DNA of 64,000 nucleotides from Agrobacterium tumefaciens str. B6 (GTDB taxonomy: Bacteria > Pseudomonadota > Alphaproteobacteria > Rhizobiales > Rhizobiaceae): positions 124,001-188,000 of the forward strand of contig NZ_LMVK01000051.1 of assembly GCF_001541315.1 (NCBI RefSeq), written 5' to 3'. The position numbers were made by a program, and so were the translations under genes. Of the stretch, positions 1 through 64,000 are shown piece by piece. Position 1 is the stretch's first letter, and the number at the start of each line of letters is the position of its first letter. Below the pieces are notes generated by a model. It did no database searches, was not told the origin of the DNA, and saw only the letters and a list, made by a program, of their open reading frames with translations.

Positions 1-839
1 TCGACGAGGCGCTGAAGCGCAATGACCGCGAAAAGCTGCTCAACGAGAAGCTGACGACGGAACTGCGCCCGACGCTGTTTCTCGCCCAGCTTTCCAACCT
101 GATGGCCGGCAACATCTCCATCGTGCACAAGGTCACCGGGTCTTCCCGCACTTTCATGGGCGAGGAAGCGGCGGGCATTTCCGCCGTCGAAACCGCATTC
201 CACCGCATTCGCTCCGGCGAATCGAGCCACGCGCTGGTGGGCGGTGCTTTCTCTGCGGAACGTCCCGACATGATCCTGCTGTTTGAAGCCATCGGTGCAC
301 ATGCGCAGGGCGGCTGGCAGCCGCTCTGGTCGCGTGGTGACCAGGACGGCGGCGGCATGGTTTCCGGTTCGCTGGGCGCCTTCCTTGTGCTGGAATCGCG
401 CAAGCACGCCAGCGAGCGTGGCGCGCGCATCTATGCCCGCATCGACGCCATCGAGGGTGATCGCGGCAGCCGTGACGAAGGCAAGATGGAAAAGCGCATG
501 GAGCGTCTGCTTGCCCCTGCCAAGGACGGCGCAGCCACTGTCATCTTCTCCGGCGCAAGCGGTTATGACGGTGTGACGGCCCGCGAGAAGGACATTCTCG
601 AAAAGGCTCTGCCAAATGCTGTCATCCGCGGTTTCGGCGGTATCACCGGCCACGGGCTGGAAGCGCAGTTCCCGCTTGGGCTGGCGCTCGCGGCGCTGAC
701 CCTTGAAAGCGGCGCGAAGGTGCCGGTTTTCGACGCGGCTGAGGAAAAACCCATGGGCGAGGCGGCCAGCGAAGCCGTCGTCACCACCGTCGGCCATGTG
801 CGCGGCGAAGGGGTCGCCGTTCTGTCCCGTGACGTGTGA
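1..839 (+). CDS. fabF2XL: Beta-ketoacyl-ACP synthase-like protein, inactive-looking partner (3' part)
   Basis: The reading frame is open from the window edge, so the N-terminus is missing. The protein has the thiolase fold of FabF-type condensing enzymes but its active site is degenerate. Against the intact KAS encoded next door, the nucleophile Cys (TACASGA) aligns with Glu in the motif EEAAGISAV. The first catalytic His (NAHGTS) aligns with Ser in GASGYDG. Only the GHGL histidine near the end remains. The alignment was done by eye. The gene ends inside the ribosome-binding region of the next KAS gene, implying translational coupling. By context (KAS, dehydrogenase and LpxXL downstream) it is the fabF2XL-type member of the rhizobial cluster that makes the very-long-chain hydroxy fatty acid of lipid A. 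I infer a structural or chain-length role beside the active KAS. Confidence 0.8.
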   Translation, partial: DEALKRNDREKLLNEKLTTELRPTLFLAQLSNLMAGNISIVHKVTGSSRTFMGEEAAGISAVETAFHRIRSGESSHALVGGAFSAERPDMILLFEAIGAHAQGGWQPLWSRGDQDGGGMVSGSLGAFLVLESRKHASERGARIYARIDAIEGDRGSRDEGKMEKRMERLLAPAKDGAATVIFSGASGYDGVTAREKDILEKALPNAVIRGFGGITGHGLEAQFPLGLALAALTLESGAKVPVFDAAEEKPMGEAASEAVVTTVGHVRGEGVAVLSRDV

Positions 840-850
840 GGAGAAAGACC

Positions 851-2134
851 ATGACTTCCAACTTCAAGGATCATCTCGGTCGTCCCATCGTTGCCGTGAC
901 CGGCATGGGCATCATCACGTCGCTCGGGCAGGGGCTTGCCGATAACTGGGCGGCGCTGACATCGGGCAAGTCGGGCATCCACAAGATCACCCGTTTCCCG
1001 ACCGAGGGGCTTTCGACGCGGATCAGCGGCACGGTGGATTTCATCGATATCCCGGTTCCGAATTCGGTCGAGCGTTCCTATGCTTTTGCGCGTGAGACCA
1101 CCATCGAGGCTCTGGCGCAGGCCGGTATATCAGGTGATTTCGACGGTCCGCTGTTTCTTGCAGCACCGCCAATCGAGCCGGAATGGAGCGCCCGTTTCGA
1201 GCTTGCCGACCGGTCTCCGCCGGCTGCCCAGCCGGGTGACGCCTATGAGCGGTTCCTGACGGCTTTCCGCCAGCGTCCCGATCCGGCATTCCAGGAAGCG
1301 GCGCTGTTCGGCGCGATTTCCGAGCGCCTTTCCGACCGTTTTGGCACGCGCGGCCTGCCGGTCACGCTTTCGACTGCCTGTGCATCTGGCGCGACCGCGA
1401 TCCAGCTTGGTGTCGAAGCAATCCGCCAGGGCCGCACCGAGCGGGCGCTGACGGTTGCGACAGACGGTTCGGTCAGCGCCGAAGCGCTGATCCGCTTCTC
1501 GTTGCTGTCGGCGCTTTCGACCCAGAACGACCCGCCGGAAAAGGCCTCCAAGCCATTCAGCAAGGACCGCGACGGTTTCGTGATCGCCGAAGGTGCGGCG
1601 ACGCTGGTGCTGGAATCGCTCGAAGCCGCCGTTGCACGCGGTGCCAAGGTTCTCGGCATCATCAAGGGCGCCGGCGAAAAGGCTGACAGCTTCCACCGCA
1701 CACGCTCTTCGCCCGATGGCGGCCCGGCGATCGCGACGATCCGCGCGGCACTTGCCGATGCGGGCGTGGCCGAAAGCGATATCGGTTATATCAACGCCCA
1801 CGGCACCTCGACGCCGGAAAACGACAAGATGGAATATGGCTCCATGCTCGCCGTCTTCGGCGAGGGCCTGAAGAACATCCCGCTGTCGTCCAACAAGTCG
1901 ATGATCGGCCATACCTTGACCGCCGCAGGCGCTGTGGAAGCGGTGTTCTCGCTGCAGACCATGCTGACCGGCACCCTGCCGCCGACAATCAACTACAACA
2001 ATCCCGATCCGACCATCACGCTCGACGTGGTGCCGAATGTGAAGCGGGATGCTCAGGTGAGCGCGGTTCTGTCCAACTCCTTCGGATTTGGCGGGCAGAA
2101 TGCAAGCCTTGTCATGACGCGGGAACCGGCCTGA
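851..2134 (+). CDS. fabF1XL: Beta-ketoacyl-ACP synthase II (VLCFA synthesis)
   Basis: A condensing enzyme of 427 residues that extends acyl-ACP with malonyl-ACP, probably on the dedicated carrier AcpXL to build the C28 acyl chain of lipid A. The full Cys-His-His triad is present: Cys177 in TACASGA, His317 in NAHGTSTPEND and His354 in SMIGHTLTAAG. The length matches FabF (about 410-430). I chose ATG 851 because GAGGAGAAAG lies just upstream; an in-frame GTG at 836 would leave no spacing. It overlaps nothing but follows the degenerate KAS by 11 bases. The context makes it the fabF1XL-type enzyme rather than housekeeping fabF, which normally sits beside acpP and fabG. Confidence 0.9.
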   Translation: MTSNFKDHLGRPIVAVTGMGIITSLGQGLADNWAALTSGKSGIHKITRFPTEGLSTRISGTVDFIDIPVPNSVERSYAFARETTIEALAQAGISGDFDGPLFLAAPPIEPEWSARFELADRSPPAAQPGDAYERFLTAFRQRPDPAFQEAALFGAISERLSDRFGTRGLPVTLSTACASGATAIQLGVEAIRQGRTERALTVATDGSVSAEALIRFSLLSALSTQNDPPEKASKPFSKDRDGFVIAEGAATLVLESLEAAVARGAKVLGIIKGAGEKADSFHRTRSSPDGGPAIATIRAALADAGVAESDIGYINAHGTSTPENDKMEYGSMLAVFGEGLKNIPLSSNKSMIGHTLTAAGAVEAVFSLQTMLTGTLPPTINYNNPDPTITLDVVPNVKRDAQVSAVLSNSFGFGGQNASLVMTREPA

Positions 2135-2153
2135 CCGGTTTCACCACTAACAG

Positions 2154-2184
2154 GAGCGTTTTCGCTTGAATTGCGAAAACGCTC
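2154..2184. repeat. Perfect 12-bp inverted repeat within the lipid A operon
   Basis: Arms 2154-2165 and 2173-2184 (GAGCGTTTTCGC and its complement) flank a 7-base loop. It lies 20 bases after the fabF1XL stop. No clean T-run follows, so it is more likely an mRNA processing or stability hairpin, or a dispersed palindrome, than a strong terminator. It could lower expression of the two downstream genes. Confidence 0.6.
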
Positions 2185-2279
2185 TCGCTTCTTTGATTAC
2201 GCATTCCGGCCGCAAAACCGTTACAGAGGTTTGCTGGAATAGCCCTTTAGATAAACGCCCTCGGGCGAAGGACTGATAT

Positions 2280-3308
2280 ATGCGCGCTCTTCAACTCGTG
2301 GACGACCGGAAGCTCGAAAAAGTGGACCTGCCCGAACCGGATGCTCCGGCACCGGGCGAGGTGACGCTGCGCGTCAAGGCGGTTGCGCTCAACCACATCG
2401 ATGTGTGGGGCTGGCGCGGCATGGCTTTCGCCAAGCGCAAGATGCCGCTCACCATCGGTGCGGAAGCCTCCGGCGTGGTCGAAGCCATCGGTCCGGGCGT
2501 GTCGAACGTGCTGCCCGGCCAGCTCGTCGCAATCTATGGCGCGCGCACCTGCGGGCTGTGCAAACCCTGCCGCGAAGGCCGTGACAATCTGTGCGAACAT
2601 GTGCAGGGCGTTCACGGTTTCCATCTCGATGGTTTTGCCCAGGAAAAGATCAATATTCCCGCCCGCCAGCTCGTGCCCGCACCGCATGGCGTCGATGCCG
2701 TTGCGGCTGCCCTCGCACCTGTCACCTTCGGCACGGTCGAGCACATGCTGTTCGACAATGCCAAGCTCGAATCCGGTGAGACGATCCTCGTGCATGCCGG
2801 CGGTTCCGGCATCGGCACGGCGGCGATCCAGCTTGCCAAGAAGATGGGCTGCACCGTCATCACCACCGTCGGCTCCGACGACAAGATCGAACGGGCGAAG
2901 GCTCTGGGTGCCGACCACGTCATCAACTACAGGACCGACCGTTTTGAAGGCGTCGTGCGCAAGCTGACGAAAAAGAAGGGCGTCGACGTTGTATTCGAAC
3001 ATGTTGGCAAGGACACCTGGGCGGGCTCGATGTTCTCGCTGAAGCGCGGCGGCCGTCTCGTCACCTGCGGTTCTACGTCTGGTGTCTCCACCGATATCAA
3101 CCTGATGATGCTGTTCCAGCAGCAGCTGAAGCTGCTCGGCTCCTTCGGCTGCCGTATGGAAAACATGGCCAACGCCATGCAGAAGATGGCGCGTGGCATC
3201 GTGCATCCTGTTATCGACACCGAAGTCACCTTCGACGATATCGACCGGGCGCTGGAACGTATGGAGACGCGTCAGGTGTTCGGTAAAATCGTTCTGCGGA
3301 TGGATTGA
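2280..3308 (+). CDS. Zinc-type medium-chain alcohol dehydrogenase (VLCFA cluster)
   Basis: Medium-chain dehydrogenase/reductase of 342 residues. The N-terminal GroES-like domain carries the structural-zinc cysteines in TCGLCKPCREGRDNLC (about 81-96). The Rossmann part has the dinucleotide loop HAGGSGIGTAAIQLAKKMG (about residues 167-185). GAAGGA precedes ATG 2280 and the stop overlaps the lpxXL start (TTGA). In the rhizobial VLCFA cluster an adh gene sits in exactly this place between fabF1XL and lpxXL. Its substrate is not proven; it may act on the keto or enoyl stage of the long chain, or on the omega-1 hydroxyl. The family call is firm, the substrate is inference. Confidence 0.85.
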   Translation: MRALQLVDDRKLEKVDLPEPDAPAPGEVTLRVKAVALNHIDVWGWRGMAFAKRKMPLTIGAEASGVVEAIGPGVSNVLPGQLVAIYGARTCGLCKPCREGRDNLCEHVQGVHGFHLDGFAQEKINIPARQLVPAPHGVDAVAAALAPVTFGTVEHMLFDNAKLESGETILVHAGGSGIGTAAIQLAKKMGCTVITTVGSDDKIERAKALGADHVINYRTDRFEGVVRKLTKKKGVDVVFEHVGKDTWAGSMFSLKRGGRLVTCGSTSGVSTDINLMMLFQQQLKLLGSFGCRMENMANAMQKMARGIVHPVIDTEVTFDDIDRALERMETRQVFGKIVLRMD

Positions 3309-4243
3309 CCGTCTTGAAGCTTTTCCTGACACGGATCGTCCTGAAACTGGACCACTTCCGGCAGTGGCTGATCGCGACATTCGCCTTCGGCCTTCTCAAC
3401 CTGCTGAAGCTCTTCCCCGCCGATGCGGGCATTCGCGCCGCCGACCGGCTGGCGCGCTGGGTGGGGCCGAAGACTGGTCGCCACAAGCTGATGCTTTATA
3501 ATCTGGCACGCGCCTTTCCGGAGAAGTCAGAGGAAGAGCGGCTTGCGATCGCCATGGACAGCTGGGCCAATATGGGCCGGCTTGCGGCGGAATATGTGTT
3601 TCTCGACCGGCTGTTCGATTTCGATCCGGAAAAGAACGAGCCGGGCCGCATCGAGGTCGAGGGCACCTCGACCTTCCTCGAACTGCGCGACAATCCGCGA
3701 CCCTTCATCGTCTTTACCGCCCATAGCGGCAATTTCGAGCTGCTGCCGGTTGCCGGCTCGGCTTTTGGTCTCGATGTGACGGTGTTGTTCCGGCCGCCCA
3801 ACAATCCCTTCGTGGCTGACAAGGTTTTCAATTTCCGCAAGGAGCGCATGGGTAATCTCGTGCCCTCGCATGCCGGCTCTTCCTTCGCGCTGGCGCGACA
3901 GCTGGAAAAGGGTGGCGGCGTGGGCGTGCTCGTCGATCAGAAATTCGGCAAGGGGCTGACGACGAAATTTTTCGGCCTTGAGGTTCGTACCAATCCGCTT
4001 CTCGCCAAGCTGGTGCGGCAGTTCAACTGCGATGTTTATCCTGCCCGCTGCGTGCGTCTTCCGGATAATCGCTACAGGCTGGAAATAGAGCCCAGGGTTG
4101 AAATTCCGCGCGATGAGAAGGGCAATGTCGATATTCAGGCGACGGCGCAGCTTCTGAACGACAAGGTGGAAAGCTGGGTGCGCGAATACCCCGGACAATG
4201 GCTGTGGTATCACGACCGCTGGGACGTGAAGCATCAGATTTGA
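3305..4243 (+). CDS. lpxXL: Lipid A very-long-chain acyltransferase
   Basis: Member of the LpxL/HtrB lysophospholipid acyltransferase family, 312 residues, membrane-associated at the cytoplasmic face. The HX4E catalytic motif is HSGNFE (His140, Glu145), and a hydrophobic N-terminal segment (about residues 20-38) probably anchors it. It transfers the 27-hydroxyoctacosanoyl chain from AcpXL to the lipid A precursor in rhizobia. The start is TTG 3305, overlapping the previous stop by four bases, which signals translational coupling. It is the last gene of the cluster; the next gene is 278 bases away. Confidence 0.88.
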   Translation: MTVLKLFLTRIVLKLDHFRQWLIATFAFGLLNLLKLFPADAGIRAADRLARWVGPKTGRHKLMLYNLARAFPEKSEEERLAIAMDSWANMGRLAAEYVFLDRLFDFDPEKNEPGRIEVEGTSTFLELRDNPRPFIVFTAHSGNFELLPVAGSAFGLDVTVLFRPPNNPFVADKVFNFRKERMGNLVPSHAGSSFALARQLEKGGGVGVLVDQKFGKGLTTKFFGLEVRTNPLLAKLVRQFNCDVYPARCVRLPDNRYRLEIEPRVEIPRDEKGNVDIQATAQLLNDKVESWVREYPGQWLWYHDRWDVKHQI

Positions 4244-4521
4244 CGGGATCGTGTGCGGCCGGATTTTCGGCGATTCTCACGAAATTCGACGGGAAAATCG
4301 TGCGTTTCGGTACTTTTCCATATTTGCGGAACCTCATTTTTCGTTCATGGATTATCGAAATTGAAAAATTAGCGGCTGCTGTGATATTTTGAACAACAAT
4401 CCTCGCGGCGTTCCTGCGTTTCGTTACGTCATTTTTAAGCGCAAAGACGCTACAATCAGGGGATAAAGGCTTAATCCGTTCGCATAGGTAGCGGGGTTAT
4501 GCCCGTTCAGGGAGAGTTGGG

Positions 4522-5217
4522 TTGAAAGATTTGATTGAGTTGTTCTGGCTGCGTTATACGGAACTGCAATCTGCCGTTGGTAAAAACGAAGCCGACAAGA
4601 TTGCCGTGCTGGAACGTGAACTGGAACAGCTCCTCGAGCGGGTTGTCGGACGCAAGACAGAAAACTCCGAAGATATCCGCGAGCAGTTCCGTTTTGCCAT
4701 CGATCTCCTTAACCACGAGGCGGAAGACCTTGGCTGCGTGCAGCGCAACTCCGAGCTTCTTCGCACCCTTGTCGATCGCTACGTCGGCATGCCGTCAAAG
4801 GCGAAGGTCGTCGGTGACGAGGACGAAGACACTCTGGCGTGGCATCACCGCCATCTGATCCTCGATGAGGATATGCTCAACGATCTCGACGAGCCGGTGG
4901 TGATCGTTTCCCCTGGCTACCGCGTTTCCTTCGCCAATGCTCTCGATGCATTTCAGCGCAATGCCCCGGAAGGGCTTGTCGGCTGCCATATCGCCGAACT
5001 TGTCGGCGTTCACCGGTTCCAGAACAATCTCAGGGAAAAGCTCGACAATTGCTTCAAGGGCGATACGTCGAAATATACCTATGCGGAAGATCAGAATGGC
5101 CGCACGGTCGTCAAGTCGCTGGAAATGTCGCCGTGCTACTCGTCCGCCTACAAGCTCGTAGGTGCGATGGTGGTGATCCGCGAAATCGCCGATCGCCGTC
5201 GCCGCGCCGCTGGCTGA
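4522..5217 (+). CDS. PAS-domain protein of unknown function
   Basis: A soluble protein of 231 residues. The first half (about 1-95) is charged and helical, probably coiled coil, with runs such as ELEQLLERVVGRK. The second half (about 110-225) reads as a PAS sensor fold, with LNDLDEPVVIVSPGYRVSFAN as its opening strand and VGAMVVIREI as its closing strand. There is no kinase, cyclase or DNA-binding output domain, so it may work by dimerisation with a partner. The start is TTG 4522 after GGAGAG. It stands alone, with 278 bases upstream and a convergent permease gene downstream. I do not recognise a more precise function. Confidence 0.7.
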   Translation: MKDLIELFWLRYTELQSAVGKNEADKIAVLERELEQLLERVVGRKTENSEDIREQFRFAIDLLNHEAEDLGCVQRNSELLRTLVDRYVGMPSKAKVVGDEDEDTLAWHHRHLILDEDMLNDLDEPVVIVSPGYRVSFANALDAFQRNAPEGLVGCHIAELVGVHRFQNNLREKLDNCFKGDTSKYTYAEDQNGRTVVKSLEMSPCYSSAYKLVGAMVVIREIADRRRRAAG

Positions 5218-5273
5218 GGCAGCAGGGCGCCTTCCCATTGTCGGAATGACGGGAAAAGGCGCTCCACCATCCC

Positions 5274-6077
5274 TTATTTCGGGAATATGGTTTCCCAGAC
5301 AGTGGCGATCGACCAGGCGGACGATGCGTCGACAAGAAGCTTCGTCGCCATGGCAAGGCATGACAGGACGAGCAGCGGGCGGATGATCTTTGCGCCGTTT
5401 TTCATCGCGAAACGGGATCCGATCTGCGCGCCGATGAACTGGCCGACCCCCATGGCCAGGCCGAGCTTCCACAAAACCGCGCCACCCATTGCAAAGACGA
5501 GAAAGCCGCCGAAATTCGAACCGAGGTTGAGAAGCTTCGTGTGGGCGGTCGCCTTCAGCATTCCGAAACCGGCAAGACCCACAAAGGCCAGCATGTAGAA
5601 GGACCCAGCGCCAGGGCCGAAAACACCGTCGTAAAAACCGATCAGCGGCGCGACCGCAAGCCCGAACACGAAGGGCGTGATGCGGCGGTGGCTGTCGATA
5701 TCGCTGAGCTGCGGCTTGAAGGCAAAATAAAGCGCGATCGCAATCAACAGGAACGGCATGATGGCGCGCATGAGATCGGCCGGCACGAAGGCGGCTGTCA
5801 GCGCGCCGAGCATCCCGCCGGCCATGGCCATCAGCGCCATCGGCAATTGTTCTTTGAGATTCACATGGCCGCGTCTGGCATAGGCAAGGGTCGCAGAGGC
5901 GGAACCAAACTGCGCCTGCAGCTTGTTCGTGCCGAGCGTATCGAGCGGGGCGATGCCCATGATCATCATTGCGGGAATGACGATGAGGCCACCACCACCG
6001 GCGATGGAATCGATAAATCCGGCAAAGATGGCGACGCAGAAGAGAACGATAAAAACGTTGAGGGCGATGTCTTGCAC
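5274..6077 (-). CDS. TauE/SafE family sulfite/anion permease
   Basis: Integral membrane protein of 267 residues with about seven to eight hydrophobic segments. The family signature is near the N-terminus: DSIAGGGGLIVIPAMMIMG, followed by GTNKLQAQFGSASATLAYARRG. TauE/SafE proteins export sulfite, sulfonates or organic anions across the inner membrane; the substrate cannot be read from the sequence. The likely start is GTG 6077, with no clear ribosome-binding site, so the first residues are uncertain. It is transcribed divergently from the nucleoside hydrolase. Confidence 0.85.
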   Translation of the reverse strand: MQDIALNVFIVLFCVAIFAGFIDSIAGGGGLIVIPAMMIMGIAPLDTLGTNKLQAQFGSASATLAYARRGHVNLKEQLPMALMAMAGGMLGALTAAFVPADLMRAIMPFLLIAIALYFAFKPQLSDIDSHRRITPFVFGLAVAPLIGFYDGVFGPGAGSFYMLAFVGLAGFGMLKATAHTKLLNLGSNFGGFLVFAMGGAVLWKLGLAMGVGQFIGAQIGSRFAMKNGAKIIRPLLVLSCLAMATKLLVDASSAWSIATVWETIFPK

Positions 6078-6258
6078 TGGGAATGTCCGGGCAGGCGAAG
6101 GAGAGGGCTTCTTCTTTCACCGAAAGGGCCACGGCGCAATCTCTTTCTGTGCGTTCGGCTGCGGGCGGGGGGATTGCGGTGTTGCCGCTTATCGTTATGT
6201 TTCCGTGGCGCGTCGCCGGAAGGACGGATGGCGCTTGAGACATATGGATGAGGGCATT

Positions 6259-7218
6259 ATGCATAAAGTGATATTCGATACGGACCCCGGTGTGGATGAC
6301 GCCATGGCGCTTCTGTTCCTGCACCGCCATCCCGATATCGATCTGATCGGCGTTACCACCGTTTTCGGCAATGCGCCCATTGATATCACCACCCGCAATG
6401 CGCTCTTCCTGAAGCGGGAATGGCAGATGACAGCACCGGTCGCCAGGGGCGCCGGCGTGACCTTCGATCCCGCCCGCAAGGAAGGCCACTGGCCGACCTT
6501 CATCCATGGCGAAAACGGCCTCGGCGATATCGATATCCCTGAGACCATCGATCTGCCGCTCGACCCGCGCCCCGCACATCGTTTCATCATCGAGACGGTA
6601 AAGGCCAATCCCGGTGAGGTGACGCTGATTGCCGTCGGTCGCATGACCAATCTGGCGCTGGCGCTCAGCGAAGAACCTGACTTCGCGGCGCTGGTGAAGG
6701 AGGTGATCGTCATGGGCGGCGCCTTCGACATGAACGGCAATGTGTCGCCGGCGGCCGAGGCTAATATTCACGGCGATCCTGAAGCGGCCGATCTCGTCTT
6801 CACCGCGCCCTGGCGCGTGATCGTCGTCGGTCTCGATGTGACGATGAAAACGGTGATGACCAGCGCCTTCATGGCTGACATGGCAAAGGCCGGCGGCAAG
6901 CCGGTGCAGCTGCTTTCGGACCTGTCGCAGTTCTACATCGATTTCTACAAGACCCGCACCGGCGACGGCATGGTGGTGCATGACAGCTGCGCCTGCGTCT
7001 ATCTTGTGGCGCCTGAGCTTTTTGAAACCCGCAACGGCCCGGTACGCGTCGTCTGCGGCGGGCTTGCCGACGGCCAGACGATCCAGAAGCCGGATGGCCG
7101 CGCCTTTCCGCCGGGGGACCCGGGTGGGCATCCGCGCCAGCTCGTCTGCACAAATATCGAGCCGGAGCGCGTGCTTTCGGTCATCCGTGCCGCAATTGTG
7201 ACAGGGGAGCGCGGCTGA
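6259..7218 (+). CDS. Nucleoside hydrolase (inosine-uridine preferring family)
   Basis: A 319-residue enzyme that cleaves the N-glycosidic bond of ribonucleosides. The calcium-binding signature DTDPGVDDAM lies at residues 6-15, and a later VHDSCAC segment (about residue 240) carries the conserved His-Asp of the active site. I chose ATG 6259 because GAGG lies five bases upstream and it places the signature where the family has it; ATG 6244 is a possible alternative. It probably salvages purine or pyrimidine nucleosides. It shares an upstream region with the divergent permease gene. The exact nucleoside preference cannot be told. Confidence 0.88.
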   Translation: MHKVIFDTDPGVDDAMALLFLHRHPDIDLIGVTTVFGNAPIDITTRNALFLKREWQMTAPVARGAGVTFDPARKEGHWPTFIHGENGLGDIDIPETIDLPLDPRPAHRFIIETVKANPGEVTLIAVGRMTNLALALSEEPDFAALVKEVIVMGGAFDMNGNVSPAAEANIHGDPEAADLVFTAPWRVIVVGLDVTMKTVMTSAFMADMAKAGGKPVQLLSDLSQFYIDFYKTRTGDGMVVHDSCACVYLVAPELFETRNGPVRVVCGGLADGQTIQKPDGRAFPPGDPGGHPRQLVCTNIEPERVLSVIRAAIVTGERG

Positions 7219-7520
7219 AGGGCGGGAATGGCCGTTCTTGAGCATGGCTTGCCTTGCATTTTCCAAGAATCTGGCGTTATGCAAGTTCCCTGATCGTAGT
7301 GCGCGATCCGCCATGCCTGAGGGGCTGAAAAGGCCGTGCCGGAAGGACGGGCGGATGGCCGCTATGCGGCGTGGGCCAAGAAAACCCCTGTAGGTTTTCC
7401 CGTGCTTTGCGCTACAATGAATAACGCCTGCCGGGTCGGTTCGTGTCGGCGGCGTTTAACAACAAAAAACGAACCTTCGTTATGGACCGGAAGAACCGGT
7501 CCATTCCCATGAGGAAAGAG
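7219..7520. other. Non-coding gap before the aminotransferase gene
   Basis: About 300 bases without a supported gene. It should hold the promoter of the aminotransferase gene. A short inverted repeat (CTTGCAT at 7253 and ATGCAAG at 7279) is visible but is not a terminator. The aminotransferase frame stays open through the last 80 bases, so a longer N-terminus starting at GTG 7443 or ATG 7482 cannot be excluded. Confidence 0.4.
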
Positions 7521-8741
7521 ATGGAAGAGTTTCATAAGGTCCGGCGTCTGCCGCAATACGTCTTCGAACAGGTCAACCGTTTGAAAGCGAGCGCGCGAGC
7601 GGCCGGGGCCGATATCATCGATCTCGGCATGGGCAATCCCGACCTTCCGACCCCCAAGGCGATCGTCGACAAGCTTTGCGAGGTCGTTCAGGATCCGCGT
7701 ACCCATCGTTATTCCTCCTCCAAGGGCATTCCAGGCCTTCGCCGCGCGCAGGCCGGTTATTATGCCCGCCGTTTCGGCGTGAAGCTGAACCCCGATACGC
7801 AGGTCGTCGCGACCCTCGGCTCCAAGGAAGGCTTCGCCAATATGGCGCAGGCCATCACCGCGCCGGGCGACGTCATCCTGTGTCCGAACCCGACCTATCC
7901 GATCCATGCCTTCGGTTTCCTGATGGCGGGCGGTGTTATCCGTTCGATGAATGTCGAGCCTGATGACAGTTTCTTTGGCCCGCTGGAGCGCGCCGTGCGC
8001 CACTCCATCCCGAAGCCGCTGGCGCTGATCGTCAACTACCCGTCGAACCCGACGGCGCATGTCGCCTCGCTTGATTTCTACAAGGACGTGATCGCCTTTG
8101 CGAAGAAGCACGAGATCATTGTGTTGTCCGACCTTGCCTATTCGGAGATCTATTTCGACGACAACAATCCGCCGCCTTCGGTTCTGGAAGTTCCCGGTGC
8201 AATCGACGTTGCGGTGGAATTCACCTCCATGTCGAAGACCTTCTCCATGCCAGGCTGGCGTATGGGCTTTGCCGTCGGCAACGAGCGGCTGATCGCGGCG
8301 CTGACGCGTGTGAAGTCCTATCTCGACTACGGCGCCTTCACGCCGATCCAGGTTGCGGCAACGCATGCGCTGAACGGTGACGGCTCTGACATTGCCGAAG
8401 TGCGCAATGTCTATCGCCGCCGTCGCGATGTCATGGTCGACACGTTCGGCAAGGCCGGCTTCGAGGTTCCGCCGCCGGCGGCGACCATGTTCGCCTGGGC
8501 GAAAATCCCGGAAAAGTTCCGCCATCTCGGCAGCCTGGAATTCTCCAAGCTTCTGGTCGAGAAGGCCGATATTGCCGTTGCTCCCGGCATCGGCTTTGGC
8601 GAGATGGGCGATGATTACGTCCGTCTCGCGCTCGTGGAAAACGAGCACCGAATTCGTCAGGCAGCGCGCAATCTGAAGCGTTTCCTGTCGAGCGCAGACG
8701 AAACGATGCACAACGTCGTTTCGCTTAACGCCCACAGATAA
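7521..8741 (+). CDS. Class I/II pyridoxal-phosphate aminotransferase (AlaC-like)
   Basis: Fold-type I aminotransferase of 406 residues. The PLP lysine is Lys239 in SMSKTFSMPGWRMGF, preceded by NYPSNPTAHV (substrate and PLP phosphate loop) and LSDLAYSEIYFD. The opening MGNPDLPTPKAIVDKL is typical of AlaC/LL-diaminopimelate aminotransferase-like enzymes. I chose ATG 7521 because AGGAAAGAG sits just upstream; longer versions start at 7509, 7482 or 7443. It is followed after 61 bases by homoserine dehydrogenase, so a role in amino-acid synthesis (alanine or the aspartate family) is likely. The exact amino donor is not certain. Confidence 0.87.
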   Translation: MEEFHKVRRLPQYVFEQVNRLKASARAAGADIIDLGMGNPDLPTPKAIVDKLCEVVQDPRTHRYSSSKGIPGLRRAQAGYYARRFGVKLNPDTQVVATLGSKEGFANMAQAITAPGDVILCPNPTYPIHAFGFLMAGGVIRSMNVEPDDSFFGPLERAVRHSIPKPLALIVNYPSNPTAHVASLDFYKDVIAFAKKHEIIVLSDLAYSEIYFDDNNPPPSVLEVPGAIDVAVEFTSMSKTFSMPGWRMGFAVGNERLIAALTRVKSYLDYGAFTPIQVAATHALNGDGSDIAEVRNVYRRRRDVMVDTFGKAGFEVPPPAATMFAWAKIPEKFRHLGSLEFSKLLVEKADIAVAPGIGFGEMGDDYVRLALVENEHRIRQAARNLKRFLSSADETMHNVVSLNAHR

Positions 8742-8802
8742 GGGCAACCGAAGGCGGCCGGGCCTCGGCCGCCACCATCACCAGCAAATCAGGAACATAC
8801 CC

Positions 8803-10113
8803 ATGGCAGATTCATTGAGAATCGGCATAGCGGGGCTCGGCACTGTCGGCGCTTCGCTCGTGCGCATCCTCCAGCAGAGAAGCAACGAACTTGCGATTAC
8901 CTGCGGACGCGCGATTGAGATTATTGCGGTGAGCGCGCGCGACCGTTCGCGCGACCGCGGCATCGATCTCAAGGGTATTACCTGGTTCGACACGCCCGAG
9001 CAGATGGCAAGCGAAGCCGATATCGACGTCTTCGTCGAACTGGTCGGCGGCGCTTCCGGTCAGGCGGAAAATGCGGTGCGCGCGGCACTCGCCCGTGGTC
9101 TCCATGTGGTGACAGCCAACAAGGCGCTGCTGGCCAAGCATGGCGTCGAACTGGCGACGATTGCCGAAGACAAGGGCGCGCTTCTCAATTTCGAAGCGGC
9201 GGTGGCCGGCGGTATCCCCGTCATCAAGGCGCTGCGCGAATCCCTGACCGGCAACCATGTGTCGCGCATCTACGGCATCATGAACGGCACCTGCAATTAC
9301 ATCCTGACCAAGATGGAGAAGGAAGGGCTGTCCTTCGAGGCCTGTCTGAAGGAAGCGCAGCGGCTGGGTTATGCCGAAGCCGATCCGGCCTTCGATATCG
9401 AGGGCAACGACACCGCTCACAAGCTCGCCATTTTGACCACGCTTGCCTTCGGCAACAAGATTTCGGCTGATGACATCTATCTGGAAGGCATCACCAATAT
9501 CTCCAGCGAGGACATTCAGGCGGCCGCCGAACTCGGTTACCGCATCAAGCTTCTCGGCGTGGCGCAGGTGACCGAATCCGGCATCGAGCAGCGCGTGCAT
9601 CCGACCATGGTGCCGCTCGATTCCGTCATTGCCCAGGTTGACGGCGTGACCAATGCGGTGGCGATCGAATCCGACATTCTCGGCGAGTTGCTGATGGTCG
9701 GCCCGGGTGCCGGCGGCAACGCCACGGCTTCCGCCGTGCTCGGCGACATCGCCGATATCGCCAAGAGCCGTCCGGGCGCCCAGCAGGTGCCTGTCCTCGG
9801 CCGTCCGGCGAAATCCCTGTCGGAGTATCGCCGCGCCAAGATGAAGAGCCATGAGGGCGGTTATTTCATCCGCCTGACGGTGAAGGACCAGGCGGGCGTC
9901 TTCGCCTCCATCGCCACCCGCATGGCTGACAATAACATTTCGCTGGAATCCATCGTGCAGCGCCAGCGCGTGCATGTGGAAGGCGCGCCGCAGACCATCA
10001 TCCTCGTCACCCATGCGACGATGGAAGATGCGATCCGCAAGGCCGTGAAGGCCATCAAGAACGAGAAATATCTCGTCAGCGAGCCGCAGGTCATCCGCAT
10101 CGAGCGGACCTGA
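8803..10113 (+). CDS. hom: Homoserine dehydrogenase with ACT domain
   Basis: Reduces aspartate semialdehyde to homoserine with NAD(P)H, the branch point to threonine and methionine. The protein has 436 residues. GLAGTVG-type nucleotide loop: GIAGLGTVGASLVRIL at residues 6-21. The catalytic region includes EAAVAGGIPVIKALRESL and GNDTAHKLAIL. A C-terminal ACT domain (about 350-425, YFIRLTVKDQAGVFASIATR) indicates feedback control by an amino acid, usually threonine. It lies 61 bases after the aminotransferase gene and is probably cotranscribed. A strong hairpin follows at 10144. Confidence 0.95.
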   Translation: MADSLRIGIAGLGTVGASLVRILQQRSNELAITCGRAIEIIAVSARDRSRDRGIDLKGITWFDTPEQMASEADIDVFVELVGGASGQAENAVRAALARGLHVVTANKALLAKHGVELATIAEDKGALLNFEAAVAGGIPVIKALRESLTGNHVSRIYGIMNGTCNYILTKMEKEGLSFEACLKEAQRLGYAEADPAFDIEGNDTAHKLAILTTLAFGNKISADDIYLEGITNISSEDIQAAAELGYRIKLLGVAQVTESGIEQRVHPTMVPLDSVIAQVDGVTNAVAIESDILGELLMVGPGAGGNATASAVLGDIADIAKSRPGAQQVPVLGRPAKSLSEYRRAKMKSHEGGYFIRLTVKDQAGVFASIATRMADNNISLESIVQRQRVHVEGAPQTIILVTHATMEDAIRKAVKAIKNEKYLVSEPQVIRIERT

Positions 10114-10143
10114 GACGCGTCATTATTTTGATGACATCGAGAG

Positions 10144-10172
10144 CCGCGCTTCCATATGGAGGCGCGGTTTTT
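10144..10172 (+). terminator. Terminator after hom
   Basis: A near-perfect palindrome spans 10144-10167 (outer arms CCGCGC and GCGCGG around TTCCATATGGAG) and is followed by five T. It begins 30 bases after the hom stop, a normal place for an intrinsic terminator. Confidence 0.75.
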
Positions 10173-10306
10173 CGTTGTATGGCTGCCTGTATAGCGCCGG
10201 TGGTCCGGCGCCCATAAAATTTGAGGGGAAGGCGTCGGAAGCGCTGGAAAACAAGGCGATTCGGCACTATGGTTAATCCTGTTCACCAAGCGAGGGAGGC
10301 GTGGCC

Positions 10307-10525
10307 GTGACATCGATCATCCTGTTCAAGGACAATAAGCGCGCTGGCATTGCGGCGACCCATCACCGGGCGCGGCCTCACAATGCCAATGACAATATTC
10401 GCACTATGGAATTCGACATGGGGGAGCATGAGCGCAACTGGTGTTCGCTCGCCGTCTTCTCGCTGCTGCTGCTCGTTGGCGCTGTCTCGATCGTCAGCCC
10501 GTTTTTCTCGATTTTTTCGGTGTGA
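10307..10525 (+). CDS. Small single-span membrane protein
   Basis: A 72-residue protein of unknown function. The first half is polar and rich in His, Arg and Asn; the second half holds one hydrophobic helix (about 47-68, LAVFSLLLLVGAVSIVSPFF) ending almost at the C-terminus, so it looks like a tail-anchored protein. AGGGAGG at 10293-10299 is well spaced from GTG 10307 and too close to GTG 10301, which decides the start. It lies between the hom terminator and recJ. Codon use looks like that of its neighbours, but conservation would have to be checked. Confidence 0.5.
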   Translation: MTSIILFKDNKRAGIAATHHRARPHNANDNIRTMEFDMGEHERNWCSLAVFSLLLLVGAVSIVSPFFSIFSV

Positions 10526-10599
10526 AACCTCATATGCGCGTTTTTGCTTGAAAAACGCGCCACCGCCATTTAGCCCGTCTTAAGAGCGCGATCAGGCGC

Positions 10600-12429
10600 A
10601 TGACAGGACGAATGGACAGGATGGCAATGATGGAGCCGGCCGATACCGTGGCCCGCGCATTTTTAAGCGTGGAGCGGTCGGCGACAGAACAGCGCTGGGT
10701 ATCGCGGCTGGATCAGGCCGGGCAGAACCGCGCGCTGGCCATGTCCCAGATTCACGCCATTCCCGAATTGATCGCACGCGTTCTTGCCGGACGCGGGGTG
10801 GGTGTCGATGACGCCCTGGCATTCCTTGATCCGACCATCCGCTCCCTGATGCCCGATCCGCATATGCTGACCGATTGCGAGAAGGCCGCCGAGCGGCTGG
10901 TACGCGCCATCGAGACCGGCGAGAAGGTGGCGATCTTCGGCGACTACGATGTCGACGGTGCTGCCTCTTCTGCTTTGATGTACCGCTTCCTCGCGCATTT
11001 CGGTCTGACGCCGGAAATCTATATTCCCGACCGTATTTTTGAGGGCTACGGGCCGAACCCGGCGGCGATGCAGCAGCTTGCTGCCAATGGCGCGACGCTG
11101 ATCGTGACGGTCGATTGCGGCTCAACCAGCCATGAATCGCTGCAGGCCGCCAGGGACGCGGGAACGGATGTCGTGGTGATCGATCACCACCAGGTCGGCA
11201 CGGAGCTGCCGCCGGCGGTGGCGCTGGTCAATCCCAACCGCGAGGACGATCTTTCGGGGCAGGGGCATCTCTGTGCGGCAGGCGTGGTGTTCCTCGTGCT
11301 GGTCGCCACCCTGCGCCTATTGAAGGACAGGCGGAACCGGCAGGCCTTCACACTCGATCTGCTGTCCCTTCTCGATATCGTTGCGCTTGCCACCGTATGT
11401 GATGTGGTGCCGCTGAAGGGCCTCAACCGCGCCTATGTGGTCAAGGGGCTGATTGCTGCGCGCCACATGAACAATGCAGGTCTCGCTGCTCTGTTCAAGA
11501 AGGCGGGGCTTGGTGGCCCTGTGACGCCTTATCATTTCGGTTTCCTGATCGGGCCGCGCATTAATGCCGGCGGCCGCATCGGCGATGCGGCGCTCGGCAG
11601 CCGACTGCTGACGATAGATGATTCCTCGCAGGCCGAGGTGATCGCGGAGCGGCTGGATGAGCTGAACCGTGAGCGGCAGGCGATGGAAGCGGTGATGCTC
11701 GCGGAAGCCGAAGCGGAGGCTCTGTTCGAATATGGCGACGGCTCGGGTGCGGGCGTCATCGTCACCGCCCGGGAAAACTGGCATCCCGGCATTGTCGGCC
11801 TGCTCGCCTCGCGTCTGAAAGATCGTTTCCGCCGCCCGGCTTTCGCCATTGCTTTTGATCCCTCCGGCAAGGGCACCGGCTCCGGCCGCTCGATCAACGG
11901 TTTCGATATGGGGCGCATGGTGCGCGCCGCCGTGGAGGCTGGCTTGCTGGTCAAGGGCGGTGGGCATGCCATGGCGGCCGGTCTGACGGTGGAGCGCGCC
12001 AATCTCGGCAAGCTCAGGACCTTCTTCGAGGAGGCGGCCGCAAAGACCGTGAATGAGCTGGTGGAAAACAGCGTGCTGAAAATCGACGGCGCCATCGGCG
12101 CTTCGGGCGCTACATTGCAGCTTGTCGACCAATTGGAGCAGGCCGGTCCTTACGGATCAGGCCACTCGCAGCCGATCTTTGCCGTGCCGGCGCATCGCCT
12201 GCGCGACGTGCGGCTCGTGGGTACAGCTCACGTCAAGATCACGCTGGAGGCCATGGACGGCTCGCGGCTGGACGGTATCGCGTTTCGCGCTGCAGAAGCG
12301 CCTCTGGGGCAGATGCTGCTGAATGCACGCGGCAGGAACATTCACGTCGCAGGCACCGTGGGCGCCGATCTTTGGCAGGGTCAGAGGCGCGTGCAGCTGC
12401 GCGTTCTGGACGCGGCTTTCGCGCCCTGA
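10600..12429 (+). CDS. recJ: Single-stranded-DNA-specific exonuclease RecJ
   Basis: A 5'-3' exonuclease of 609 residues for recombination and mismatch repair. The DHH-family metal motifs are all visible: GDYDVDGAASSALM (about 113-126), the TVDCGSTS segment, VIDHHQVG (about 194-201) and NPNRED. The DHHA1 part follows, with GPRINAGGRIGDA, and a C-terminal OB-like domain closes the protein. Several in-frame ATG codons (10600, 10612, 10621, 10627, 10630) make the first ten residues uncertain. It reads away from hom and is followed by the convergent tRNA-Glu pair. Confidence 0.94.
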   Translation: MTGRMDRMAMMEPADTVARAFLSVERSATEQRWVSRLDQAGQNRALAMSQIHAIPELIARVLAGRGVGVDDALAFLDPTIRSLMPDPHMLTDCEKAAERLVRAIETGEKVAIFGDYDVDGAASSALMYRFLAHFGLTPEIYIPDRIFEGYGPNPAAMQQLAANGATLIVTVDCGSTSHESLQAARDAGTDVVVIDHHQVGTELPPAVALVNPNREDDLSGQGHLCAAGVVFLVLVATLRLLKDRRNRQAFTLDLLSLLDIVALATVCDVVPLKGLNRAYVVKGLIAARHMNNAGLAALFKKAGLGGPVTPYHFGFLIGPRINAGGRIGDAALGSRLLTIDDSSQAEVIAERLDELNRERQAMEAVMLAEAEAEALFEYGDGSGAGVIVTARENWHPGIVGLLASRLKDRFRRPAFAIAFDPSGKGTGSGRSINGFDMGRMVRAAVEAGLLVKGGGHAMAAGLTVERANLGKLRTFFEEAAAKTVNELVENSVLKIDGAIGASGATLQLVDQLEQAGPYGSGHSQPIFAVPAHRLRDVRLVGTAHVKITLEAMDGSRLDGIAFRAAEAPLGQMLLNARGRNIHVAGTVGADLWQGQRRVQLRVLDAAFAP

Positions 12430-12553
12430 AGGGGCCTTCGCACTTACCTTGAACTTTATGGAACACTGTCTCTGGCGAATGGCCGAGACGCGCCAATGCG
12501 TCTTCACGCGACGCGCTAAGATTTTCGTGCAGACTACTGATTTTTATGGAGAA

Positions 12554-12672
12554 GCAAGTGGCACGCCCTAGGGGAGTCGAACCCCTCTTTTCAGAATGAA
12601 AATCTGACGTCCTAACCGATAGACGAAGGGCGCGTGCGCTTGTGGTGTGGCGCCCTTATAGTCAGGCTCCCG
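12554..12672. repeat. 119-bp direct repeat, copy 1 (tRNA-Glu unit)
   Basis: Identical base for base to 13081-13199 (offset 527). It contains the tRNA, its 5' leader and the -10 element. The identity stops between the -10 and -35 elements. It is either a recent tandem duplication or a pair kept alike by gene conversion. Confidence 0.9.
12559..12633 (-). tRNA. tRNA-Glu (anticodon TTC), copy 1
   Basis: The complement folds into a cloverleaf of 75 nt including an encoded CCA (12559-12561). The acceptor stem is GCGCCCT paired with AGGGCGT. The anticodon stem TCAGA/TCTGA holds the 7-base loop TTTTCAT with anticodon TTC. The T arm is AGGGG TTCGACT CCCCT. The gene is convergent with recJ. Confidence 0.96.
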
Positions 12673-12683
12673 TTGCTCCGCAA
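12655..12683 (-). promoter_or_regulatory. Promoter of tRNA-Glu copy 1
   Basis: Reading the minus strand, -35 TTGCGG (12683-12678) and -10 TATAAG (12660-12655) are separated by 17 bases. This is a good sigma-70-type arrangement about 20 bases before the mature tRNA. The second copy has the same layout with a slightly different -35. Confidence 0.65.
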
Positions 12684-13080
12684 GCGGAAAAATTGATTTT
12701 TTTCGCTTCCTGACGAGTTTTTTTATGGAAGCCGGAACGGCTGTGGAAAACTGCGCCGGGACTGGCCAAGGCCTTGAAATTTCGCCGCTATCACTGCGCG
12801 CCGGCAATGCCTGCATGCCTCGTGGAAGGCCCGGGGTGTGCTTTTCCAACCCTTAGCTGGCATCTGCTGCCCGCCAGAAAGAACCGACGTTGTGATTTGG
12901 CTGGAAGGGGAAAGGCAAGCCGGTCGATTTGCCCGCTGGCGCTTCATCCGACTTGCCTTCCATCGGGGGGACAGCACTCTAACGTGTCGCCCGGGAATCG
13001 GTTCCGGCGCATCGATCACGCGTGACGAATTCGCGATCTACGAATCTGCTTTATATTTTCGAAGGGGGGAAAACACGAAG
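12673..13080. other. Spacer between the two tRNA-Glu units
   Basis: About 400 bases with no gene I can support. The open frames here carry no recognisable motif or ribosome-binding site. The first 20 bases hold the -35 region of tRNA copy 1. A dispersed remnant of an integrated element is possible but nothing in the sequence identifies one. Confidence 0.4.
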
Positions 13081-13199
13081 GCAAGTGGCACGCCCTAGGG
13101 GAGTCGAACCCCTCTTTTCAGAATGAAAATCTGACGTCCTAACCGATAGACGAAGGGCGCGTGCGCTTGTGGTGTGGCGCCCTTATAGTCAGGCTCCCG
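13081..13199. repeat. 119-bp direct repeat, copy 2 (tRNA-Glu unit)
   Basis: Identical to 12554-12672, including 5 bases beyond the CCA side and 39 bases upstream of the tRNA. Confidence 0.9.
13086..13160 (-). tRNA. tRNA-Glu (anticodon TTC), copy 2
   Basis: Same 75-nt sequence as copy 1, with anticodon TTC and encoded CCA. It has its own promoter, so both copies are probably expressed. Confidence 0.96.
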
Positions 13200-13210
13200 A
13201 AGGTCTGCAA
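13182..13210 (-). promoter_or_regulatory. Promoter of tRNA-Glu copy 2
   Basis: On the minus strand, -35 TTGCAG (13210-13205) and -10 TATAAG (13187-13182) are separated by 17 bases. The -35 lies outside the identical repeat block yet keeps the same position as in copy 1, which argues that selection holds it. Confidence 0.65.
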
Positions 13211-13690
13211 GCGGAAAAATGCATGATTTGACAAAAAAATGACATGGGCCGCCAGAAGTCCTGAAAAACAAGGATTCTTGTTTCGTAACAAATGGTTAAA
13301 CGGTCAGAGTTTGCTGTTTTGCGTGAGTGATCTGGCTCGGCTTCAATTGCCTTGCGAAACATGTGGTTTCTCAAGGCTGCGGGCTAGCGAAAATCAAGTC
13401 AGGTATTTTCCATATATCAGCAGGCCGGAGAGTATTATTATGATTGCATTGATCGCATATGCCATCTACCGCACAAAATTTGATTTCGGGGGGCCGCCGG
13501 ATATCAAGCCGCTTAATATGTCTCCTAGAAATACAAGCAAACCATCCATCGCAAATATGTCCAAGGCCACGATTAAATTATCGCTACGAATATATCAGGC
13601 TGGCCAGTTAGAAGTCCAAGTATTGCTGCTTGGGTCGAGAATAAAATAATAAAGAGGCTCCGGTTTCACTTGCGGCCCTCGGTTTCAGTT
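13211..13690. other. AT-richer segment without a recognised gene
   Basis: About 480 bases between the tRNA-Glu pair and the aap operon. Base composition is clearly lower in GC than the flanks. One plus-strand frame (13239-13649, 136 codons, or from ATG 13440) is open, but I see no family motif and no ribosome-binding site, so I do not call it a gene. The location beside a tRNA would suit a decayed foreign fragment. Confidence 0.4.
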
Positions 13691-13692
13691 TA

Positions 13693-13725
13693 AAAAAAGA
13701 AACGGGACCGTGAGGTCCCGTTTTT
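13693..13725 (-). terminator. Terminator of the aapJQMP operon
   Basis: Arms AACGGGACC (13701-13709) and GGTCCCGTT (13714-13722) enclose a 4-base loop. On the minus strand the stem is followed by TCTTTTTTT. It lies 47 bases after the aapP stop. T-residues on the other side could make it bidirectional. Confidence 0.85.
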
Positions 13726-13769
13726 AGGTTTGCATTTGAAAACGTCCGTTCCGGACGCCTCTTCAATGA

Positions 13770-14543
13770 TCAGTGCAGAATCTGGCTGAGGAACAGCCGG
13801 GTGCGCTCGTGCTGCGGATTGTCGAAGAATTCGGCGGGCGAGTTCTGTTCGACTATCTGGCCCTGGTCCATGAAGATGACGCGGTTTGCCACCTGGCGGG
13901 CGAAGCCCATTTCGTGGGTGACGCACAGCATCGTCATGCCGTCTTCGGCAAGGCTGACCATGGTGTCGAGTACTTCCTTGACCATTTCCGGGTCGAGCGC
14001 CGAGGTCGGCTCGTCGAACAGCATGATCTTCGGCTTCATGCAGAGCGAGCGGGCAATCGCCACGCGCTGCTGCTGGCCGCCGGAGAGCTGGCCGGGATAC
14101 TTGTGCGCCTGCTCGGGGATCTTGACGCGCTTCAGATAGTGCATCGCCACTTCTTCAGCTTCCTTCTTGGGCATCTTGCGAACCCAGATCGGCGCCAGCG
14201 TGCAGTTTTCGAGGATCGTCAGGTGCGGGAAGAGGTTGAAGTGCTGGAACACCATGCCGACTTCACGACGCACTTCGTCGATCTTTTTCAGGTCGTTGGT
14301 AAGCTCGATACCATCAACGTTGATCAGCCCGGACTGATGTTCCTCCAGCCGGTTGATGCAACGGATCATGGTCGATTTGCCCGACCCCGAAGGACCGGCG
14401 ATGACGATGCGCTCGCCTTTCATGACCTTCAGATTGATGTCGCGCAGGACGTGGAAGTCGCCATACCACTTGTTCATGCCGACGAGTTCAATTGCCACGT
14501 CCGTTGTCGAAACGGCCAGTTTTTTTGTTTGGGTTTCTGCCAT
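13770..14543 (-). CDS. aapP: General L-amino acid ABC transporter, ATP-binding protein
   Basis: A 257-residue ATPase of the polar amino-acid ABC family. Walker A is GPSGSGKST (about 54-62), the signature is [15 protein letters not shown], and Walker B is [14 protein letters not shown]. The switch histidine sits in CVTHEMGFA. It powers the AapQ/AapM permease pair. It is the last gene of the operon, 12 bases after aapM, and the terminator follows. Confidence 0.95.
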
Positions 14544-14555
14544 TTTGAGCGTCCC

Positions 14556-15719
14556 TTATCGTTTATGCCCGGTGTCGAGGTGCCGTTCCATGAACAGCGA
14601 ATAACGCGACATGCCGAAGCAGAATATCCAGAATACGAAACCTGCGAAAATATAACCTGTCATTGCGGTTACGGGTGTCGCCCAGTTCGCATCCGATTGG
14701 TTGAGTGTGACAATGCCGAGCAGGTCGAACATGCCGATGATCGAAACCAGCGACGTGTCCTTGAAAAGCCCGATGAAGGTGTTGACGATACCAGGAATGA
14801 CGAGCTTAAGCGCCTGCGGTAGCACGATCAGTCTCGTCTTCTGCCAGTAGTTCAGGCCGAGCGAATCCGCCCCTTCATATTGTCCCTTCGGAATGGCCTG
14901 CAGGCCGCCGCGGATCACCTCCGCCATATAGGCGGATGAGAAAAGCGACACGCCGACTAGCGCGCGCAGGAACTTGTCGAAGGTCCAGCCGTCGGGCAGG
15001 AACAGCGGCAGCATGATGCTGGCGAAGAACAGCACGGTGATCAGCGGGATGCCTCTGATGACTTCGATGAAGAGCACGCAGAGCATCTTGATGACCGGCA
15101 GGTTCGACCGTCGGCCGAGCGCCAGAAGAATGCCGAAGGGGAGCGACACGGTGATCCCGAAGAAGGACAGGATGAGCGTCACCATCAGGCCGCCCCACAG
15201 CTGCGTTTCCACCTTCGGCAGGCCGAAGACGCCGCCGATGAGCAGGAAAAACGCAATGAAGGGCAGGATGATGAAAAGCACCAGCGCGTTGAGGCGCTTG
15301 AACGGCGCTTTTGGAATCAGCATCGGTATCAGCAGGATGGCGAATGTCACCATCACGAGGATGGGACGCCAGCGTTCGTCGATCGGATAGCGGCCGAAGA
15401 CGAATTGTCCGAGCTTTGCCGAAACGAAAGCCCAGCACGCACCGGACTGGCCGTCCGGCAGCGCGCCGCCCTGCGAAGCGGTCAGGCAGGCGATACGATC
15501 GCTGCCGGTCCACACCGCGTCAATGAACAGCCACTTGATGACCGGCGGCACCAGATAGGCGAGCAGGGCAAGGGCGATCACCGTCAGGACCGTGTCCTTG
15601 GGGGTGGCGAAGAGTTTGGTGCGCAGCCAGTGACCGAAGCCGACGGCGCTCGAGGGCGCGGGTCTGGCGTCCTCGATGGTCTGCCGCACGAAAGCGTGAT
15701 TGCTTGTTGTCATCGTCAT
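14556..15719 (-). CDS. aapM: General L-amino acid ABC transporter, permease AapM
   Basis: Inner-membrane permease of 387 residues. The conserved permease loop is in the C-terminal half: [21 protein letters not shown], about residues 263-283 (split here as [10 protein letters not shown] and [11 protein letters not shown]). An N-terminal extension with extra membrane segments (about 30-130) is typical of Aap/Bzt permeases, which are longer than HisM/GlnP. The start ATG overlaps the aapQ stop (ATGA), so translation is coupled. Confidence 0.94.
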
Positions 15720-16912
15720 CTCTCCACCAGGGCCATTTTCGCGTTGAACCAGTTCATGACCACGGCCGTGAGCAGGGACAGCGAGAGATAGATGACCAGC
15801 CAGATCGCAACGACTTCGACCGCCTGACCCGTCTGGTTCAGGATCGTGCCGCCGACGGAGACGATGTCGGCGAAGCCGACCGCGACCGCAAGCGAGGAGT
15901 TCTTGGTCAGGTTGAGATATTGACTTGTCAGCGGTGGGATGATGATGCGCATCGCCTGCGGAACGACGATCAGGCGCGTCGTGGTGCTGGAACGAAGCCC
16001 GAGCGCATCCGCAGCTTCCGTCTGGCCCTTCGCCACGGCCTTGATGCCGCCGCGAACGATCTCGGCGATGAAGGAGGCGGTGTAGAAGGAAAGCGCCAGA
16101 AACAGCGACATGAATTCAGGTGCGACGACCGCGCCGCCCGAGAGGTTGAACCGCCCGGCAATCGGGTAGTCGAAGGTCAGCGGTGAGCCGAGCGCGAGAA
16201 ATGTCGCGGCCGGAAGGCCGATGATGAGAAGTGTAGCCGTGATCCCGGTGCGGAACTGCTGACCGGTCTTTTCCTGTCTCGCCTTTGCCCAGCGGTAAAT
16301 GAAAAAGCTGATGACGATGGCGACCAGAAGGGCGAGCGGTATCAGCCACGTGCCTTCGCCCCAAAGGGGCTTCGGAAAGAAGAAACCGCGATTGTTGAGG
16401 TAGCTTCCGAGCGGAAGCTCCAGCGAATCACGCGCCTGCGGCAGGACTGAGATGACGCCCTTGTACCAGAAGAAGATGACGAGCAGGGGCGGGATGTTGC
16501 GGAAGATTTCCACATAGGCCTGCGCGAGCTTCGAAATCAGCCAGTTGCTGGACAGCCGGGCGATACCGACGATGAAACCGATGATCGAGGCGGCGATGAT
16601 GCCAAAAAACGCAACCTGGATCGTGTTGAGAATGCCAACGAGCAAAGCCCGGCCATAGGTCGCGTCGCTGGTATAAGCGATCAGCGACTGGCCGATATCA
16701 AAACCGGCTCTTCCGTTGAGGAATCCGAAGCCGGACGAAATGTTTGACCGTTGAAGATTGGTGATCGTATTCGTCACGATGATCCAGACGAAGGCGGCCA
16801 GGATGACGACTGTCAGGACCTGATAGAAAATTCCGCGTATGCGTGGATCGTAGATAAGTGACGACGCGCTTTGCGCGCGCGATCGTTGCGAACTGACCGC
16901 GTTGCCTGCCAT
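15716..16912 (-). CDS. aapQ: General L-amino acid ABC transporter, permease AapQ
   Basis: Inner-membrane permease of 398 residues, partner of AapM. Hydrophobic segments are spread over the whole length, with the ABC permease loop [20 protein letters not shown] at about residues 285-304. I chose ATG 16912 because AGGGAAAGG is well placed; a GTG at 16918 adds two residues. It lies 109 bases downstream of aapJ, a larger gap than the others in the operon. This could let aapJ mRNA accumulate to a higher level, as is common for binding proteins. Confidence 0.94.
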
Positions 16913-17021
16913 AGGCACCTTTCCCTTTTATATGCTCTTTGCGAGCTTATTTATATAATTTTAAAATGGAGGCCGGGCATTGCCCAGCCTCCTGTCATGA
17001 TCTAGCCGATGATGGGGCCGA

Positions 17022-18044
17022 TCAACGGACCGGCGGTGCGTATTGCAGGCCGCCCTTGGTCCACAGCGCGTTCTGGCCGCGCTCGATCTTCAGCGGAGAG
17101 CCCGCACCGACGTTGCGGTCGAAGACTTCGCCGTAGTTACCCACCAGCTTGATGATGTTGTAGGCCCAGTCGTTGGTCACGCCGAGATCGGTACCGATCT
17201 TGGTGCCTTCTTCCGTGCCGAGCAGGCGCTTGATATCAGGGTTGGCGCTGGTCTTCTGCTCATCGACGTTTTTCGAGGTGATGCCCAGTTCTTCGGCATT
17301 GACCATGGCGTAGTGAACCCAGGTCACGATGTCGAACCACTGGTCGTCGCCCTGGCGAACGGCCGGTCCAAGCGGCTCCTTGGAGATGACCTCAGGCAGA
17401 ACGATGTTGTCGTCCGGGTTCTTCAGCTTGAGGCGGATGGCGTAAAGACCGGACTGGTCGGTGGTGTAGACGTCGCAACGGCCGGAATCATAGGCGGAGG
17501 TTGCGTCGGCTTCCTTTTCGAAAACGACCGGGTTGTACTGCAGATTGTTGGTCTTGAAGTAGTCGGCGAGATTGAGCTCGGTGGTCGTGCCGGTCTGAAC
17601 GCAGACGGCGGCGCCGGAAAGCTCGAGCGCGGACTTAACATTCAAGCCCTTCTTGGCGATGAAACCCTGGCCGTCATAATAGTTGACGGTACGGAAGTTG
17701 AAGCCGAGCGACGTGTCGCGGCTGATCGTCCAGGTGGTGTTACGGGTCAGAACATCGACTTCACCGGACTGGAGAGCCGGGAAGCGGTCCTTGCTCGAAA
17801 GGGCGACGAACTTGGCCTTGGAAGGATCGCCGAAAACCGCAGTGGCAATACCACGGCAATAGTCCACGTCGATACCGGACCATTCGCCCTTGTCATCGGG
17901 ATTGGAAAATCCCGGAATGCCGGCGCTGACGCCGCAGGTGACGAAACCCTTGCCCTTCACATCCTGAAGCGTCGCAGCCGAAGCGACCGAGGCTCCTCCC
18001 AAAACTGCTGCGCCGATGGCGGCTGACAGAATTGCCTTTTTCAT
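17022..18044 (-). CDS. aapJ: General L-amino acid ABC transporter, periplasmic binding protein
   Basis: Solute-binding protein of 340 residues with a clear signal peptide (MKKAILSAAIGAAVLGGASVASA up to about residue 23, given here as MKKAILSAAIG then AAVLGGASVASA). The mature part is a family-3 amino-acid-binding fold with DVDYCRGIATAVFGD and LTRNTTWTISRD. In rhizobia the Aap system takes up a wide range of L-amino acids. It is the first gene of aapJQMP. The start is ATG 18044, chosen because it places the signal peptide at the N-terminus; the frame is open further upstream without a signal. Confidence 0.95.
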   Translation of the reverse strand: MKKAILSAAIGAAVLGGASVASAATLQDVKGKGFVTCGVSAGIPGFSNPDDKGEWSGIDVDYCRGIATAVFGDPSKAKFVALSSKDRFPALQSGEVDVLTRNTTWTISRDTSLGFNFRTVNYYDGQGFIAKKGLNVKSALELSGAAVCVQTGTTTELNLADYFKTNNLQYNPVVFEKEADATSAYDSGRCDVYTTDQSGLYAIRLKLKNPDDNIVLPEVISKEPLGPAVRQGDDQWFDIVTWVHYAMVNAEELGITSKNVDEQKTSANPDIKRLLGTEEGTKIGTDLGVTNDWAYNIIKLVGNYGEVFDRNVGAGSPLKIERGQNALWTKGGLQYAPPVR

Positions 18045-18420
18045 TTTTCCCAACCTTTGTTTGTTATCGTCACTTGGAAGAGGACCGGCATATTGTCTTG
18101 CCCCAGCTCCCCCTTCAGCGAGACCTTTTCGATCCTCTTTTTCTATCATAATCGCAATTGGCAGCGGGGTCAAGACGTGCGGGCAATAATTGTGCCTATA
18201 AAACGGAATTTTCCAAATTTTGGTCGGGAAGTGTGCAAAGGGTGAAAATATAAGCATATTTTTGCGGAAATTTGAACTTGCACAGTATTTGTATACTTGT
18301 TGTATGCTGGCTCTCGGTGGATCAATTCACGCCGTTTGAGAGGAGTCTGCGGGACTTGACCTTACGGTCCGCTCTTAGCATTGTCGCACGCGTCAATGTT
18401 CCTTCGAAAGCTGATCTGAA
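18045..18420. promoter_or_regulatory. Divergent promoter region between aapJ and metC
   Basis: A 376-base non-coding region that must hold promoters for both operons. The half near 18240-18310 is AT-rich and contains GTATAC (18291-18296), with the similar words TTGTATACTTG and TTGTATGCTGG in tandem. These may be a regulator site; I cannot name the protein. No riboswitch was recognised before metC. Confidence 0.4.
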
Positions 18421-19608
18421 ATGACCAAGACAAATGACCTGCTTTCCGCCGCAGGTGTGAATACGCGCCTGACCCACGGCGGCAACGATCCCGCGGACTG
18501 CTTCGGTTTCGTCAATCCGCCCATCGTGCGTGGCTCTACGGTGCTGTTCCCCGATGCCGAGACGCTTTCGACCGAAAACCAGAAATACACCTATGGCACC
18601 CATGGCACGCCGACGACCGATGCGCTGTGCAGTCTCGTCGATGAGCTGGAAGGGTCTGCCGGAACCATTCTCGTGCCGTCGGGCCTTGCGGCGATTACCG
18701 TGCCGTTCCTCGCCTATCTCGGCGCTGGCGATCATGCGTTGATTGTCGATTCCGTCTATTATCCCACGCGCCGCTTCTGCAACATGATGCTGCGGAAGCT
18801 CGGCGTCGAGGTGGAATATTACGACCCGGCAATCGGCACGGGCATCGAGGCGCTGATCCGTCCGAATACCAAACTCGTGCATCTGGAAGCGCCGGGCTCC
18901 AATACCTTCGAGATTCAGGATGTCCGGCTGATCACCGAGATCGCCCACAGGCATAATTGTGTGGTGACGATGGACAATACCTGGGCGACGCCGCTTTATT
19001 TCAGGCCGCTCGATTTCGGCGTCGACGTTTCCATTCACGCTGCCACCAAATATCCTTCGGGTCATTCCGATGTGTTGATGGGCTTCGTCTCGGCCAATGA
19101 AAAGCACTGGAAGACGCTTTATCAGGCCAATACCAATCTCGGCATCTGCGTCACCTCTGACGATGCCTATCAGATCCTGCGCGGCATGCGCACCATGGGA
19201 ATTCGGCTGGCGCATCATCAGAAAAGCGCGCTTGAAATCGCCACATGGCTGGAGAGCCGTGACGACGTCGTTCGCGTGCTGCATCCGGCCTTGCCGAGCT
19301 TTGCCGGGCACGAACTCTGGAAGCGTGATTTCAAGGGTGCAAGCGGCGTCTTCTCCTTCGTGCTGAAGGCGGAAGAAGGCAAATACAAGCAGACGGCGGC
19401 TGCCTTCCTTGATGCGCTGACGTTCTTCGGGCTCGGCTATTCCTGGGGCGGATACGAATCGCTTGCTGTTTCGGTGTCGCTTGTCGACAGGACCATCGCC
19501 AAGGGCCCCTCGGAAGGGCCGGTCATCCGCCTGCAGATCGGGCTCGAGGATGTCGCCGATATACAGAAGGACCTCGAAGCCGGGTTCGCGGCTGCAGCCG
19601 GGGTCTGA
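18421..19608 (+). CDS. metC: Cystathionine beta-lyase
   Basis: Cys/Met-metabolism PLP enzyme of 395 residues, converting cystathionine to homocysteine, ammonia and pyruvate. The PLP lysine is Lys210 in ATKYPSGHSD. The N-terminal part has the YTYGTHGTPTTDAL segment that binds the phosphate of the neighbouring subunit, and MDNTWATPLYF lies before the lysine. Residues cannot fully separate beta-lyase from gamma-synthase, but the overall sequence fits MetC. It is convergent with the monooxygenase gene, with only 18 bases between the stops. Confidence 0.92.
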   Translation: MTKTNDLLSAAGVNTRLTHGGNDPADCFGFVNPPIVRGSTVLFPDAETLSTENQKYTYGTHGTPTTDALCSLVDELEGSAGTILVPSGLAAITVPFLAYLGAGDHALIVDSVYYPTRRFCNMMLRKLGVEVEYYDPAIGTGIEALIRPNTKLVHLEAPGSNTFEIQDVRLITEIAHRHNCVVTMDNTWATPLYFRPLDFGVDVSIHAATKYPSGHSDVLMGFVSANEKHWKTLYQANTNLGICVTSDDAYQILRGMRTMGIRLAHHQKSALEIATWLESRDDVVRVLHPALPSFAGHELWKRDFKGASGVFSFVLKAEEGKYKQTAAAFLDALTFFGLGYSWGGYESLAVSVSLVDRTIAKGPSEGPVIRLQIGLEDVADIQKDLEAGFAAAAGV

Positions 19609-19619
19609 TTTCAGACCCC
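19600..19619. repeat. Hairpin across the metC stop codon
   Basis: Arms GGGGTCTG (19600-19607) and CAGACCCC (19612-19619) overlap the metC stop. No T-run follows on either strand, so termination by itself is doubtful. It may help separate the two convergent genes. Confidence 0.4.
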
Positions 19620-19626
19620 GCACCCT

Positions 19627-20808
19627 TCAGCCCTTTGCGTGATAACCGTAGAGCCAGTCGAAGTCCTTCAGGAAGGCTTCCGTCGGACGTGTGGAAAACA
19701 CGAAGTCCCGCGCGGTGCGGACCGGGCCTCGGGCATGGTAGGCAAAACGATTGAGAGAGGCCCGCTTGCGGGCCTTTTCTATGCGCGGCAGGCGCAGGGC
19801 CTCGAAAGCGGCAAGGGCCTGCGGCACGGGCAGCGAGGCTCCGGCGTTGCTGCCTGCCATGGTTCCCGCAAGTTCAAACGCATCCTCGATCGCCATGGCC
19901 GCGCCCTGGGCGGCGAACGGCATCATGGCGTGCGCCGCGTCGCCGATCAGCACCGTGTCACGGCCGTTGTGCCAGCGGCCGGGGCCAGCCTGATAGGGCG
20001 GCCAGAAAGTCGGGTTTTCAGACGAATCGAGCAATCGGACGATGTCGGGGCTGAAGCCGCGAACCTGTTCCAGCAGGGGGGCTTTCGGCCCCCCCCTCGA
20101 TCCCGCCCGCCATGTCGCGCCGGGATCGGCACCGAGCGCGATGGCGACGATGTTGAAGCCGCCGACTTCCTTCAGCGGATAGGCGACGATATGGCCGCCC
20201 GAGCCGAGATAGGCCGTGACGGCGCTTTTGTTGATGGTTGACGGCACGTCATTTGCTGTGACCGTGAAGCGCCAGGCCACATTGCCGGAGAAGGTGGCGG
20301 TGGGAGCGGAAGGCACGGCGAAGCGGGCCGCCGACCAGACGCCATCCGCGCCGACGATCAGATCATGGTCGCGGAAGGTGGTTGCGGCGATGATATCCGC
20401 TGTCGCATTTTCGATGCGTTTTCCGAGATGCAGCCGGCAGAGCGGGTTGCGTATCACCGCCTGGAGAAGTGCGTTTTGCAGCGTCGAGCGGTGCAGCACA
20501 CCGTAAGGTGCGCCCCAGCGGCTGCGGGCCACCGCGCCCATCGGCAGGGAGAGCAGCGTGGCAAGCGATTTTCCGGAGGCGAGTTCGACGCTGACAGGTT
20601 CGGTCCAGCGCGCCTCGATATCAGGCAGTACCCCGAGCGTGGCGAGAATGCGGGCGGCATTGGGGGAAAGCTGCAGGCCGGCGCCAACTTCCGCCAGTTC
20701 GCCGGCCTGTTCGATGATGTCACAGCCGATACCGTGCCGGGCAAAGGAAAGGGCAGCGGTGAGACCGGCAATGCCGGCACCGACAATGGCTACGGATTTT
20801 ATGGGCAT
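19627..20808 (-). CDS. FAD-dependent aromatic monooxygenase (salicylate hydroxylase-like)
   Basis: Group A flavoprotein monooxygenase of 393 residues. The FAD-binding GXGXXG motif is AIVGAGIAGLTAAL (about 7-20), the DG motif is IVGADGVWS, and the GD motif is VLIGDAAHAMMPFAAQGA. These enzymes hydroxylate phenolic substrates using NAD(P)H and oxygen. The substrate is unknown. It lies 29 bases downstream of the small zinc-finger gene on the same strand and could be cotranscribed, though the pairing has no obvious logic. Confidence 0.88.
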   Translation of the reverse strand: MPIKSVAIVGAGIAGLTAALSFARHGIGCDIIEQAGELAEVGAGLQLSPNAARILATLGVLPDIEARWTEPVSVELASGKSLATLLSLPMGAVARSRWGAPYGVLHRSTLQNALLQAVIRNPLCRLHLGKRIENATADIIAATTFRDHDLIVGADGVWSAARFAVPSAPTATFSGNVAWRFTVTANDVPSTINKSAVTAYLGSGGHIVAYPLKEVGGFNIVAIALGADPGATWRAGSRGGPKAPLLEQVRGFSPDIVRLLDSSENPTFWPPYQAGPGRWHNGRDTVLIGDAAHAMMPFAAQGAAMAIEDAFELAGTMAGSNAGASLPVPQALAAFEALRLPRIEKARKRASLNRFAYHARGPVRTARDFVFSTRPTEAFLKDFDWLYGYHAKG

Positions 20809-20837
20809 GGTGCGCCCCGATCAGAAAAGGTGGAAGG

Positions 20838-21083
20838 TCAGGCAGCCTTCACATGGAAGACGCAGCCCGGAGGATTGGTATGCTCTGCCTTCAGCGACGG
20901 ATTGTAGCGATAAAGGGTCGAGCAGTAGGAACAGACCTTCTCATTGTCGTCGCCCATATCGATGAAGATATGCGGATGATCGAAAGGCACGGAAGCGCCA
21001 GTGCACATGAATTCCTTGACGCCGATCTCGATCATGCGGTGTCCGCCATCGTTCTGGAAGTGGGGAATGGAATGGCCGGCCAT
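20838..21083 (-). CDS. Zinc-finger protein of the CHCC (NDUFS6-like) family
   Basis: An 81-residue protein with the Cys/His pattern C (about 27), H (about 37), CSYC (about 51-54) and C at about 74, which matches zf-CHCC. In mitochondria this domain is NDUFS6, a zinc subunit of complex I; alphaproteobacteria carry a small homologue apart from the nuo operon. GGAGAC lies before ATG 21083, so I prefer this over an ATG seven codons upstream. The gene is divergent from the alpha/beta hydrolase. Confidence 0.8.
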   Translation of the reverse strand: MAGHSIPHFQNDGGHRMIEIGVKEFMCTGASVPFDHPHIFIDMGDDNEKVCSYCSTLYRYNPSLKAEHTNPPGCVFHVKAA

Positions 21084-21253
21084 GTTCGTCTCCAAATGCA
21101 ACATCGTTATCGAGCCGCCGCTGGTTTTCGCGCATCGGCTCGTCGTTGCGGATATGTAGCCTCAAACGCATTGCATCTCCATAAAAATCGTCAGCAAAAC
21201 ATGTTCAACATTGCTAATTCCTGCCATATGGTCCGGCAAAAAGGATGTCCTTG

Positions 21254-22030
21254 ATGAATCTCAACACGCCGCAGTTTTCTGATTTTTCCCATGACGGCCT
21301 TCGCCTTGCCTATTTCGACGAGGGTGATCCGGCGGGCAATCCGGTTTTGCTGATCCACGGCTTTGCCTCCAGCGCCAATGTCAACTGGGTGCATCCCGGC
21401 TGGCTGAAGACGCTGGGTGAAGCGGGCTACCGGGTGATCGCCATTGACAATCGTGGCCATGGCGCAAGCGACAAGCCGCATGATCCGGAAGCCTATTATC
21501 CGCCTGTCATGGCCGGCGATGCGGTGGCGCTGCTCAATCATCTCGGCATCGCCGAAGCCCATGTGATAGGATATTCCATGGGCGCGCGCATTTCCGCCTT
21601 CCTTGCCATGGCCCATCCTGAGCGTGTGCGTTCGCTGGTCTTCGGCGGGCTCGGCATCGGCATGGTCGAGGGTGTCGGCGACTGGGATCCGATTGCCGAG
21701 GCGCTTCTGGCACCTTCGCTCGATGTCGTGACGCACGAGCGCGGCCGTATGTTCCGCGCCTTTGCCGACCAGACGAAAAGCGACCGGCTGGCGCTGGCCG
21801 CCTGCATCGAGACATCGCGGGTTCTCGTCACGCGCGAACAGGCGGAAAAGATCGACGCCCCGACGCTGATCGCAGTCGGAACGAAAGACGACATCGCCGG
21901 ATCCGGCGCGGAGCTTGCGGCGATCATGCCGCATGCGCGGGCAATCGATATTCCCGGCCGCGACCACATGCTGGCTGTCGGCGACCGGGTGTTCAAGGCG
22001 GCGGTGCTGGAATTTTACCGCTCGCTATGA
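21254..22030 (+). CDS. Alpha/beta hydrolase
   Basis: A 258-residue alpha/beta-fold hydrolase. The nucleophile elbow is GYSMGA with Ser108, the oxyanion region is LIHGFASSANVNW, the acid is in VGTKDDIAG and the His is in GRDHMLAV near the C-terminus. It could be an esterase or a ring-opening hydrolase; the substrate is not clear. AAGGA lies before ATG 21254; the ATG at 21245 is too close to it. It precedes cysE by 142 bases on the same strand. Confidence 0.85.
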   Translation: MNLNTPQFSDFSHDGLRLAYFDEGDPAGNPVLLIHGFASSANVNWVHPGWLKTLGEAGYRVIAIDNRGHGASDKPHDPEAYYPPVMAGDAVALLNHLGIAEAHVIGYSMGARISAFLAMAHPERVRSLVFGGLGIGMVEGVGDWDPIAEALLAPSLDVVTHERGRMFRAFADQTKSDRLALAACIETSRVLVTREQAEKIDAPTLIAVGTKDDIAGSGAELAAIMPHARAIDIPGRDHMLAVGDRVFKAAVLEFYRSL

Positions 22031-22172
22031 GCGTGATGGCAAGAAACGGTTTTTCATGCTGCATGAAGAAAAACTGAAGCCTTGCCGCCTTTAAAGTCGT
22101 CATTCGAATCCCATTTCTAATGCACGTCTTTTTCTGTATAAAGAACGACTACTGCAAACGAGGAGACCATTC

Positions 22173-22997
22173 ATGGTCGCACGTACCGAGGCCCGTCAGC
22201 CCGAACAGCTGGCGATCGTCGATCCGATCTGGGGCAGCCTGCTGCATGAGGCGCGTAGCGCCGCGGCACAGGATCCGCTGCTTTCGGCCTTCCTTTATTC
22301 GACGATCCTCAATCACCGGTCTCTCGAAGAATGTGTGATCTATCGCATCTGTGAACTCCTCGATCATCCCGACATGCAGGCCGTGCTTCTGCGCCAGACC
22401 TTCCAGGATATGCTGGATGACTGGCCGGAATGGGGAAGCGTGCTGCGCGTCGATATCCAGGCCGTTTACGACCGTGATCCGGCCTGCACGCGCTTCATGG
22501 AGCCGCTCCTCTATTTCAAGGGGTTCCAGGCCATCCAGACCCATCGCCTTGCCCATTGGCTGCTGCAAAAGGGCCGCAGGGATCTGGCGCTTTATCTGCA
22601 AAGCCGCTCATCGAGCATCTTCCAGACCGATATCAATCCGGCCGCGCGCATCGGCAAGGGCATCTTCCTCGACCATGCCACCGGGCTGGTGGTCGGCGAG
22701 ACGGCCGTCATCGGTGACAACGTCTCCATCCTGCATGGCGTCACACTTGGCGGCACCGGCAAGGAGGGGGCGGATCGCCACCCGAAGATCGCCAATGGCG
22801 TGATGATCGGGGCGGGCGCGAAAATCCTCGGCAATATCGAAATCGGCAGCTGCTCGCGCATCGCCGCCGGTTCGGTGGTGCTGAAGCCGGTTCCGCCGAA
22901 GACCACGGTTGCCGGCGTGCCGGCGCGCGTGGTGGGAGAAGCAGGGTGTTCGGAGCCCTCGCGCCTGATGGACCAGCTTATCGGAGCCGATATCTGA
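22173..22997 (+). CDS. cysE: Serine O-acetyltransferase
   Basis: First step of cysteine synthesis: serine plus acetyl-CoA gives O-acetylserine. The protein has 274 residues. The N-terminal helical SATase domain is at about 10-140. The left-handed beta-helix of hexapeptide repeats runs from about 160 to 250. The catalytic region has DINPAARIGKGIFLDHATG and LHGVTLGGTGK. GAGGAG precedes ATG 22173. It is followed by the small DUF3126 gene. Confidence 0.94.
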   Translation: MVARTEARQPEQLAIVDPIWGSLLHEARSAAAQDPLLSAFLYSTILNHRSLEECVIYRICELLDHPDMQAVLLRQTFQDMLDDWPEWGSVLRVDIQAVYDRDPACTRFMEPLLYFKGFQAIQTHRLAHWLLQKGRRDLALYLQSRSSSIFQTDINPAARIGKGIFLDHATGLVVGETAVIGDNVSILHGVTLGGTGKEGADRHPKIANGVMIGAGAKILGNIEIGSCSRIAAGSVVLKPVPPKTTVAGVPARVVGEAGCSEPSRLMDQLIGADI

Positions 22998-23135
22998 CCG
23001 GCCCTGTCGCGCTCTGATGGGGCCGGCATTTTCACGGTCGTCCGTGTGGAAGACGCGGATGACTTGCCGCTTTCACTTTACTTTGGCCTTTGTCCCATGC
23101 CAAAAGCGGCTCAACGCGAACCGCACAGGAGAATA

Positions 23136-23342
23136 GTGGTGAAAGCCGACGAAATCAAAAAACTCGACGCCTATTTCAAGCGCACTTTCAATGAAAAGAT
23201 GATTGTGAAGGCGCGTCCGCGCAAGGACGATTCCGCCGAAGTGTATCTTGGCGAAGAGTTTCTCGGCGTCGTTTATATCGATGACGAAGACGGCGACCGT
23301 TCCTACAACTTCTCCATGGCGATCCTCGACGTCGATCTCTGA
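23136..23342 (+). CDS. DUF3126 family protein
   Basis: A small protein of 68 residues, widespread in alphaproteobacteria and of unknown function. It starts VVKADEIKKLDAYFKRTF and ends in an acidic stretch (YIDDEDGDRSYNFSMAILD). AGGAGAA precedes the double GTG at 23136/23139; either may start it. It lies 138 bases after cysE. Confidence 0.75.
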   Translation: MVKADEIKKLDAYFKRTFNEKMIVKARPRKDDSAEVYLGEEFLGVVYIDDEDGDRSYNFSMAILDVDL

Positions 23343-23384
23343 TCGTCACCATCCGGTGACGGATGGAGTTTCGCACTAAAACAG

Positions 23385-23420
23385 TCGCCCGTGGTGGTTA
23401 CGCCGCGGGCGATTTGTTTT
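23385..23420 (+). terminator. Terminator after the DUF3126 gene
   Basis: Arms TCGCCCG (23385-23391) and CGGGCGA (23406-23412) are followed by a T-rich run (TTTGTTTTTT). The stem overlaps the stop end of the convergent P450 gene. Confidence 0.6.
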
Positions 23421-24789
23421 TTCGCGGGCTCACCTGCATCATCAGGCGGTTTTCCGGCCGCAAGGTGACCCGCATCAGCGGCTCCGTATTTGCCGGGCTT
23501 TTGTTCTTGAGGTGGACGTCCTGCAAAAGCACGGCAAGGATTGCGACAGCCTCCATCATGGCAAAGGCGTTGCCGATGCAGACGCGCGGGCCCGCGCCGA
23601 AGGGCATATAGGCGTAGCGGTGGCGCGCCTTGATCTTTTCGGGTTCGAAACGTGACGGGTCGAAGCGGTCGGGTTCGTCCCACAGCGTGGTGTGCCGGTG
23701 GACGGCGTAGATCGGCACATAAAGAACGGTGCCCGCCGGGATATCGTGTTCGCCGAGCCTGAAGTCCTGCAATGCGGTGCGTGTCACGACAGGGGCGGGC
23801 GGGTAGAGCCGCATCGCTTCCGAAAATACCTGTCTGGTATAGGTCAGGCGGGCGATATGATCCGCCGCCACCGGTTCGCCGGCGGTAACGGTTTCAATCT
23901 CGTCGATGACCTTGCTTTCCACGTCGCTGTTTTGGGAGAGCAGATGGAAAGTCCAGGCAAGGCCGAGGGCCGTGGTTTCATGACCGGCCGTGATGAAGGT
24001 CAGGAGATTGTCGATGATTTCCGTGTCGCTCATCATGCGTCCGGTTTCCGGGTCTTTCGCTTCGAGCAGCATGGAAACCAGATCGTTCCTTTCGATCGGA
24101 TTCTGCCGTCTTTCGGAAATGACGGTCGCAAGGCTGGAACGAAGATAGCCGACCGCCGCGCGGGCCTTGCGCCGGCCCGGATGCGGAAGCCATTCCGGTG
24201 CGCCCAGCATGGCGAGCGCGAAGGTCCAGCCCGTGGGTTTCAGATAATCGGTGATGCTTTGCTCGACACGTCCTATATCGATGCCATGGCCGCCGGACAT
24301 CATGGTTTCGACAATGATATCGAACGTCGTCCGCATCATCTCATGGCCGATATCGATATCACCGGCAGGTGAGCGCCAGCGCCCTTGCGTGCGACGCGCG
24401 GCGTCGATCATGACCGGTAGCAATTCCAGCAGCTTCTCGTGCCGAAAGGCCGCGGCGACGGATTGCCTTTGCCACTTCCAGTGATCGCCGTCGGCCGTCA
24501 GCAGGCCCTGGCCGAGTGCGGGGCCGAGGGCGCGGCGTACATCTTCGCCCTTGCCGAGCAGATGGGCGTTCTTGACCAGAGCTTCATGAATAAGTGCGGG
24601 GTCGGCAAGATGAACCCGCATGACACCGCCAAGGCGCGTAAAGACCGCCGGCTCGCTGAAAATTTCCGGCGGCAGAGCCTTCAACGGATTGCGGATGAGC
24701 GACAGGGCGACGCGTACCGTCGCGAATTTGGAGACGGGAGCGGTTCCGGGCGTATCGGGGGAGGCGGTGCGAATGTCGGTGCCGGTCAT
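23398..24789 (-). CDS. Cytochrome P450
   Basis: A 463-residue haem-thiolate monooxygenase. The haem loop is FGAGPRVCIGNAF with ligand Cys404. The oxygen-activating I helix is TAGHETTALGLAW, and the ExxR motif is EAMR before LYPPAPVVTR. There is no N-terminal membrane anchor, so it is a soluble bacterial P450 that needs separate redox partners, none of which is encoded nearby. The sequence resembles the fatty-acid hydroxylase-like class, but the substrate is unknown. It is divergent from a TetR regulator across two palindromes, which makes regulation by that protein likely. Confidence 0.93.
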   Translation of the reverse strand: MTGTDIRTASPDTPGTAPVSKFATVRVALSLIRNPLKALPPEIFSEPAVFTRLGGVMRVHLADPALIHEALVKNAHLLGKGEDVRRALGPALGQGLLTADGDHWKWQRQSVAAAFRHEKLLELLPVMIDAARRTQGRWRSPAGDIDIGHEMMRTTFDIIVETMMSGGHGIDIGRVEQSITDYLKPTGWTFALAMLGAPEWLPHPGRRKARAAVGYLRSSLATVISERRQNPIERNDLVSMLLEAKDPETGRMMSDTEIIDNLLTFITAGHETTALGLAWTFHLLSQNSDVESKVIDEIETVTAGEPVAADHIARLTYTRQVFSEAMRLYPPAPVVTRTALQDFRLGEHDIPAGTVLYVPIYAVHRHTTLWDEPDRFDPSRFEPEKIKARHRYAYMPFGAGPRVCIGNAFAMMEAVAILAVLLQDVHLKNKSPANTEPLMRVTLRPENRLMMQVSPRKNKSPAA

Positions 24790-24830
24790 TTACAGGTCCT
24801 TTGTCCGCGTTGAACACTTACATTTTCTGT

Positions 24831-24846
24831 TAAGGTGTATACCTTA
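24831..24846. promoter_or_regulatory. Probable TetR operator, site 1
   Basis: TAAGGTGTATACCTTA, an imperfect palindrome with five-base arms TAAGG and CCTTA. A second copy lies 27 bases further on. Both lie in the 110-base region between the P450 and TetR start codons, where a repressor would control both promoters. Confidence 0.65.
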
Positions 24847-24857
24847 TTTTTGGTATT

Positions 24858-24873
24858 TAAGGTGCATGCCTTA
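24858..24873. promoter_or_regulatory. Probable TetR operator, site 2
   Basis: TAAGGTGCATGCCTTA, the same palindromic word as site 1 with different central bases. The 27-base period is about 2.5 helical turns, so the two sites face roughly opposite sides of the DNA. Confidence 0.65.
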
Positions 24874-24899
24874 GGTTTCAATGGTTGGGTTCGACATCA

Positions 24900-25559
24900 A
24901 TGAAAAAAATCAATACCGGACGCACGTCCGTTCGTCCCACGCGCCAGAGAATTCTCGACGCCGCACTTGTGCTGTTCAACGAGCGCGGGCCCGATCATGT
25001 GACGACGGCCGAAATCGCGAGAGCGGTAGAAATCAATGAGGGCAATCTCTATTACCACTTCCGCACCAAGGAAGCGCTGTTTCTGGCGCTGTTTGCACGA
25101 TTCGAGGCCGATGCGCTGGCGATTGTCGGAAAGATTGACGGGGCGGATGAGGCGGCGGCGGCAACCTATGCCGGTTTTCTGCGGCTCTGGTTTTCGCTTG
25201 TATGGGACTATCGTTTCCTGTTTCGCGATCTGGTCGGCCTTATCTCTTCCGCCCCGGCGCTGGTGGAGCCTGTGCGAACCATAAGCGCCGCCATGCGTCT
25301 CGCTGTCGGCGATATCGTCGCCCGCATGGAGAAAGCGGGCCTGGCAGTTATTCCCGAGGAAGAACGGTCGGCCGTCCTGACAAATCTCTGGATCGTCTCC
25401 ACCTATTGGGCGGCCTATCTCAACCTTCAGGAAGGTATCACCGAATTTGGATCGCAGCAGCTGGACTGGGGATTGGAGCAGATCTCAAGCCTGTTCAGAC
25501 CCTATCTCTCCCCGGAAGCGAAAGCCGAACTGGAAGCGATGCTGGTAGTGGAACCGTAA
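24900..25559 (+). CDS. TetR family transcriptional regulator
   Basis: A 219-residue one-component regulator. The N-terminal helix-turn-helix (about 15-60) contains RQRILDAALVLFNERG and HVTTAEIARAVEINEGNLYYHF. The C-terminal part, which would bind the ligand, resembles a TetR_C_33-type domain with several Trp and Tyr. ATG 24900 is preferred; a TTG at 24885 would add five residues. It probably represses the divergent P450 and itself through the two palindromes, with release by a fatty acid or hydrophobic ligand as the inference. Confidence 0.9.
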   Translation: MKKINTGRTSVRPTRQRILDAALVLFNERGPDHVTTAEIARAVEINEGNLYYHFRTKEALFLALFARFEADALAIVGKIDGADEAAAATYAGFLRLWFSLVWDYRFLFRDLVGLISSAPALVEPVRTISAAMRLAVGDIVARMEKAGLAVIPEEERSAVLTNLWIVSTYWAAYLNLQEGITEFGSQQLDWGLEQISSLFRPYLSPEAKAELEAMLVVEP

Positions 25560-25592
25560 GTTTCACCTGACGGTGACAAGAGGGAAACAAAG

Positions 25593-25625
25593 ACGCCCGC
25601 GACGATATCCGTCGCGGGCGTTTCT
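25593..25625. terminator. Bidirectional terminator between tetR and fdhA
   Basis: An 11-bp perfect stem (25593-25603 and 25611-25621) encloses GATATCC. It lies between two convergent genes. The T-run is short on both strands. Confidence 0.7.
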
Positions 25626-25654
25626 ACGAGTATCAGCCGTCTACCGCTGAAGTA

Positions 25655-26845
25655 TCAGGCAGCTTTCAGCAGATCGCCATGCGGATCGAGGACGAACTTG
25701 GTTGCCGCACCCTGATCGAAGCTTTCATAACCCTGCACGGCGTCATCAAGCGCGATGATCTTGGCGTTGACGATATCGGCAATCGGCAGGCGGTCATGCA
25801 AAATTGCCTGCATGAGCTGGCGGTTATATTTCAGCACCGGCGTCTGGCCGGTGTGGAAGGATTGCGCCTTTGCCCAGCCGAGGCCAAAGCGCAGCGAAAG
25901 GGCGCCCTGTTTTGCCGCATTGTCAACCGCGCCGGGATCTTCTGTGACATAAAGCCCGGGGATGCCGATAGAGCCGGCGGCGCGGGTGATTTCCATCATC
26001 TGGTTGAGAACGATGGCTGGCTGTTCACCGCCGGAATGGCCGCGTGCCTCGAAACCGACGGCGTCGATTGCACTATCAACCTCATTGGTGCCGACGATCT
26101 CGGCGATCATGTCGCCCAGCCGGTCGCCCTTGGAAAGATCGACGGGTTCGAAGCCGACTTTTGCTGCATGGGCAAGGCGATCCTTGTTGAAATCGCCGAT
26201 CATGACGACGGCAGCACCCAGAATGCGGGCGGAGGCGGCAGCGGCGAGACCCACCGGGCCGGCGCCTGCGACATAGACCGTAGAGCCGACGCCGACGCCC
26301 GCCTTGACCGCGCCGTGGAAGCCGGTCGGCAGAATGTCCGACAGCATGGTGAGGTCGCGGATTTTCGACATCGCCTTGTCGCGGTCCGGGAACTTCAGCA
26401 GGTTGAAATCGGCATAGGGGATGGTGACATAGCGGGCCTGTCCGCCGATCCAGCCGCCCATATCGACATAACCGTACGCGCCGCCGGCGCGGGATGGGTT
26501 CACCGTCAGGCACACGCCGGTATCCTGCGACTTGCAGCAGCGGCAACGGCCGCAGGCGACGTTGAACGGCACGGATACGATATCACCGACCTGCAGCATC
26601 TCGACGTCGATGCCTTTTTCGATGACTTCACCGGTGATCTCATGGCCAAGAACGAGGCCCGGCATTGCCGTGGTGCGGCCGCGCACCATGTGCTGGTCGG
26701 AGCCGCAGATATTGGTGGAAATCACCTTGAGAATCACGCCGTGCTCGATACGGCGGCCATCCGGCGCCTCAAGCTTCGGGTCGTCGATGTCGCGGACTTC
26801 GACCTGACCCGGCCGCATGTAGACGACGCCTCTGTTCCTGCTCAT
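25655..26845 (-). CDS. fdhA: Glutathione-independent formaldehyde dehydrogenase
   Basis: A zinc-dependent medium-chain dehydrogenase of 396 residues, of the Pseudomonas putida FdhA type that oxidises formaldehyde with tightly bound NAD. The catalytic zinc region is STNICGSDQHMVRGRT and GLVLGHEITGEV. The structural zinc cysteines are in ACGRCRCCKSQDTGVC. The cofactor loop is VAGAGPVGLAAAAS. GGAGG lies 8 bases before ATG 26845, which decides the start over ATG 26851. It stands alone. The same family also includes dismutases, so the in vivo direction is open. Confidence 0.9.
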   Translation of the reverse strand: MSRNRGVVYMRPGQVEVRDIDDPKLEAPDGRRIEHGVILKVISTNICGSDQHMVRGRTTAMPGLVLGHEITGEVIEKGIDVEMLQVGDIVSVPFNVACGRCRCCKSQDTGVCLTVNPSRAGGAYGYVDMGGWIGGQARYVTIPYADFNLLKFPDRDKAMSKIRDLTMLSDILPTGFHGAVKAGVGVGSTVYVAGAGPVGLAAAASARILGAAVVMIGDFNKDRLAHAAKVGFEPVDLSKGDRLGDMIAEIVGTNEVDSAIDAVGFEARGHSGGEQPAIVLNQMMEITRAAGSIGIPGLYVTEDPGAVDNAAKQGALSLRFGLGWAKAQSFHTGQTPVLKYNRQLMQAILHDRLPIADIVNAKIIALDDAVQGYESFDQGAATKFVLDPHGDLLKAA

Positions 26846-27006
26846 ATCCATCTCCTCCGTGGTTTGAACACCGTGCCTGTCCGCTCCTCCGCGGGCAGGT
26901 GACTCCATGGGTGCAGCAAACCATGTGAGGGGAGATGTGGCGTTCGGGAATACGACACTGTTTGTGGCCGTAACGACACCGGCTTTCATCCGGTGTCACG
27001 GTGGCG

Positions 27007-27879
27007 TTATCTGTCGAGTGGTTTTCTGAGGCGGCCGGCGGCATCCTGAATATATTGCCAGGCGACACGGCCCGAGCGGCCGCCGCGGGTCGTCGCCCAT
27101 TCCAGCGCTTCGTGATGCAGGGTGTCGCGGTCCAGACCCAGATCGAAATGCGTGGCATAGCTGTCGATCATCGTCAGATAATCTTCCTGGCCGCATTTGT
27201 GGAAACCGAGCCACAGGCCGAAACGGTCTGAAAGCGACACTTTTTCCTCAACCGCTTCCGAAGGATTGATGGCGGTGGACTGCTCGTTTTCCATCATGTG
27301 GCGCGGCAGAAGATGGCGGCGGTTGGAGGTCGCATAAAACAGCACATTGTCCGGCCGCCCCTCGATGCCGCCGTCGAGTGCTGCCTTCAGCGACTTATAG
27401 GCCGTATCGTCATGGTCGAAGGAGAGGTCATCGCAGAAAACGATGACGCGCTGGCCTGACGCCTTCAGGATGTCGAGCAGGGCGGGCAGGGTGTGAATGT
27501 CCTCGCGGTGCACTTCCACCAGTTTGAGCGAAACGCCGCTTGCCGCGCGCACATCTTCGTGAACGGCCTTGACCAGCGAGGATTTACCCATGCCGCGCGC
27601 GCCCCACAGGAGCACGTTGTTGGCGGCAAAACCTTCCGCGAAGCGCAGCGTGTTTTCATGCAGGATGTCACGCACATGATCGACGCCACGGATCAGCTTC
27701 AGCGCGATGCGGTTGGGGCGGGGAACCGGCTGGATAAAGGAGTTGGTCGGCACCCAGACGAAACAATCGGCCGCATCCCAGTCGTTTACGGCGGGCGCGG
27801 GGCCGGCCAGCCGCTCCACGGCGAGGGTGAGCCGGCGCAGTTCTGAAAGAAGCAGGGAGGCCGTTTCTTCTCGAATCAT
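27007..27879 (-). CDS. DUF815 family AAA-type ATPase
   Basis: A 290-residue P-loop protein of the DUF815 family, for which no biochemical role is established. Walker A is GARGMGKSSL at about residues 93-102 and Walker B is VIVFCDDLSF at about 150-159. An arginine pair in YATSNRRHLLPRH would fit a sensor segment. GGAAG precedes ATG 27879; the frame is open upstream without support. It is divergent from yajC, 206 bases away. Confidence 0.85.
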   Translation of the reverse strand: MIREETASLLLSELRRLTLAVERLAGPAPAVNDWDAADCFVWVPTNSFIQPVPRPNRIALKLIRGVDHVRDILHENTLRFAEGFAANNVLLWGARGMGKSSLVKAVHEDVRAASGVSLKLVEVHREDIHTLPALLDILKASGQRVIVFCDDLSFDHDDTAYKSLKAALDGGIEGRPDNVLFYATSNRRHLLPRHMMENEQSTAINPSEAVEEKVSLSDRFGLWLGFHKCGQEDYLTMIDSYATHFDLGLDRDTLHHEALEWATTRGGRSGRVAWQYIQDAAGRLRKPLDR

Positions 27880-28085
27880 GGTGTTTCTTCCGCTTGTCTG
27901 GTGTTCAAAACTCTGTTTTGCGCCCGGCCTAGCATGGTGTTTGGCGCCCATAAAGGTTAAGAGGTCCGGAATCGGTACGGCGTGGGCCCTGCATCTGTTG
28001 CAATCCCGGCGTTCCCCACTATATTCCGGCGGCTTGAAAGCTGGGGCGGCATCCAAGGTCGTGCCGTAATTCTGAGGAGTTTTAT

Positions 28086-28433
28086 ATGTTCATTAGTCAA
28101 GCTTTTGCCCAGGACGCAGCAGGCGGCGCATCTGCCTTCGGTTCCGGCCTTGAAATGCTTTTCCTGTTTGCGCCGCTTATGGTGGTCTGGTACTTTTTCC
28201 TTATCCGCCCGCAGCGCGCGCAGATGAAGAAGCGTCAGGAAACGCTCACCAATATTCGCCGTGGCGATCAGGTCGTTCTTGGTGGCGGCATCGTTGGCAA
28301 GGTGACCAAGGTCATCGATGACAATGAACTCGAAGTCGAAATCGCTGAAGGCGTGAAAATCCGTGCCGCCCGTGCTTACATTGCCGAAGTGCGCGTGAAG
28401 GGCGAAGTGGTCAAGACGGAAACCGCTTCCTGA
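28086..28433 (+). CDS. yajC: Preprotein translocase subunit YajC
   Basis: A 115-residue accessory protein of the Sec translocon. It has one N-terminal membrane helix (about 20-42, with FLFAPLMVVWYFFLIRPQ) followed by the conserved RPQRAQMKKRQE and the RRGDQVVLGGGIVGKVTK fold. It forms a complex with SecDF at the inner membrane. AGGAG lies just upstream. The secDF gene follows after 80 bases. Confidence 0.95.
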   Translation: MFISQAFAQDAAGGASAFGSGLEMLFLFAPLMVVWYFFLIRPQRAQMKKRQETLTNIRRGDQVVLGGGIVGKVTKVIDDNELEVEIAEGVKIRAARAYIAEVRVKGEVVKTETAS

Positions 28434-28513
28434 TCCTGCCGGACAACCGAATGCCCGATTGCGAATTTTGACGGGTTGCGCGGAGCGCGACCCCAACCCT
28501 GACCGAGATCGAA

Positions 28514-31087
28514 ATGCTTCATTTTTCCCGTTGGAAAACAGTCTTCATCTGGCTGCTTGTGCTGGCAAGCGTCTTCATCGCCTCTCCCAACCTGTTTACG
28601 GACAAACAGCTGGAGGGCATGCCTGCCTGGTACAAGGACAACAAGGTAACGCTCGGTCTCGACCTTCAGGGCGGTTCGCACATCATGCTCAAGATCGAGC
28701 GTTCCGACATCGTCAAGGAACGGCTTGAAACGATCGTGGGCGATGTGCGCACGCAGCTTCGCGACGCCAACATCCGCTATTCGGGGCTCACCGGCAACGG
28801 CCAGCAGATTCAGGTCCGCATCAGCGATCCCGCTCAGGTGGAAACCGCAAAGAACGCGCTTCGTGACCTGACGCAGCCGGTGTCCGCCGGCACGCTGGTC
28901 GGCGGCTCCATCACCGAAGTGACGATGAATGACGGCGGCGACAATCTGCTCCGGCTCAACCTGACGGATGAAGGCATCGACTACCGCCTGTCCTCGGCCG
29001 TTTCGCAGTCCATCGAAGTCGTGCGCCGCCGCGTTGACGAAGTCGGCACCACCGAGCCGCTCATCCAGCGTCAGGGTTCCGACCGCATCATCGTGCAGGT
29101 TCCGGGGCTTCAGGATCCGCAGCGTCTGAAGTCGCTTTTGAACCAGACGGCCAAGCTCTCCTTCCGCATGGTCGACACGACGATGCCGGTGCAGGAAGCG
29201 ATGAACGGCCGTCCGCCGGCTACATCAGAGGTTCTCTACTCGCAGGACGATCCGCCGGTTCCCTATCTGGTGGAGCGCCGCGCGCTCGTTTCCGGCGACA
29301 ATCTCGTCGACGCGCAGGCAAGCTTCAACCAGCAGACCAACGAACCCGTCGTTACCTTCCGCTTCGACAGCCGCGGCGCGCAGCGCTTTGCGCAGGCGAC
29401 GCAGCAGAATGTCGGCAAGCCTTTCGCCATCGTGCTTGATAATCAGGTCATTTCCGCGCCTGTCATCCGCGAACCGATTATTGGCGGTTCGGGACAGATT
29501 TCAGGTAATTTCTCGGTGCAGGGCGCCAACGACCTTGCGGTTCTGCTGCGCGCCGGTGCACTGCCGGCCACGCTGACCGTGGTTGAAGAACGCACTGTCG
29601 GTCCGAGCCTTGGTAACGACTCCATCACAGCCGGTCTGACGGCCAGCGTCATCGGCGCCGTCGGCGTCCTCATCTTCATGTTCGTGTTCTATGGCTTCTT
29701 CGGCCTGCTCGCGAACATCGCACTCATCGTCAACGTCGTCATGCTGCTCGCTGTCCTCAGTGTGATAGGATCAACGCTGACCTTGCCAGGTATTGCCGGT
29801 ATCGTTCTGACGATCGGTATGGCGGTGGATTCCAACGTTCTGATCTATGAGCGCATACGCGAGGAGGTGAAGAGCGGCAAACCGCTGATCCAGTCACTGG
29901 ATAACGGCTTCACCCGCGCCTTTGCGACCATTATCGACGCCAACCTGACGACGCTGATCGTGGCGAGCGTGCTGTTCTACATGGGCACCGGCCCGGTCAA
30001 GGGCTTCGCGGTCACGCTGGCCGTCGGTATCATCACCACCGTCTTCACGGCCTATACGCTGACAGCGTGGATGTTCGGCTACTGGGTTCGCCGCAGCCGT
30101 CCGAAACATCTGCCGAAGGGTGTCCGCACCGCCATGTTCGACGGCCGCGACATTCCGTTCATGCGCTACCGTCGCGTGGTGTTCATGATCACCGGCGTCG
30201 TCATGCTCGCCTGTGTCGGTGGCTTCGTGGCCAAGGGCCTGAACCTCGGCATCGACTTCCAGGGCGGCTCGGTCATCGAAGTCCGCGCCAAGCAGGGTGA
30301 GGCCGATCTCGCCGATATCCGTGATCGCCTGAACCAGCTCAACCTCGGTGAAATCCAGGCGCAGAACTTCGGTACGCCGCAGGACGTTCTCATCCGCATC
30401 CAGGCGCAGGACGGCGGCGAAAATGCCGAGCAGTCTGCGATCACCATGGTGCGCGGCGAGCTTGAGGACAAATATGACTTCCGCCGCGTGGAAGTCGTCG
30501 GTCCGGCCGTTTCGGGTGACCTCACCTTCACCTCCACGGTTGGCATCCTGCTCGCCATGACGGCGATCATGATCTACATCTGGGTTCGCTTCGAATGGCA
30601 GTTCGCCTTGGGCGCCGTCATTTCGATGGTGCACGATGTGGTCTTCACCATCGGTCTCTTTGTGTTCCTGGGGATAGAATTCAACCTCACCAGTATCGCG
30701 GCGATCCTGACGATCATCGGTTATTCGCTGAACGACACCGTCGTCATCTATGACCGTATCCGCGAAAACCTCAGGCGTTATAAAAAGATGCCGCTGTCGA
30801 TGATCATCGACGTGTCGTTGAACCAGACGCTGTCGCGTACGATCCTCACCGGTCTGACCGTGCTTCTGGCGCTGCTGTCGCTCTACCTCTTCGGTGGCGA
30901 AGTCATCCGCTCCTTCACCTTCGCCATGCTGTTTGGTGTCGGTATCGGCGTGTTCTCGTCGCTCTACATCGCCGCACCGGTGCTGATCGCCTTCAAGCTG
31001 CGTCCCGACAGCAAGGATGCGGAAGACGAGAAGGACGACAAGAAAGAAAACAACACCGGCGCCATTGGCGGCAAGCCTGCCGTCTGA
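28514..31087 (+). CDS. secDF: Fused protein translocase SecDF
   Basis: An 857-residue fusion of SecD and SecF, which use the proton gradient to pull exported proteins through SecYEG. The SecD half has one N-terminal membrane helix, a large periplasmic region beginning LGLDLQGGSHIMLKIE, and five membrane helices ending near residue 530. The SecF half begins near residue 550 with RRVVFMITGVVML and LGIDFQGGSVIEV. Both D-rich motifs (VDSNVLIYERIRE and NDTVVIYDRIREN) are present. The fused form is common in alphaproteobacteria. The stop overlaps the next start. Confidence 0.96.
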   Translation: MLHFSRWKTVFIWLLVLASVFIASPNLFTDKQLEGMPAWYKDNKVTLGLDLQGGSHIMLKIERSDIVKERLETIVGDVRTQLRDANIRYSGLTGNGQQIQVRISDPAQVETAKNALRDLTQPVSAGTLVGGSITEVTMNDGGDNLLRLNLTDEGIDYRLSSAVSQSIEVVRRRVDEVGTTEPLIQRQGSDRIIVQVPGLQDPQRLKSLLNQTAKLSFRMVDTTMPVQEAMNGRPPATSEVLYSQDDPPVPYLVERRALVSGDNLVDAQASFNQQTNEPVVTFRFDSRGAQRFAQATQQNVGKPFAIVLDNQVISAPVIREPIIGGSGQISGNFSVQGANDLAVLLRAGALPATLTVVEERTVGPSLGNDSITAGLTASVIGAVGVLIFMFVFYGFFGLLANIALIVNVVMLLAVLSVIGSTLTLPGIAGIVLTIGMAVDSNVLIYERIREEVKSGKPLIQSLDNGFTRAFATIIDANLTTLIVASVLFYMGTGPVKGFAVTLAVGIITTVFTAYTLTAWMFGYWVRRSRPKHLPKGVRTAMFDGRDIPFMRYRRVVFMITGVVMLACVGGFVAKGLNLGIDFQGGSVIEVRAKQGEADLADIRDRLNQLNLGEIQAQNFGTPQDVLIRIQAQDGGENAEQSAITMVRGELEDKYDFRRVEVVGPAVSGDLTFTSTVGILLAMTAIMIYIWVRFEWQFALGAVISMVHDVVFTIGLFVFLGIEFNLTSIAAILTIIGYSLNDTVVIYDRIRENLRRYKKMPLSMIIDVSLNQTLSRTILTGLTVLLALLSLYLFGGEVIRSFTFAMLFGVGIGVFSSLYIAAPVLIAFKLRPDSKDAEDEKDDKKENNTGAIGGKPAV

Positions 31088-31479
31088 TGGCCGGCGGGAT
31101 CGAAATACGCCCGGCCCATTTTCCCGGCCGGGCGCCCATCGATGCCTATGGTAATGGCGGTTTTCGCTTTGCCGACATGTCGCATCGCGGCTCTCTTCTC
31201 CTCCTGCCTTCGGGTATTTACGGGTGGGAGCCCGTCGATGCGAAAGAACTGACCGTCGGGCATTTCGAAAAGGTTCTGGCGGAAGCACAGGATATCGAAG
31301 TGCTGCTGATCGGCACGGGTGACGGCATGCGGGTCCTGCCGAAAGAACTGCGCGCCGCCTTTAAGGAGGCGGGCATTTCGGTTGACCCGATGAGTACGGG
31401 TGCTGCGGTGCGCACCTACAATATCATGCTTTCGGAATCGCGCGCCGTGGCTGCGGCGCTGATTGCCGTCGAAGGCTGA
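31087..31479 (+). CDS. Mth938-like protein (NDUFAF3 homologue)
   Basis: A 130-residue protein of the Mth938/DUF498 family, homologous to the mitochondrial complex I assembly factor NDUFAF3. It shows the family core with FADMSHRGSLLLLPSGIYGW and LLIGTGDGMRVLPKELR. The start ATG 31087 overlaps the secDF stop TGATG, so the two are translationally coupled. The gene order sec-NDUFAF3-like is known to be conserved in alphaproteobacteria. A chaperone role at the membrane is the inference. Confidence 0.82.
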   Translation: MAGGIEIRPAHFPGRAPIDAYGNGGFRFADMSHRGSLLLLPSGIYGWEPVDAKELTVGHFEKVLAEAQDIEVLLIGTGDGMRVLPKELRAAFKEAGISVDPMSTGAAVRTYNIMLSESRAVAAALIAVEG

Positions 31480-31502
31480 CAGAACGTTTCGCGCGGGGAA
31501 CC

Positions 31503-32348
31503 ATGGCACCCACAGAAAATCTCGACGTCAGCCTCGCGACGCTGCGCGATACCGATCGCGACCGTTATCTTGCCTGTCTTCTGTCGCCTGCCGACAGGCG
31601 CAATGCCCTTGCCGCGCTCTATGCCTTCAACGCCGAAATCGCCCGCATCCGCGATTCCGTGCGTGAGGCGCTGCCCGGCGAAGTGCGCATGCAATGGTGG
31701 CGCGACCTTATCGATGGCAATCCGCACGGTGACAGCCAGTCCCACCCGGTGGCTGCAGCGCTTCTGACAACGATCGAACAATATCGCCTGCCGCGCCCGG
31801 TTCTGGCCAACATGATCGAGGCGCGGATCTTCGATCTCTATGACGACCTGTTCGAGGATCGCAATGCGCTGGAAGGTTATGCTGGCGAAACCGCATCCGC
31901 TTTGATCCAACTTGCAAGTCTCGTGCTTTCCGCTGAAGACGCCGCATCCAGCGCGGAAGGGGCAGGTCATGCGGGCGTCGCGCAGGCCATGGCCGGCATG
32001 TTGCTGCTTATGCCGCTGCACCGGCGTCGCGGGCAGGTCTATATTCCCGCCGATATGCTGGCTGCGGCCGGGCTCGACCGCGAGACTTTTCTGGAAGGTA
32101 AGGACAGGCAGCGCATCGGCATTGCCATCGAGATTTTTGCGACCCATGCGCTGGATCATATGGAGAGGGCACGACGCGCAAAGATCTCGAAAAATGTTTT
32201 TGCCGCCTATCTTCCCGTCGCCCTGTCCCGCCCTGTCATCGCTGCGGCGAGAAAGACGGGGAGCGGCGTATTTGACGGCGACCTGCAACTGTCGCAGCTT
32301 CGCCGGCAATGGCTGCTGGCAAAGGCCTCCTTCCTCAAGCGTTTCTGA
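31503..32348 (+). CDS. Squalene/phytoene synthase family protein (NDUFAF6-like)
   Basis: A 281-residue member of the trans-isoprenyl diphosphate synthase family. The first aspartate-rich site appears as YDDLFEDRN (about residues 117-125), but the second DXXXD region is weak: EGAGHAGVAQAMAGMLLL has no clear aspartate motif. It therefore looks more like the mitochondrial complex I assembly factor NDUFAF6 than an active phytoene synthase. It follows the NDUFAF3-like gene by 23 bases in the sec operon. A catalytic role has not been excluded. Confidence 0.8.
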   Translation: MAPTENLDVSLATLRDTDRDRYLACLLSPADRRNALAALYAFNAEIARIRDSVREALPGEVRMQWWRDLIDGNPHGDSQSHPVAAALLTTIEQYRLPRPVLANMIEARIFDLYDDLFEDRNALEGYAGETASALIQLASLVLSAEDAASSAEGAGHAGVAQAMAGMLLLMPLHRRRGQVYIPADMLAAAGLDRETFLEGKDRQRIGIAIEIFATHALDHMERARRAKISKNVFAAYLPVALSRPVIAAARKTGSGVFDGDLQLSQLRRQWLLAKASFLKRF

Positions 32349-32493
32349 TTACGCAGACCGCGTAACGCAGCGAAACGACATCGATCCGGCAGAGCCACAC
32401 TTCACACAAGCCTCGGTCTGTATGAACCTGAGCCGGGTTCGCGTCTTTTCGATTCGCGAATCGTGATGTTTCGATGCTGAGGGAGCGCCCCGG

Positions 32494-32952
32494 ATGAGTA
32501 TTGCGATCTGGATTATCGTTTTCGTGCTGCTTTCGGTCTTCGCTGTCTACGCCTGGCGCATGACGCGGGCGACGGATGAGGATAACAGTCATGATGTGGG
32601 GCAGGCGATCATGGATTTCGCCCGCGCCTTTCCCAACGAGGCGATCAGAAGTCTGCACATGACGGCTGATGGTGGTGCTGCCTTCGTGCGGCTGCACGAC
32701 AACAAGGCCGGCTTCATGCGCAATATGGGGTCGCATTATGTGTGTGTGATGATCGATCCCGAGCGCATCAGGGTCGAAAGTCTGGAAAGCGGTGACGGTT
32801 TCGTCGTCACCTTTTTCGATATGCCGAAATATAGCGGCTCATACCGGTTCAAATCGGCCGGAGAGGCGGCCGAGGTTTCGCTCTGGCTGCTTGGCAGTCT
32901 TGTGGAGGCGCAGGATCATCACGACGACGGGCCGCTGCCCTCGGATAGTTGA
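32494..32952 (+). CDS. Membrane-anchored protein of unknown function
   Basis: A 152-residue protein with one N-terminal hydrophobic helix (about 2-21, SIAIWIIVFVLLSVFAVYAW) and a soluble domain that probably lies in the cytoplasm or periplasm. It has no recognised family motif. It lies 145 bases after the squalene-synthase-like gene on the same strand and could be the end of the sec operon. Confidence 0.65.
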   Translation: MSIAIWIIVFVLLSVFAVYAWRMTRATDEDNSHDVGQAIMDFARAFPNEAIRSLHMTADGGAAFVRLHDNKAGFMRNMGSHYVCVMIDPERIRVESLESGDGFVVTFFDMPKYSGSYRFKSAGEAAEVSLWLLGSLVEAQDHHDDGPLPSDS

Positions 32953-32972
32953 GAGACGGCGAGGGTCGGCAG

Positions 32973-33908
32973 TCATTGCCCGTCAAGCGGCGGGTTTGCG
33001 CCGGCTTGCTTGCGCTCGCGCCAGATGATGAACAGGCCGGATGCGACGATGATGAGAATGCCGAGCCATTTTGATGGCGTCGGGAAATCGGAAAACAGCG
33101 CATAACCGAGGATAGTCGCCGAGATGATCTCGAAATACTGGAACGGCGCCAGCAGAGAAAGCGGCGCCAGCCGGAAGGCCCTGACGATCAACAGGTGCAT
33201 GTAGCCGGATATCGATCCCAACAGGATTAGCAGGGTGAGGGCAAAGCCGGATTGCGGAAGCGAGACGGTAAAATCCTTGTCGCCGAGTGCATCACCGGCA
33301 AGAAGGGCCGCCCCCATGAACACCGTACCGGCAATGCCGGACATGGTCTGCATGACCAGCGGGCTGTCGGCATCGCCGATGGCGCGGTTCAGGAACAGGT
33401 AAAGTGTGTACAGAAAGGCGCAGGCAACCGGCAGAAGCGATGTCCAGCCGAAGATTTCGAAACTCGGCTGAATGACGATCAGGGCGCCGCCGAACCCGAC
33501 TGCTATCGCCGTCCAGCGCTTCCAGCCCTCCTTGTCGCCGAGGAAGATGGCCGACATCATCGTCAGCATGAATGGTTCGACGAAATAGATCGCGAAGACA
33601 TCCGCAAGCGGCATGTATTTGACGGCGGCGAAGAACATCAGGCTGGCCGAGGCGTGCAGCACGCCGCGCAGGCAGTTCATCCATGGCCGTTTGGCGCTGA
33701 ACAGCGCCCTGGGTGACACCACAAGAAGTAGCGGCAGGGTGCAGAGCACCTGGAAAAAGAAGCGGTAGAAGGTCACCTGCGCCGGCGACATGCCGCCGCT
33801 CACCGCCATGTATTTGGCGATCGCATCCATGACCGGCAGCACCAGCATGCAACCCGCCATGATGGTCATGCCCTTGGCGATATCGTTGAAACCGGTCTGG
33901 CTGGTCAT
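32973..33908 (-). CDS. DMT superfamily transporter (EamA)
   Basis: An inner-membrane protein of 311 residues with about ten membrane helices in two EamA repeats (about 15-145 and 155-295). These carriers export metabolites such as amino acids, or take up sugars; the substrate is unknown. FYRFFFQVL and YFVEPFMLTMMSAIFLGDKE are typical of the family. It is convergent with the gene upstream and follows its neighbour (zinc alcohol dehydrogenase) by 72 bases on the same strand, so it may be second in an operon. Confidence 0.85.
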   Translation of the reverse strand: MTSQTGFNDIAKGMTIMAGCMLVLPVMDAIAKYMAVSGGMSPAQVTFYRFFFQVLCTLPLLLVVSPRALFSAKRPWMNCLRGVLHASASLMFFAAVKYMPLADVFAIYFVEPFMLTMMSAIFLGDKEGWKRWTAIAVGFGGALIVIQPSFEIFGWTSLLPVACAFLYTLYLFLNRAIGDADSPLVMQTMSGIAGTVFMGAALLAGDALGDKDFTVSLPQSGFALTLLILLGSISGYMHLLIVRAFRLAPLSLLAPFQYFEIISATILGYALFSDFPTPSKWLGILIIVASGLFIIWRERKQAGANPPLDGQ

Positions 33909-33980
33909 GGATCAGGCTGCGCTTTCGACCCAAAGGTCCAACGGGAGAGGGGACGCCTGCAAGATCGCCCCCCTTCCGGG

Positions 33981-35048
33981 TCAGGCGGCCTTCTGGCGCG
34001 GCAGGCTCTTCATATCAATGACGAAGCGATAACGCACATCGCTTTTTATCATGCGTTCATAAGCGTCGTTGATCTGATCGATATTGATCATCTCTATCTC
34101 GGCGACGATGCCTTTCTCGGCGCAGAAAGCCAGCATGTCCTGCGTTTCGGGAATGCCGCCGATCATCGAGCCGGCAAACGTCTTGCGGCCGGGAATGAGA
34201 CTGAAGGCCATCACCGAGAGCGGCTTTTCCGGTGCGCCCACCTGCACCAGCGCGCCGTCACGTTTCAGCAGTGCGAGATAGGCGTTGATATCGTGGTCGG
34301 CGGCCACAGCGTCGATGATGAGATCGAGACTGGAAGCGGCCTTGTTCATCTGTTCGGCATCACGCGAGATGATGACCTCGTGGGCGCCAAGCTTTTTGGC
34401 GTCCTCCGCCTTGCCGGGCGACGTCGTGATCATTACGACAGTCGCGCCCATGGCATTGGCGAGCTTGACCGCCATATGGCCAAGGCCGCCGAGACCAACG
34501 ACGCCGACACGCTTGCCGGGACCGGCATTCCAGTGCCGCAGCGGCGAATAGGTGGTGATACCCGCGCAGAGCAGGGGTGCGGCGGCGGCCGGATCGAGGC
34601 CTTCGGGAATGTTGAGGATGTAACGGTCGTCGACGACCACATGGGCGGAATACCCACCAAGCGTATGCGCGCCGCCGCCCATCGCCTTGTCAGGCGAATT
34701 ATAGGTGCCGGTCATGCCGTTTTCGCAATATTGCTCCAGCCCTTCGGCGCAGCTTGCGCATTCACGGCAGCTGTCGACGATACAGCCGACGCCGACACGC
34801 TCACCTGTCTTGAACTTGGTCACCTGCGAGCCCACCCGTGCAACGCGGCCGATGATTTCGTGGCCGGGAACGCAGGGGTAGAGGGATCCCTGCCATTCGC
34901 CGCGAGCCGTGTGAATATCGGAGTGGCAGACGCCACAGAATTCGATCTCGATTTCGACATCGCGCGGGCCGGGATCGCGACGTTTGATGGTCGCGAGCTT
35001 CATCGGCGAAGAACCGTCGTCGCAGGCATAGGCGGACGTTGTGAACAT
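33981..35048 (-). CDS. NAD(P)-dependent zinc alcohol dehydrogenase (YahK-like)
   Basis: A medium-chain dehydrogenase of 355 residues of the cinnamyl-alcohol-dehydrogenase-like class. The catalytic zinc site is CGVCHSDIHTARGEW with PCVPGHEIIGRV. The structural zinc cysteines are in CRECASCAEGLEQYC. The cofactor loop is GVVGLGGLGHMAVKLA. GAGGAGGAA precedes ATG 35048, which decides the start. It probably reduces a range of aldehydes with NADPH. Confidence 0.9.
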   Translation of the reverse strand: MFTTSAYACDDGSSPMKLATIKRRDPGPRDVEIEIEFCGVCHSDIHTARGEWQGSLYPCVPGHEIIGRVARVGSQVTKFKTGERVGVGCIVDSCRECASCAEGLEQYCENGMTGTYNSPDKAMGGGAHTLGGYSAHVVVDDRYILNIPEGLDPAAAAPLLCAGITTYSPLRHWNAGPGKRVGVVGLGGLGHMAVKLANAMGATVVMITTSPGKAEDAKKLGAHEVIISRDAEQMNKAASSLDLIIDAVAADHDINAYLALLKRDGALVQVGAPEKPLSVMAFSLIPGRKTFAGSMIGGIPETQDMLAFCAEKGIVAEIEMINIDQINDAYERMIKSDVRYRFVIDMKSLPRQKAA

Positions 35049-35113
35049 GGTCGTTCCTCCTCTATGGTGATCGATGCTGGAAACACCGGCCTGCGGCAAA
35101 GGTTGCGGTGCAA

Positions 35114-35845
35114 TCAGCCGCCAGCGCCGGTTTCGGGCACTGCCGCGCCAAACACCTCCTCAAAGGCCTCGCGCAGCAGAACGTCGACGTCGCCGATCAT
35201 AACCGGCAATCCGAGATCGACAAGGCTGGTGACGCCATAGGCGCTGATGCCGCAGGGAACGATGCCGGAAAAATGCGTGAGGTCGGGATCCACATTGATC
35301 GACAGCCCGTGAAAGCTCACCCATTTGCGCAGGCGGATTCCGAGCGCGGCGATCTTGTCCTCAGCCATGCCGCCATCGGGCAGAAGAGGTTTTTCCGGAC
35401 GCCTGACCCAGACGCCGACGCGATCCTCGCGCCGTTCGCCACGCACATTCATCTTGTCGAGCGTGCGGATGATGACATCCTCCAGCGCCGCCACATAGGC
35501 GCGCACATCCTGCCGCCGCCGCTTCAGGTCGAGCATGACGTAAACGACCCGCTGTCCCGGCCCGTGATAGGTATATTCACCGCCGCGACCCGTGGCGAAG
35601 ACGGGGAAACGATCAGGCTCAATGAGATCAACGGCATCGGCGCTTGTGCCCGCGGTATAGAGCGGCGGATGTTCCAGAAGCCAGACGAGTTCGTCAGCCT
35701 CCCCGCTGGCGATGGCGGCAACTTCGCGTTCCATCTCCTCGATCGCCAGTTCGTAAGGCACGAGACCTTCCGAGATTCGCCAGCGGACGGGCGGCGAACC
35801 GGCGGGGGCAAGCATATTTGTCTCGATATCGGTGCGTGTGAGCAT
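35114..35845 (-). CDS. lipB: Octanoyl-[ACP]:protein N-octanoyltransferase
   Basis: The first enzyme of endogenous lipoate attachment, moving octanoate from ACP to lipoyl domains. It has 243 residues. The LipB signature is [20 protein letters not shown] (about 95-114), and the catalytic Cys198 is in GIVPCGI with a nearby KWVSFHG lysine. The start ATG 35845 is preferred because AAAGGA lies upstream; the frame is open further. It is separate from lipA, which is not in this window. Confidence 0.94.
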
Positions 35846-36034
35846 GAAAAAGTCCTTTCCACAGCCTTCTCGCAAAATGGCGACAGGGCCGCAACCCCAG
35901 CATTTCCGGGCTTCCTGCATATAGGATGGTGCAGTGCGATTTTTAATTTCAAAAAACTGTCACGACGCTCTTGTGCACCGAAAATCCTTTTGCTACATGC
36001 ACCCCCGTCGGCGCAAGTCGACGCCTACCACGAT

Positions 36035-36119
36035 GCGGTCGTGGCGGAATTGGTAGACGCGCAGCGTTGAGGTCGCTGTGGGGCAACCCGTGGAAGTTCG
36101 AGTCTTCTCGACCGCACCA
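36035..36119 (+). tRNA. tRNA-Leu (anticodon GAG)
   Basis: An 85-nt cloverleaf with acceptor stem GCGGTCG/CGACCGC and encoded CCA (36117-36119). The anticodon stem CAGCG/CGCTG holds the loop TTGAGGT, giving anticodon GAG (codon CUC). The long variable arm (GTGGGGCAACCCGT) confirms a class II tRNA. Confidence 0.96.
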
Positions 36120-36123
36120 AAGA

Positions 36124-36152
36124 AACCCGCTTCGGCGGGTTTTTTCTTTTTT
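36124..36152 (+). terminator. Terminator after tRNA-Leu
   Basis: Arms AACCCGC (36124-36130) and GCGGGTT (36135-36141) with a TTCG tetraloop, then a T-rich run. A standard rho-independent terminator four bases after the tRNA. Confidence 0.9.
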
Positions 36153-36312
36153 AGCCAGTCGTTTAGCTAGCTCTCCGTTTTCTGCCCCGGGTTCGTTGGA
36201 CCGTATTGGAAGTCACCCGGGCTGCGTCGATGTGATTTGCGCCACAGCCCGGGCTTTATAATTCGGTTCGGAAATTCCCGACTTGCTGCTACTTCAGCAT
36301 AGTCGTCGCGAT

Positions 36313-36501
36313 TTAGCGTCGAATGATATTTGAGGCCGTACCGTTTTCCTGATGGTTGCCATCTCCGACGCGATACGGGTCACCGTCCATGACCTGGTCC
36401 ATCCGCCATCCGCTTCCGCGATATGGACTTTCCCATGTCTGGCACCCAGCGAGAACGACAGTTACCATCAGCAGTCCGAAAGTGAGAGCGGTTCGCAGCA
36501 T
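36313..36501 (-). CDS. Small lipoprotein
   Basis: A 62-residue precursor with a lipoprotein signal: MLRTALTFGLLMVTVV followed by lipobox LAGC, with lipidated Cys19. The mature part of about 44 residues is polar and has no known domain. AGGAGG is well placed before ATG 36501. Envelope location is likely; function is unknown. Confidence 0.7.
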   Translation of the reverse strand: MLRTALTFGLLMVTVVLAGCQTWESPYRGSGWRMDQVMDGDPYRVGDGNHQENGTASNIIRR

Positions 36502-36735
36502 ATTGGCCTCCTTTGAAATTTCATCACAGCGCTATGTAGGAACAGGTTGGTGGCTTTGCGATATCTCTTCGGAACTTATCGCTCCTTTGAGCCCTTACTC
36601 CGATCAGGCCGTCATGAAATTTCGGTGGATATCAATGCACGCTCTGGTGGACGGCAGCTTCCCCCTAAAAAACGAGGGGTGGAATATTAGAGGTCTGATG
36701 TTAGCTTTTGTCAGGAAAAATGTCTGGGGGTTTTC

Positions 36736-37122
36736 GTGCTGGGGGACAAAACGGATTCAGACAATGCGCTCGGCTACTACATGTGGAGCATTTCCGACAA
36801 TAGGCTGATCATGGATGCTGTCACCGCGGAATGTCATGGGTTTCCCGAACCGGTTGCGTCGCGCGGGGTGACGATCGAGGAGATTCTCGAAAGAATCGAT
36901 GTCGAAATGCGCGATCAGGTGGCGCAGGCCATTTTTGAGAGCATCACCACCGGCGTGTTTTTCGATCAGCGCTACAAGGTCAATCTGCCGGGTGGTTCAA
37001 GCCGGTGGATAGTGGCGAAGGGCAGGGCGATTTTTGATGCCGACAATACGCCGTTTCTCGGCATTGGCAGCGTCCGGGATATTACGCTGAAAAAAACCTA
37101 TCAGTTCGAGCCTCGCCAATAG
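36736..37122 (+). CDS. Stand-alone PAS domain protein
   Basis: A 128-residue protein that is almost entirely one PAS fold (PAS_3-like), from YYMWSISDNRLIMDAVTAE to GIGSVRDITLKK. The motif RYKVNLPGGSSRWIVAKGRA is the typical PAC segment. No output domain is present. The start is GTG 36736 after GGGGG. It reads into a terminator at 37155. Confidence 0.75.
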   Translation: MLGDKTDSDNALGYYMWSISDNRLIMDAVTAECHGFPEPVASRGVTIEEILERIDVEMRDQVAQAIFESITTGVFFDQRYKVNLPGGSSRWIVAKGRAIFDADNTPFLGIGSVRDITLKKTYQFEPRQ

Positions 37123-37154
37123 CGATCAGGCGGTTGAAAACCGCGCATAAAAAG

Positions 37155-37178
37155 AGGCGGCTTTCGCCGCCTTTTTCG
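37155..37178 (+). terminator. Terminator after the PAS gene
   Basis: Arms AGGCGGC (37155-37161) and GCCGCCT (37166-37172) with a TTTC loop and a following T-run. It serves the PAS gene and perhaps also the convergent small membrane-protein gene. Confidence 0.85.
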
Positions 37179-37197
37179 TCTGCACTACGCCGGGACA

Positions 37198-37365
37198 TCA
37201 GAAGACGGCGAGATATTTCAGCAGCGAAATAATGCCGATGATGATGACGATCACTTGAGCGATCTGTTTCGCACCGCCGCCGACAGGCAGTCGTGCGATA
37301 AGCCACAAGACAAGCACAATCACCAGGAAGGTGATCAGAATGCTGACGAGCGTAGATGTAACCAT
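37198..37365 (-). CDS. 55-residue hydrophobic membrane protein
   Basis: A short gene on the minus strand encoding 55 residues. Two membrane helices (about 5-24, TLVSILITFLVIVLVLWLIA, and 35-53) are joined by a loop containing RLPVGGGAKQ. GGGAG lies before ATG 37365. Small two-helix membrane proteins with this LPVGG loop occur widely in proteobacteria, which supports a real gene. Function is unknown. Confidence 0.7.
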   Translation of the reverse strand: MVTSTLVSILITFLVIVLVLWLIARLPVGGGAKQIAQVIVIIIGIISLLKYLAVF

Positions 37366-37475
37366 ATGTCCCAGCTCCCTTTTTAATCAATATTCGACGG
37401 TCGTTCACCGTTGCGTGAGTAAAAGCGCGAGGCTAATTTTGGTTCCATCGGTGAAATCGCGGCGTGAGGTCGGGT

Positions 37476-37901
37476 GTGAATCAGTTCAGGGTTAAAAAGC
37501 GGCCGACAGGGGCTGTCGTTACACTTGGCCGCCTTGGGCATCCCGACGTCGTCACGGCCACCGGAGGCGCCCTGACGGTGGTGACGGGGGCCTCAGAGCC
37601 GGGTTTCAATCCGCTCGATCTTCTTTATTCTTCGCTGGCGGCCTGCCTGGCGCTTAGCGCCCGGATTGCGGCGAGCCGCATGGCTGTGCTCGACCGGTTC
37701 GAAAAGGTCACGGTGCATGTGTCGGGCGAAAAGGCCGATGAGGAGCCATCGTGGATCGTGCGTTTCGATGTCCGGATCGAGATAAAGGGGGATTTCGATG
37801 AGGCCACCCGCAGCGGCATCGCCCATATGGCCGAGGATATCTGTACCGTCAGCAACACGCTGAAGGGCGATGCGGAATTTGTGCTGTCGGTTACCGGCTG
37901 A
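37476..37901 (+). CDS. OsmC family protein
   Basis: A 141-residue protein of the OsmC/Ohr fold, a group of thiol-dependent peroxidases. The first redox cysteine would be in SSLAACLALSARIA (about residue 58), the second in AEDICTVSNTL (about 123). GAGG precedes GTG 37476, preferred over GTG 37464. It would protect against organic hydroperoxides if the cysteines are reactive. It is convergent with the ydeP operon. Confidence 0.85.
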   Translation: MNQFRVKKRPTGAVVTLGRLGHPDVVTATGGALTVVTGASEPGFNPLDLLYSSLAACLALSARIAASRMAVLDRFEKVTVHVSGEKADEEPSWIVRFDVRIEIKGDFDEATRSGIAHMAEDICTVSNTLKGDAEFVLSVTG

Positions 37902-37904
37902 CCA

Positions 37905-38399
37905 TCAAGTTTTTCGGGATTTTTCCCATTTTTTTACCAGCCGGTCGCGCTTGAGTTTCGAGAGGCGCTTCAGCCAGAAAATACCGTCCAGCTGGTCGAT
38001 CTCGTGCTGGATGCAGATGGCGTGAAATCCTTGGGCGGTCTGCCGGTGTTCTGCCCCGGATATGTCCTGAAACCTCACCTCGATTTCCGAGGGCCGTTCC
38101 ACCTCGTCGGTAAAGCCCGGCATGGAGACGCTGCCCTCCACATGGCGCATTGTCTGCGACGACTGGCTGACGATTTCAGGGTTGACGTAAGTCAGGACAG
38201 TTCCCGGTGTCAGCTCCAGCACGAAAACTCGCTGTTTTACGCCGATATGGGCGGCGGTGATGCCCACGCCCGGCGCGGCGCGCATCGTGTCGGTCAGATC
38301 GGTGAGCAGATCGTGCAGTTGCTCGCCGAAAACGGTGACCGGCGCGCAGATCTCGGACAGACCGGAATGGGGATAGGGCAGGATCGGCCTGATTGCCAA
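37905..38399 (-). CDS. Peptide-deformylase-like protein lacking metal ligands
   Basis: A 164-residue protein with the peptide deformylase fold but altered active-site motifs. Motif 1 is GVGITAAH (44-51), where deformylases have GxGLAAxQ, so the Gln is His. Motif 2 is EGSVS (88-92), where EGCLS is expected, so the metal-binding Cys is Ser90. Motif 3 is HEIDQ (132-136), where HExDH is expected, so one metal-binding His is Gln136. Two of the three metal ligands are lost. The start is TTG 38399 with CGGAG upstream. It is the last gene of a three-gene operon with the YdeP-type oxidoreductase. Normal deformylation is unlikely. Confidence 0.82.
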   Translation of the reverse strand: MAIRPILPYPHSGLSEICAPVTVFGEQLHDLLTDLTDTMRAAPGVGITAAHIGVKQRVFVLELTPGTVLTYVNPEIVSQSSQTMRHVEGSVSMPGFTDEVERPSEIEVRFQDISGAEHRQTAQGFHAICIQHEIDQLDGIFWLKRLSKLKRDRLVKKWEKSRKT

Positions 38400-38416
38400 A
38401 GAATGCTCCGTTCTTT

Positions 38417-38719
38417 TTAAATTCGGGAGGAAGAGGCGGCGAGCGCCTGTCCTTCCTCCGTTGCCTCCAGAAAGCTGCGCTGGGTGCGGGCATCGCGTTT
38501 TGTGACCCGCACGAAACGCGGCGACAGCAGAGTGATTTCGCGCAGAATGAGGGCGTGTGCAAGCCCAAGCCGGTTGGCGATGCTGCGGCTGTCGGCGGCA
38601 ATGTTCAGATAAACCGCCAGAAGGATCGCCGCGCCCGTGGCCGTCAGCACCTGTGAGGAGCTTTCCTGAACCCGCTCCACCGCCGCCATGAACGCAGCGG
38701 CGGATTGCTCCTCTTCCAT
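38417..38719 (-). CDS. Hypothetical protein of the ydeP operon
   Basis: A 100-residue protein of unknown function. It is rich in Ala, with a hydrophobic helix (about 27-45, LTATGAAILLAVYLNIAAD) followed by NRLGLAHALILREITLLSPRF and a polar end. The start ATG shares one base with the ydeP stop, and the deformylase-like gene starts 17 bases later, so it is the middle gene of a tight operon. Confidence 0.65.
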   Translation of the reverse strand: MEEEQSAAAFMAAVERVQESSSQVLTATGAAILLAVYLNIAADSRSIANRLGLAHALILREITLLSPRFVRVTKRDARTQRSFLEATEEGQALAASSSRI

Positions 38720-41019
38720 CAGGAGGCGTCCGGGCGCAGGCGAACGGAGACGAGCACCGATTTCGATGTCGGCGTGAAGCTGCCTTCGCCATAGCTCGAC
38801 AGCGGCACCAGCACGTTCAGTTCCGGGTAATAACCGCCGACGCTGCCGCGCGGGATATTATAGGGCACCAGTCGGAAATCTTCCGCGATACGCTCCATGC
38901 CATCGCCATATTCGCCGATGACATCGACGCGCTGGCGGGAATGGGCGCCGAGCGCTTCCATATCTCCAGGGTTCATGAATATGACGTGGCGTTCGCCATA
39001 GACGCCGCGATAGCGGTCATCCATGCCGTAGATCGTGGTGTTGTATTGATCGTGGCTGCGGAATGTCTGCAGTACGAAGAGGTTATCACGCATCAGCGCC
39101 TGCTGGTGTTCGGTCTGTTCCGGCAAGGGGCCGCTATAGAAGGTGGCCTTTTTTGCCGGCGTGTTCCATTCCCGTTCGGCCGCCGCATTGCGCAGATGAA
39201 AACCGCGCGGCACACGGACGCGTTCGTTGAAATTGTCGAAACCGGGAATGACCCGCTCGATCATGTCGCGGATGAGATCGTAATCATCGGCAAGCGCCTT
39301 CCAGTCGAGATGCGCATTGCCAAGCGTTGCTTCGGCGATGCCGGCAACGATGGCGACTTCCGAACGCAGCTCCTCCGAGGCCGGCGGATTGATGCCGCCG
39401 GAACCGTGCACCATGCTCATGGAATCTTCCACCGTAACGATCTGCGAGCGGCCGGCCGAATTGCGGTCGATTTCCGTTCGGCCGAGGCAGGGCAATACGA
39501 AGGAGGTTTCGCCCGGCACCAGATGCGAATGGTTGAGCTTGGTGGCGATGTTGACGGTCAGCTTCTGCTTTTCGAAAGCCTTGACGATCAGCGGGCTGTC
39601 GGGTGTCGCGCGCATGAAATTGCCGCCGAGGGCGATGAAGGTCTGAGCCTTGCCCTCCAGCATCGCGGCGACGGCTTCCACGGTATTGTGGCCGGGTCTG
39701 CGCGGCATAGGCACACCAAGTTCCTTCTCCAGCGCGTCGAGAAGCGCCGGCGGTGCTTTTTCGTCGATGCCGACGGTGCGGTCACCCTGCACGTTGGAAT
39801 GGCCGCGCACCGGGCAAAGGCCGGCGCCCGGACGGCCGACATTGCCGCGCAGCAGCATGAAATTGGTGATTTCACGAACGATGATGACGGAGTGACGGTG
39901 CTGGGTGACGCCCATGGCCCAGGTGGCGATGACGGACCCGGCATTCATGTAGATACGGGCGGCTTCCTCGATCTCCGCGCGGGTGAGGCCGGACTGGTCG
40001 AGGATGCTTTCCCAGCTCGTCGCTTCGACGGCGGCGCGATAGGCCTCGAACTCCGCCGCATGTTCGGCGATGAAGTCATAATCGATAATGGTAGGCTCGC
40101 CGGCCGCCCTTGCGGCCTCGTCGGCGGCGAAGACCGCCTTGCTCATGCCGCGCACCGCCGCCATGTCTCCGCCCTGCCGGGGCTGGTAATAATTGGTGGC
40201 GATGCGGGTGCTGCCACCGGTAATCATCTCCACCTTGTCCTGCGGGTCTGCAAAGCGCTCCAGACCCTTTTCGCGGATGGGATTGAAGACGGCGATCCGG
40301 GCGCCGCGAAGGGCGGCACGGCGCAGGTCGCCCAGCATGCGGGGATGGTTGGTGCCGGGATTTTGCCCGATGACGAAAATGGCGTCGGTCTGCTCGAAAT
40401 CCTCAAGCAGCACGGTGCCCTTGCCGACGCCGATCGATTCCTTCAGGCCGACGCCGCTCGCTTCGTGGCACATGTTGGAGCAGTCGGGGAAATTATTGGT
40501 GCCGTAGAGCCGGACCATCAACTGATAGAGGAAGGCGGCCTCGTTGGAGGCGCGGCCGGAGGTATAGAACTCCGCCCGGTCCGGGCTGTCGAGACTGTTG
40601 AGGATGTCACCGATTTCGGCGAAGGCATCGTCCCAGGAAACGGGCAGATATCTGTCGCTTGCCCGGTCATAACGCATGGGATGGGTTAGGCGGCCCTGTT
40701 TTTCCAGATCGTAGTCAGACCAGCTGCGCAGTTCGGAGACGGTGCGGCTGGCGAAGAAATCCGGTGGTACGCGCGCCTCCGTCGCTTCCCATGACACTGC
40801 CTTGACGCCGTTTTCGCAGAATTCGAAAGAGGAGCCGTGTTCTGGGTCACCCCAGGCGCAGCCCGGGCAGTCGAAACCATCCGGCTGGTTGGTCTTCAAA
40901 AGTGTGCGGGCGCCGGAAATCGGTGCGCCGGATTCCAGAAGGCGTTTGCCGACGCTTTTGAGTGCGCCCCAGCCACCTGCGGCGGAGGATGCCTTGCCTA
41001 TGAAATCCGTCTTGCTCAT
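38719..41019 (-). CDS. ydeP: Molybdopterin oxidoreductase, YdeP/FdhF-like
   Basis: A 766-residue alpha subunit-like protein of the formate dehydrogenase/DMSO reductase superfamily. The N-terminal CPGCAWGDPEHGSSFEFC gives a Cys set different from the usual CxxCxxxC iron-sulfur site. The middle carries GRASNEAAFLYQ, IGQNPGTNHPRML and MGVTQHRHS. The C-terminal half has the molybdopterin-binding fold, ending PRGSVGGYYPELNVL. In E. coli, YdeP is linked to acid resistance, but its reaction is not known. The start ATG 41019 leaves a normal N-terminus; the upstream frame lacks support. Confidence 0.87.
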   Translation of the reverse strand: MSKTDFIGKASSAAGGWGALKSVGKRLLESGAPISGARTLLKTNQPDGFDCPGCAWGDPEHGSSFEFCENGVKAVSWEATEARVPPDFFASRTVSELRSWSDYDLEKQGRLTHPMRYDRASDRYLPVSWDDAFAEIGDILNSLDSPDRAEFYTSGRASNEAAFLYQLMVRLYGTNNFPDCSNMCHEASGVGLKESIGVGKGTVLLEDFEQTDAIFVIGQNPGTNHPRMLGDLRRAALRGARIAVFNPIREKGLERFADPQDKVEMITGGSTRIATNYYQPRQGGDMAAVRGMSKAVFAADEAARAAGEPTIIDYDFIAEHAAEFEAYRAAVEATSWESILDQSGLTRAEIEEAARIYMNAGSVIATWAMGVTQHRHSVIIVREITNFMLLRGNVGRPGAGLCPVRGHSNVQGDRTVGIDEKAPPALLDALEKELGVPMPRRPGHNTVEAVAAMLEGKAQTFIALGGNFMRATPDSPLIVKAFEKQKLTVNIATKLNHSHLVPGETSFVLPCLGRTEIDRNSAGRSQIVTVEDSMSMVHGSGGINPPASEELRSEVAIVAGIAEATLGNAHLDWKALADDYDLIRDMIERVIPGFDNFNERVRVPRGFHLRNAAAEREWNTPAKKATFYSGPLPEQTEHQQALMRDNLFVLQTFRSHDQYNTTIYGMDDRYRGVYGERHVIFMNPGDMEALGAHSRQRVDVIGEYGDGMERIAEDFRLVPYNIPRGSVGGYYPELNVLVPLSSYGEGSFTPTSKSVLVSVRLRPDAS

Positions 41020-41412
41020 GGTTGTGATTCCCGGGATATGTCTTCTCGCGCCCGCCTGCCGGCGCTTGCCGTTTGTCAAAAGCAACTTCAAAAGCGCTGA
41101 TCCACACCGCCTGTCAATGTCTTAATTGTGCATTGCGGTGAAACCCTTATTTGCCCGTTCGACATTTGAAATGGGAACGGCGTAAAGGGGGTGGACGTTG
41201 TCGCAAAGCAAGCTGCAAAGATTGGCTAAACATGCTTGTGGCCGCTGGCTGAGACCCTGCCGGCCAATAGGAAGTGGAATGTTGAATGGATTTTGCGCCG
41301 CAGTCGGAAAGCTTGTTCATTTGCCGCTATCCGGTTGTTGACAATATACCTTTTAACGCCATTCTGCCTGCGCATCCGTGCACTGCGGCATTTGAATACG
41401 AGGGGACGCCAG
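41020..41412. promoter_or_regulatory. Divergent promoter region between ydeP and mgtE
   Basis: A 393-base non-coding region. TTGACA at 41338-41343 is a good -35 candidate for mgtE, but I cannot fix a matching -10. I looked for an M-box or other Mg2+-sensing leader before mgtE and recognised none. Confidence 0.35.
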
Positions 41413-42840
41413 ATGACAGACCGTGACGACGATCCTGTCGCGCCCGAGGACGTGAAGCCGACAGAAGCGCCCTCCGATATTTACGCCGAAGATGGGTCTG
41501 TGCGCTCCGACTTTCTGACGATGGTGGGTGCGGCGATCGCTGACCGCGATCTGCTTTTCCTGCGCAAGAATGTGGCGCGGCTGCACGAATCGGAACTCGG
41601 CGACCTCCTGGAATCCATCCTGCCTGAACAGCGCCATGCGCTGGTGCGGCTTCTTGGTTCCGATTTCGACATGACGGCGCTGACCGAGGTGGATGAGGGC
41701 ATCCGTCTCGATATCGTCGACCAGATGTCGAACGAGCAGATCGCCGCCGGTATCGGCGAGCTGGATTCGGACGACGCCGGCTATATTCTCGAGGACCTCG
41801 ACGACGAAGACCGCGAGGATATTCTCTCGCAACTGCCGTTCACCGAACGCGTGCGGCTGATGAGGGCGCTGGATTATCCGGAAAGTTCGGCCGGCCGCCG
41901 CATGCAGACGGAATTCGTGGCCGTGCCGCCGTTCTGGACCGTGGGGCAGACCATCGATTATCTGCGCGAAGAAGAAGAACTGCCGGAATCGTTTTCGCAA
42001 ATTTTCGTTATCGATCCCACGTTCAAGCTGGTCGGTGCGCTTGATCTCGATCGCGTGCTGCGCGCTAAGCGTCAGGTGAAGATCGAAACGATCATGCACG
42101 AGACCAACCACTCCATTCCGGCCGAGATGGACCAGGAAGAGGCCGCGCAGCTTTTCGAGCAATACGACCTTCTCTCCGCAGCCGTAGTCGATGACAACGG
42201 CCGGCTGGTGGGCGTGCTGACCATCGATGACGTGGTGGACGTCATTCAGGAAGAGGCCGAAGAGGATCTGCTGCGCCTTGGCGGTGTCGGTGACGAAGAG
42301 CTGTCTGATAGCATTGTCAGCACCTCGCGCTCGCGTGTGCCCTGGCTTGCCGTCAATCTCCTTACCGCCTTTCTGTCCGCCTCGGTCATCAGCCTGTTCG
42401 ATGCGACGATCCAGCAGATTATCGCTCTGGCGATCCTGATGCCGGCGGTGGCCGGCATGGGCGGCAATGCCGGATCGCAGACCATGACGGTGTCGGTGCG
42501 GGCGCTCGCCACCAAAAGCCTCGATATTCACAACGCCGCCCGCATCATCAGGCGCGAGGCGGGTGTGGGTATCCTGAACGGCATGCTGTTCGGTTGCGCC
42601 ATCGGCATTGTCGCCGGTGTCTGGTTTCAGGATATCCATATCGGTGGCATCATCGCCACGGCCATGTGTCTCAACATGCTGGCGGCGGCGCTGGCGGGCA
42701 TTCTCATTCCGCTGGTGCTCGACAAGTTCGGAGCGGATCCGGCCGTTTCTTCGGCAGTCTTCGTCACGGCGGTCACCGATATTGTCGGCTTTTTCGCCTT
42801 TCTGGGGATCGCGACCTGGTGGTACGGTATTTCCGGATAG
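41413..42840 (+). CDS. mgtE: Magnesium transporter MgtE
   Basis: A 475-residue Mg2+ channel of the inner membrane. The acidic N-terminal domain (about 30-150) has repeats such as DSDDAGYILEDLDDEDREDIL. Two CBS domains (about 160-280, with YDLLSAAVVDDNGRLVGVLT) sense cytoplasmic Mg2+. Five membrane helices form the pore in the C-terminal 180 residues, with MPAVAGMGGNAGSQTM as the family signature. GAGGGG precedes ATG 41413. A GC-rich frame further upstream is not supported. Confidence 0.94.
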   Translation: MTDRDDDPVAPEDVKPTEAPSDIYAEDGSVRSDFLTMVGAAIADRDLLFLRKNVARLHESELGDLLESILPEQRHALVRLLGSDFDMTALTEVDEGIRLDIVDQMSNEQIAAGIGELDSDDAGYILEDLDDEDREDILSQLPFTERVRLMRALDYPESSAGRRMQTEFVAVPPFWTVGQTIDYLREEEELPESFSQIFVIDPTFKLVGALDLDRVLRAKRQVKIETIMHETNHSIPAEMDQEEAAQLFEQYDLLSAAVVDDNGRLVGVLTIDDVVDVIQEEAEEDLLRLGGVGDEELSDSIVSTSRSRVPWLAVNLLTAFLSASVISLFDATIQQIIALAILMPAVAGMGGNAGSQTMTVSVRALATKSLDIHNAARIIRREAGVGILNGMLFGCAIGIVAGVWFQDIHIGGIIATAMCLNMLAAALAGILIPLVLDKFGADPAVSSAVFVTAVTDIVGFFAFLGIATWWYGISG

Positions 42841-42856
42841 GGGAAGCGGGCGAAAA

Positions 42857-42885
42857 TTGACTTTTACGTGAAGGTCAAATAATAT
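42857..42885 (+). promoter_or_regulatory. Promoter with MerR-type operator
   Basis: -35 TTGACT (42857-42862) and -10 TAATAT (42880-42885) are separated by 17 bases. An imperfect 22-bp palindrome centred on ACGT (42857-42878) fills the spacer, 18 of 22 positions matching. An operator between -35 and -10 is the hallmark of MerR-family control. The site probably controls the merR gene itself. Confidence 0.7.
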
Positions 42886-42911
42886 TATCCGGTTATGAAT
42901 CGGATAGGCCC

Positions 42912-43298
42912 TTGGACAAGTATTATAGCATAACCGAACTGACACGCGAATTCGGTGTTTCCACCCGTACCTTGAGATTTTATGAGGACGAGGGGCTTAT
43001 TCACCCTGAGCGTCGTGGGCGCACCCGGCTTTTCAGGGCTGCGGACCGCCGCCTCATTCAGGAAATCCTGCGCGGCCGCCGTATCGGTTTCACCATCTCC
43101 GAAATTCGCGAAATCATTCACGTCTACAAGGAGCCGCCGGGCGAATCGGGCCAACTGGTGCTTCTGATGAAGAAGGTCGATGAAAAGCGTGCCGATCTCA
43201 GGCAAAAACGCAAGGACATCGAGGAGACGCTGGCGGAACTCGACAATGTCGAAGAAGCCTGTCTGACGCGGCTTGCCGAAATCGGCGTGGGGACCTGA
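42912..43298 (+). CDS. MerR family transcriptional regulator
   Basis: A 128-residue regulator. The winged helix-turn-helix is at residues 5-75 (YSITELTREFGVSTRTLRFY, RRGRTRLFRAADRRLIQEIL). A long C-terminal coiled coil follows (about 80-120), with only one Cys and no metal-binding pair, so a metal sensor is unlikely. It resembles the LiuR/HmrR-like small MerR proteins of proteobacteria. The start is TTG 42912. No target operon lies immediately downstream; it may act on a distant gene. Confidence 0.88.
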   Translation: MDKYYSITELTREFGVSTRTLRFYEDEGLIHPERRGRTRLFRAADRRLIQEILRGRRIGFTISEIREIIHVYKEPPGESGQLVLLMKKVDEKRADLRQKRKDIEETLAELDNVEEACLTRLAEIGVGT

Positions 43299-43398
43299 AC
43301 CCCGTCCTGTAGCGGTTTGGCTATTCCGTTAACGTAACTGTCGAGAAAGGCTCTGAAGCCTTTCCACTTTGCTGCATATGGAACGAGCGGGTTTCGCT

Positions 43399-43429
43399 CA
43401 TTTCTTCTCCCCGGCGGGGAGAAGAAATG
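43399..43429. repeat. Intergenic 14-bp palindrome (CTTCTCCCC type)
   Basis: Arms CATTTCTTCTCCCC (43399-43412) and its complement (43416-43429) are separated by three bases. It is a perfect hairpin between two convergent genes, the merR gene and the DUF1624 gene. It looks like a dispersed rhizobial palindrome. No T-run follows, but it may still act as a terminator. Confidence 0.65.
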
Positions 43430-43453
43430 GATCGTAAGCCCTGACGTTTATCC

Positions 43454-44419
43454 CTATTGCGCCTCAGCCGTACACTGCTGCGCCACTTCGCTGACCTTCG
43501 TCTGCTGATCCGCGCTGAGTTTGCCTTCCATCATCATATCGAACAGGTTTTCGGCCTGCAGCTTCTCCAGCGTGCAGCCGCAGAAACGCTGGCATAGTTC
43601 CAGCCCGTTTGCCTGCTCGACGCAGCTTTTTTCACAGCTCGATTTGTACAGCTCGACCTGATCGACAGGCGGAGGCGGAGCGATGAGCGACAGGGTGTAA
43701 ACGAGGCCGATCAGCACCGGCTGGTGGATAAGGTAAAAGGCGAGGCTGTGGCGGCCGGCGCTGGCGATCAGGTTACGAGGCGAACTCGGGCTTCGAAAGC
43801 GATCGAGCCAATCGCGTGGAGTGACGAACTGTGAAACCGCAAGCGCGGAGAGGAAGGGAGCAAGCCAGGGCAGCAGTGGAACATAATCGTTCGAGCGGGG
43901 CGGCATGGTGGAAAAACCGATCCAGGCCAGCCATTTTGCGTTGAACAGTTCGGATTGCAGATATTGCGGCAGGATGAAAGCGATCACCGCAAAAAGCAGC
44001 GTCACGACTGCAGGGGCTCGCAGGAACAGCAGCCCCACGAGGCTTGCGGCGGCGATATTGTGCAATATGCCGAAGAAGATGAAACTGTCCGGAAAGGCGA
44101 AATAGGTCGCGACGGTAATGAGCAGCGCCGAACCGGCCACCATCGCAAAACGTTTGCCGAAAGACGGCCAGTTCACGCCCTTGCCATGGGCGAGAAACAG
44201 GCTGAAACCGGCCAGGAACAGGAACGAGCTGGCGATGCCGCGCGCATAGAGTTTCCACAGGCCTGTCGTCGCCGTGCCGGGTTCGAGATAGCCGAAATAT
44301 TCCAGGTTCCATGTGAAGTGATAGGATGCCATGGCGATGAGGGCCAGCCCGCGCAGGGTGTCGAGACCGCCGATGCGGCCTTTGCGGCGGTTTTCGTTTG
44401 CGGCTGCGTCTGTGTCCAT
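43454..44419 (-). CDS. DUF1624/HGSNAT-like membrane acyltransferase with Cys-rich tail
   Basis: An integral membrane protein of about 321 residues of the DUF1624 family, related to heparan-alpha-glucosaminide N-acetyltransferase. It opens with GGLDTLRGLALIAMASYHFTW, a family signature. About seven membrane helices follow. The last 75 residues carry a Cys-rich segment (SSCEKSCVEQANGLELCQRF then CGCTL), which is unusual for the family. ATG 44419 is chosen, with a longer version from ATG 44461. The substrate is unknown; periplasmic glycan acylation is a possibility. Confidence 0.78.
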   Translation of the reverse strand: MDTDAAANENRRKGRIGGLDTLRGLALIAMASYHFTWNLEYFGYLEPGTATTGLWKLYARGIASSFLFLAGFSLFLAHGKGVNWPSFGKRFAMVAGSALLITVATYFAFPDSFIFFGILHNIAAASLVGLLFLRAPAVVTLLFAVIAFILPQYLQSELFNAKWLAWIGFSTMPPRSNDYVPLLPWLAPFLSALAVSQFVTPRDWLDRFRSPSSPRNLIASAGRHSLAFYLIHQPVLIGLVYTLSLIAPPPPVDQVELYKSSCEKSCVEQANGLELCQRFCGCTLEKLQAENLFDMMMEGKLSADQQTKVSEVAQQCTAEAQ

Positions 44420-44512
44420 GTTTCCCGCTTTTTTCAGCTTTTCGAGGGAGCTGACATTCACTTGGATTCGCTCGAAATGACCCGAGGGCTTGGCCCTTGA
44501 AGTGCGGCTATT

Positions 44513-45205
44513 TCAAGGCTGGTTTTCTTCCATGATCGCGCGCCGGGCCTCGGAAAAGAACTGGCGGCGCAACAGCGCCACGATGATGATGACCGTACTG
44601 GCAATGAAGACATAGGGGCTGATGAACCAGCCGAGATAACCGATGGACAGAAAGATCGTCCGCAGGCCGTCATTGAAGTTCTTAGCAGCGATGATGTTCA
44701 TCTTTATGACGTTTTCGGCCGCCCGCTCCGCTGCCTCGCGATCCGCGTTGACATCGTGGACCATGGGGATGGCGCCGAAAAGAATCGTGCAATAGTTGAA
44801 CAGGCGGTAGGACCAGCCGAATTTGAAGAAGGAGTAACCGAAAAGACAGGTGAGCCCTATGACCTTCAGTTCGAAGGCCGTGCGCCCGGCATAATGCACG
44901 AAAGGCATGTCGCGAAACACCGATTCGACCTGTTCGGTCGCGCCCAGAAGAGCGAAACATCCACCGATGGCGAAGATGGAGGTGGAGGCGAAAAAGGCAG
45001 TGCCGTTCTGCAGGCCGGCCATGATCTGCGTGTCGATCATCTTCAGGTCGCGCTTCAGCGAATTCATGATCCAGTGGCGACGGCGCTCGGCCATGGCCTG
45101 ATTGAGGCTGGCTCTCGAAAACAGCCTCGTTCCCGTCGTTACATGGGTATAGATGGCCCATAGCAGGATGAAAACGACGATCGAGATATAGTCCATGACG
45201 GTCAT
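44513..45205 (-). CDS. DUF599 family membrane protein
   Basis: A 230-residue inner-membrane protein with about four membrane helices, one at the N-terminus (ISIVVFILLWAIYTHV), two in the middle and one near the C-terminus (PYVFIASTVIIIVALL). DUF599 proteins are of unknown function. The start is not sure: ATG 45205 is chosen, but 45247 and 45274 are in frame. It follows the divergent cobU leader and lies 94 bases upstream of the DUF1624 gene on the same strand. Confidence 0.78.
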   Translation of the reverse strand: MTVMDYISIVVFILLWAIYTHVTTGTRLFSRASLNQAMAERRRHWIMNSLKRDLKMIDTQIMAGLQNGTAFFASTSIFAIGGCFALLGATEQVESVFRDMPFVHYAGRTAFELKVIGLTCLFGYSFFKFGWSYRLFNYCTILFGAIPMVHDVNADREAAERAAENVIKMNIIAAKNFNDGLRTIFLSIGYLGWFISPYVFIASTVIIIVALLRRQFFSEARRAIMEENQP

Positions 45206-45339
45206 CACGGGCAGGCCACCTTGCTGTTTGCGAATCTTCGAAAGCATATTGATTTGAAGGCCATGGCAAGGCAATGGCGGTGACTGCCGTCACTCGATAT
45301 TCTCCTTCGGCGTTGCGGTTTCATCATTCGGTTTTTCGC

Positions 45340-45560
45340 TAACTTTCCGGTAACCAAGTCGCTTTATCAATCCACTTGCGGACGACAGGTCTGCCGGTTC
45401 CGGGTAAGGTTTTGCGTACCGGTTCCGCGTAAATCCCGGCACGGTCACCCGCCGATTGACAGGATGGCATTTCGCACCTAGCCTTTCATCAGGACCGGTG
45501 TTTCCGGTATCCGGGGTAATCAGGGCTTTTCATGTCCCGCATCCTGCGGGCAGGTCTTGT
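45340..45560 (+). promoter_or_regulatory. Possible diverged cobalamin riboswitch before cobU
   Basis: The 500-base gap before cobU contains a segment that partly resembles an adenosylcobalamin aptamer. AAATCCCGGCACGGTCACCC, followed by GCC (about 45432-45454), is similar to the core AATCCGGCACGGTCCCGCC. A degenerate B12-box-like word, TCAGGACCGG, lies about 35 bases later. The usual CCACTG and GCCAGGAGACC words are not present, so this may be chance. The vitamin B12 gene downstream is the main reason for suspecting it. Confidence 0.22.
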
Positions 45561-45706
45561 TTCTCCGGTCCGGTATCAGCGGCAGTCCGGCATGAACAAC
45601 CGGGGGACGCCTTTTTCTACGAATCGTTCCCTTCATGACCGCCCGTCCCTGGCTTGCGTCACCGCAAAGATGCCGGTCCGATTAATTCTTTTCCTTCAGG
45701 TTTCCC

Positions 45707-46228
45707 ATGACAGATAAAAACCGCTCCGTTTTCATTCTTGGCGGCGCGCGCTCCGGCAAATCGCGTTTTGCCGAGGAATTTGCGGGAAAATCCGGCGGAC
45801 GCCTGCATTACCTCGCCACCGGGCGAGCATGGGATGACGAGATGCGCGACCGCATCAGCCATCATCAGGCGCGGCGGGGCGGGGAATGGACCACCCATGA
45901 AGCGCCGGTCGATATCGCCGCCTTTCTGCAGCGGCTCGACGACGCGGGAAATGTCATTCTCATCGACTGCCTCACCCTGTGGCTCACCAATCTGATGATG
46001 GAGAATGCCGATATCGAGGCTGCCTTCACCGCAGTTGAGGCGGCGATCATATCGTCGCAGGCGACGCTGATATTCGTCTCCAATGAAGTGGGTCTCGGCA
46101 TCGTGCCCGAAAACCGCATGGCGCGCGAATTCCGTGATCACGCCGGCCGCCTGCATCAGCGAATCGCAGCCATTGCCGGCGAGGTCTATTTTGTCGCCGC
46201 CGGGCTGCCCCTGAAGATGAAGGGCTGA
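45707..46228 (+). CDS. cobU: Bifunctional adenosylcobinamide kinase/guanylyltransferase
   Basis: Catalyses two steps of the late cobalamin pathway: phosphorylation of adenosylcobinamide and transfer of GMP from GTP. The 173-residue protein has the CobU/CobP P-loop [13 protein letters not shown] (about 10-22). The middle has [16 protein letters not shown], with the histidine that carries the guanylyl group. [11 protein letters not shown] and ETG-type [12 protein letters not shown] close the fold. It stands alone, with a long leader. Other cob genes are not in this window. Confidence 0.92.
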
Positions 46229-46338
46229 GACGACACCCGTCTAGGCTGGTCGATATCGCCCTGCGTTTTTTGCTTTTACGCAAATTCCCCTCGTAAAGCC
46301 GCGCCCTGTTTTGCCGGGGCTGCGACAGCTTTGCATTC

Positions 46339-46352
46339 TTGATCTGGATCAA
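46339..46352 (+). promoter_or_regulatory. FNR/FixK box of ccoNOQP
   Basis: TTGATCTGGATCAA matches the FNR/FixK consensus TTGAT-N4-ATCAA perfectly. It lies 116 bases before the ccoN start. Induction at low oxygen is the expected effect, as for fixNOQP in rhizobia. Confidence 0.9.
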
Positions 46353-46467
46353 GGTGGGCTTTCCCGCGCGGTGGCAATGCTCCAACCGACGCAAAGGCGC
46401 GTTCCCGCTCTCCCAGGCGCGTGCCGTGCCTTTCGTCGGTCGGCTTGCACGTTGGGGGAAACCAACA

Positions 46468-48114
46468 ATGAATTACACGTTAGAAACCGCGATCGTGGCC
46501 CTCGGGGCCTTTCTCGCGTTGCTCGGGGCAGCCTTTGCCCATGACAGTCTTTTCGCTGCCCATATGTGGGTGCTGTTCTTTACACTTCTGGTCAGCACGG
46601 TGCTTTTGCTGCGCCGTGTCTCCTTTGCGCCTGTCGATCAGGCGGCGCGTGCGCGCCTCAAGTCGGAATATTTCGATGAGGTGGTGAAATACGGCGTCAT
46701 CGCCACCGTGTTCTGGGGTGTCGTCGGTTTTCTGGTGGGTGTCGTAGTGGCGCTGCAACTCGCCTTTCCCGATCTCAACATCGCGCCCTATTTCAATTTC
46801 GGCCGCATGCGGCCGCTGCACACATCAGCGGTGATCTTCGCTTTCGGGGGAAATGCGCTGATTGCCACGTCTTTTTACGTGGTGCAGAGAACCTGTCGCG
46901 CGCGCCTCTTCGGCGGCAATCTCGGCTGGTTCGTGTTCTGGGGATATAATCTCTTCATCGTCATGGCCGCCACCGGCTACCTGCTCGGTATTACCCAGGG
47001 TCGCGAATATGCGGAGCCGGAATGGTATGTCGATATCTGGCTGACCATCGTCTGGGTTGCCTATCTCGTCGCCTTCCTTGGCACGATCTTCATGCGCAAG
47101 GAGCCGCATATCTATGTGGCGAACTGGTTCTACCTGGGATTCATCGTAACGATTGCCATGCTGCATATCGTCAATAATCTCGCCATTCCGGTCTCGTTCC
47201 TTGGCGTCAAGAGCTACTCGGCCTTTTCGGGCGTGCAGGATGCGCTGACGCAATGGTGGTATGGCCACAATGCCGTCGGCTTCTTCCTCACCGCCGGCTT
47301 CCTCGGCATGATGTATTATTTCATTCCGAAGCAGGTGAACCGTCCGGTCTATTCCTACCGCCTGTCGATCATCCACTTCTGGGCGCTGATCTTCATGTAT
47401 ATCTGGGCCGGCCCCCACCATCTGCATTATACCGCGCTGCCGGACTGGGCGCAGACGCTCGGCATGGTGTTCTCGGTCATGCTTTGGATGCCCTCGTGGG
47501 GCGGCATGATCAATGGTCTGATGACGCTTTCGGGCGCATGGGACAAGATCCGCACGGACCCTGTCGTGCGCATGATGGTGATGGCCGTTGCCTTCTACGG
47601 CATGGCGACCTTCGAAGGTCCGATGATGTCGATCAAGGCCGTCAATTCGCTCAGCCACTATACCGACTGGACCATTGGCCACGTGCATTCCGGCGCACTC
47701 GGCTGGAACGGCATGATCACCTTCGGCGCGATCTATTACCTGACGCCGAAACTGTGGGGCAGGGAGCGTCTCTACAGCCTGCAGCTGGTCAACTGGCACT
47801 TCTGGCTCGCCACGCTCGGCATCGTCGTCTACGCCGCCGTCATGTGGGTGGCCGGCATCCAGCAGGCGCTGATGTGGCGCGAATATGATAGCCAGGGCTT
47901 CCTCGTCTATTCCTTCGCGGAATCGGTCGCAGCGCTGTTCCCCTATTACGTGATGCGTGCATTGGGCGGCCTGATGTTCCTCAGCGGCGCGCTGATCATG
48001 GCCTACAACGTCACGATGACCATCCTCGGTCATCAACGCGACGAAGGCGTCCGCAAGGATGCCGAAGTTTCGGCGCAGCCCGCCGAAACCCGTTCGCTGC
48101 AGCCTGCTGAATAA
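46468..48114 (+). CDS. ccoN: Cytochrome c oxidase, cbb3-type, subunit I
   Basis: The catalytic subunit of the high-affinity cbb3 oxidase, 548 residues with about 12-14 membrane helices. Haem ligands are visible in [17 protein letters not shown] and in [13 protein letters not shown]. The Cu-B histidines are in [11 protein letters not shown] and AGPHHLHYT. The length is typical of CcoN. GGGGAA precedes ATG 46468. It is the first gene of ccoNOQP behind a perfect FNR/FixK box. Confidence 0.96.
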
Positions 48115-48124
48115 GGAGAGGCCG

Positions 48125-48856
48125 ATGTCCATACTCGACAAACACGGCGTCATCGAACGCAACGCCACGCTGCTTCTGGTCGGCTCCCTGCTGGTCGTCT
48201 CGATCGGCGGCATCGTGGAAATCGCACCGCTCTTCTATCTCGAAAACACCATCGAGAAGGTGGAGGGCATGCGGCCCTACACGCCGCTGGAGCTGGCCGG
48301 GCGCAACATCTACATCCGCGAGGGATGTTATGTCTGCCACAGCCAGATGATCCGTCCGTTCCGCGACGAGGTGGAGCGTTACGGGCATTACAGCCTGGCG
48401 GCGGAATCCATGTATGACCATCCGTTCCAGTGGGGTTCGAAGCGCACGGGGCCGGACCTCGCGCGCGTCGGCGACCGTTATTCGAACGAATGGCACGTGC
48501 AGCATCTGGCCGATCCGCGCTCGGTGGTGCCGGAATCGATCATGCCGTCCTATGCGTTCCTCAAGACCACGCCGCTGAAGATCACCGACGTCTCCATGGA
48601 GCTGAAGGCCAACCGCGCCGTTGGTGTGCCCTATAGCGACGAGATGATCGAGAAATCCGCGGCCGATCTTGCCGCCCAGGCCGACCCGAATGCGGATTCG
48701 TCGGAACTCCTGGCGCGGTATCCCAAGGCGAAGGTGGGCGATTTCGATGGCGACCCGACCAAGCTTACCGAAATGGATGCGCTGGTCGCCTATCTGCAGA
48801 TGCTCGGCACGCTGGTCGATTTTTCGACCTATGACGATGCCGCCGGATACCGGTGA
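48125..48856 (+). CDS. ccoO: Cytochrome c oxidase, cbb3-type, subunit II (monohaem)
   Basis: A membrane-anchored monohaem cytochrome c of 243 residues. One N-terminal helix (about 15-40) and one CxxCH motif (CYVCH at about 69-73) are present. It brings electrons to CcoN. AAGGAG precedes ATG 48125, and it lies 10 bases after ccoN. Confidence 0.96.
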
Positions 48857-48869
48857 GGAGGTGTAAGCC

Positions 48870-49022
48870 ATGGAAACCTACACGGCCATGCGCCACTTCG
48901 CCGACAGCTGGGGCCTGCTTGCCATGACCCTGTTCTTCGCCGGCGTCGTCGTTTTCACCCTTCGCCCCGGCTCGAAGAAGGCCGCGGACGATGCCGCCAG
49001 CATTCCGCTCAAGGAGGACTAG
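48870..49022 (+). CDS. ccoQ: Cytochrome c oxidase, cbb3-type, subunit IV (CcoQ)
   Basis: A 50-residue single-span membrane protein. The helix is at about 14-32 (WGLLAMTLFFAGVVVFTL), and the protein ends in a charged tail RPGSKKAADDAASIPLKED. CcoQ stabilises the oxidase complex. It lies between ccoO and ccoP in the usual order, with GAGGAG just before ATG 48870. Confidence 0.9.
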   Translation: METYTAMRHFADSWGLLAMTLFFAGVVVFTLRPGSKKAADDAASIPLKED

Positions 49023-49025
49023 GAT

Positions 49026-49889
49026 ATGTCCGAAAAACACATTGATGACATCAGCGGCGTCGAAACCACCGGCCATGAATGGGACGGTATCCGTGAGCTG
49101 AACAATCCCATGCCGCGCTGGTGGGTCTGGACCTTCTACTTCACGATCCTCTGGGCCATCGGCTATACCATCGCCTATCCGGCATGGCCGCTGATCAACG
49201 GGGCGACGCAAGGGCTGCTCGGCTGGAGCAGCCGTGGTGAGATCGCCGCCGAAATCGCCGATGCAAAACAGTCGCAGAGCGTTTTTGTCGACAAGATCGC
49301 CAAGTCGTCGCTTGCCGATATTCAGGCCGATCCGACCCTGATGCAATTTGCCCTTTCCGGCGGTGCAGCCGCTTTCAAGGTCAATTGCATTCAGTGTCAC
49401 GGTTCTGGTGCGGAAGGCGGGCAGGGTTATCCCAACCTCAATGATGACGACTGGATGTGGGGCGGCAGCGTTGACGACATCTACACGACGGTGAAGCACG
49501 GCATCCGTTTTGCAGATGATGCTGATACGCGCGCGTCGGAAATGCCGGCCTTCGGCGATATTCTCAAGTCGGACGAAATCCGCGAGGTTGCGGCTTACGT
49601 CGTCAGCCTGACGGGAAAGCCCGCCAACCCGGCGCTGGTGGAACCCGGCAAGCAGGTCTTTGCCGACAATTGCGCTTCGTGCCACGGCGAGGATGCCAAG
49701 GGTAACCGCGAGTTCGGTGCACCGAACCTCGCCGATGCGATCTGGCTGAAGGCGCATGGAGAAGAGGGCATCGTTGCGCAGATCCGTTCGCCCAAGCATG
49801 GCGTCATGCCCGCCTGGGGTGAGCGCCTTGGCGATACGACGGTCAAGCAGTTGGCGATCTTCGTGCATTCGCTTGGTGGGGGCGAGTGA
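49026..49889 (+). CDS. ccoP: Cytochrome c oxidase, cbb3-type, subunit III (dihaem)
   Basis: A 287-residue dihaem cytochrome c. One N-terminal membrane helix (about 38-58, WTFYFTILWAIGYTIAYPAW) and two haem motifs, CIQCH (about 122-126) and CASCH (about 215-219), are present. It takes electrons from the bc1 complex through soluble cytochrome c. It ends ccoNOQP with a strong terminator at 49911. Confidence 0.96.
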   Translation: MSEKHIDDISGVETTGHEWDGIRELNNPMPRWWVWTFYFTILWAIGYTIAYPAWPLINGATQGLLGWSSRGEIAAEIADAKQSQSVFVDKIAKSSLADIQADPTLMQFALSGGAAAFKVNCIQCHGSGAEGGQGYPNLNDDDWMWGGSVDDIYTTVKHGIRFADDADTRASEMPAFGDILKSDEIREVAAYVVSLTGKPANPALVEPGKQVFADNCASCHGEDAKGNREFGAPNLADAIWLKAHGEEGIVAQIRSPKHGVMPAWGERLGDTTVKQLAIFVHSLGGGE

Positions 49890-49910
49890 AGCAAGCGGAA
49901 TGTAAAGAGG

Positions 49911-49938
49911 GGGCGCCGGGGAGGCGCCCTTTTTTATT
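49911..49938 (+). terminator. Terminator after ccoP
   Basis: Arms GGGCGCC (49911-49917) and GGCGCCC (49923-49929) are followed by six T. It closes the ccoNOQP operon 22 bases after the ccoP stop and can also serve the convergent VOC gene. Confidence 0.88.
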
Positions 49939-49945
49939 GTTTAGA

Positions 49946-50392
49946 TCAGGCGTTTTCCGCCCGTCCATCCGGATATTCGGCTGGTCCCTTCAACTCGATC
50001 TTGTTGCCGAAGGGATCACGGAAATAGAACGAATGTCCCATTCCTCTCGCGCCGCCGTGAAAGGCTTCCTGTTCTATCGTGACGTTAAATTTCGCCAGAT
50101 GTGCACGAAGTGCATCATGGTTCAGAGGACCGGTCGCTATGCAGATGTGATCGACATTACGTCCTCCGGCGACGGGCGGAGCAGCCTTCGTGCCACCGGG
50201 ATGCGTGACATCCCACAGCACGATCAAGGCATTTCCGCACCAGACTTGTTCCATCCCGAGAGCAGGGTAAGAGTAACCATCCCTACAACCCAGCACATTC
50301 CGGTAAAAATCGAGCGCCCGCATCATGTCGTCGACGATGAAGACGATATGATCGATACCGACCAACGAAAAAGGCGGCGTTGTCAAAGTCAT
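49946..50392 (-). CDS. VOC superfamily protein (glyoxalase/bleomycin-resistance fold), first
   Basis: A 148-residue VOC-fold protein. It opens with the typical GIDHIVFIVDDMMRALDFYR and has HICIATGPLNHD and SFYFRDPFGNKIELKG as later metal-site strands. The ligands would be His14, His83 and Glu near 134. It is a dioxygenase or lyase-like fold; the substrate is not known. It is the last of three opposite-strand genes that sit between ccoP and ccoG. Confidence 0.82.
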   Translation of the reverse strand: MTLTTPPFSLVGIDHIVFIVDDMMRALDFYRNVLGCRDGYSYPALGMEQVWCGNALIVLWDVTHPGGTKAAPPVAGGRNVDHICIATGPLNHDALRAHLAKFNVTIEQEAFHGGARGMGHSFYFRDPFGNKIELKGPAEYPDGRAENA

Positions 50393-50408
50393 GACGGGCT
50401 CCTGCCAA

Positions 50409-50765
50409 TCAGTTTTTCGACCAGACTGCTAGTTCGTATCCATCCGGATCGGTGAAATGAAAACGGCGTCCGCCGGGAAACTCGAAAAGCGCGACGCTGA
50501 TCTGGCCGCCGGCGGCCTCGACGCGGCGCTGGGCATCCTCGATATCGGCGGCGTAGAGAATCACGAGCGGCCCGCCTTTGGCCGAGACGGGTGCCGTGGT
50601 GGTAAAACCGCCGGTCAGCCGGCCGTCGGAAAATTCGCAATATTGCGGACCGTAATCCTTGAAGGACCAGCCAAAGGCGCCGCCGTAAAATTCCTTGCTG
50701 CGCTCGATATCGGTGACGTTGAATTCGACATAGTCGATCCGCCGGTCGTTTGTATTCGTGGTCAT
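50409..50765 (-). CDS. VOC superfamily protein, second
   Basis: A 118-residue VOC-fold protein. The first strand is RIDYVEFNVTDIERSKEFYG, with HFTDPDGYELAVWSKN at the end, where the Glu would bind metal. The short length suggests one VOC module that dimerises. It lies 16 bases upstream of the first VOC gene, in the same operon as the SRPBCC gene. Confidence 0.82.
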   Translation of the reverse strand: MTTNTNDRRIDYVEFNVTDIERSKEFYGGAFGWSFKDYGPQYCEFSDGRLTGGFTTTAPVSAKGGPLVILYAADIEDAQRRVEAAGGQISVALFEFPGGRRFHFTDPDGYELAVWSKN

Positions 50766-50775
50766 CGTTCCTCCA

Positions 50776-51180
50776 TCAGTCCTTTTCGAGCAGCACCTTC
50801 AGCGTTTCGAGATCGGCCGTGATCGCTCTTGCATCCTGCTCGAAATCCTCGTCCGTCATGTCCTGAAGGCGAAGGAGGGTGAAACTCACCTCCGTACCAC
50901 TGCCGTTCGGCGTCACCCGTAGCGCGTTATAAACCTTGATGCCATCCGGCAATGTCACGACATGGTCGATGACGCCGAATTCGTTTGCGGGCGCAAAATT
51001 GACGCGCACCTCGCCAAGCGGTCCGCCCTCGGCGATCCAGTCCTCGCCATCGGATTTGAGGCCGCCCGCAAGGCCTGCGGCCCAGCTGGGCATGTTCTGC
51101 GGGTCGGAGGCGAAGTCGTAGACCTGGGCCCAGGGTTTTTCGATCGACAGATGAATGATTCTCGACTGCATGACAGGCAT
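50776..51180 (-). CDS. SRPBCC family protein (START-like fold)
   Basis: A 134-residue protein with the SRPBCC/Bet v 1-like fold, a hydrophobic-ligand-binding scaffold. The strand IIHLSIEKPWAQVYDFASDP opens the fold. GGAGG lies 6 bases before ATG 51180. Function is unknown; it may bind a small molecule together with the two VOC proteins. First gene of the three-gene minus-strand group. Confidence 0.78.
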   Translation of the reverse strand: MPVMQSRIIHLSIEKPWAQVYDFASDPQNMPSWAAGLAGGLKSDGEDWIAEGGPLGEVRVNFAPANEFGVIDHVVTLPDGIKVYNALRVTPNGSGTEVSFTLLRLQDMTDEDFEQDARAITADLETLKVLLEKD

Positions 51181-51230
51181 TTCATCCTCCCTTGGCGGCG
51201 CGTTCCCATACTGCGCCACTTTGTCGTCAC

Positions 51231-51244
51231 TTGATGTAAGTCAA
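51231..51244 (+). promoter_or_regulatory. FNR/FixK-like box of ccoGHIS
   Basis: TTGATGTAAGTCAA differs from TTGAT-N4-ATCAA at one base. Its centre is about 63 bases before ATG 51301. If it acts from -41.5, transcription starts near 51279, so an ATG at 51247 would lie upstream of the transcript and the true start must be 51301. Confidence 0.72.
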
Positions 51245-51300
51245 GGATGTTTCACCGGGGAGATGGGAGAAAGCAAGGAGATAAAAACGGACATCTTACC

Positions 51301-52884
51301 ATGAACATCTATCGCGCCGGACAGGACAGCCCGCAACAGCCCGTCGAAAGGCTGGAGGCGGAAGCCGTCAATTCCGCAAAAACGCGCAAACCGCTCTACG
51401 AAGCCCGCAAGAAGATTTTTCCCAAGCGCGCGGAAGGTCGGTTCCGGCGGTTCAAATGGCTGGTGATGCTCGTCACCCTCGGCATCTATTATCTGACGCC
51501 GTTCCTGCGCTGGGACAGGGGGCCTTATGCACCCGATCAGGCAGTGCTGATCGATATCGCCAACCGGCGCTTTTATTTCTTCTTCATCGAAATCTGGCCG
51601 CAGGAGTTCTTTTTCGTTGCGGGATTGCTGGTCATGGCGGGGCTGGGGCTGTTTCTCGTCACCTCAGCCGTGGGGCGCGCATGGTGCGGTTATACCTGTC
51701 CACAGACCGTCTGGGTCGATCTGTTTCTGGTGGTTGAACGGGCGATAGAGGGTGACAGGAACGCCCGCATGAAACTGGACGCCGCGCCCCTTACATTCGG
51801 CAAATTGCGCAAGCGCGTGCTGAAACATGCGATCTGGCTGGTGATTGGCGTTCTGACCGGCGGCGCCTGGATTTTCTATTTCGCCGATGCGCCGACGCTG
51901 GCGATGCAGTTCATGACGGGGCAGGCGCCGATGATCGCCTATTCGACCGTCGCCACGCTTACCGCCACCACCTATGTTTTCGGCGGGCTGATGCGGGAGC
52001 AGGTCTGTACCTACATGTGTCCCTGGCCACGCATCCAGGCGGCGATGCTGGATGAGAATTCGCTTGTTGTCACCTATAATGACTGGCGCGGCGAACCGCG
52101 CTCGCGGCACGCCAAAAAAGCCGCTGCGGCGGGCGAGAGCATCGGTGATTGCGTCGATTGCAACGCCTGTGTCGCCGTCTGTCCCATGGGCATCGACATC
52201 AGGGACGGGCAACAGCTGGAATGCATCACCTGCGCGCTCTGCATCGACGCCTGCGACGGGGTGATGGACAAGATCGGCAAACCGCGCGGGCTGATCGCCT
52301 ATGCGACGCTTGCGGAATACCAGTCCAACATGGCGCTGGCGACCGGCAACGGAACGCACGCCATCCGGCCTGCCAATGTGCGCGAGGAGGATGGCAGCTT
52401 CAGGAAGAGCATCCGCCACTTCAACTGGCGCATCGTCTTCCGGCCGCGCACGCTGCTTTATACGGCCATCTGGTCGGCGGTCGGCATCGGCATGCTGTTT
52501 GCGCTGGTGACGCGCGAGCGGCTGGCGCTCAACGTCCTGCACGACCGCAATCCGCAATATGTGCTGGAATCGAACGGTTCGATCCGCAACGGCTATACCG
52601 TGCGCATTCTCAACATGGTGCCGCAGCCGCGCACGATGAGCCTCACGATCGAGGGCATCCCGAATGCGGTGATGAAGATAAACGGCATGCCGGATACGGC
52701 CTCGCGCACTTTCGACGTCACGGTCGAGCCGGATGAGGCGACGACGCTGAAGGTCTTTGTCACCCTGCCGGGCAAGGATGTCGCGCGCACGGCTGAAAAT
52801 TTCGAGTTCATCGTCAGCGATACGGGCGGCCATGAGACGGCCCGTTACGATGCTGTTTTCAACGCTCCGGGAGTGAAAAAATGA
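51301..52884 (+). CDS. ccoG: cbb3 oxidase assembly protein CcoG (FixG)
   Basis: A 527-residue membrane protein with about five helices and cytoplasmic iron-sulfur clusters. Early cysteines are in WCGYTCPQTVW and CTYMCPWPRIQ. Two ferredoxin-type [4Fe-4S] motifs follow, CVDCNACVAVCPMG and CITCALCIDACDG. It is a cupric reductase needed for cbb3 maturation. No good ribosome-binding site is seen before ATG 51301; the AAGGAG is about 20 bases away. The choice rests on the FNR box. Confidence 0.94.
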   Translation: MNIYRAGQDSPQQPVERLEAEAVNSAKTRKPLYEARKKIFPKRAEGRFRRFKWLVMLVTLGIYYLTPFLRWDRGPYAPDQAVLIDIANRRFYFFFIEIWPQEFFFVAGLLVMAGLGLFLVTSAVGRAWCGYTCPQTVWVDLFLVVERAIEGDRNARMKLDAAPLTFGKLRKRVLKHAIWLVIGVLTGGAWIFYFADAPTLAMQFMTGQAPMIAYSTVATLTATTYVFGGLMREQVCTYMCPWPRIQAAMLDENSLVVTYNDWRGEPRSRHAKKAAAAGESIGDCVDCNACVAVCPMGIDIRDGQQLECITCALCIDACDGVMDKIGKPRGLIAYATLAEYQSNMALATGNGTHAIRPANVREEDGSFRKSIRHFNWRIVFRPRTLLYTAIWSAVGIGMLFALVTRERLALNVLHDRNPQYVLESNGSIRNGYTVRILNMVPQPRTMSLTIEGIPNAVMKINGMPDTASRTFDVTVEPDEATTLKVFVTLPGKDVARTAENFEFIVSDTGGHETARYDAVFNAPGVKK

Positions 52885-53381
52885 CCGTGAATAATCGCCA
52901 GACATCCGGCTTCACTTTTACCGGCTGGCACATGCTCGGCGTCATGCTGCTGTTCTTCGGCACCATCATCACGGTCAACATGATCATGGCCTGGAATGCA
53001 GTGAACAGCTGGAGCGGGCTTGTAGTGCCCAATACCTACGTCGCCAGCCAGCAGTTCAACGCCAAGGCGGAAGCCGCCAAGGCACGGGCCGCGACCGGCA
53101 TCAAGGGCAAGCTCGTGGTGGACGAAAAGACCGTACGCTATGAGGTTTTCCATCCGGATAAGGGGCCCGTCGACACGGACAGTGTGACGGCGCATTTCCG
53201 CCGGCCGGTCGGTGAAAGCCAGAATTTCGACATGGAGCTCACCCCGCTGTCCACCGGCGTCTTCACCGGCGCGCATGACATGCTGCCGGGGCAATGGATC
53301 GTCGAGGTCACCGCCGTCAAGGATGGCCGGATCATCGTGCATGAGGGGACGCGGATCGCCGTCATCAGGGGGCGCAAATGA
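52881..53381 (+). CDS. ccoH: cbb3 oxidase maturation protein CcoH (FixH)
   Basis: A 166-residue membrane protein of the FixH family. One N-terminal helix (about 15-38, WHMLGVMLLFFGTIITVNMI) anchors a periplasmic domain. It has no cofactor motif. It works with CcoI and CcoG in building the oxidase. The start ATG overlaps the ccoG stop by four bases and its own stop overlaps the ccoI start, so translation is coupled throughout. Confidence 0.92.
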   Translation: MTVNNRQTSGFTFTGWHMLGVMLLFFGTIITVNMIMAWNAVNSWSGLVVPNTYVASQQFNAKAEAAKARAATGIKGKLVVDEKTVRYEVFHPDKGPVDTDSVTAHFRRPVGESQNFDMELTPLSTGVFTGAHDMLPGQWIVEVTAVKDGRIIVHEGTRIAVIRGRK

Positions 53382-55672
53382 GCTGCTGCGCACCGGGAAC
53401 GGAGGGTTCGCTTCAGCTTGGCGAACCGGTCAATCCACCATCGTCGGAGGAATTGCTGCTGGCGAGCCGCGATCTGGGGCAGGGGCTGCGGCAGACTGAT
53501 CTCAGCGTGCCGGATGTCTATTGCGGCGCCTGCATCACCACCATCGAAACCGCGCTTAGCCGTCTCCGCCAGGTGGAGCGGGCGCGCGTGAACCTGTCGT
53601 CCAAACGCGTCGCAATCGTCTGGAAGGAAGAGGTCGATGGCGTCAGGACCGATCCTTCCGATCTCGCCCGCGCCATTCTTTCGACCGGATATCGCACGCA
53701 TCTTTTCGCCAGCGGTCAGGATGCTTCCGACGCCTTGCGTTCGCAATTGATCAGGGCGGTGGCGCTGTGCGGTTTTGCCTCCGCCAATATCATGCTCCTT
53801 TCCGTCTCCGTCTGGTCAGGCGCGGATGCGGCGACGCGCGACATGTTCCACTGGATTTCGGCGATGATCGCCGCGCCGGCGCTGATCTATGGTGGCCGCT
53901 TCTTTTACCAGTCGGCCTGGAATGCGCTGAAACACGGCCGCACCAATATGGATGTGCCGATTGCGCTCGCCATCACGCTCTCCTATGCCGTTTCGCTGTG
54001 GGAAACGATCCATCACGGTGAACATGCGTGGTTCGACGCGACCGTGTCGCTGCTGTTCTTCCTGCTGAACGGCCGCACGCTTGACCATATCATGCGCGAC
54101 AAGGCGCGTTCGGCCATTGCCGGGCTTGCAAGGCTTTCGCCGCGCGGCGCGACCGTGATCGGTGAGGATGGAACGCGGGAATACCGCCAGCTTGCCGATG
54201 TCCAACCCGGAATGTCGATAACGATTGCCGCCGGGGACCGTGTGGCGGTGGATGCCGTGGTCGTCTCCGGCAGCAGCGATCTCGACATGTCCATCGTCAA
54301 CGGCGAAAGCGCACCGCGCCGCGTTACGGCAGGTGACAGCCTGCAGGCCGGTACGCTCAACCTCACCGGTTCGCTGATCGCGCGGGTAACCGCCTCGGCA
54401 AAGGAGTCCTTCCTGTCGGAGGTGATCGGGCTTATGGAGGCGGCGGAAGGCGGCCGGGCGCGGTATCGGCGCATCGCTGATCGCGCCGCGAGCTATTATT
54501 CGCCCGTCGTGCATCTTCTCGCGCTGGTGACATTTCTTGGCTGGGGCTTTTTCGGCGGCGACTGGAAACAGGCGATGCTGATCGCCATAGCGGTTCTCAT
54601 CATAACCTGCCCCTGTGCGCTTGGCCTTGCCGTTCCCGTCGTGCAGGTGGTGGCGGCAGGCAGGCTCTTCCGGCACGGCATCATGGTCAAGGAAGGCTCG
54701 GCCATGGAGCGGCTGGCCGAAATCGATACCGTGCTGTTCGACAAGACAGGCACCCTGACCGTTGGAAAGCCGAGACTGGTCGAGACAGGTGATGTGAAGC
54801 CGGCCACCATGGCGATTGCTGCGGGGCTTGCCGCCCATTCGCGCCATCCCCTCTCGAAAGCCCTGTATGCCGCCTATAACGGCGCCATGACGACCTATGA
54901 GGCAGTGCGGGAAATTCCCGGCTCCGGCGTTGAGGCTGAGACGGAAGCCGGAACCTACCGGCTCGGCAATCGCCGTTTCGCCTGCCCGGATGACGACGCG
55001 GGCGTCGACAATGGCGATGCGCGGTCGGAAGTCGTGCTGTCCCTTGACGGCCGGCATCTGGCGAGCTTCGGCTTCGAGGACAATCCGCGCGCAGGTGCAG
55101 TTGCGGCATTGCGCAGCCTCTCAGTGCGGGGCCTTGCGCAGGAAATCGTCTCGGGTGACCGGGCGGCGGCTGTCAGCGCCATGGCGCAGCGGCTGGGGAT
55201 CGGCAACTGGAGTGCAGACCTTTCGCCGAGGGACAAGGCGGCGCGCTGCGCTGCGCTCGCCGGCGAGGGTCGCAGGGTGCTGATGGTGGGAGACGGCATC
55301 AACGATGCGCCGGCGCTTGCCGCCGCCCATGTTTCCATGGCGCCCGCCACCGCCGCCGATATCGGCCGGCAGGCCGCTGATTTCGTGTTCATGCAGGAGG
55401 ATCTCGATGCCGTGCCCTTTGCGATCGAGACGTCGCAGCGGGCCGGAAGGCTCATCCGGCAGAACTTCGCTCTCGCCATCGGCTATAATGTCATCGCCGT
55501 GCCGATTGCGATTGCCGGTTATGCGACGCCGATGATCGCGGCCATCGCCATGTCGACATCCTCGCTGATCGTCGTCGCCAATGCGTTGCGTCTTGCCGGC
55601 ACGGCTGAAACCGTGCGTCCTCGGAACAACGTAAAAACAGGATATGCGGGAGAGGGGGCGCAACTGGCATGA
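53378..55672 (+). CDS. ccoI: Copper-transporting P-type ATPase CcoI (FixI)
   Basis: A 764-residue CopA2-like P1B-type ATPase that exports copper for cbb3 assembly. The N-terminal metal-binding domain is VPDVYCGACITTIETAL, and CC near residue 2-3 adds a thiol pair. The transmembrane site is TCPCALGLAVPVV. The phosphorylated aspartate is in DKTGTLT, the HP motif is HSRHPLSKAL, and the hinge is GDGINDAPALA. It has about eight helices. The start overlaps the ccoH stop by four bases. Confidence 0.96.
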   Translation: MSCCAPGTEGSLQLGEPVNPPSSEELLLASRDLGQGLRQTDLSVPDVYCGACITTIETALSRLRQVERARVNLSSKRVAIVWKEEVDGVRTDPSDLARAILSTGYRTHLFASGQDASDALRSQLIRAVALCGFASANIMLLSVSVWSGADAATRDMFHWISAMIAAPALIYGGRFFYQSAWNALKHGRTNMDVPIALAITLSYAVSLWETIHHGEHAWFDATVSLLFFLLNGRTLDHIMRDKARSAIAGLARLSPRGATVIGEDGTREYRQLADVQPGMSITIAAGDRVAVDAVVVSGSSDLDMSIVNGESAPRRVTAGDSLQAGTLNLTGSLIARVTASAKESFLSEVIGLMEAAEGGRARYRRIADRAASYYSPVVHLLALVTFLGWGFFGGDWKQAMLIAIAVLIITCPCALGLAVPVVQVVAAGRLFRHGIMVKEGSAMERLAEIDTVLFDKTGTLTVGKPRLVETGDVKPATMAIAAGLAAHSRHPLSKALYAAYNGAMTTYEAVREIPGSGVEAETEAGTYRLGNRRFACPDDDAGVDNGDARSEVVLSLDGRHLASFGFEDNPRAGAVAALRSLSVRGLAQEIVSGDRAAAVSAMAQRLGIGNWSADLSPRDKAARCAALAGEGRRVLMVGDGINDAPALAAAHVSMAPATAADIGRQAADFVFMQEDLDAVPFAIETSQRAGRLIRQNFALAIGYNVIAVPIAIAGYATPMIAAIAMSTSSLIVVANALRLAGTAETVRPRNNVKTGYAGEGAQLA

Positions 55673-55827
55673 ACATGCTGATCTATCTCATTCCGGTCGC
55701 GTTGTTTTTGGGTGCGCTCGGCCTTTTCGCCTTCCTCTGGTCGGTGCGCTCTGGCCAGTATGAGGATATGGACGGGGCCGCCTGGCGTGCGCTGGATGAC
55801 GGCGACGATCGACCCCGGCGATCATAG
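55669..55827 (+). CDS. ccoS: cbb3 oxidase maturation protein CcoS (FixS)
   Basis: A 52-residue membrane protein with one helix (about 3-25) and the conserved FLWSVRSGQYEDMDGAAWRA segment. The start ATG overlaps the ccoI stop (ATGA). CcoS is needed for cofactor insertion into cbb3. It completes ccoGHIS. Confidence 0.93.
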   Translation: MNMLIYLIPVALFLGALGLFAFLWSVRSGQYEDMDGAAWRALDDGDDRPRRS

Positions 55828-55991
55828 GAGGCGAGGTGGGCCTGTCGTTTCGAGCCGGCTCTGACCTGTCGCAAATATGCAAAGCTGATTTGCGTCATCA
55901 AAATTTAATCGTTTCAGTCGCCCCTAGCCTTGCCGTTTGTTCATTACAGTGCCACAACACGACCACCTAAAAGCAAGATGGAGGCACATCC

Positions 55992-57422
55992 GTGGAACAG
56001 GCAGAAATCGGTTTGATCGGTCTCGGCGTCATGGGCTCGAACCTGGCGTTGAACATCGCGGAAAAGGGCAACAAGATTGCCGTATTCAACCGAACCCCTG
56101 AAGCGACGAAAAAATTCTACGCTGAAGCCGGGGACTTGCAGGGACAGCTGATCCCTTGCGAAACCATCGAGGAATTCGTCGCCGCCATTCGTCCTCCGCG
56201 CCCGATCATTATCATGATCAAGGCCGGTGACCCTGTCGACCAGCAGATGGAAATCCTTAAACCCCATCTTTCTAACGGCGACATCATGATTGATGCGGGC
56301 AATGCGAATTTCCGCGATACGATCCGCCGTTTCGACAATCTCAAGGATAGCGGCCTGACCTTTATCGGCATGGGCGTTTCCGGCGGCGAAGAAGGTGCGC
56401 GTCATGGACCGTCGATCATGGTCGGCGGCACCGAGGATAGCTGGAAGCGCGTCAAGAAGGTGCTGACCTCCATTTCCGCCAAGTACAATGACGATCCGTG
56501 CGTGGCATGGCTCGGCAATGACGGCGCCGGCCATTTCGTCAAGACGATCCATAACGGCATCGAATATGCCGACATGCAGATGATCGCCGAAATCTACGGC
56601 ATCCTGCGTGACGGCCTTGGCATGAGCGCAGTCGAAATCGCCGACGTGTTCGCCGAATGGAACAAGGGCCGCCTGAACTCCTACCTGATCGAAATCACCG
56701 AGAAGGTTCTGCGCGCCGCCGATCCGATCACCGGCAAGCCGATGGTCGATCTGATCCTCGACAAGGCCGGCCAGAAGGGCACCGGCAAGTGGTCGGTCAT
56801 CGAGGCGCAGAACATGGGCGTCGCCGCAACCGCTATCGAGGCGGCCGTGGCTGCCCGTATTCTCTCCTCGCAGAAGGACGAGCGCGAAGCTGCCGAGAAG
56901 ATCTTCGGTCTACCGACCGTTGCACCGGCACCCGCTGACAAAAAGGCCTTCATCGCCGATCTCGAAAGCGCGCTTCTGGCCGCCAAGGTCGGCGCCTATG
57001 CGCAGGGCTTCGCGATCATGTCGGCCGCCTCGAAGGAGTTCAACTGGAACCTGCCGATGCCGACGATCGCCCGCATCTGGCGCGCCGGCTGCATCATCCG
57101 CTCGGAATTCCTCGATGAGATCACATCGGCCTTCACCAAGGACCCGCATGTGGCCAACCTCATCGTGACGCCGGCCTTCTCCGGCATCGTCAAGGATACC
57201 GACGCACCGCTGCGCCGTGTTGTTTCCTATGCCGTTCTCTCCGGCCTACCGGTTTCGGCACTGGCTTCGGCACTCGGTTACTTCGACGCCTATCGCCGTG
57301 GTCGCGGCAGCGCCAACCTCATCCAGGCGCAACGCGACTTCTTCGGCGCACATGGTTTCGAACGCACCGACGGCGTCGACAAGCCGCATGGCCCGTGGGG
57401 CAGCGGCGCCGATATCTTCTGA
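55992..57422 (+). CDS. gnd: 6-phosphogluconate dehydrogenase (decarboxylating)
   Basis: An NADP-linked enzyme of 476 residues that converts 6-phosphogluconate to ribulose 5-phosphate. The cofactor loop is IGLGVMGSNLALNIAEKG (residues 9-26). The catalytic lysine is in HFVKTIHNGIEYADMQ, with GTGKWS later. The start is GTG 55992 after GGAGG. The length is that of the long form (about 470 residues). A strong terminator follows. Confidence 0.95.
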   Translation: MEQAEIGLIGLGVMGSNLALNIAEKGNKIAVFNRTPEATKKFYAEAGDLQGQLIPCETIEEFVAAIRPPRPIIIMIKAGDPVDQQMEILKPHLSNGDIMIDAGNANFRDTIRRFDNLKDSGLTFIGMGVSGGEEGARHGPSIMVGGTEDSWKRVKKVLTSISAKYNDDPCVAWLGNDGAGHFVKTIHNGIEYADMQMIAEIYGILRDGLGMSAVEIADVFAEWNKGRLNSYLIEITEKVLRAADPITGKPMVDLILDKAGQKGTGKWSVIEAQNMGVAATAIEAAVAARILSSQKDEREAAEKIFGLPTVAPAPADKKAFIADLESALLAAKVGAYAQGFAIMSAASKEFNWNLPMPTIARIWRAGCIIRSEFLDEITSAFTKDPHVANLIVTPAFSGIVKDTDAPLRRVVSYAVLSGLPVSALASALGYFDAYRRGRGSANLIQAQRDFFGAHGFERTDGVDKPHGPWGSGADIF

Positions 57423-57445
57423 TCGGCTGAAACTATAAACGACAA

Positions 57446-57475
57446 AAGGGTCGGCTTTGAGCCGACCCTTTTTGC
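57446..57475 (+). terminator. Terminator after gnd
   Basis: A 10-bp perfect stem (57446-57455 and 57461-57470) with a TTTGA loop, then a T-run. It lies 24 bases after the gnd stop. Confidence 0.92.
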
Positions 57476-57499
57476 TTGGTGGATATGTCGAAACCTCTC

Positions 57500-57576
57500 C
57501 GTCATTCTCGGGCTTGACCCGAGAATCCACAACCCATTGCGATCAATGGATCCTCGGGTCAAGCCCGGGGATGACG
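57500..57576. repeat. Palindromic intergenic repeat (CTCGGGCTTGACCCGAG type)
   Basis: Two arms (57500-57530 and 57550-57576) are inverted copies with small differences. Each contains its own small palindrome CTCGGGCTTGACCCGAG or its variant CTCGGGTCAAGCCCGGG. The sequence looks like the dispersed palindromes common between rhizobial genes. It may be a mobile or structural repeat. Confidence 0.7.
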
Positions 57577-57654
57577 TCGAATTTGGAGCGATATTCGCAA
57601 GAATTATCAGGCCCGCATAAGCGGGCCGTTTTCCACGGCATCCGATGATTTCAC

Positions 57655-57981
57655 TCAGCGTGCGGCAGAGAGGCCGACGATCAAGCCTGTGACGGCGTTG
57701 ATGAGCAGGAACTGGTTGTCGACGCGCACCCAGCGCTGGTCACGGCGCGGCTCGGCAAGACGGTAGCGGCGATAGTCGCGGCGGTCGACCGTGTGGCGGC
57801 GTTCGCCTGCAGACAGGCGCTGGCCGCGATCCCAGCGGTGCTTCTTGACGATGACCTTTTTCGTGGTGATCTGGCGCTCGACGGTAACGCCACGGTGGCG
57901 ATCGTCATGACGGCTCTGTGCCTGCGCCATCGGAGCAGCGAGAACGGTGGCAGCCAGAAGAATGGTGATGAACTTTTTCAT
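57655..57981 (-). CDS. RcnB family periplasmic protein
   Basis: A 108-residue protein with a signal peptide (MKKFITILLAATVLAAPMAQA, about 21 residues; written here MKKFITILLAA then TVLAAPMAQA). The mature part is rich in Arg, His and Asp and contains the RcnB pattern RLSAGERRHTVDRRDYRRY and DQRWVRVDNQFLLINAVTG. In E. coli RcnB acts in nickel and cobalt homeostasis; the role here is unknown. GAGGAAAC lies before ATG 57981. Confidence 0.8.
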   Translation of the reverse strand: MKKFITILLAATVLAAPMAQAQSRHDDRHRGVTVERQITTKKVIVKKHRWDRGQRLSAGERRHTVDRRDYRRYRLAEPRRDQRWVRVDNQFLLINAVTGLIVGLSAAR

Positions 57982-58121
57982 GAATGTTTCCTCGTGTTTC
58001 GATGAGGAGAACTTATGAATAAACGAATGAACGGAAACTGAATTTAAAATTACATTTATGTAATGGTTGTTAATGGTTATGAGCGTGAGTTAATCTTTTA
58101 TTTTGAGTTTTTCGGGGCAGC

Positions 58122-58150
58122 CAGACCGCCCGGCGGAACCGGGCGGTCTG
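58122..58150 (-). terminator. Hairpin after the aldo/keto reductase gene
   Basis: A 12-bp perfect stem (58122-58133 and 58139-58150) encloses CGGAA, starting 8 bases after the reductase stop on the minus strand. The T-rich segment is delayed by about 10 bases, so termination may be weak. Confidence 0.55.
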
Positions 58151-58157
58151 TTCTGCA

Positions 58158-59189
58158 TCAGACGCGTTCGGCGGATTTTGCCCAGAGATTGATATCCGCT
58201 TCCTTGGCGTAACCGTCGATTTCCGCAAGCTCTTCGGCCGTGAAATCCGGCCGGTCGAGTGCCTTCACGCAATCCTCAACCTGTTCGACGCGGCTTGCCC
58301 CGATCAGCGCCGAGGTGATGCGACCGCCGCGCAGAACCCAGGCAATCGCCATCTGCGCCAGCGTCTGGCCGCGCCGCTCGGCAATGCTGTTGAGCGCCCG
58401 GATGTTCTCGACGTTGCGTTCGTTGAGGAAGGCCGGGTTCAGCGACTTGCGCTGCGCCGCGCGGCTGCCATCAGGCACGCCGCCGAGATATTTCGTCGTC
58501 AGCATGCCTTGCGCCAGCGGCGAGAAGACGATGGAGCCGATGCCCAGTTCTTCCAGCGTATCGACGAGACCATCCTCCTCGATCCAGCGGTTGATCATCG
58601 AATAGCTCGGCTGGTGGATGATGCAGGGCGTGCCGAGGTCCTTCAGGATGGCGGCGGCCTCACGGGTGCGCTTCGAGTTGTAGGACGAGATGCCGACATA
58701 AAGCGCCTTGCCCGAGCGCACGATCTGGTCCAGCGCGCCACAGGTTTCCTCAAGCGGCGTGTTGGGGTCGAAACGGTGGGAATAGAAGATATCGACGTAA
58801 TCCAGACCCATGCGCTTCAGGCTCTGGTCGCAGGAGGCGATTACGTATTTGCGGCTGCCCCATTCGCCATAGGGGCCGGGCCACATGTTGTAACCGGCCT
58901 TGGAGGAGATGATCATCTCGTCGCGATAACCTCTGAAATCCGTCTTCAGGATTTCACCGAAGGCGGTTTCGGCGCTGCCGGGCGGCGGGCCGTAATTATT
59001 GGCGAGATCGAAATGGGTGATGCCGAGATCGAAGGCGCGGCGGCAGATGGCCTGTTTCGTCTGGTGCGGCGTGTCGTTGCCGAAATTGTGCCAGAGGCCG
59101 AGCGAAATCGCCGGCAGTTTCAGGCCGGTCTTGCCGCAATGATTATATTTCATGGACGCGTATCGGTTTTCGGCCGGTTGCCAAACCAT
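58158..59189 (-). CDS. Aldo/keto reductase (L-glyceraldehyde 3-phosphate reductase-like)
   Basis: A 343-residue NADPH-dependent reductase of the YghZ/MgrA type. The catalytic tyrosine is in HFDLANNYGPPPGSAE with Asp before it, the lysine in MIISSKAGYNMWPGPYGEWG, and the His in VDIFYSHRFDPNTPLEET. GGAGGAAG lies before ATG 59189. It lies 125 bases downstream of the beta-mannosidase on the same strand, so it may act on a sugar from that pathway. Confidence 0.88.
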   Translation of the reverse strand: MVWQPAENRYASMKYNHCGKTGLKLPAISLGLWHNFGNDTPHQTKQAICRRAFDLGITHFDLANNYGPPPGSAETAFGEILKTDFRGYRDEMIISSKAGYNMWPGPYGEWGSRKYVIASCDQSLKRMGLDYVDIFYSHRFDPNTPLEETCGALDQIVRSGKALYVGISSYNSKRTREAAAILKDLGTPCIIHQPSYSMINRWIEEDGLVDTLEELGIGSIVFSPLAQGMLTTKYLGGVPDGSRAAQRKSLNPAFLNERNVENIRALNSIAERRGQTLAQMAIAWVLRGGRITSALIGASRVEQVEDCVKALDRPDFTAEELAEIDGYAKEADINLWAKSAERV

Positions 59190-59314
59190 GGGTCTTCCTC
59201 CACTTGCTGATGACTGGCTGCCGGAGAACCCGGCAACTTTTTGAAGCGATGAAAACAGGCGCAGGTTCACCTGTCATTCCCGAGAGGGATGGTTATGCCT
59301 TTCTCCGCATGGTT

Positions 59315-61765
59315 TCAATGCGAGGATTGGCAGGTATGAAGATCGAAGATGCGGAAATGCGGCTGGGGGCCGCCCGCCTTCGGCGTGAAGATGATACGGC
59401 GCGTTTCGCCGGCGGCCAGATCGAAGAGATTGTCGGAATAACGGCCGGGCTGATCTGCCTCCAGCATGACAAAGAGCGCGAGACCTGCAGAGGTGACATC
59501 GATTTCGTACTGGTTGTTTTTCAACGGGCCGACGGAAAATTCGAGCCCTGCAGGCTGAAGCTCCAGCGCCTTGTAGGTGTCGCGCACATGGTGGCCTTCG
59601 CCGGTCATACCGTTGGAAGCGATGAAGCTCCAGGCGAGGATGGCGCCGTCGGGCAGGCTATTCATGTTTATCTCGGTCAGCGTTGCGGCCCTGTCCGTTA
59701 CGCAGGTGCCGTTGGCGGATTTCAGCGGCACGCGGTTGCCGTCCATGGTCAGCGCAACGATGTTCATGTCGATTTCGACGTCTTCCGCCGTGTCGTTGAC
59801 CAGGGAGAAGCTCAACCGGCGCCCATCCTCGGAGGGAAGGGCCGAGCCGGTCCCCGCCTGGAAGAAGCGGCGGGCGGCATAATGCAGCGCTTTCCAGCCG
59901 CCGCCATAATCGAGGCTGGACCATGAGGCGACCGGCCAGGTATCGTTGAGCTGCCAATAAAGCGTGCCCATGCAATGGGGCTTCAGGGAACGCCAGTAGT
60001 CAACAGCCGTGCGGATGGCCAGCGCCTGCTGGACCTGGCTCAGATAAACGAAATTCTCGAAATCCTTCGGGAAACGGAAATAGCGGAACATGGTGCCGGC
60101 GATCCGCTCATTGCCGCCGACATTCTTCTGGTGCAGCTCAATGACCGGGGAGGCGATGTTCATGTCCTTTTCTTCCGCATAGGTGCGGATGACGGGCATG
60201 GATGTGTAGGACTGGAAACCGAATTCGGAGCAGAAACGCGGCTTGACCGAGCGGTAATTGTCGAACGACTTGTTTTCGTGCCAGACGGACCAGTAGTGCA
60301 TGTCACCGGAACCATCCGCATGCCAGGCGTCGCCATAATCGAGATAACCGGAGGCCGGGCTGGAGGGCCACCAGAGCGCTTCGGGAGCGGCTTTTTTCAG
60401 GGCTCTTTCGATCGTGCGGTTCAGGCGGTCGTAAGCCACGAGATAACGGTCGCGATTGTTGCGGGATTCATCGAACCAGGTCAGCGCACCCACCAGCTCG
60501 TTATCACCGCACCAGAGCGCGATGGACGGATGCGAGGAGAGGCGTTTCACCTGGTAGTCGACCTCATGCTCGACATTGTCGAGAAAGTCCTCGCTGCAGG
60601 GATAGAGATTGCAGGCAAACATGAAGTCCTGCCAGACCAGCAGGCCGAGCCGGTCGCAGAGATCGTAGAACCAGTCTTCCTCATAAAAGCCGCCGCCCCA
60701 GACGCGGATCATGTTCATATTGGCCTCGACCGCAGAGCAGAGGAGATCTTCGGTCTTTTCCCGGCTGGCGAGCGAATAAAGTGCATCTGCGGGGATCCAG
60801 TTGGCGCCGCGGCAAAAGATCTCGCGGCCGTTGATGCGGAAGGCGAAGCGGCTGCCGGCCTCGTCCTTGTCCGTCAGAAGCTCGATCGTCCTGAAGCCGA
60901 TCTGGCGGGTGACGGTCTCATCAGGCAGTTCCACCGTCAGTTTGTAGAGCGTCTGTTCGCCACTACCGGCCGGCCACCAGAGCTCCGGATTCTCCACAAA
61001 GAAGACGTGGCGCACCACCGTCTCGCCGGCACCGACGCCGCAATCGAGTCTCAGCCTTTCATCGTTGAGGGACAGGTAGACCGGCAGGCTCGCCGGTCCC
61101 TCGGCAAACAGCGTGACAGCCACATGCAGCTCGACGCCGCCTTCGACATGGTGCTGTGAGGTGACGACATGTTCAATGCGGGCCGTATCGAGGCGCTTCA
61201 GCAGGATTTTGCCGTAAAGGCCGAGCGGCGCAATTGCGATGTTCCAGTCCCAACCGAAATGGCATTGCGGCTTGCGCAGCATGTTGCCGTTGGCAAGGGG
61301 TGAATTGCCGGGGTGATAGGGAATGTAAAAAGGCTGCCGCGCCTGCCGTTCTGCACCGGCCGCGATGTTGGAATGGAAATGGATGCGGATGGTGTTTTCA
61401 CCCGGCCGCACCGTGCGTGAGATATCCGGGCGGTAGCGGCGGAAGCAATTGTCGGCGGTTAAGACCGGGACGTCGTTGACGAAGACGATGGCGACGGTAT
61501 CGAGGTAGTCGATATCGAGATACCAGCTTGAATCCGCCTCATCGAGAATGAATGTGCGCTCGATGAGCCAGTCGCGCTCAGCCACCCATTGCACCACCTT
61601 TTCATTGGCGCCGTGATAGGGATCGGGAATGATGCCCGCATTTTTGAGCGCGCTGTGAATATCGCCCGGTACGGAAAGCTGGGTGGTATGGTCTCCTTCC
61701 ACCGAGGTCAGGCGCCAGGGCCCGGCCAGATCAATGACAGTTTCGGGCGAGGAAGAAGAAATCAT
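59315..61765 (-). CDS. Beta-mannosidase (glycoside hydrolase family 2)
   Basis: An 816-residue glycosidase that removes mannose from beta-linked oligosaccharides. The jelly-roll sugar-binding domain (about 10-190) leads to the immunoglobulin-like and the TIM-barrel domains. The acid/base Glu423 is in ALWCGDNELVG and the nucleophile Glu514 in FCSEFGFQS. There is no signal peptide, so it acts in the cytoplasm on imported sugars. ATG 61765 is chosen after AGGG; earlier ATG codons are not supported. It is divergent from a LacI regulator. Confidence 0.9.
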   Translation of the reverse strand: MISSSSPETVIDLAGPWRLTSVEGDHTTQLSVPGDIHSALKNAGIIPDPYHGANEKVVQWVAERDWLIERTFILDEADSSWYLDIDYLDTVAIVFVNDVPVLTADNCFRRYRPDISRTVRPGENTIRIHFHSNIAAGAERQARQPFYIPYHPGNSPLANGNMLRKPQCHFGWDWNIAIAPLGLYGKILLKRLDTARIEHVVTSQHHVEGGVELHVAVTLFAEGPASLPVYLSLNDERLRLDCGVGAGETVVRHVFFVENPELWWPAGSGEQTLYKLTVELPDETVTRQIGFRTIELLTDKDEAGSRFAFRINGREIFCRGANWIPADALYSLASREKTEDLLCSAVEANMNMIRVWGGGFYEEDWFYDLCDRLGLLVWQDFMFACNLYPCSEDFLDNVEHEVDYQVKRLSSHPSIALWCGDNELVGALTWFDESRNNRDRYLVAYDRLNRTIERALKKAAPEALWWPSSPASGYLDYGDAWHADGSGDMHYWSVWHENKSFDNYRSVKPRFCSEFGFQSYTSMPVIRTYAEEKDMNIASPVIELHQKNVGGNERIAGTMFRYFRFPKDFENFVYLSQVQQALAIRTAVDYWRSLKPHCMGTLYWQLNDTWPVASWSSLDYGGGWKALHYAARRFFQAGTGSALPSEDGRRLSFSLVNDTAEDVEIDMNIVALTMDGNRVPLKSANGTCVTDRAATLTEINMNSLPDGAILAWSFIASNGMTGEGHHVRDTYKALELQPAGLEFSVGPLKNNQYEIDVTSAGLALFVMLEADQPGRYSDNLFDLAAGETRRIIFTPKAGGPQPHFRIFDLHTCQSSH

Positions 61766-63321
<1,556 letters not shown>

Positions 63322-63503
63322 ATGGCTCGCTTCGCAATAGGTGCTGCAAGTCTTGACCCCGTTGCGTTCGCGACTTTTTTAGAGTTTTACTTTAATATAT
63401 TAGCGTAAGATGTTGGTATAAATGATATTTTTATCGTGCGTTGACTGGCTTTCGGCTGAAGGCCCGGAATGACAGCCGGGGCGTTAGCGCACGACAATAC
63501 GCA

Positions 63504-64000
63504 TCAGGACAGGCAATCCTTCAGAGAGCCCGCAATGCCGCGCATCAGCTTGAAATAGAGATCGGGACCGGGCTCCAGCGTCGCTGCCTCCGGGTCGAGC
63601 GTCGCCGATTTTGCTGCAGTACCCTCGGTGATGACCGAAATCAGCTTCGGCTCGAATTGCGGTTCAGCGAAGACGCAGGTTGCGCCGAGCTGGCGAACCT
63701 TTTCCTGCATCTGTTTGACACGGTCAGCACCTGGCAGGGTTTCGGGGCTGACGGTGATCGATCCCGCCGTCTTCACGCCGTAACGATGCTCGAAATACTG
63801 ATAGGCATCGTGGAAGACGATGAAGGGCTTGTCCTTCACCGGCTTGACCGTTTCCTTGAGTTCGGCATCGAGCGCATCGAGATCGTCGATCAGTTTTTTT
63901 GTGTTGGCCTGATAGGTCGCGGCATTGCCGGCATCGGCGGCGATCAGCGCGGTTTCGATCGTCTGCGCCATGGCCTTGGCGTTGGCGGGATCGAGCCAGA
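63504..64000 (-). CDS. znuA: Zinc ABC transporter substrate-binding protein (C-terminal part)
   Basis: The gene enters from beyond the window, so the N-terminus, signal peptide and His-rich loop are missing. The visible 165 residues start WLDPANAKAM, a typical ZnuA segment. They include FIVFHDAYQYFEHRYG, with a zinc-binding His, and CVFAEPQFEPKLI. The protein binds zinc in the periplasm for the ZnuBC permease, whose genes must lie elsewhere. The cut is caused by the window edge only. Confidence 0.92.
   Translation of the reverse strand, partial: WLDPANAKAMAQTIETALIAADAGNAATYQANTKKLIDDLDALDAELKETVKPVKDKPFIVFHDAYQYFEHRYGVKTAGSITVSPETLPGADRVKQMQEKVRQLGATCVFAEPQFEPKLISVITEGTAAKSATLDPEAATLEPGPDLYFKLMRGIAGSLKDCLS

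Follow-up and report, generated by a model that had tools for sequence, protein, structure and literature searches.

The window, that is, the whole stretch of DNA analysed (64,000 nucleotides), contained a gene for a peptide deformylase (PDF)-like protein on the minus strand. The features of this gene and its neighbours were as follows.

37905..38399, minus strand: PDF-like gene, 164 amino acids, TTG start (translation; PF01327 and NF009484 matches).
37911..37958, minus strand: C-terminal helix, residues 148-163, with Leu149, Lys150, Arg153 and Lys157 (model, conservation and the contacts given in PMC12690207).
37992..38006, minus strand: motif 3, HEIDQ; His132 and Glu133 are kept and Gln136 (37992-37994) replaces the second His ligand (translation and alignment).
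38124..38138, minus strand: motif 2, EGSVS (residues 88-92); Ser90 (38130-38132) replaces the Cys ligand (translation and alignment).
38247..38270, minus strand: motif 1, GVGITAAH; His51 (38247-38249) replaces Gln (translation and alignment).
38406..38411, minus strand: Shine-Dalgarno-like ACGGAG, read 5' of the TTG of the PDF-like gene and ending 6 bases before it.
38417..38719, minus strand: 100-aa ORF, a lineage-specific neighbour and companion of many close ydeP homologues (locus comparison).
38719..41016 (query range; open frame from 41091), minus strand: FdhF/YdeP-type oxidoreductase, a lineage-specific neighbour (TIGR01701, 945 bits).
41236..42840, plus strand: mgtE magnesium transporter, a neighbour across Rhizobiaceae loci (family match; the real start may lie inside).

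Start codons were compared in 18 sister loci. The TTG start position was common to eight near relatives (L033-L039 and L087), and the other ten loci had ATG or GTG. GGAG was found at the equivalent place 5' of the gene in the same eight relatives. The TTG start is credible because TTG lies at the same place in these eight and ATG or GTG is used in the other ten.

PDF, a textbook metalloenzyme by which newly made proteins are trimmed, is a target of antibiotics. To our knowledge, its ligand set is considered fixed. The protein encoded at 37905..38399 matched PF01327 over residues 3-151 (8.6e-43, 146 bits; cut-off 22.8). It also scored 254 bits with the NCBIfam model NF009484 (PRK12846.1-5; cut-off 190), which is named peptide deformylase, though the ligands implied by that name were absent. 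GVGITAAHIG occupied residues 44-53 and QHEIDQ residues 131-136. Motif I of catalytic PDFs ends in Gln (GxGxAAxQ), where the window protein has His51. Motif II holds the Cys ligand (EGCxS), where it has Ser90. Motif III holds two His ligands (HExxH), where it reads HEIDQ, with the first His and the Glu present. In alignment with the Pseudomonas aeruginosa PDF, the best solved PDF, His51, Ser90 and Gln136 were paired with Gln, Cys and His, respectively. The first-pass annotation had reported EGSVS and HEIDQ, a His in place of the motif 1 Gln, and the loss of two metal ligands; translation and alignment confirmed these points, the lost ligands being the Cys and the second His of the metal site. 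It had also allowed for a different alignment that would restore the ligands. None was obtained with the P. aeruginosa PDF; the sole gap, two residues long, came directly after query residue 66, well away from the motifs, and this alignment consequently offers no way to restore the ligands.

An AlphaFold model of the protein, made with an alignment of 59 variants as input, had a pLDDT of 96.2 and a pTM of 0.91. The solved structures listed as closest to the model (Foldseek among the methods) were PDFs, including 1n5n (Z 27.2) and the E. coli Fe-PDF 1xen (Z 26.8, rmsd 1.2 Å over 162 aligned residues). The earlier view that the PDF fold is kept was borne out by the model, and with the curated cut-off of PF01327 also passed, the protein belongs to the peptide deformylase fold family.

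A total of 190 distinct PDF sequences was compared. The residues H51-S90-H132-E133-Q136 were present in 134/134 distinct variants (window included). The remaining 56 PDFs had Q-C-H-E-H (54 sequences), Q-S-H-Q-H (one) or M-S-H-E-Y (one). The variant pattern is a reciprocal Gln/His exchange between motifs 1 and 3 plus a Cys-to-Ser change, fixed across the clade; the first-pass annotation had not recognised the exchange as reciprocal and clade-wide. Chance or sequencing error is an unlikely source of this pattern, because the five active-site residues were identical in every distinct variant. Eighty loci (L033-L112) were taken from a scan for EGSVSMPG or QHEIDQL[DN], and invariance among those is partly built in; the scan gave 577 confirmed stretches out of 596, of which 80 loci are named here. 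All 56 variants found without the motif scan (window included; 46 through the whole-protein search and ten through the variant profile or NF009484) also carried H51-S90-H132-E133-Q136. Two sequences (L196 and L199) scored nearer to the window protein than to the canonical query, yet were canonical and were counted with the other PDFs.

Variant-grade matches were present in 52 of 297 genomes of the order, 46 confirmed by sequence and six on score alone. At least one further PDF match (E 1e-20) was found in each of these 52 genomes, and deformylation is therefore probably covered in them. The second PDF was canonical in all seven genomes read besides that of the window (G159, G064, G117, G045, G143, G035 and G188), and the window's own genome has a canonical PDF elsewhere (G000:C1, EGCLS, HEIDH). 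Across 398 genomes of the phylum, at least 24 scored 213 bits or more with the variant profile and all of them belonged to the window's order. No variant was found outside Alphaproteobacteria at 213 bits or more in these 398 genomes with this profile, which was built from the order and may be escaped by distant forms. Among 289 genomes of the class, at least ten reached 213 bits, eight of them outside the window's order. The NF009484 cut-off was passed in 4 of 115 class genomes (G000, the window's; G689; G683; G741), each time by a variant. The nearest named relatives of the window locus, among the scan matches listed, were Agrobacterium and Rhizobium records. Sixteen plasmid records matched; the seven places read comprised five variants and two canonical-type PDFs, and variant genes lay on plasmid records of, for example, Aminobacter and Mesorhizobium. 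Phage records gave 95 matches, all below 60% identity.

A tree was built from an alignment stripped of columns 51, 90 and 136. In this quick search, which left 41 of 85 inner branches open, a single branch (SH-aLRT 96) set the 42 variant rows apart from the others. The quick tree indicates a single origin of the variant clade.

Pairwise dN/dS of the window gene against 12 near orthologues was 0.08-0.19, with five pairs near saturation (dS >1). No internal stop was present in any listed match of the whole-protein search. As judged from these sequences, the variant gene is under purifying selection. Sites conserved in both families with different residues were taken as those with at least 85% identity of residue in 69 variants and at least 70% in 32 canonical PDFs, each set thinned at 80% identity. 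This gave seven sites (35, 51, 90, 91, 136, 141 and 142); all but one lay within one of the three motifs or no more than 6 residues beyond motif 3. Change was therefore focused on the active site and was fixed thereafter. Glu133, His132 and Arg102 were invariant among variants, and when the 164 columns were ordered by conservation, those of the active site took ranks 2 to 12.

According to PMC12690207, Leu149, Lys150, Arg153 and Lys157 are the residues by which E. coli PDF is docked on ribosomal protein uL22. The C-terminal helix with L149, K150, R153 and K157 that defines type 1B PDFs was present in the window protein. With Lys/Arg exchange allowed and a gap counted as not kept, all four contact positions were retained in 131/134 variants, 29/42 canonical PDFs and 0/14 other accessory PDFs; the last group was set apart by hand and its divergent C-termini were aligned less surely. 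On this retention the variant seems at least as docking-constrained as canonical PDFs, unlike the other accessory PDFs. The variant protein would still dock at the ribosome. The docking positions may be inherited type 1B features, because most canonical PDFs keep them.

Gene neighbourhoods were compared over the 80 named loci of the 577 scan matches. mgtE lay in the flank of 78 of the 80 loci. Of the 62 loci that lack ydeP, 60 had mgtE as the immediate upstream, divergent neighbour of the variant gene, and a Sinorhizobium meliloti record had the same mgtE arrangement. In the other 18 loci, which were the best-scoring of the scan, mgtE lay on the far side of ydeP; these 18 alone had ydeP and the 100-aa ORF in the interval from mgtE to the PDF-like gene. 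A further 50 far loci (46 variant and four canonical; flanks of about 4 kb at most, less where a contig ended) gave no tblastn match at 1e-5 to ydeP, the 100-aa ORF, osmC, lipB, mgtE or the PAS ORF. The first-pass annotation had linked the role of the protein to an operon with ydeP and had suggested a survey beside ydeP. The operon was rejected as a guide to function, since ydeP was adjacent in 18/80 named loci and 0/46 distant variant loci and a PDF lay within 1.5 kb at 0/29 other ydeP loci; these 29 and the window's own make up 30 of 49 places listed. No recurrent partner of the variant stood out in 45 far loci. An ABC-transporter ATPase family, named by eye, occurred in 10 of the 45, at varying places and strands, and the genes adjoining far variants (20 inspected) were by eye mutually unrelated. 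The variant PDF gene behaves as a stand-alone gene. Context gives no substrate, because no neighbour common to the distant relatives was found.

Several smaller observations were made on the neighbouring genes. Divergence of the variant PDF gene and mgtE (L050-L112 except L087, about 8100-10000) suggests a shared promoter region. An OsmC-type gene (37464-37901, plus strand) is convergent with the PDF-like gene; 28 of the 80 named loci (of 577) had a homologue in the flank. The 100-aa ORF starts at the end of ydeP and had no Pfam or NCBIfam match at 0.001; at 11 of the 29 other loci it was found (1e-4) no more than 1.5 kb from the ydeP relative. It looks like a conserved small partner of ydeP, perhaps a regulator. 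The window's genome has a second YdeP-type oxidoreductase (G000:C11:9960-12212), 56% identical to the one adjacent to the gene.

The Salmonella PDF depends on Cys90 for its activity, and this Cys is the residue S-nitrosylated by nitric oxide, as described in PMC7683392. The same source describes overexpressed C90S as giving no relief of the zinc inhibition of a zinc-exporter mutant, unlike the wild type. Because the Salmonella enzyme needs Cys90 (PMC7683392), the classical reaction is unlikely in the variant; by this analogy, the loss of classical deformylation proposed in the first-pass annotation is likely.

Our leading reading, held tentatively, is that the protein is a ribosome-docking PDF paralogue in which the Cys-His-His site has been dismantled and replaced by a fixed set of His51, Ser90, His132, Glu133 and Gln136, and which would hydrolyse N-formyl-type N-termini. 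The protein would dock at the tunnel exit and there encounter formylated nascent N-termini. His51 and His132 would form a new centre, in which Glu133 would assist, either as a ligand or as the general base, together with Gln136 or Ser90. A metal might be bound in a 2-His-1-carboxylate-like arrangement; alternatively, His51, His132, Glu133, Gln136 and Ser90 might act without metal. The substrate would most simply be a formylated or otherwise blocked N-terminus at the ribosome exit. Hydrolysis of this or a similar N-terminal substrate could proceed in conditions that disable the Fe/Cys enzyme, such as nitric oxide or peroxide stress. Work under such stress is proposed because the Cys that becomes nitrosylated is absent, and a role as stress back-up of the iron enzyme is a guess.

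A bolder form of this proposal is doubtful. It holds that the protein is a second ribosome-docked alphaproteobacterial protein in which the His ligand has moved from motif 3 to motif 1 and the Cys has been dropped. The metal centre would be of a kind undescribed for deformylases. The protein would work on or read formylated nascent N-termini, in N-terminal processing or surveillance at times when nitric oxide or peroxide has poisoned the iron enzyme.

It is possible that the protein is instead a non-catalytic reader, which would bind nascent chains in its pocket by their formyl-Met, or by an N-terminus blocked in another way, and not cleave them. It might compete with or regulate the canonical PDF at uL22, or mark proteins that escaped deformylation. 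Such a role is consistent with the loss of two of the three metal ligands, the requirement for Cys90 in the canonical enzyme (PMC7683392), the retained fold and ribosome-contact residues, and the further PDF match in each of the 52 variant-bearing genomes. Invariance of the active-site residues would equally be expected of a binding protein. However, the invariance of Glu133 and His132 in all variants goes beyond the needs of pure binding, and the Gln/His exchange resembles rebuilding rather than loss. Glu133 is presumably the catalytic acid/base. A rebuilt site around H51, H132 and E133, with a catalytic role, is favoured over a binder of formylated N-termini, because Glu133 was never lost, though a binder would be free to lose it, and because the Gln/His exchange is reciprocal.

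A working deformylase, in which Gln136, Ser90 or water completes a weak metal site and the formyl group is removed from Met in the canonical way, is unlikely. According to PMC12690207, a PDF that matches the updated motifs exactly is missing from 7.1% of reference genomes, and the type 3 PDFs of Trypanosoma brucei, whose motifs are altered, are reported to be active. The changes in the variant, however, hit the ligands themselves rather than flanking residues, Cys90 is required in the canonical enzyme (PMC7683392), and another PDF match is present in each of the 52 variant-bearing genomes. Still less probable is a metal-independent hydrolase with Ser90 as nucleophile, activated by His132 or His51. 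Ser stands at the centre of the site in place of Cys, invariant beside an invariant His and Glu, but it may be just an inert substitute for Cys. A degenerate pseudogene product on its way out, as lost ligands and GTG or TTG starts in 10 of the 18 loci inspected might suggest, is scarcely credible against listed matches free of internal stops, a dN/dS of 0.08-0.19 and active-site columns ranking 2 to 12 of 164. The variant gene is a conserved paralogue and not a decayed copy.

The protein resembles type 1B PDFs (E. coli Def, P. aeruginosa Def) in its fold, uL22-contact C-terminal helix, Glu133, Arg102 and motif backbones. It differs from them in Ser for Cys90, Gln for His136 and His for the motif 1 Gln, and also in Val for Leu91 and in FW for LF after motif 3. 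Published accounts portray type 3 PDFs as heterogeneous, with changes in motifs I and II, C-termini whose length is not conserved, and activity that is weak or absent (PMC12690207, PMC5591237). The substitutions in motifs I and II that define this type were found in the window protein (His51 and Ser90), and motif III was changed too. The variant is accessory and has motif substitutions like the type 3 PDFs of archaea and trypanosomatids and the inactive second PDFs of S. aureus and S. pneumoniae (PMC12690207, PMC5591237). Unlike type 3 PDFs as described in these sources, it has three exact changes that are fixed, one of them in motif III, and keeps the ribosome helix. In 5,042 reference genomes, exact agreement with the classical motifs is reported for 61.9% of PDFs and with the revised ones for 80% (PMC12690207). 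The main text of PMC12690207 contains no word beginning Rhizobi or Agrobacterium. No treatment of the clade with His51, Ser90 and Gln136 was recognised among the titles and abstract starts of the open-access papers listed.

In the variant clade, three of five central residues were swapped and then frozen, with the ribosome-docking residues kept. The clade would be either an example from nature of a metal site that has moved or a reader specialised on N-formyl ends; each would be a novelty for the earliest phase of a protein's life. On sequence evidence, the variant probably has another function, or one that is powered in another way, and may exert it at the ribosome. Peptide deformylase is the name given by the NCBI model and by 7 of the 16 matching plasmid records. 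The sequence gives no support to the deformylase activity that these annotations imply, and many genomes carry an annotated peptide deformylase that probably does not act as one.

Two other altered alphaproteobacterial PDFs were seen, which were the sole partial changes among the 190 PDFs and lay outside the variant clade. One (L193 457-; Q-S-H-Q-H) lies in a cluster of three PDF genes; the other (L195 469+; M-S-H-E-Y) has a long tree branch. Both are like the variant in being accessory PDFs that have lost the Cys. Unlike the variant clade, they have other substitution patterns and branch next to the canonical PDF of the L193 genome.
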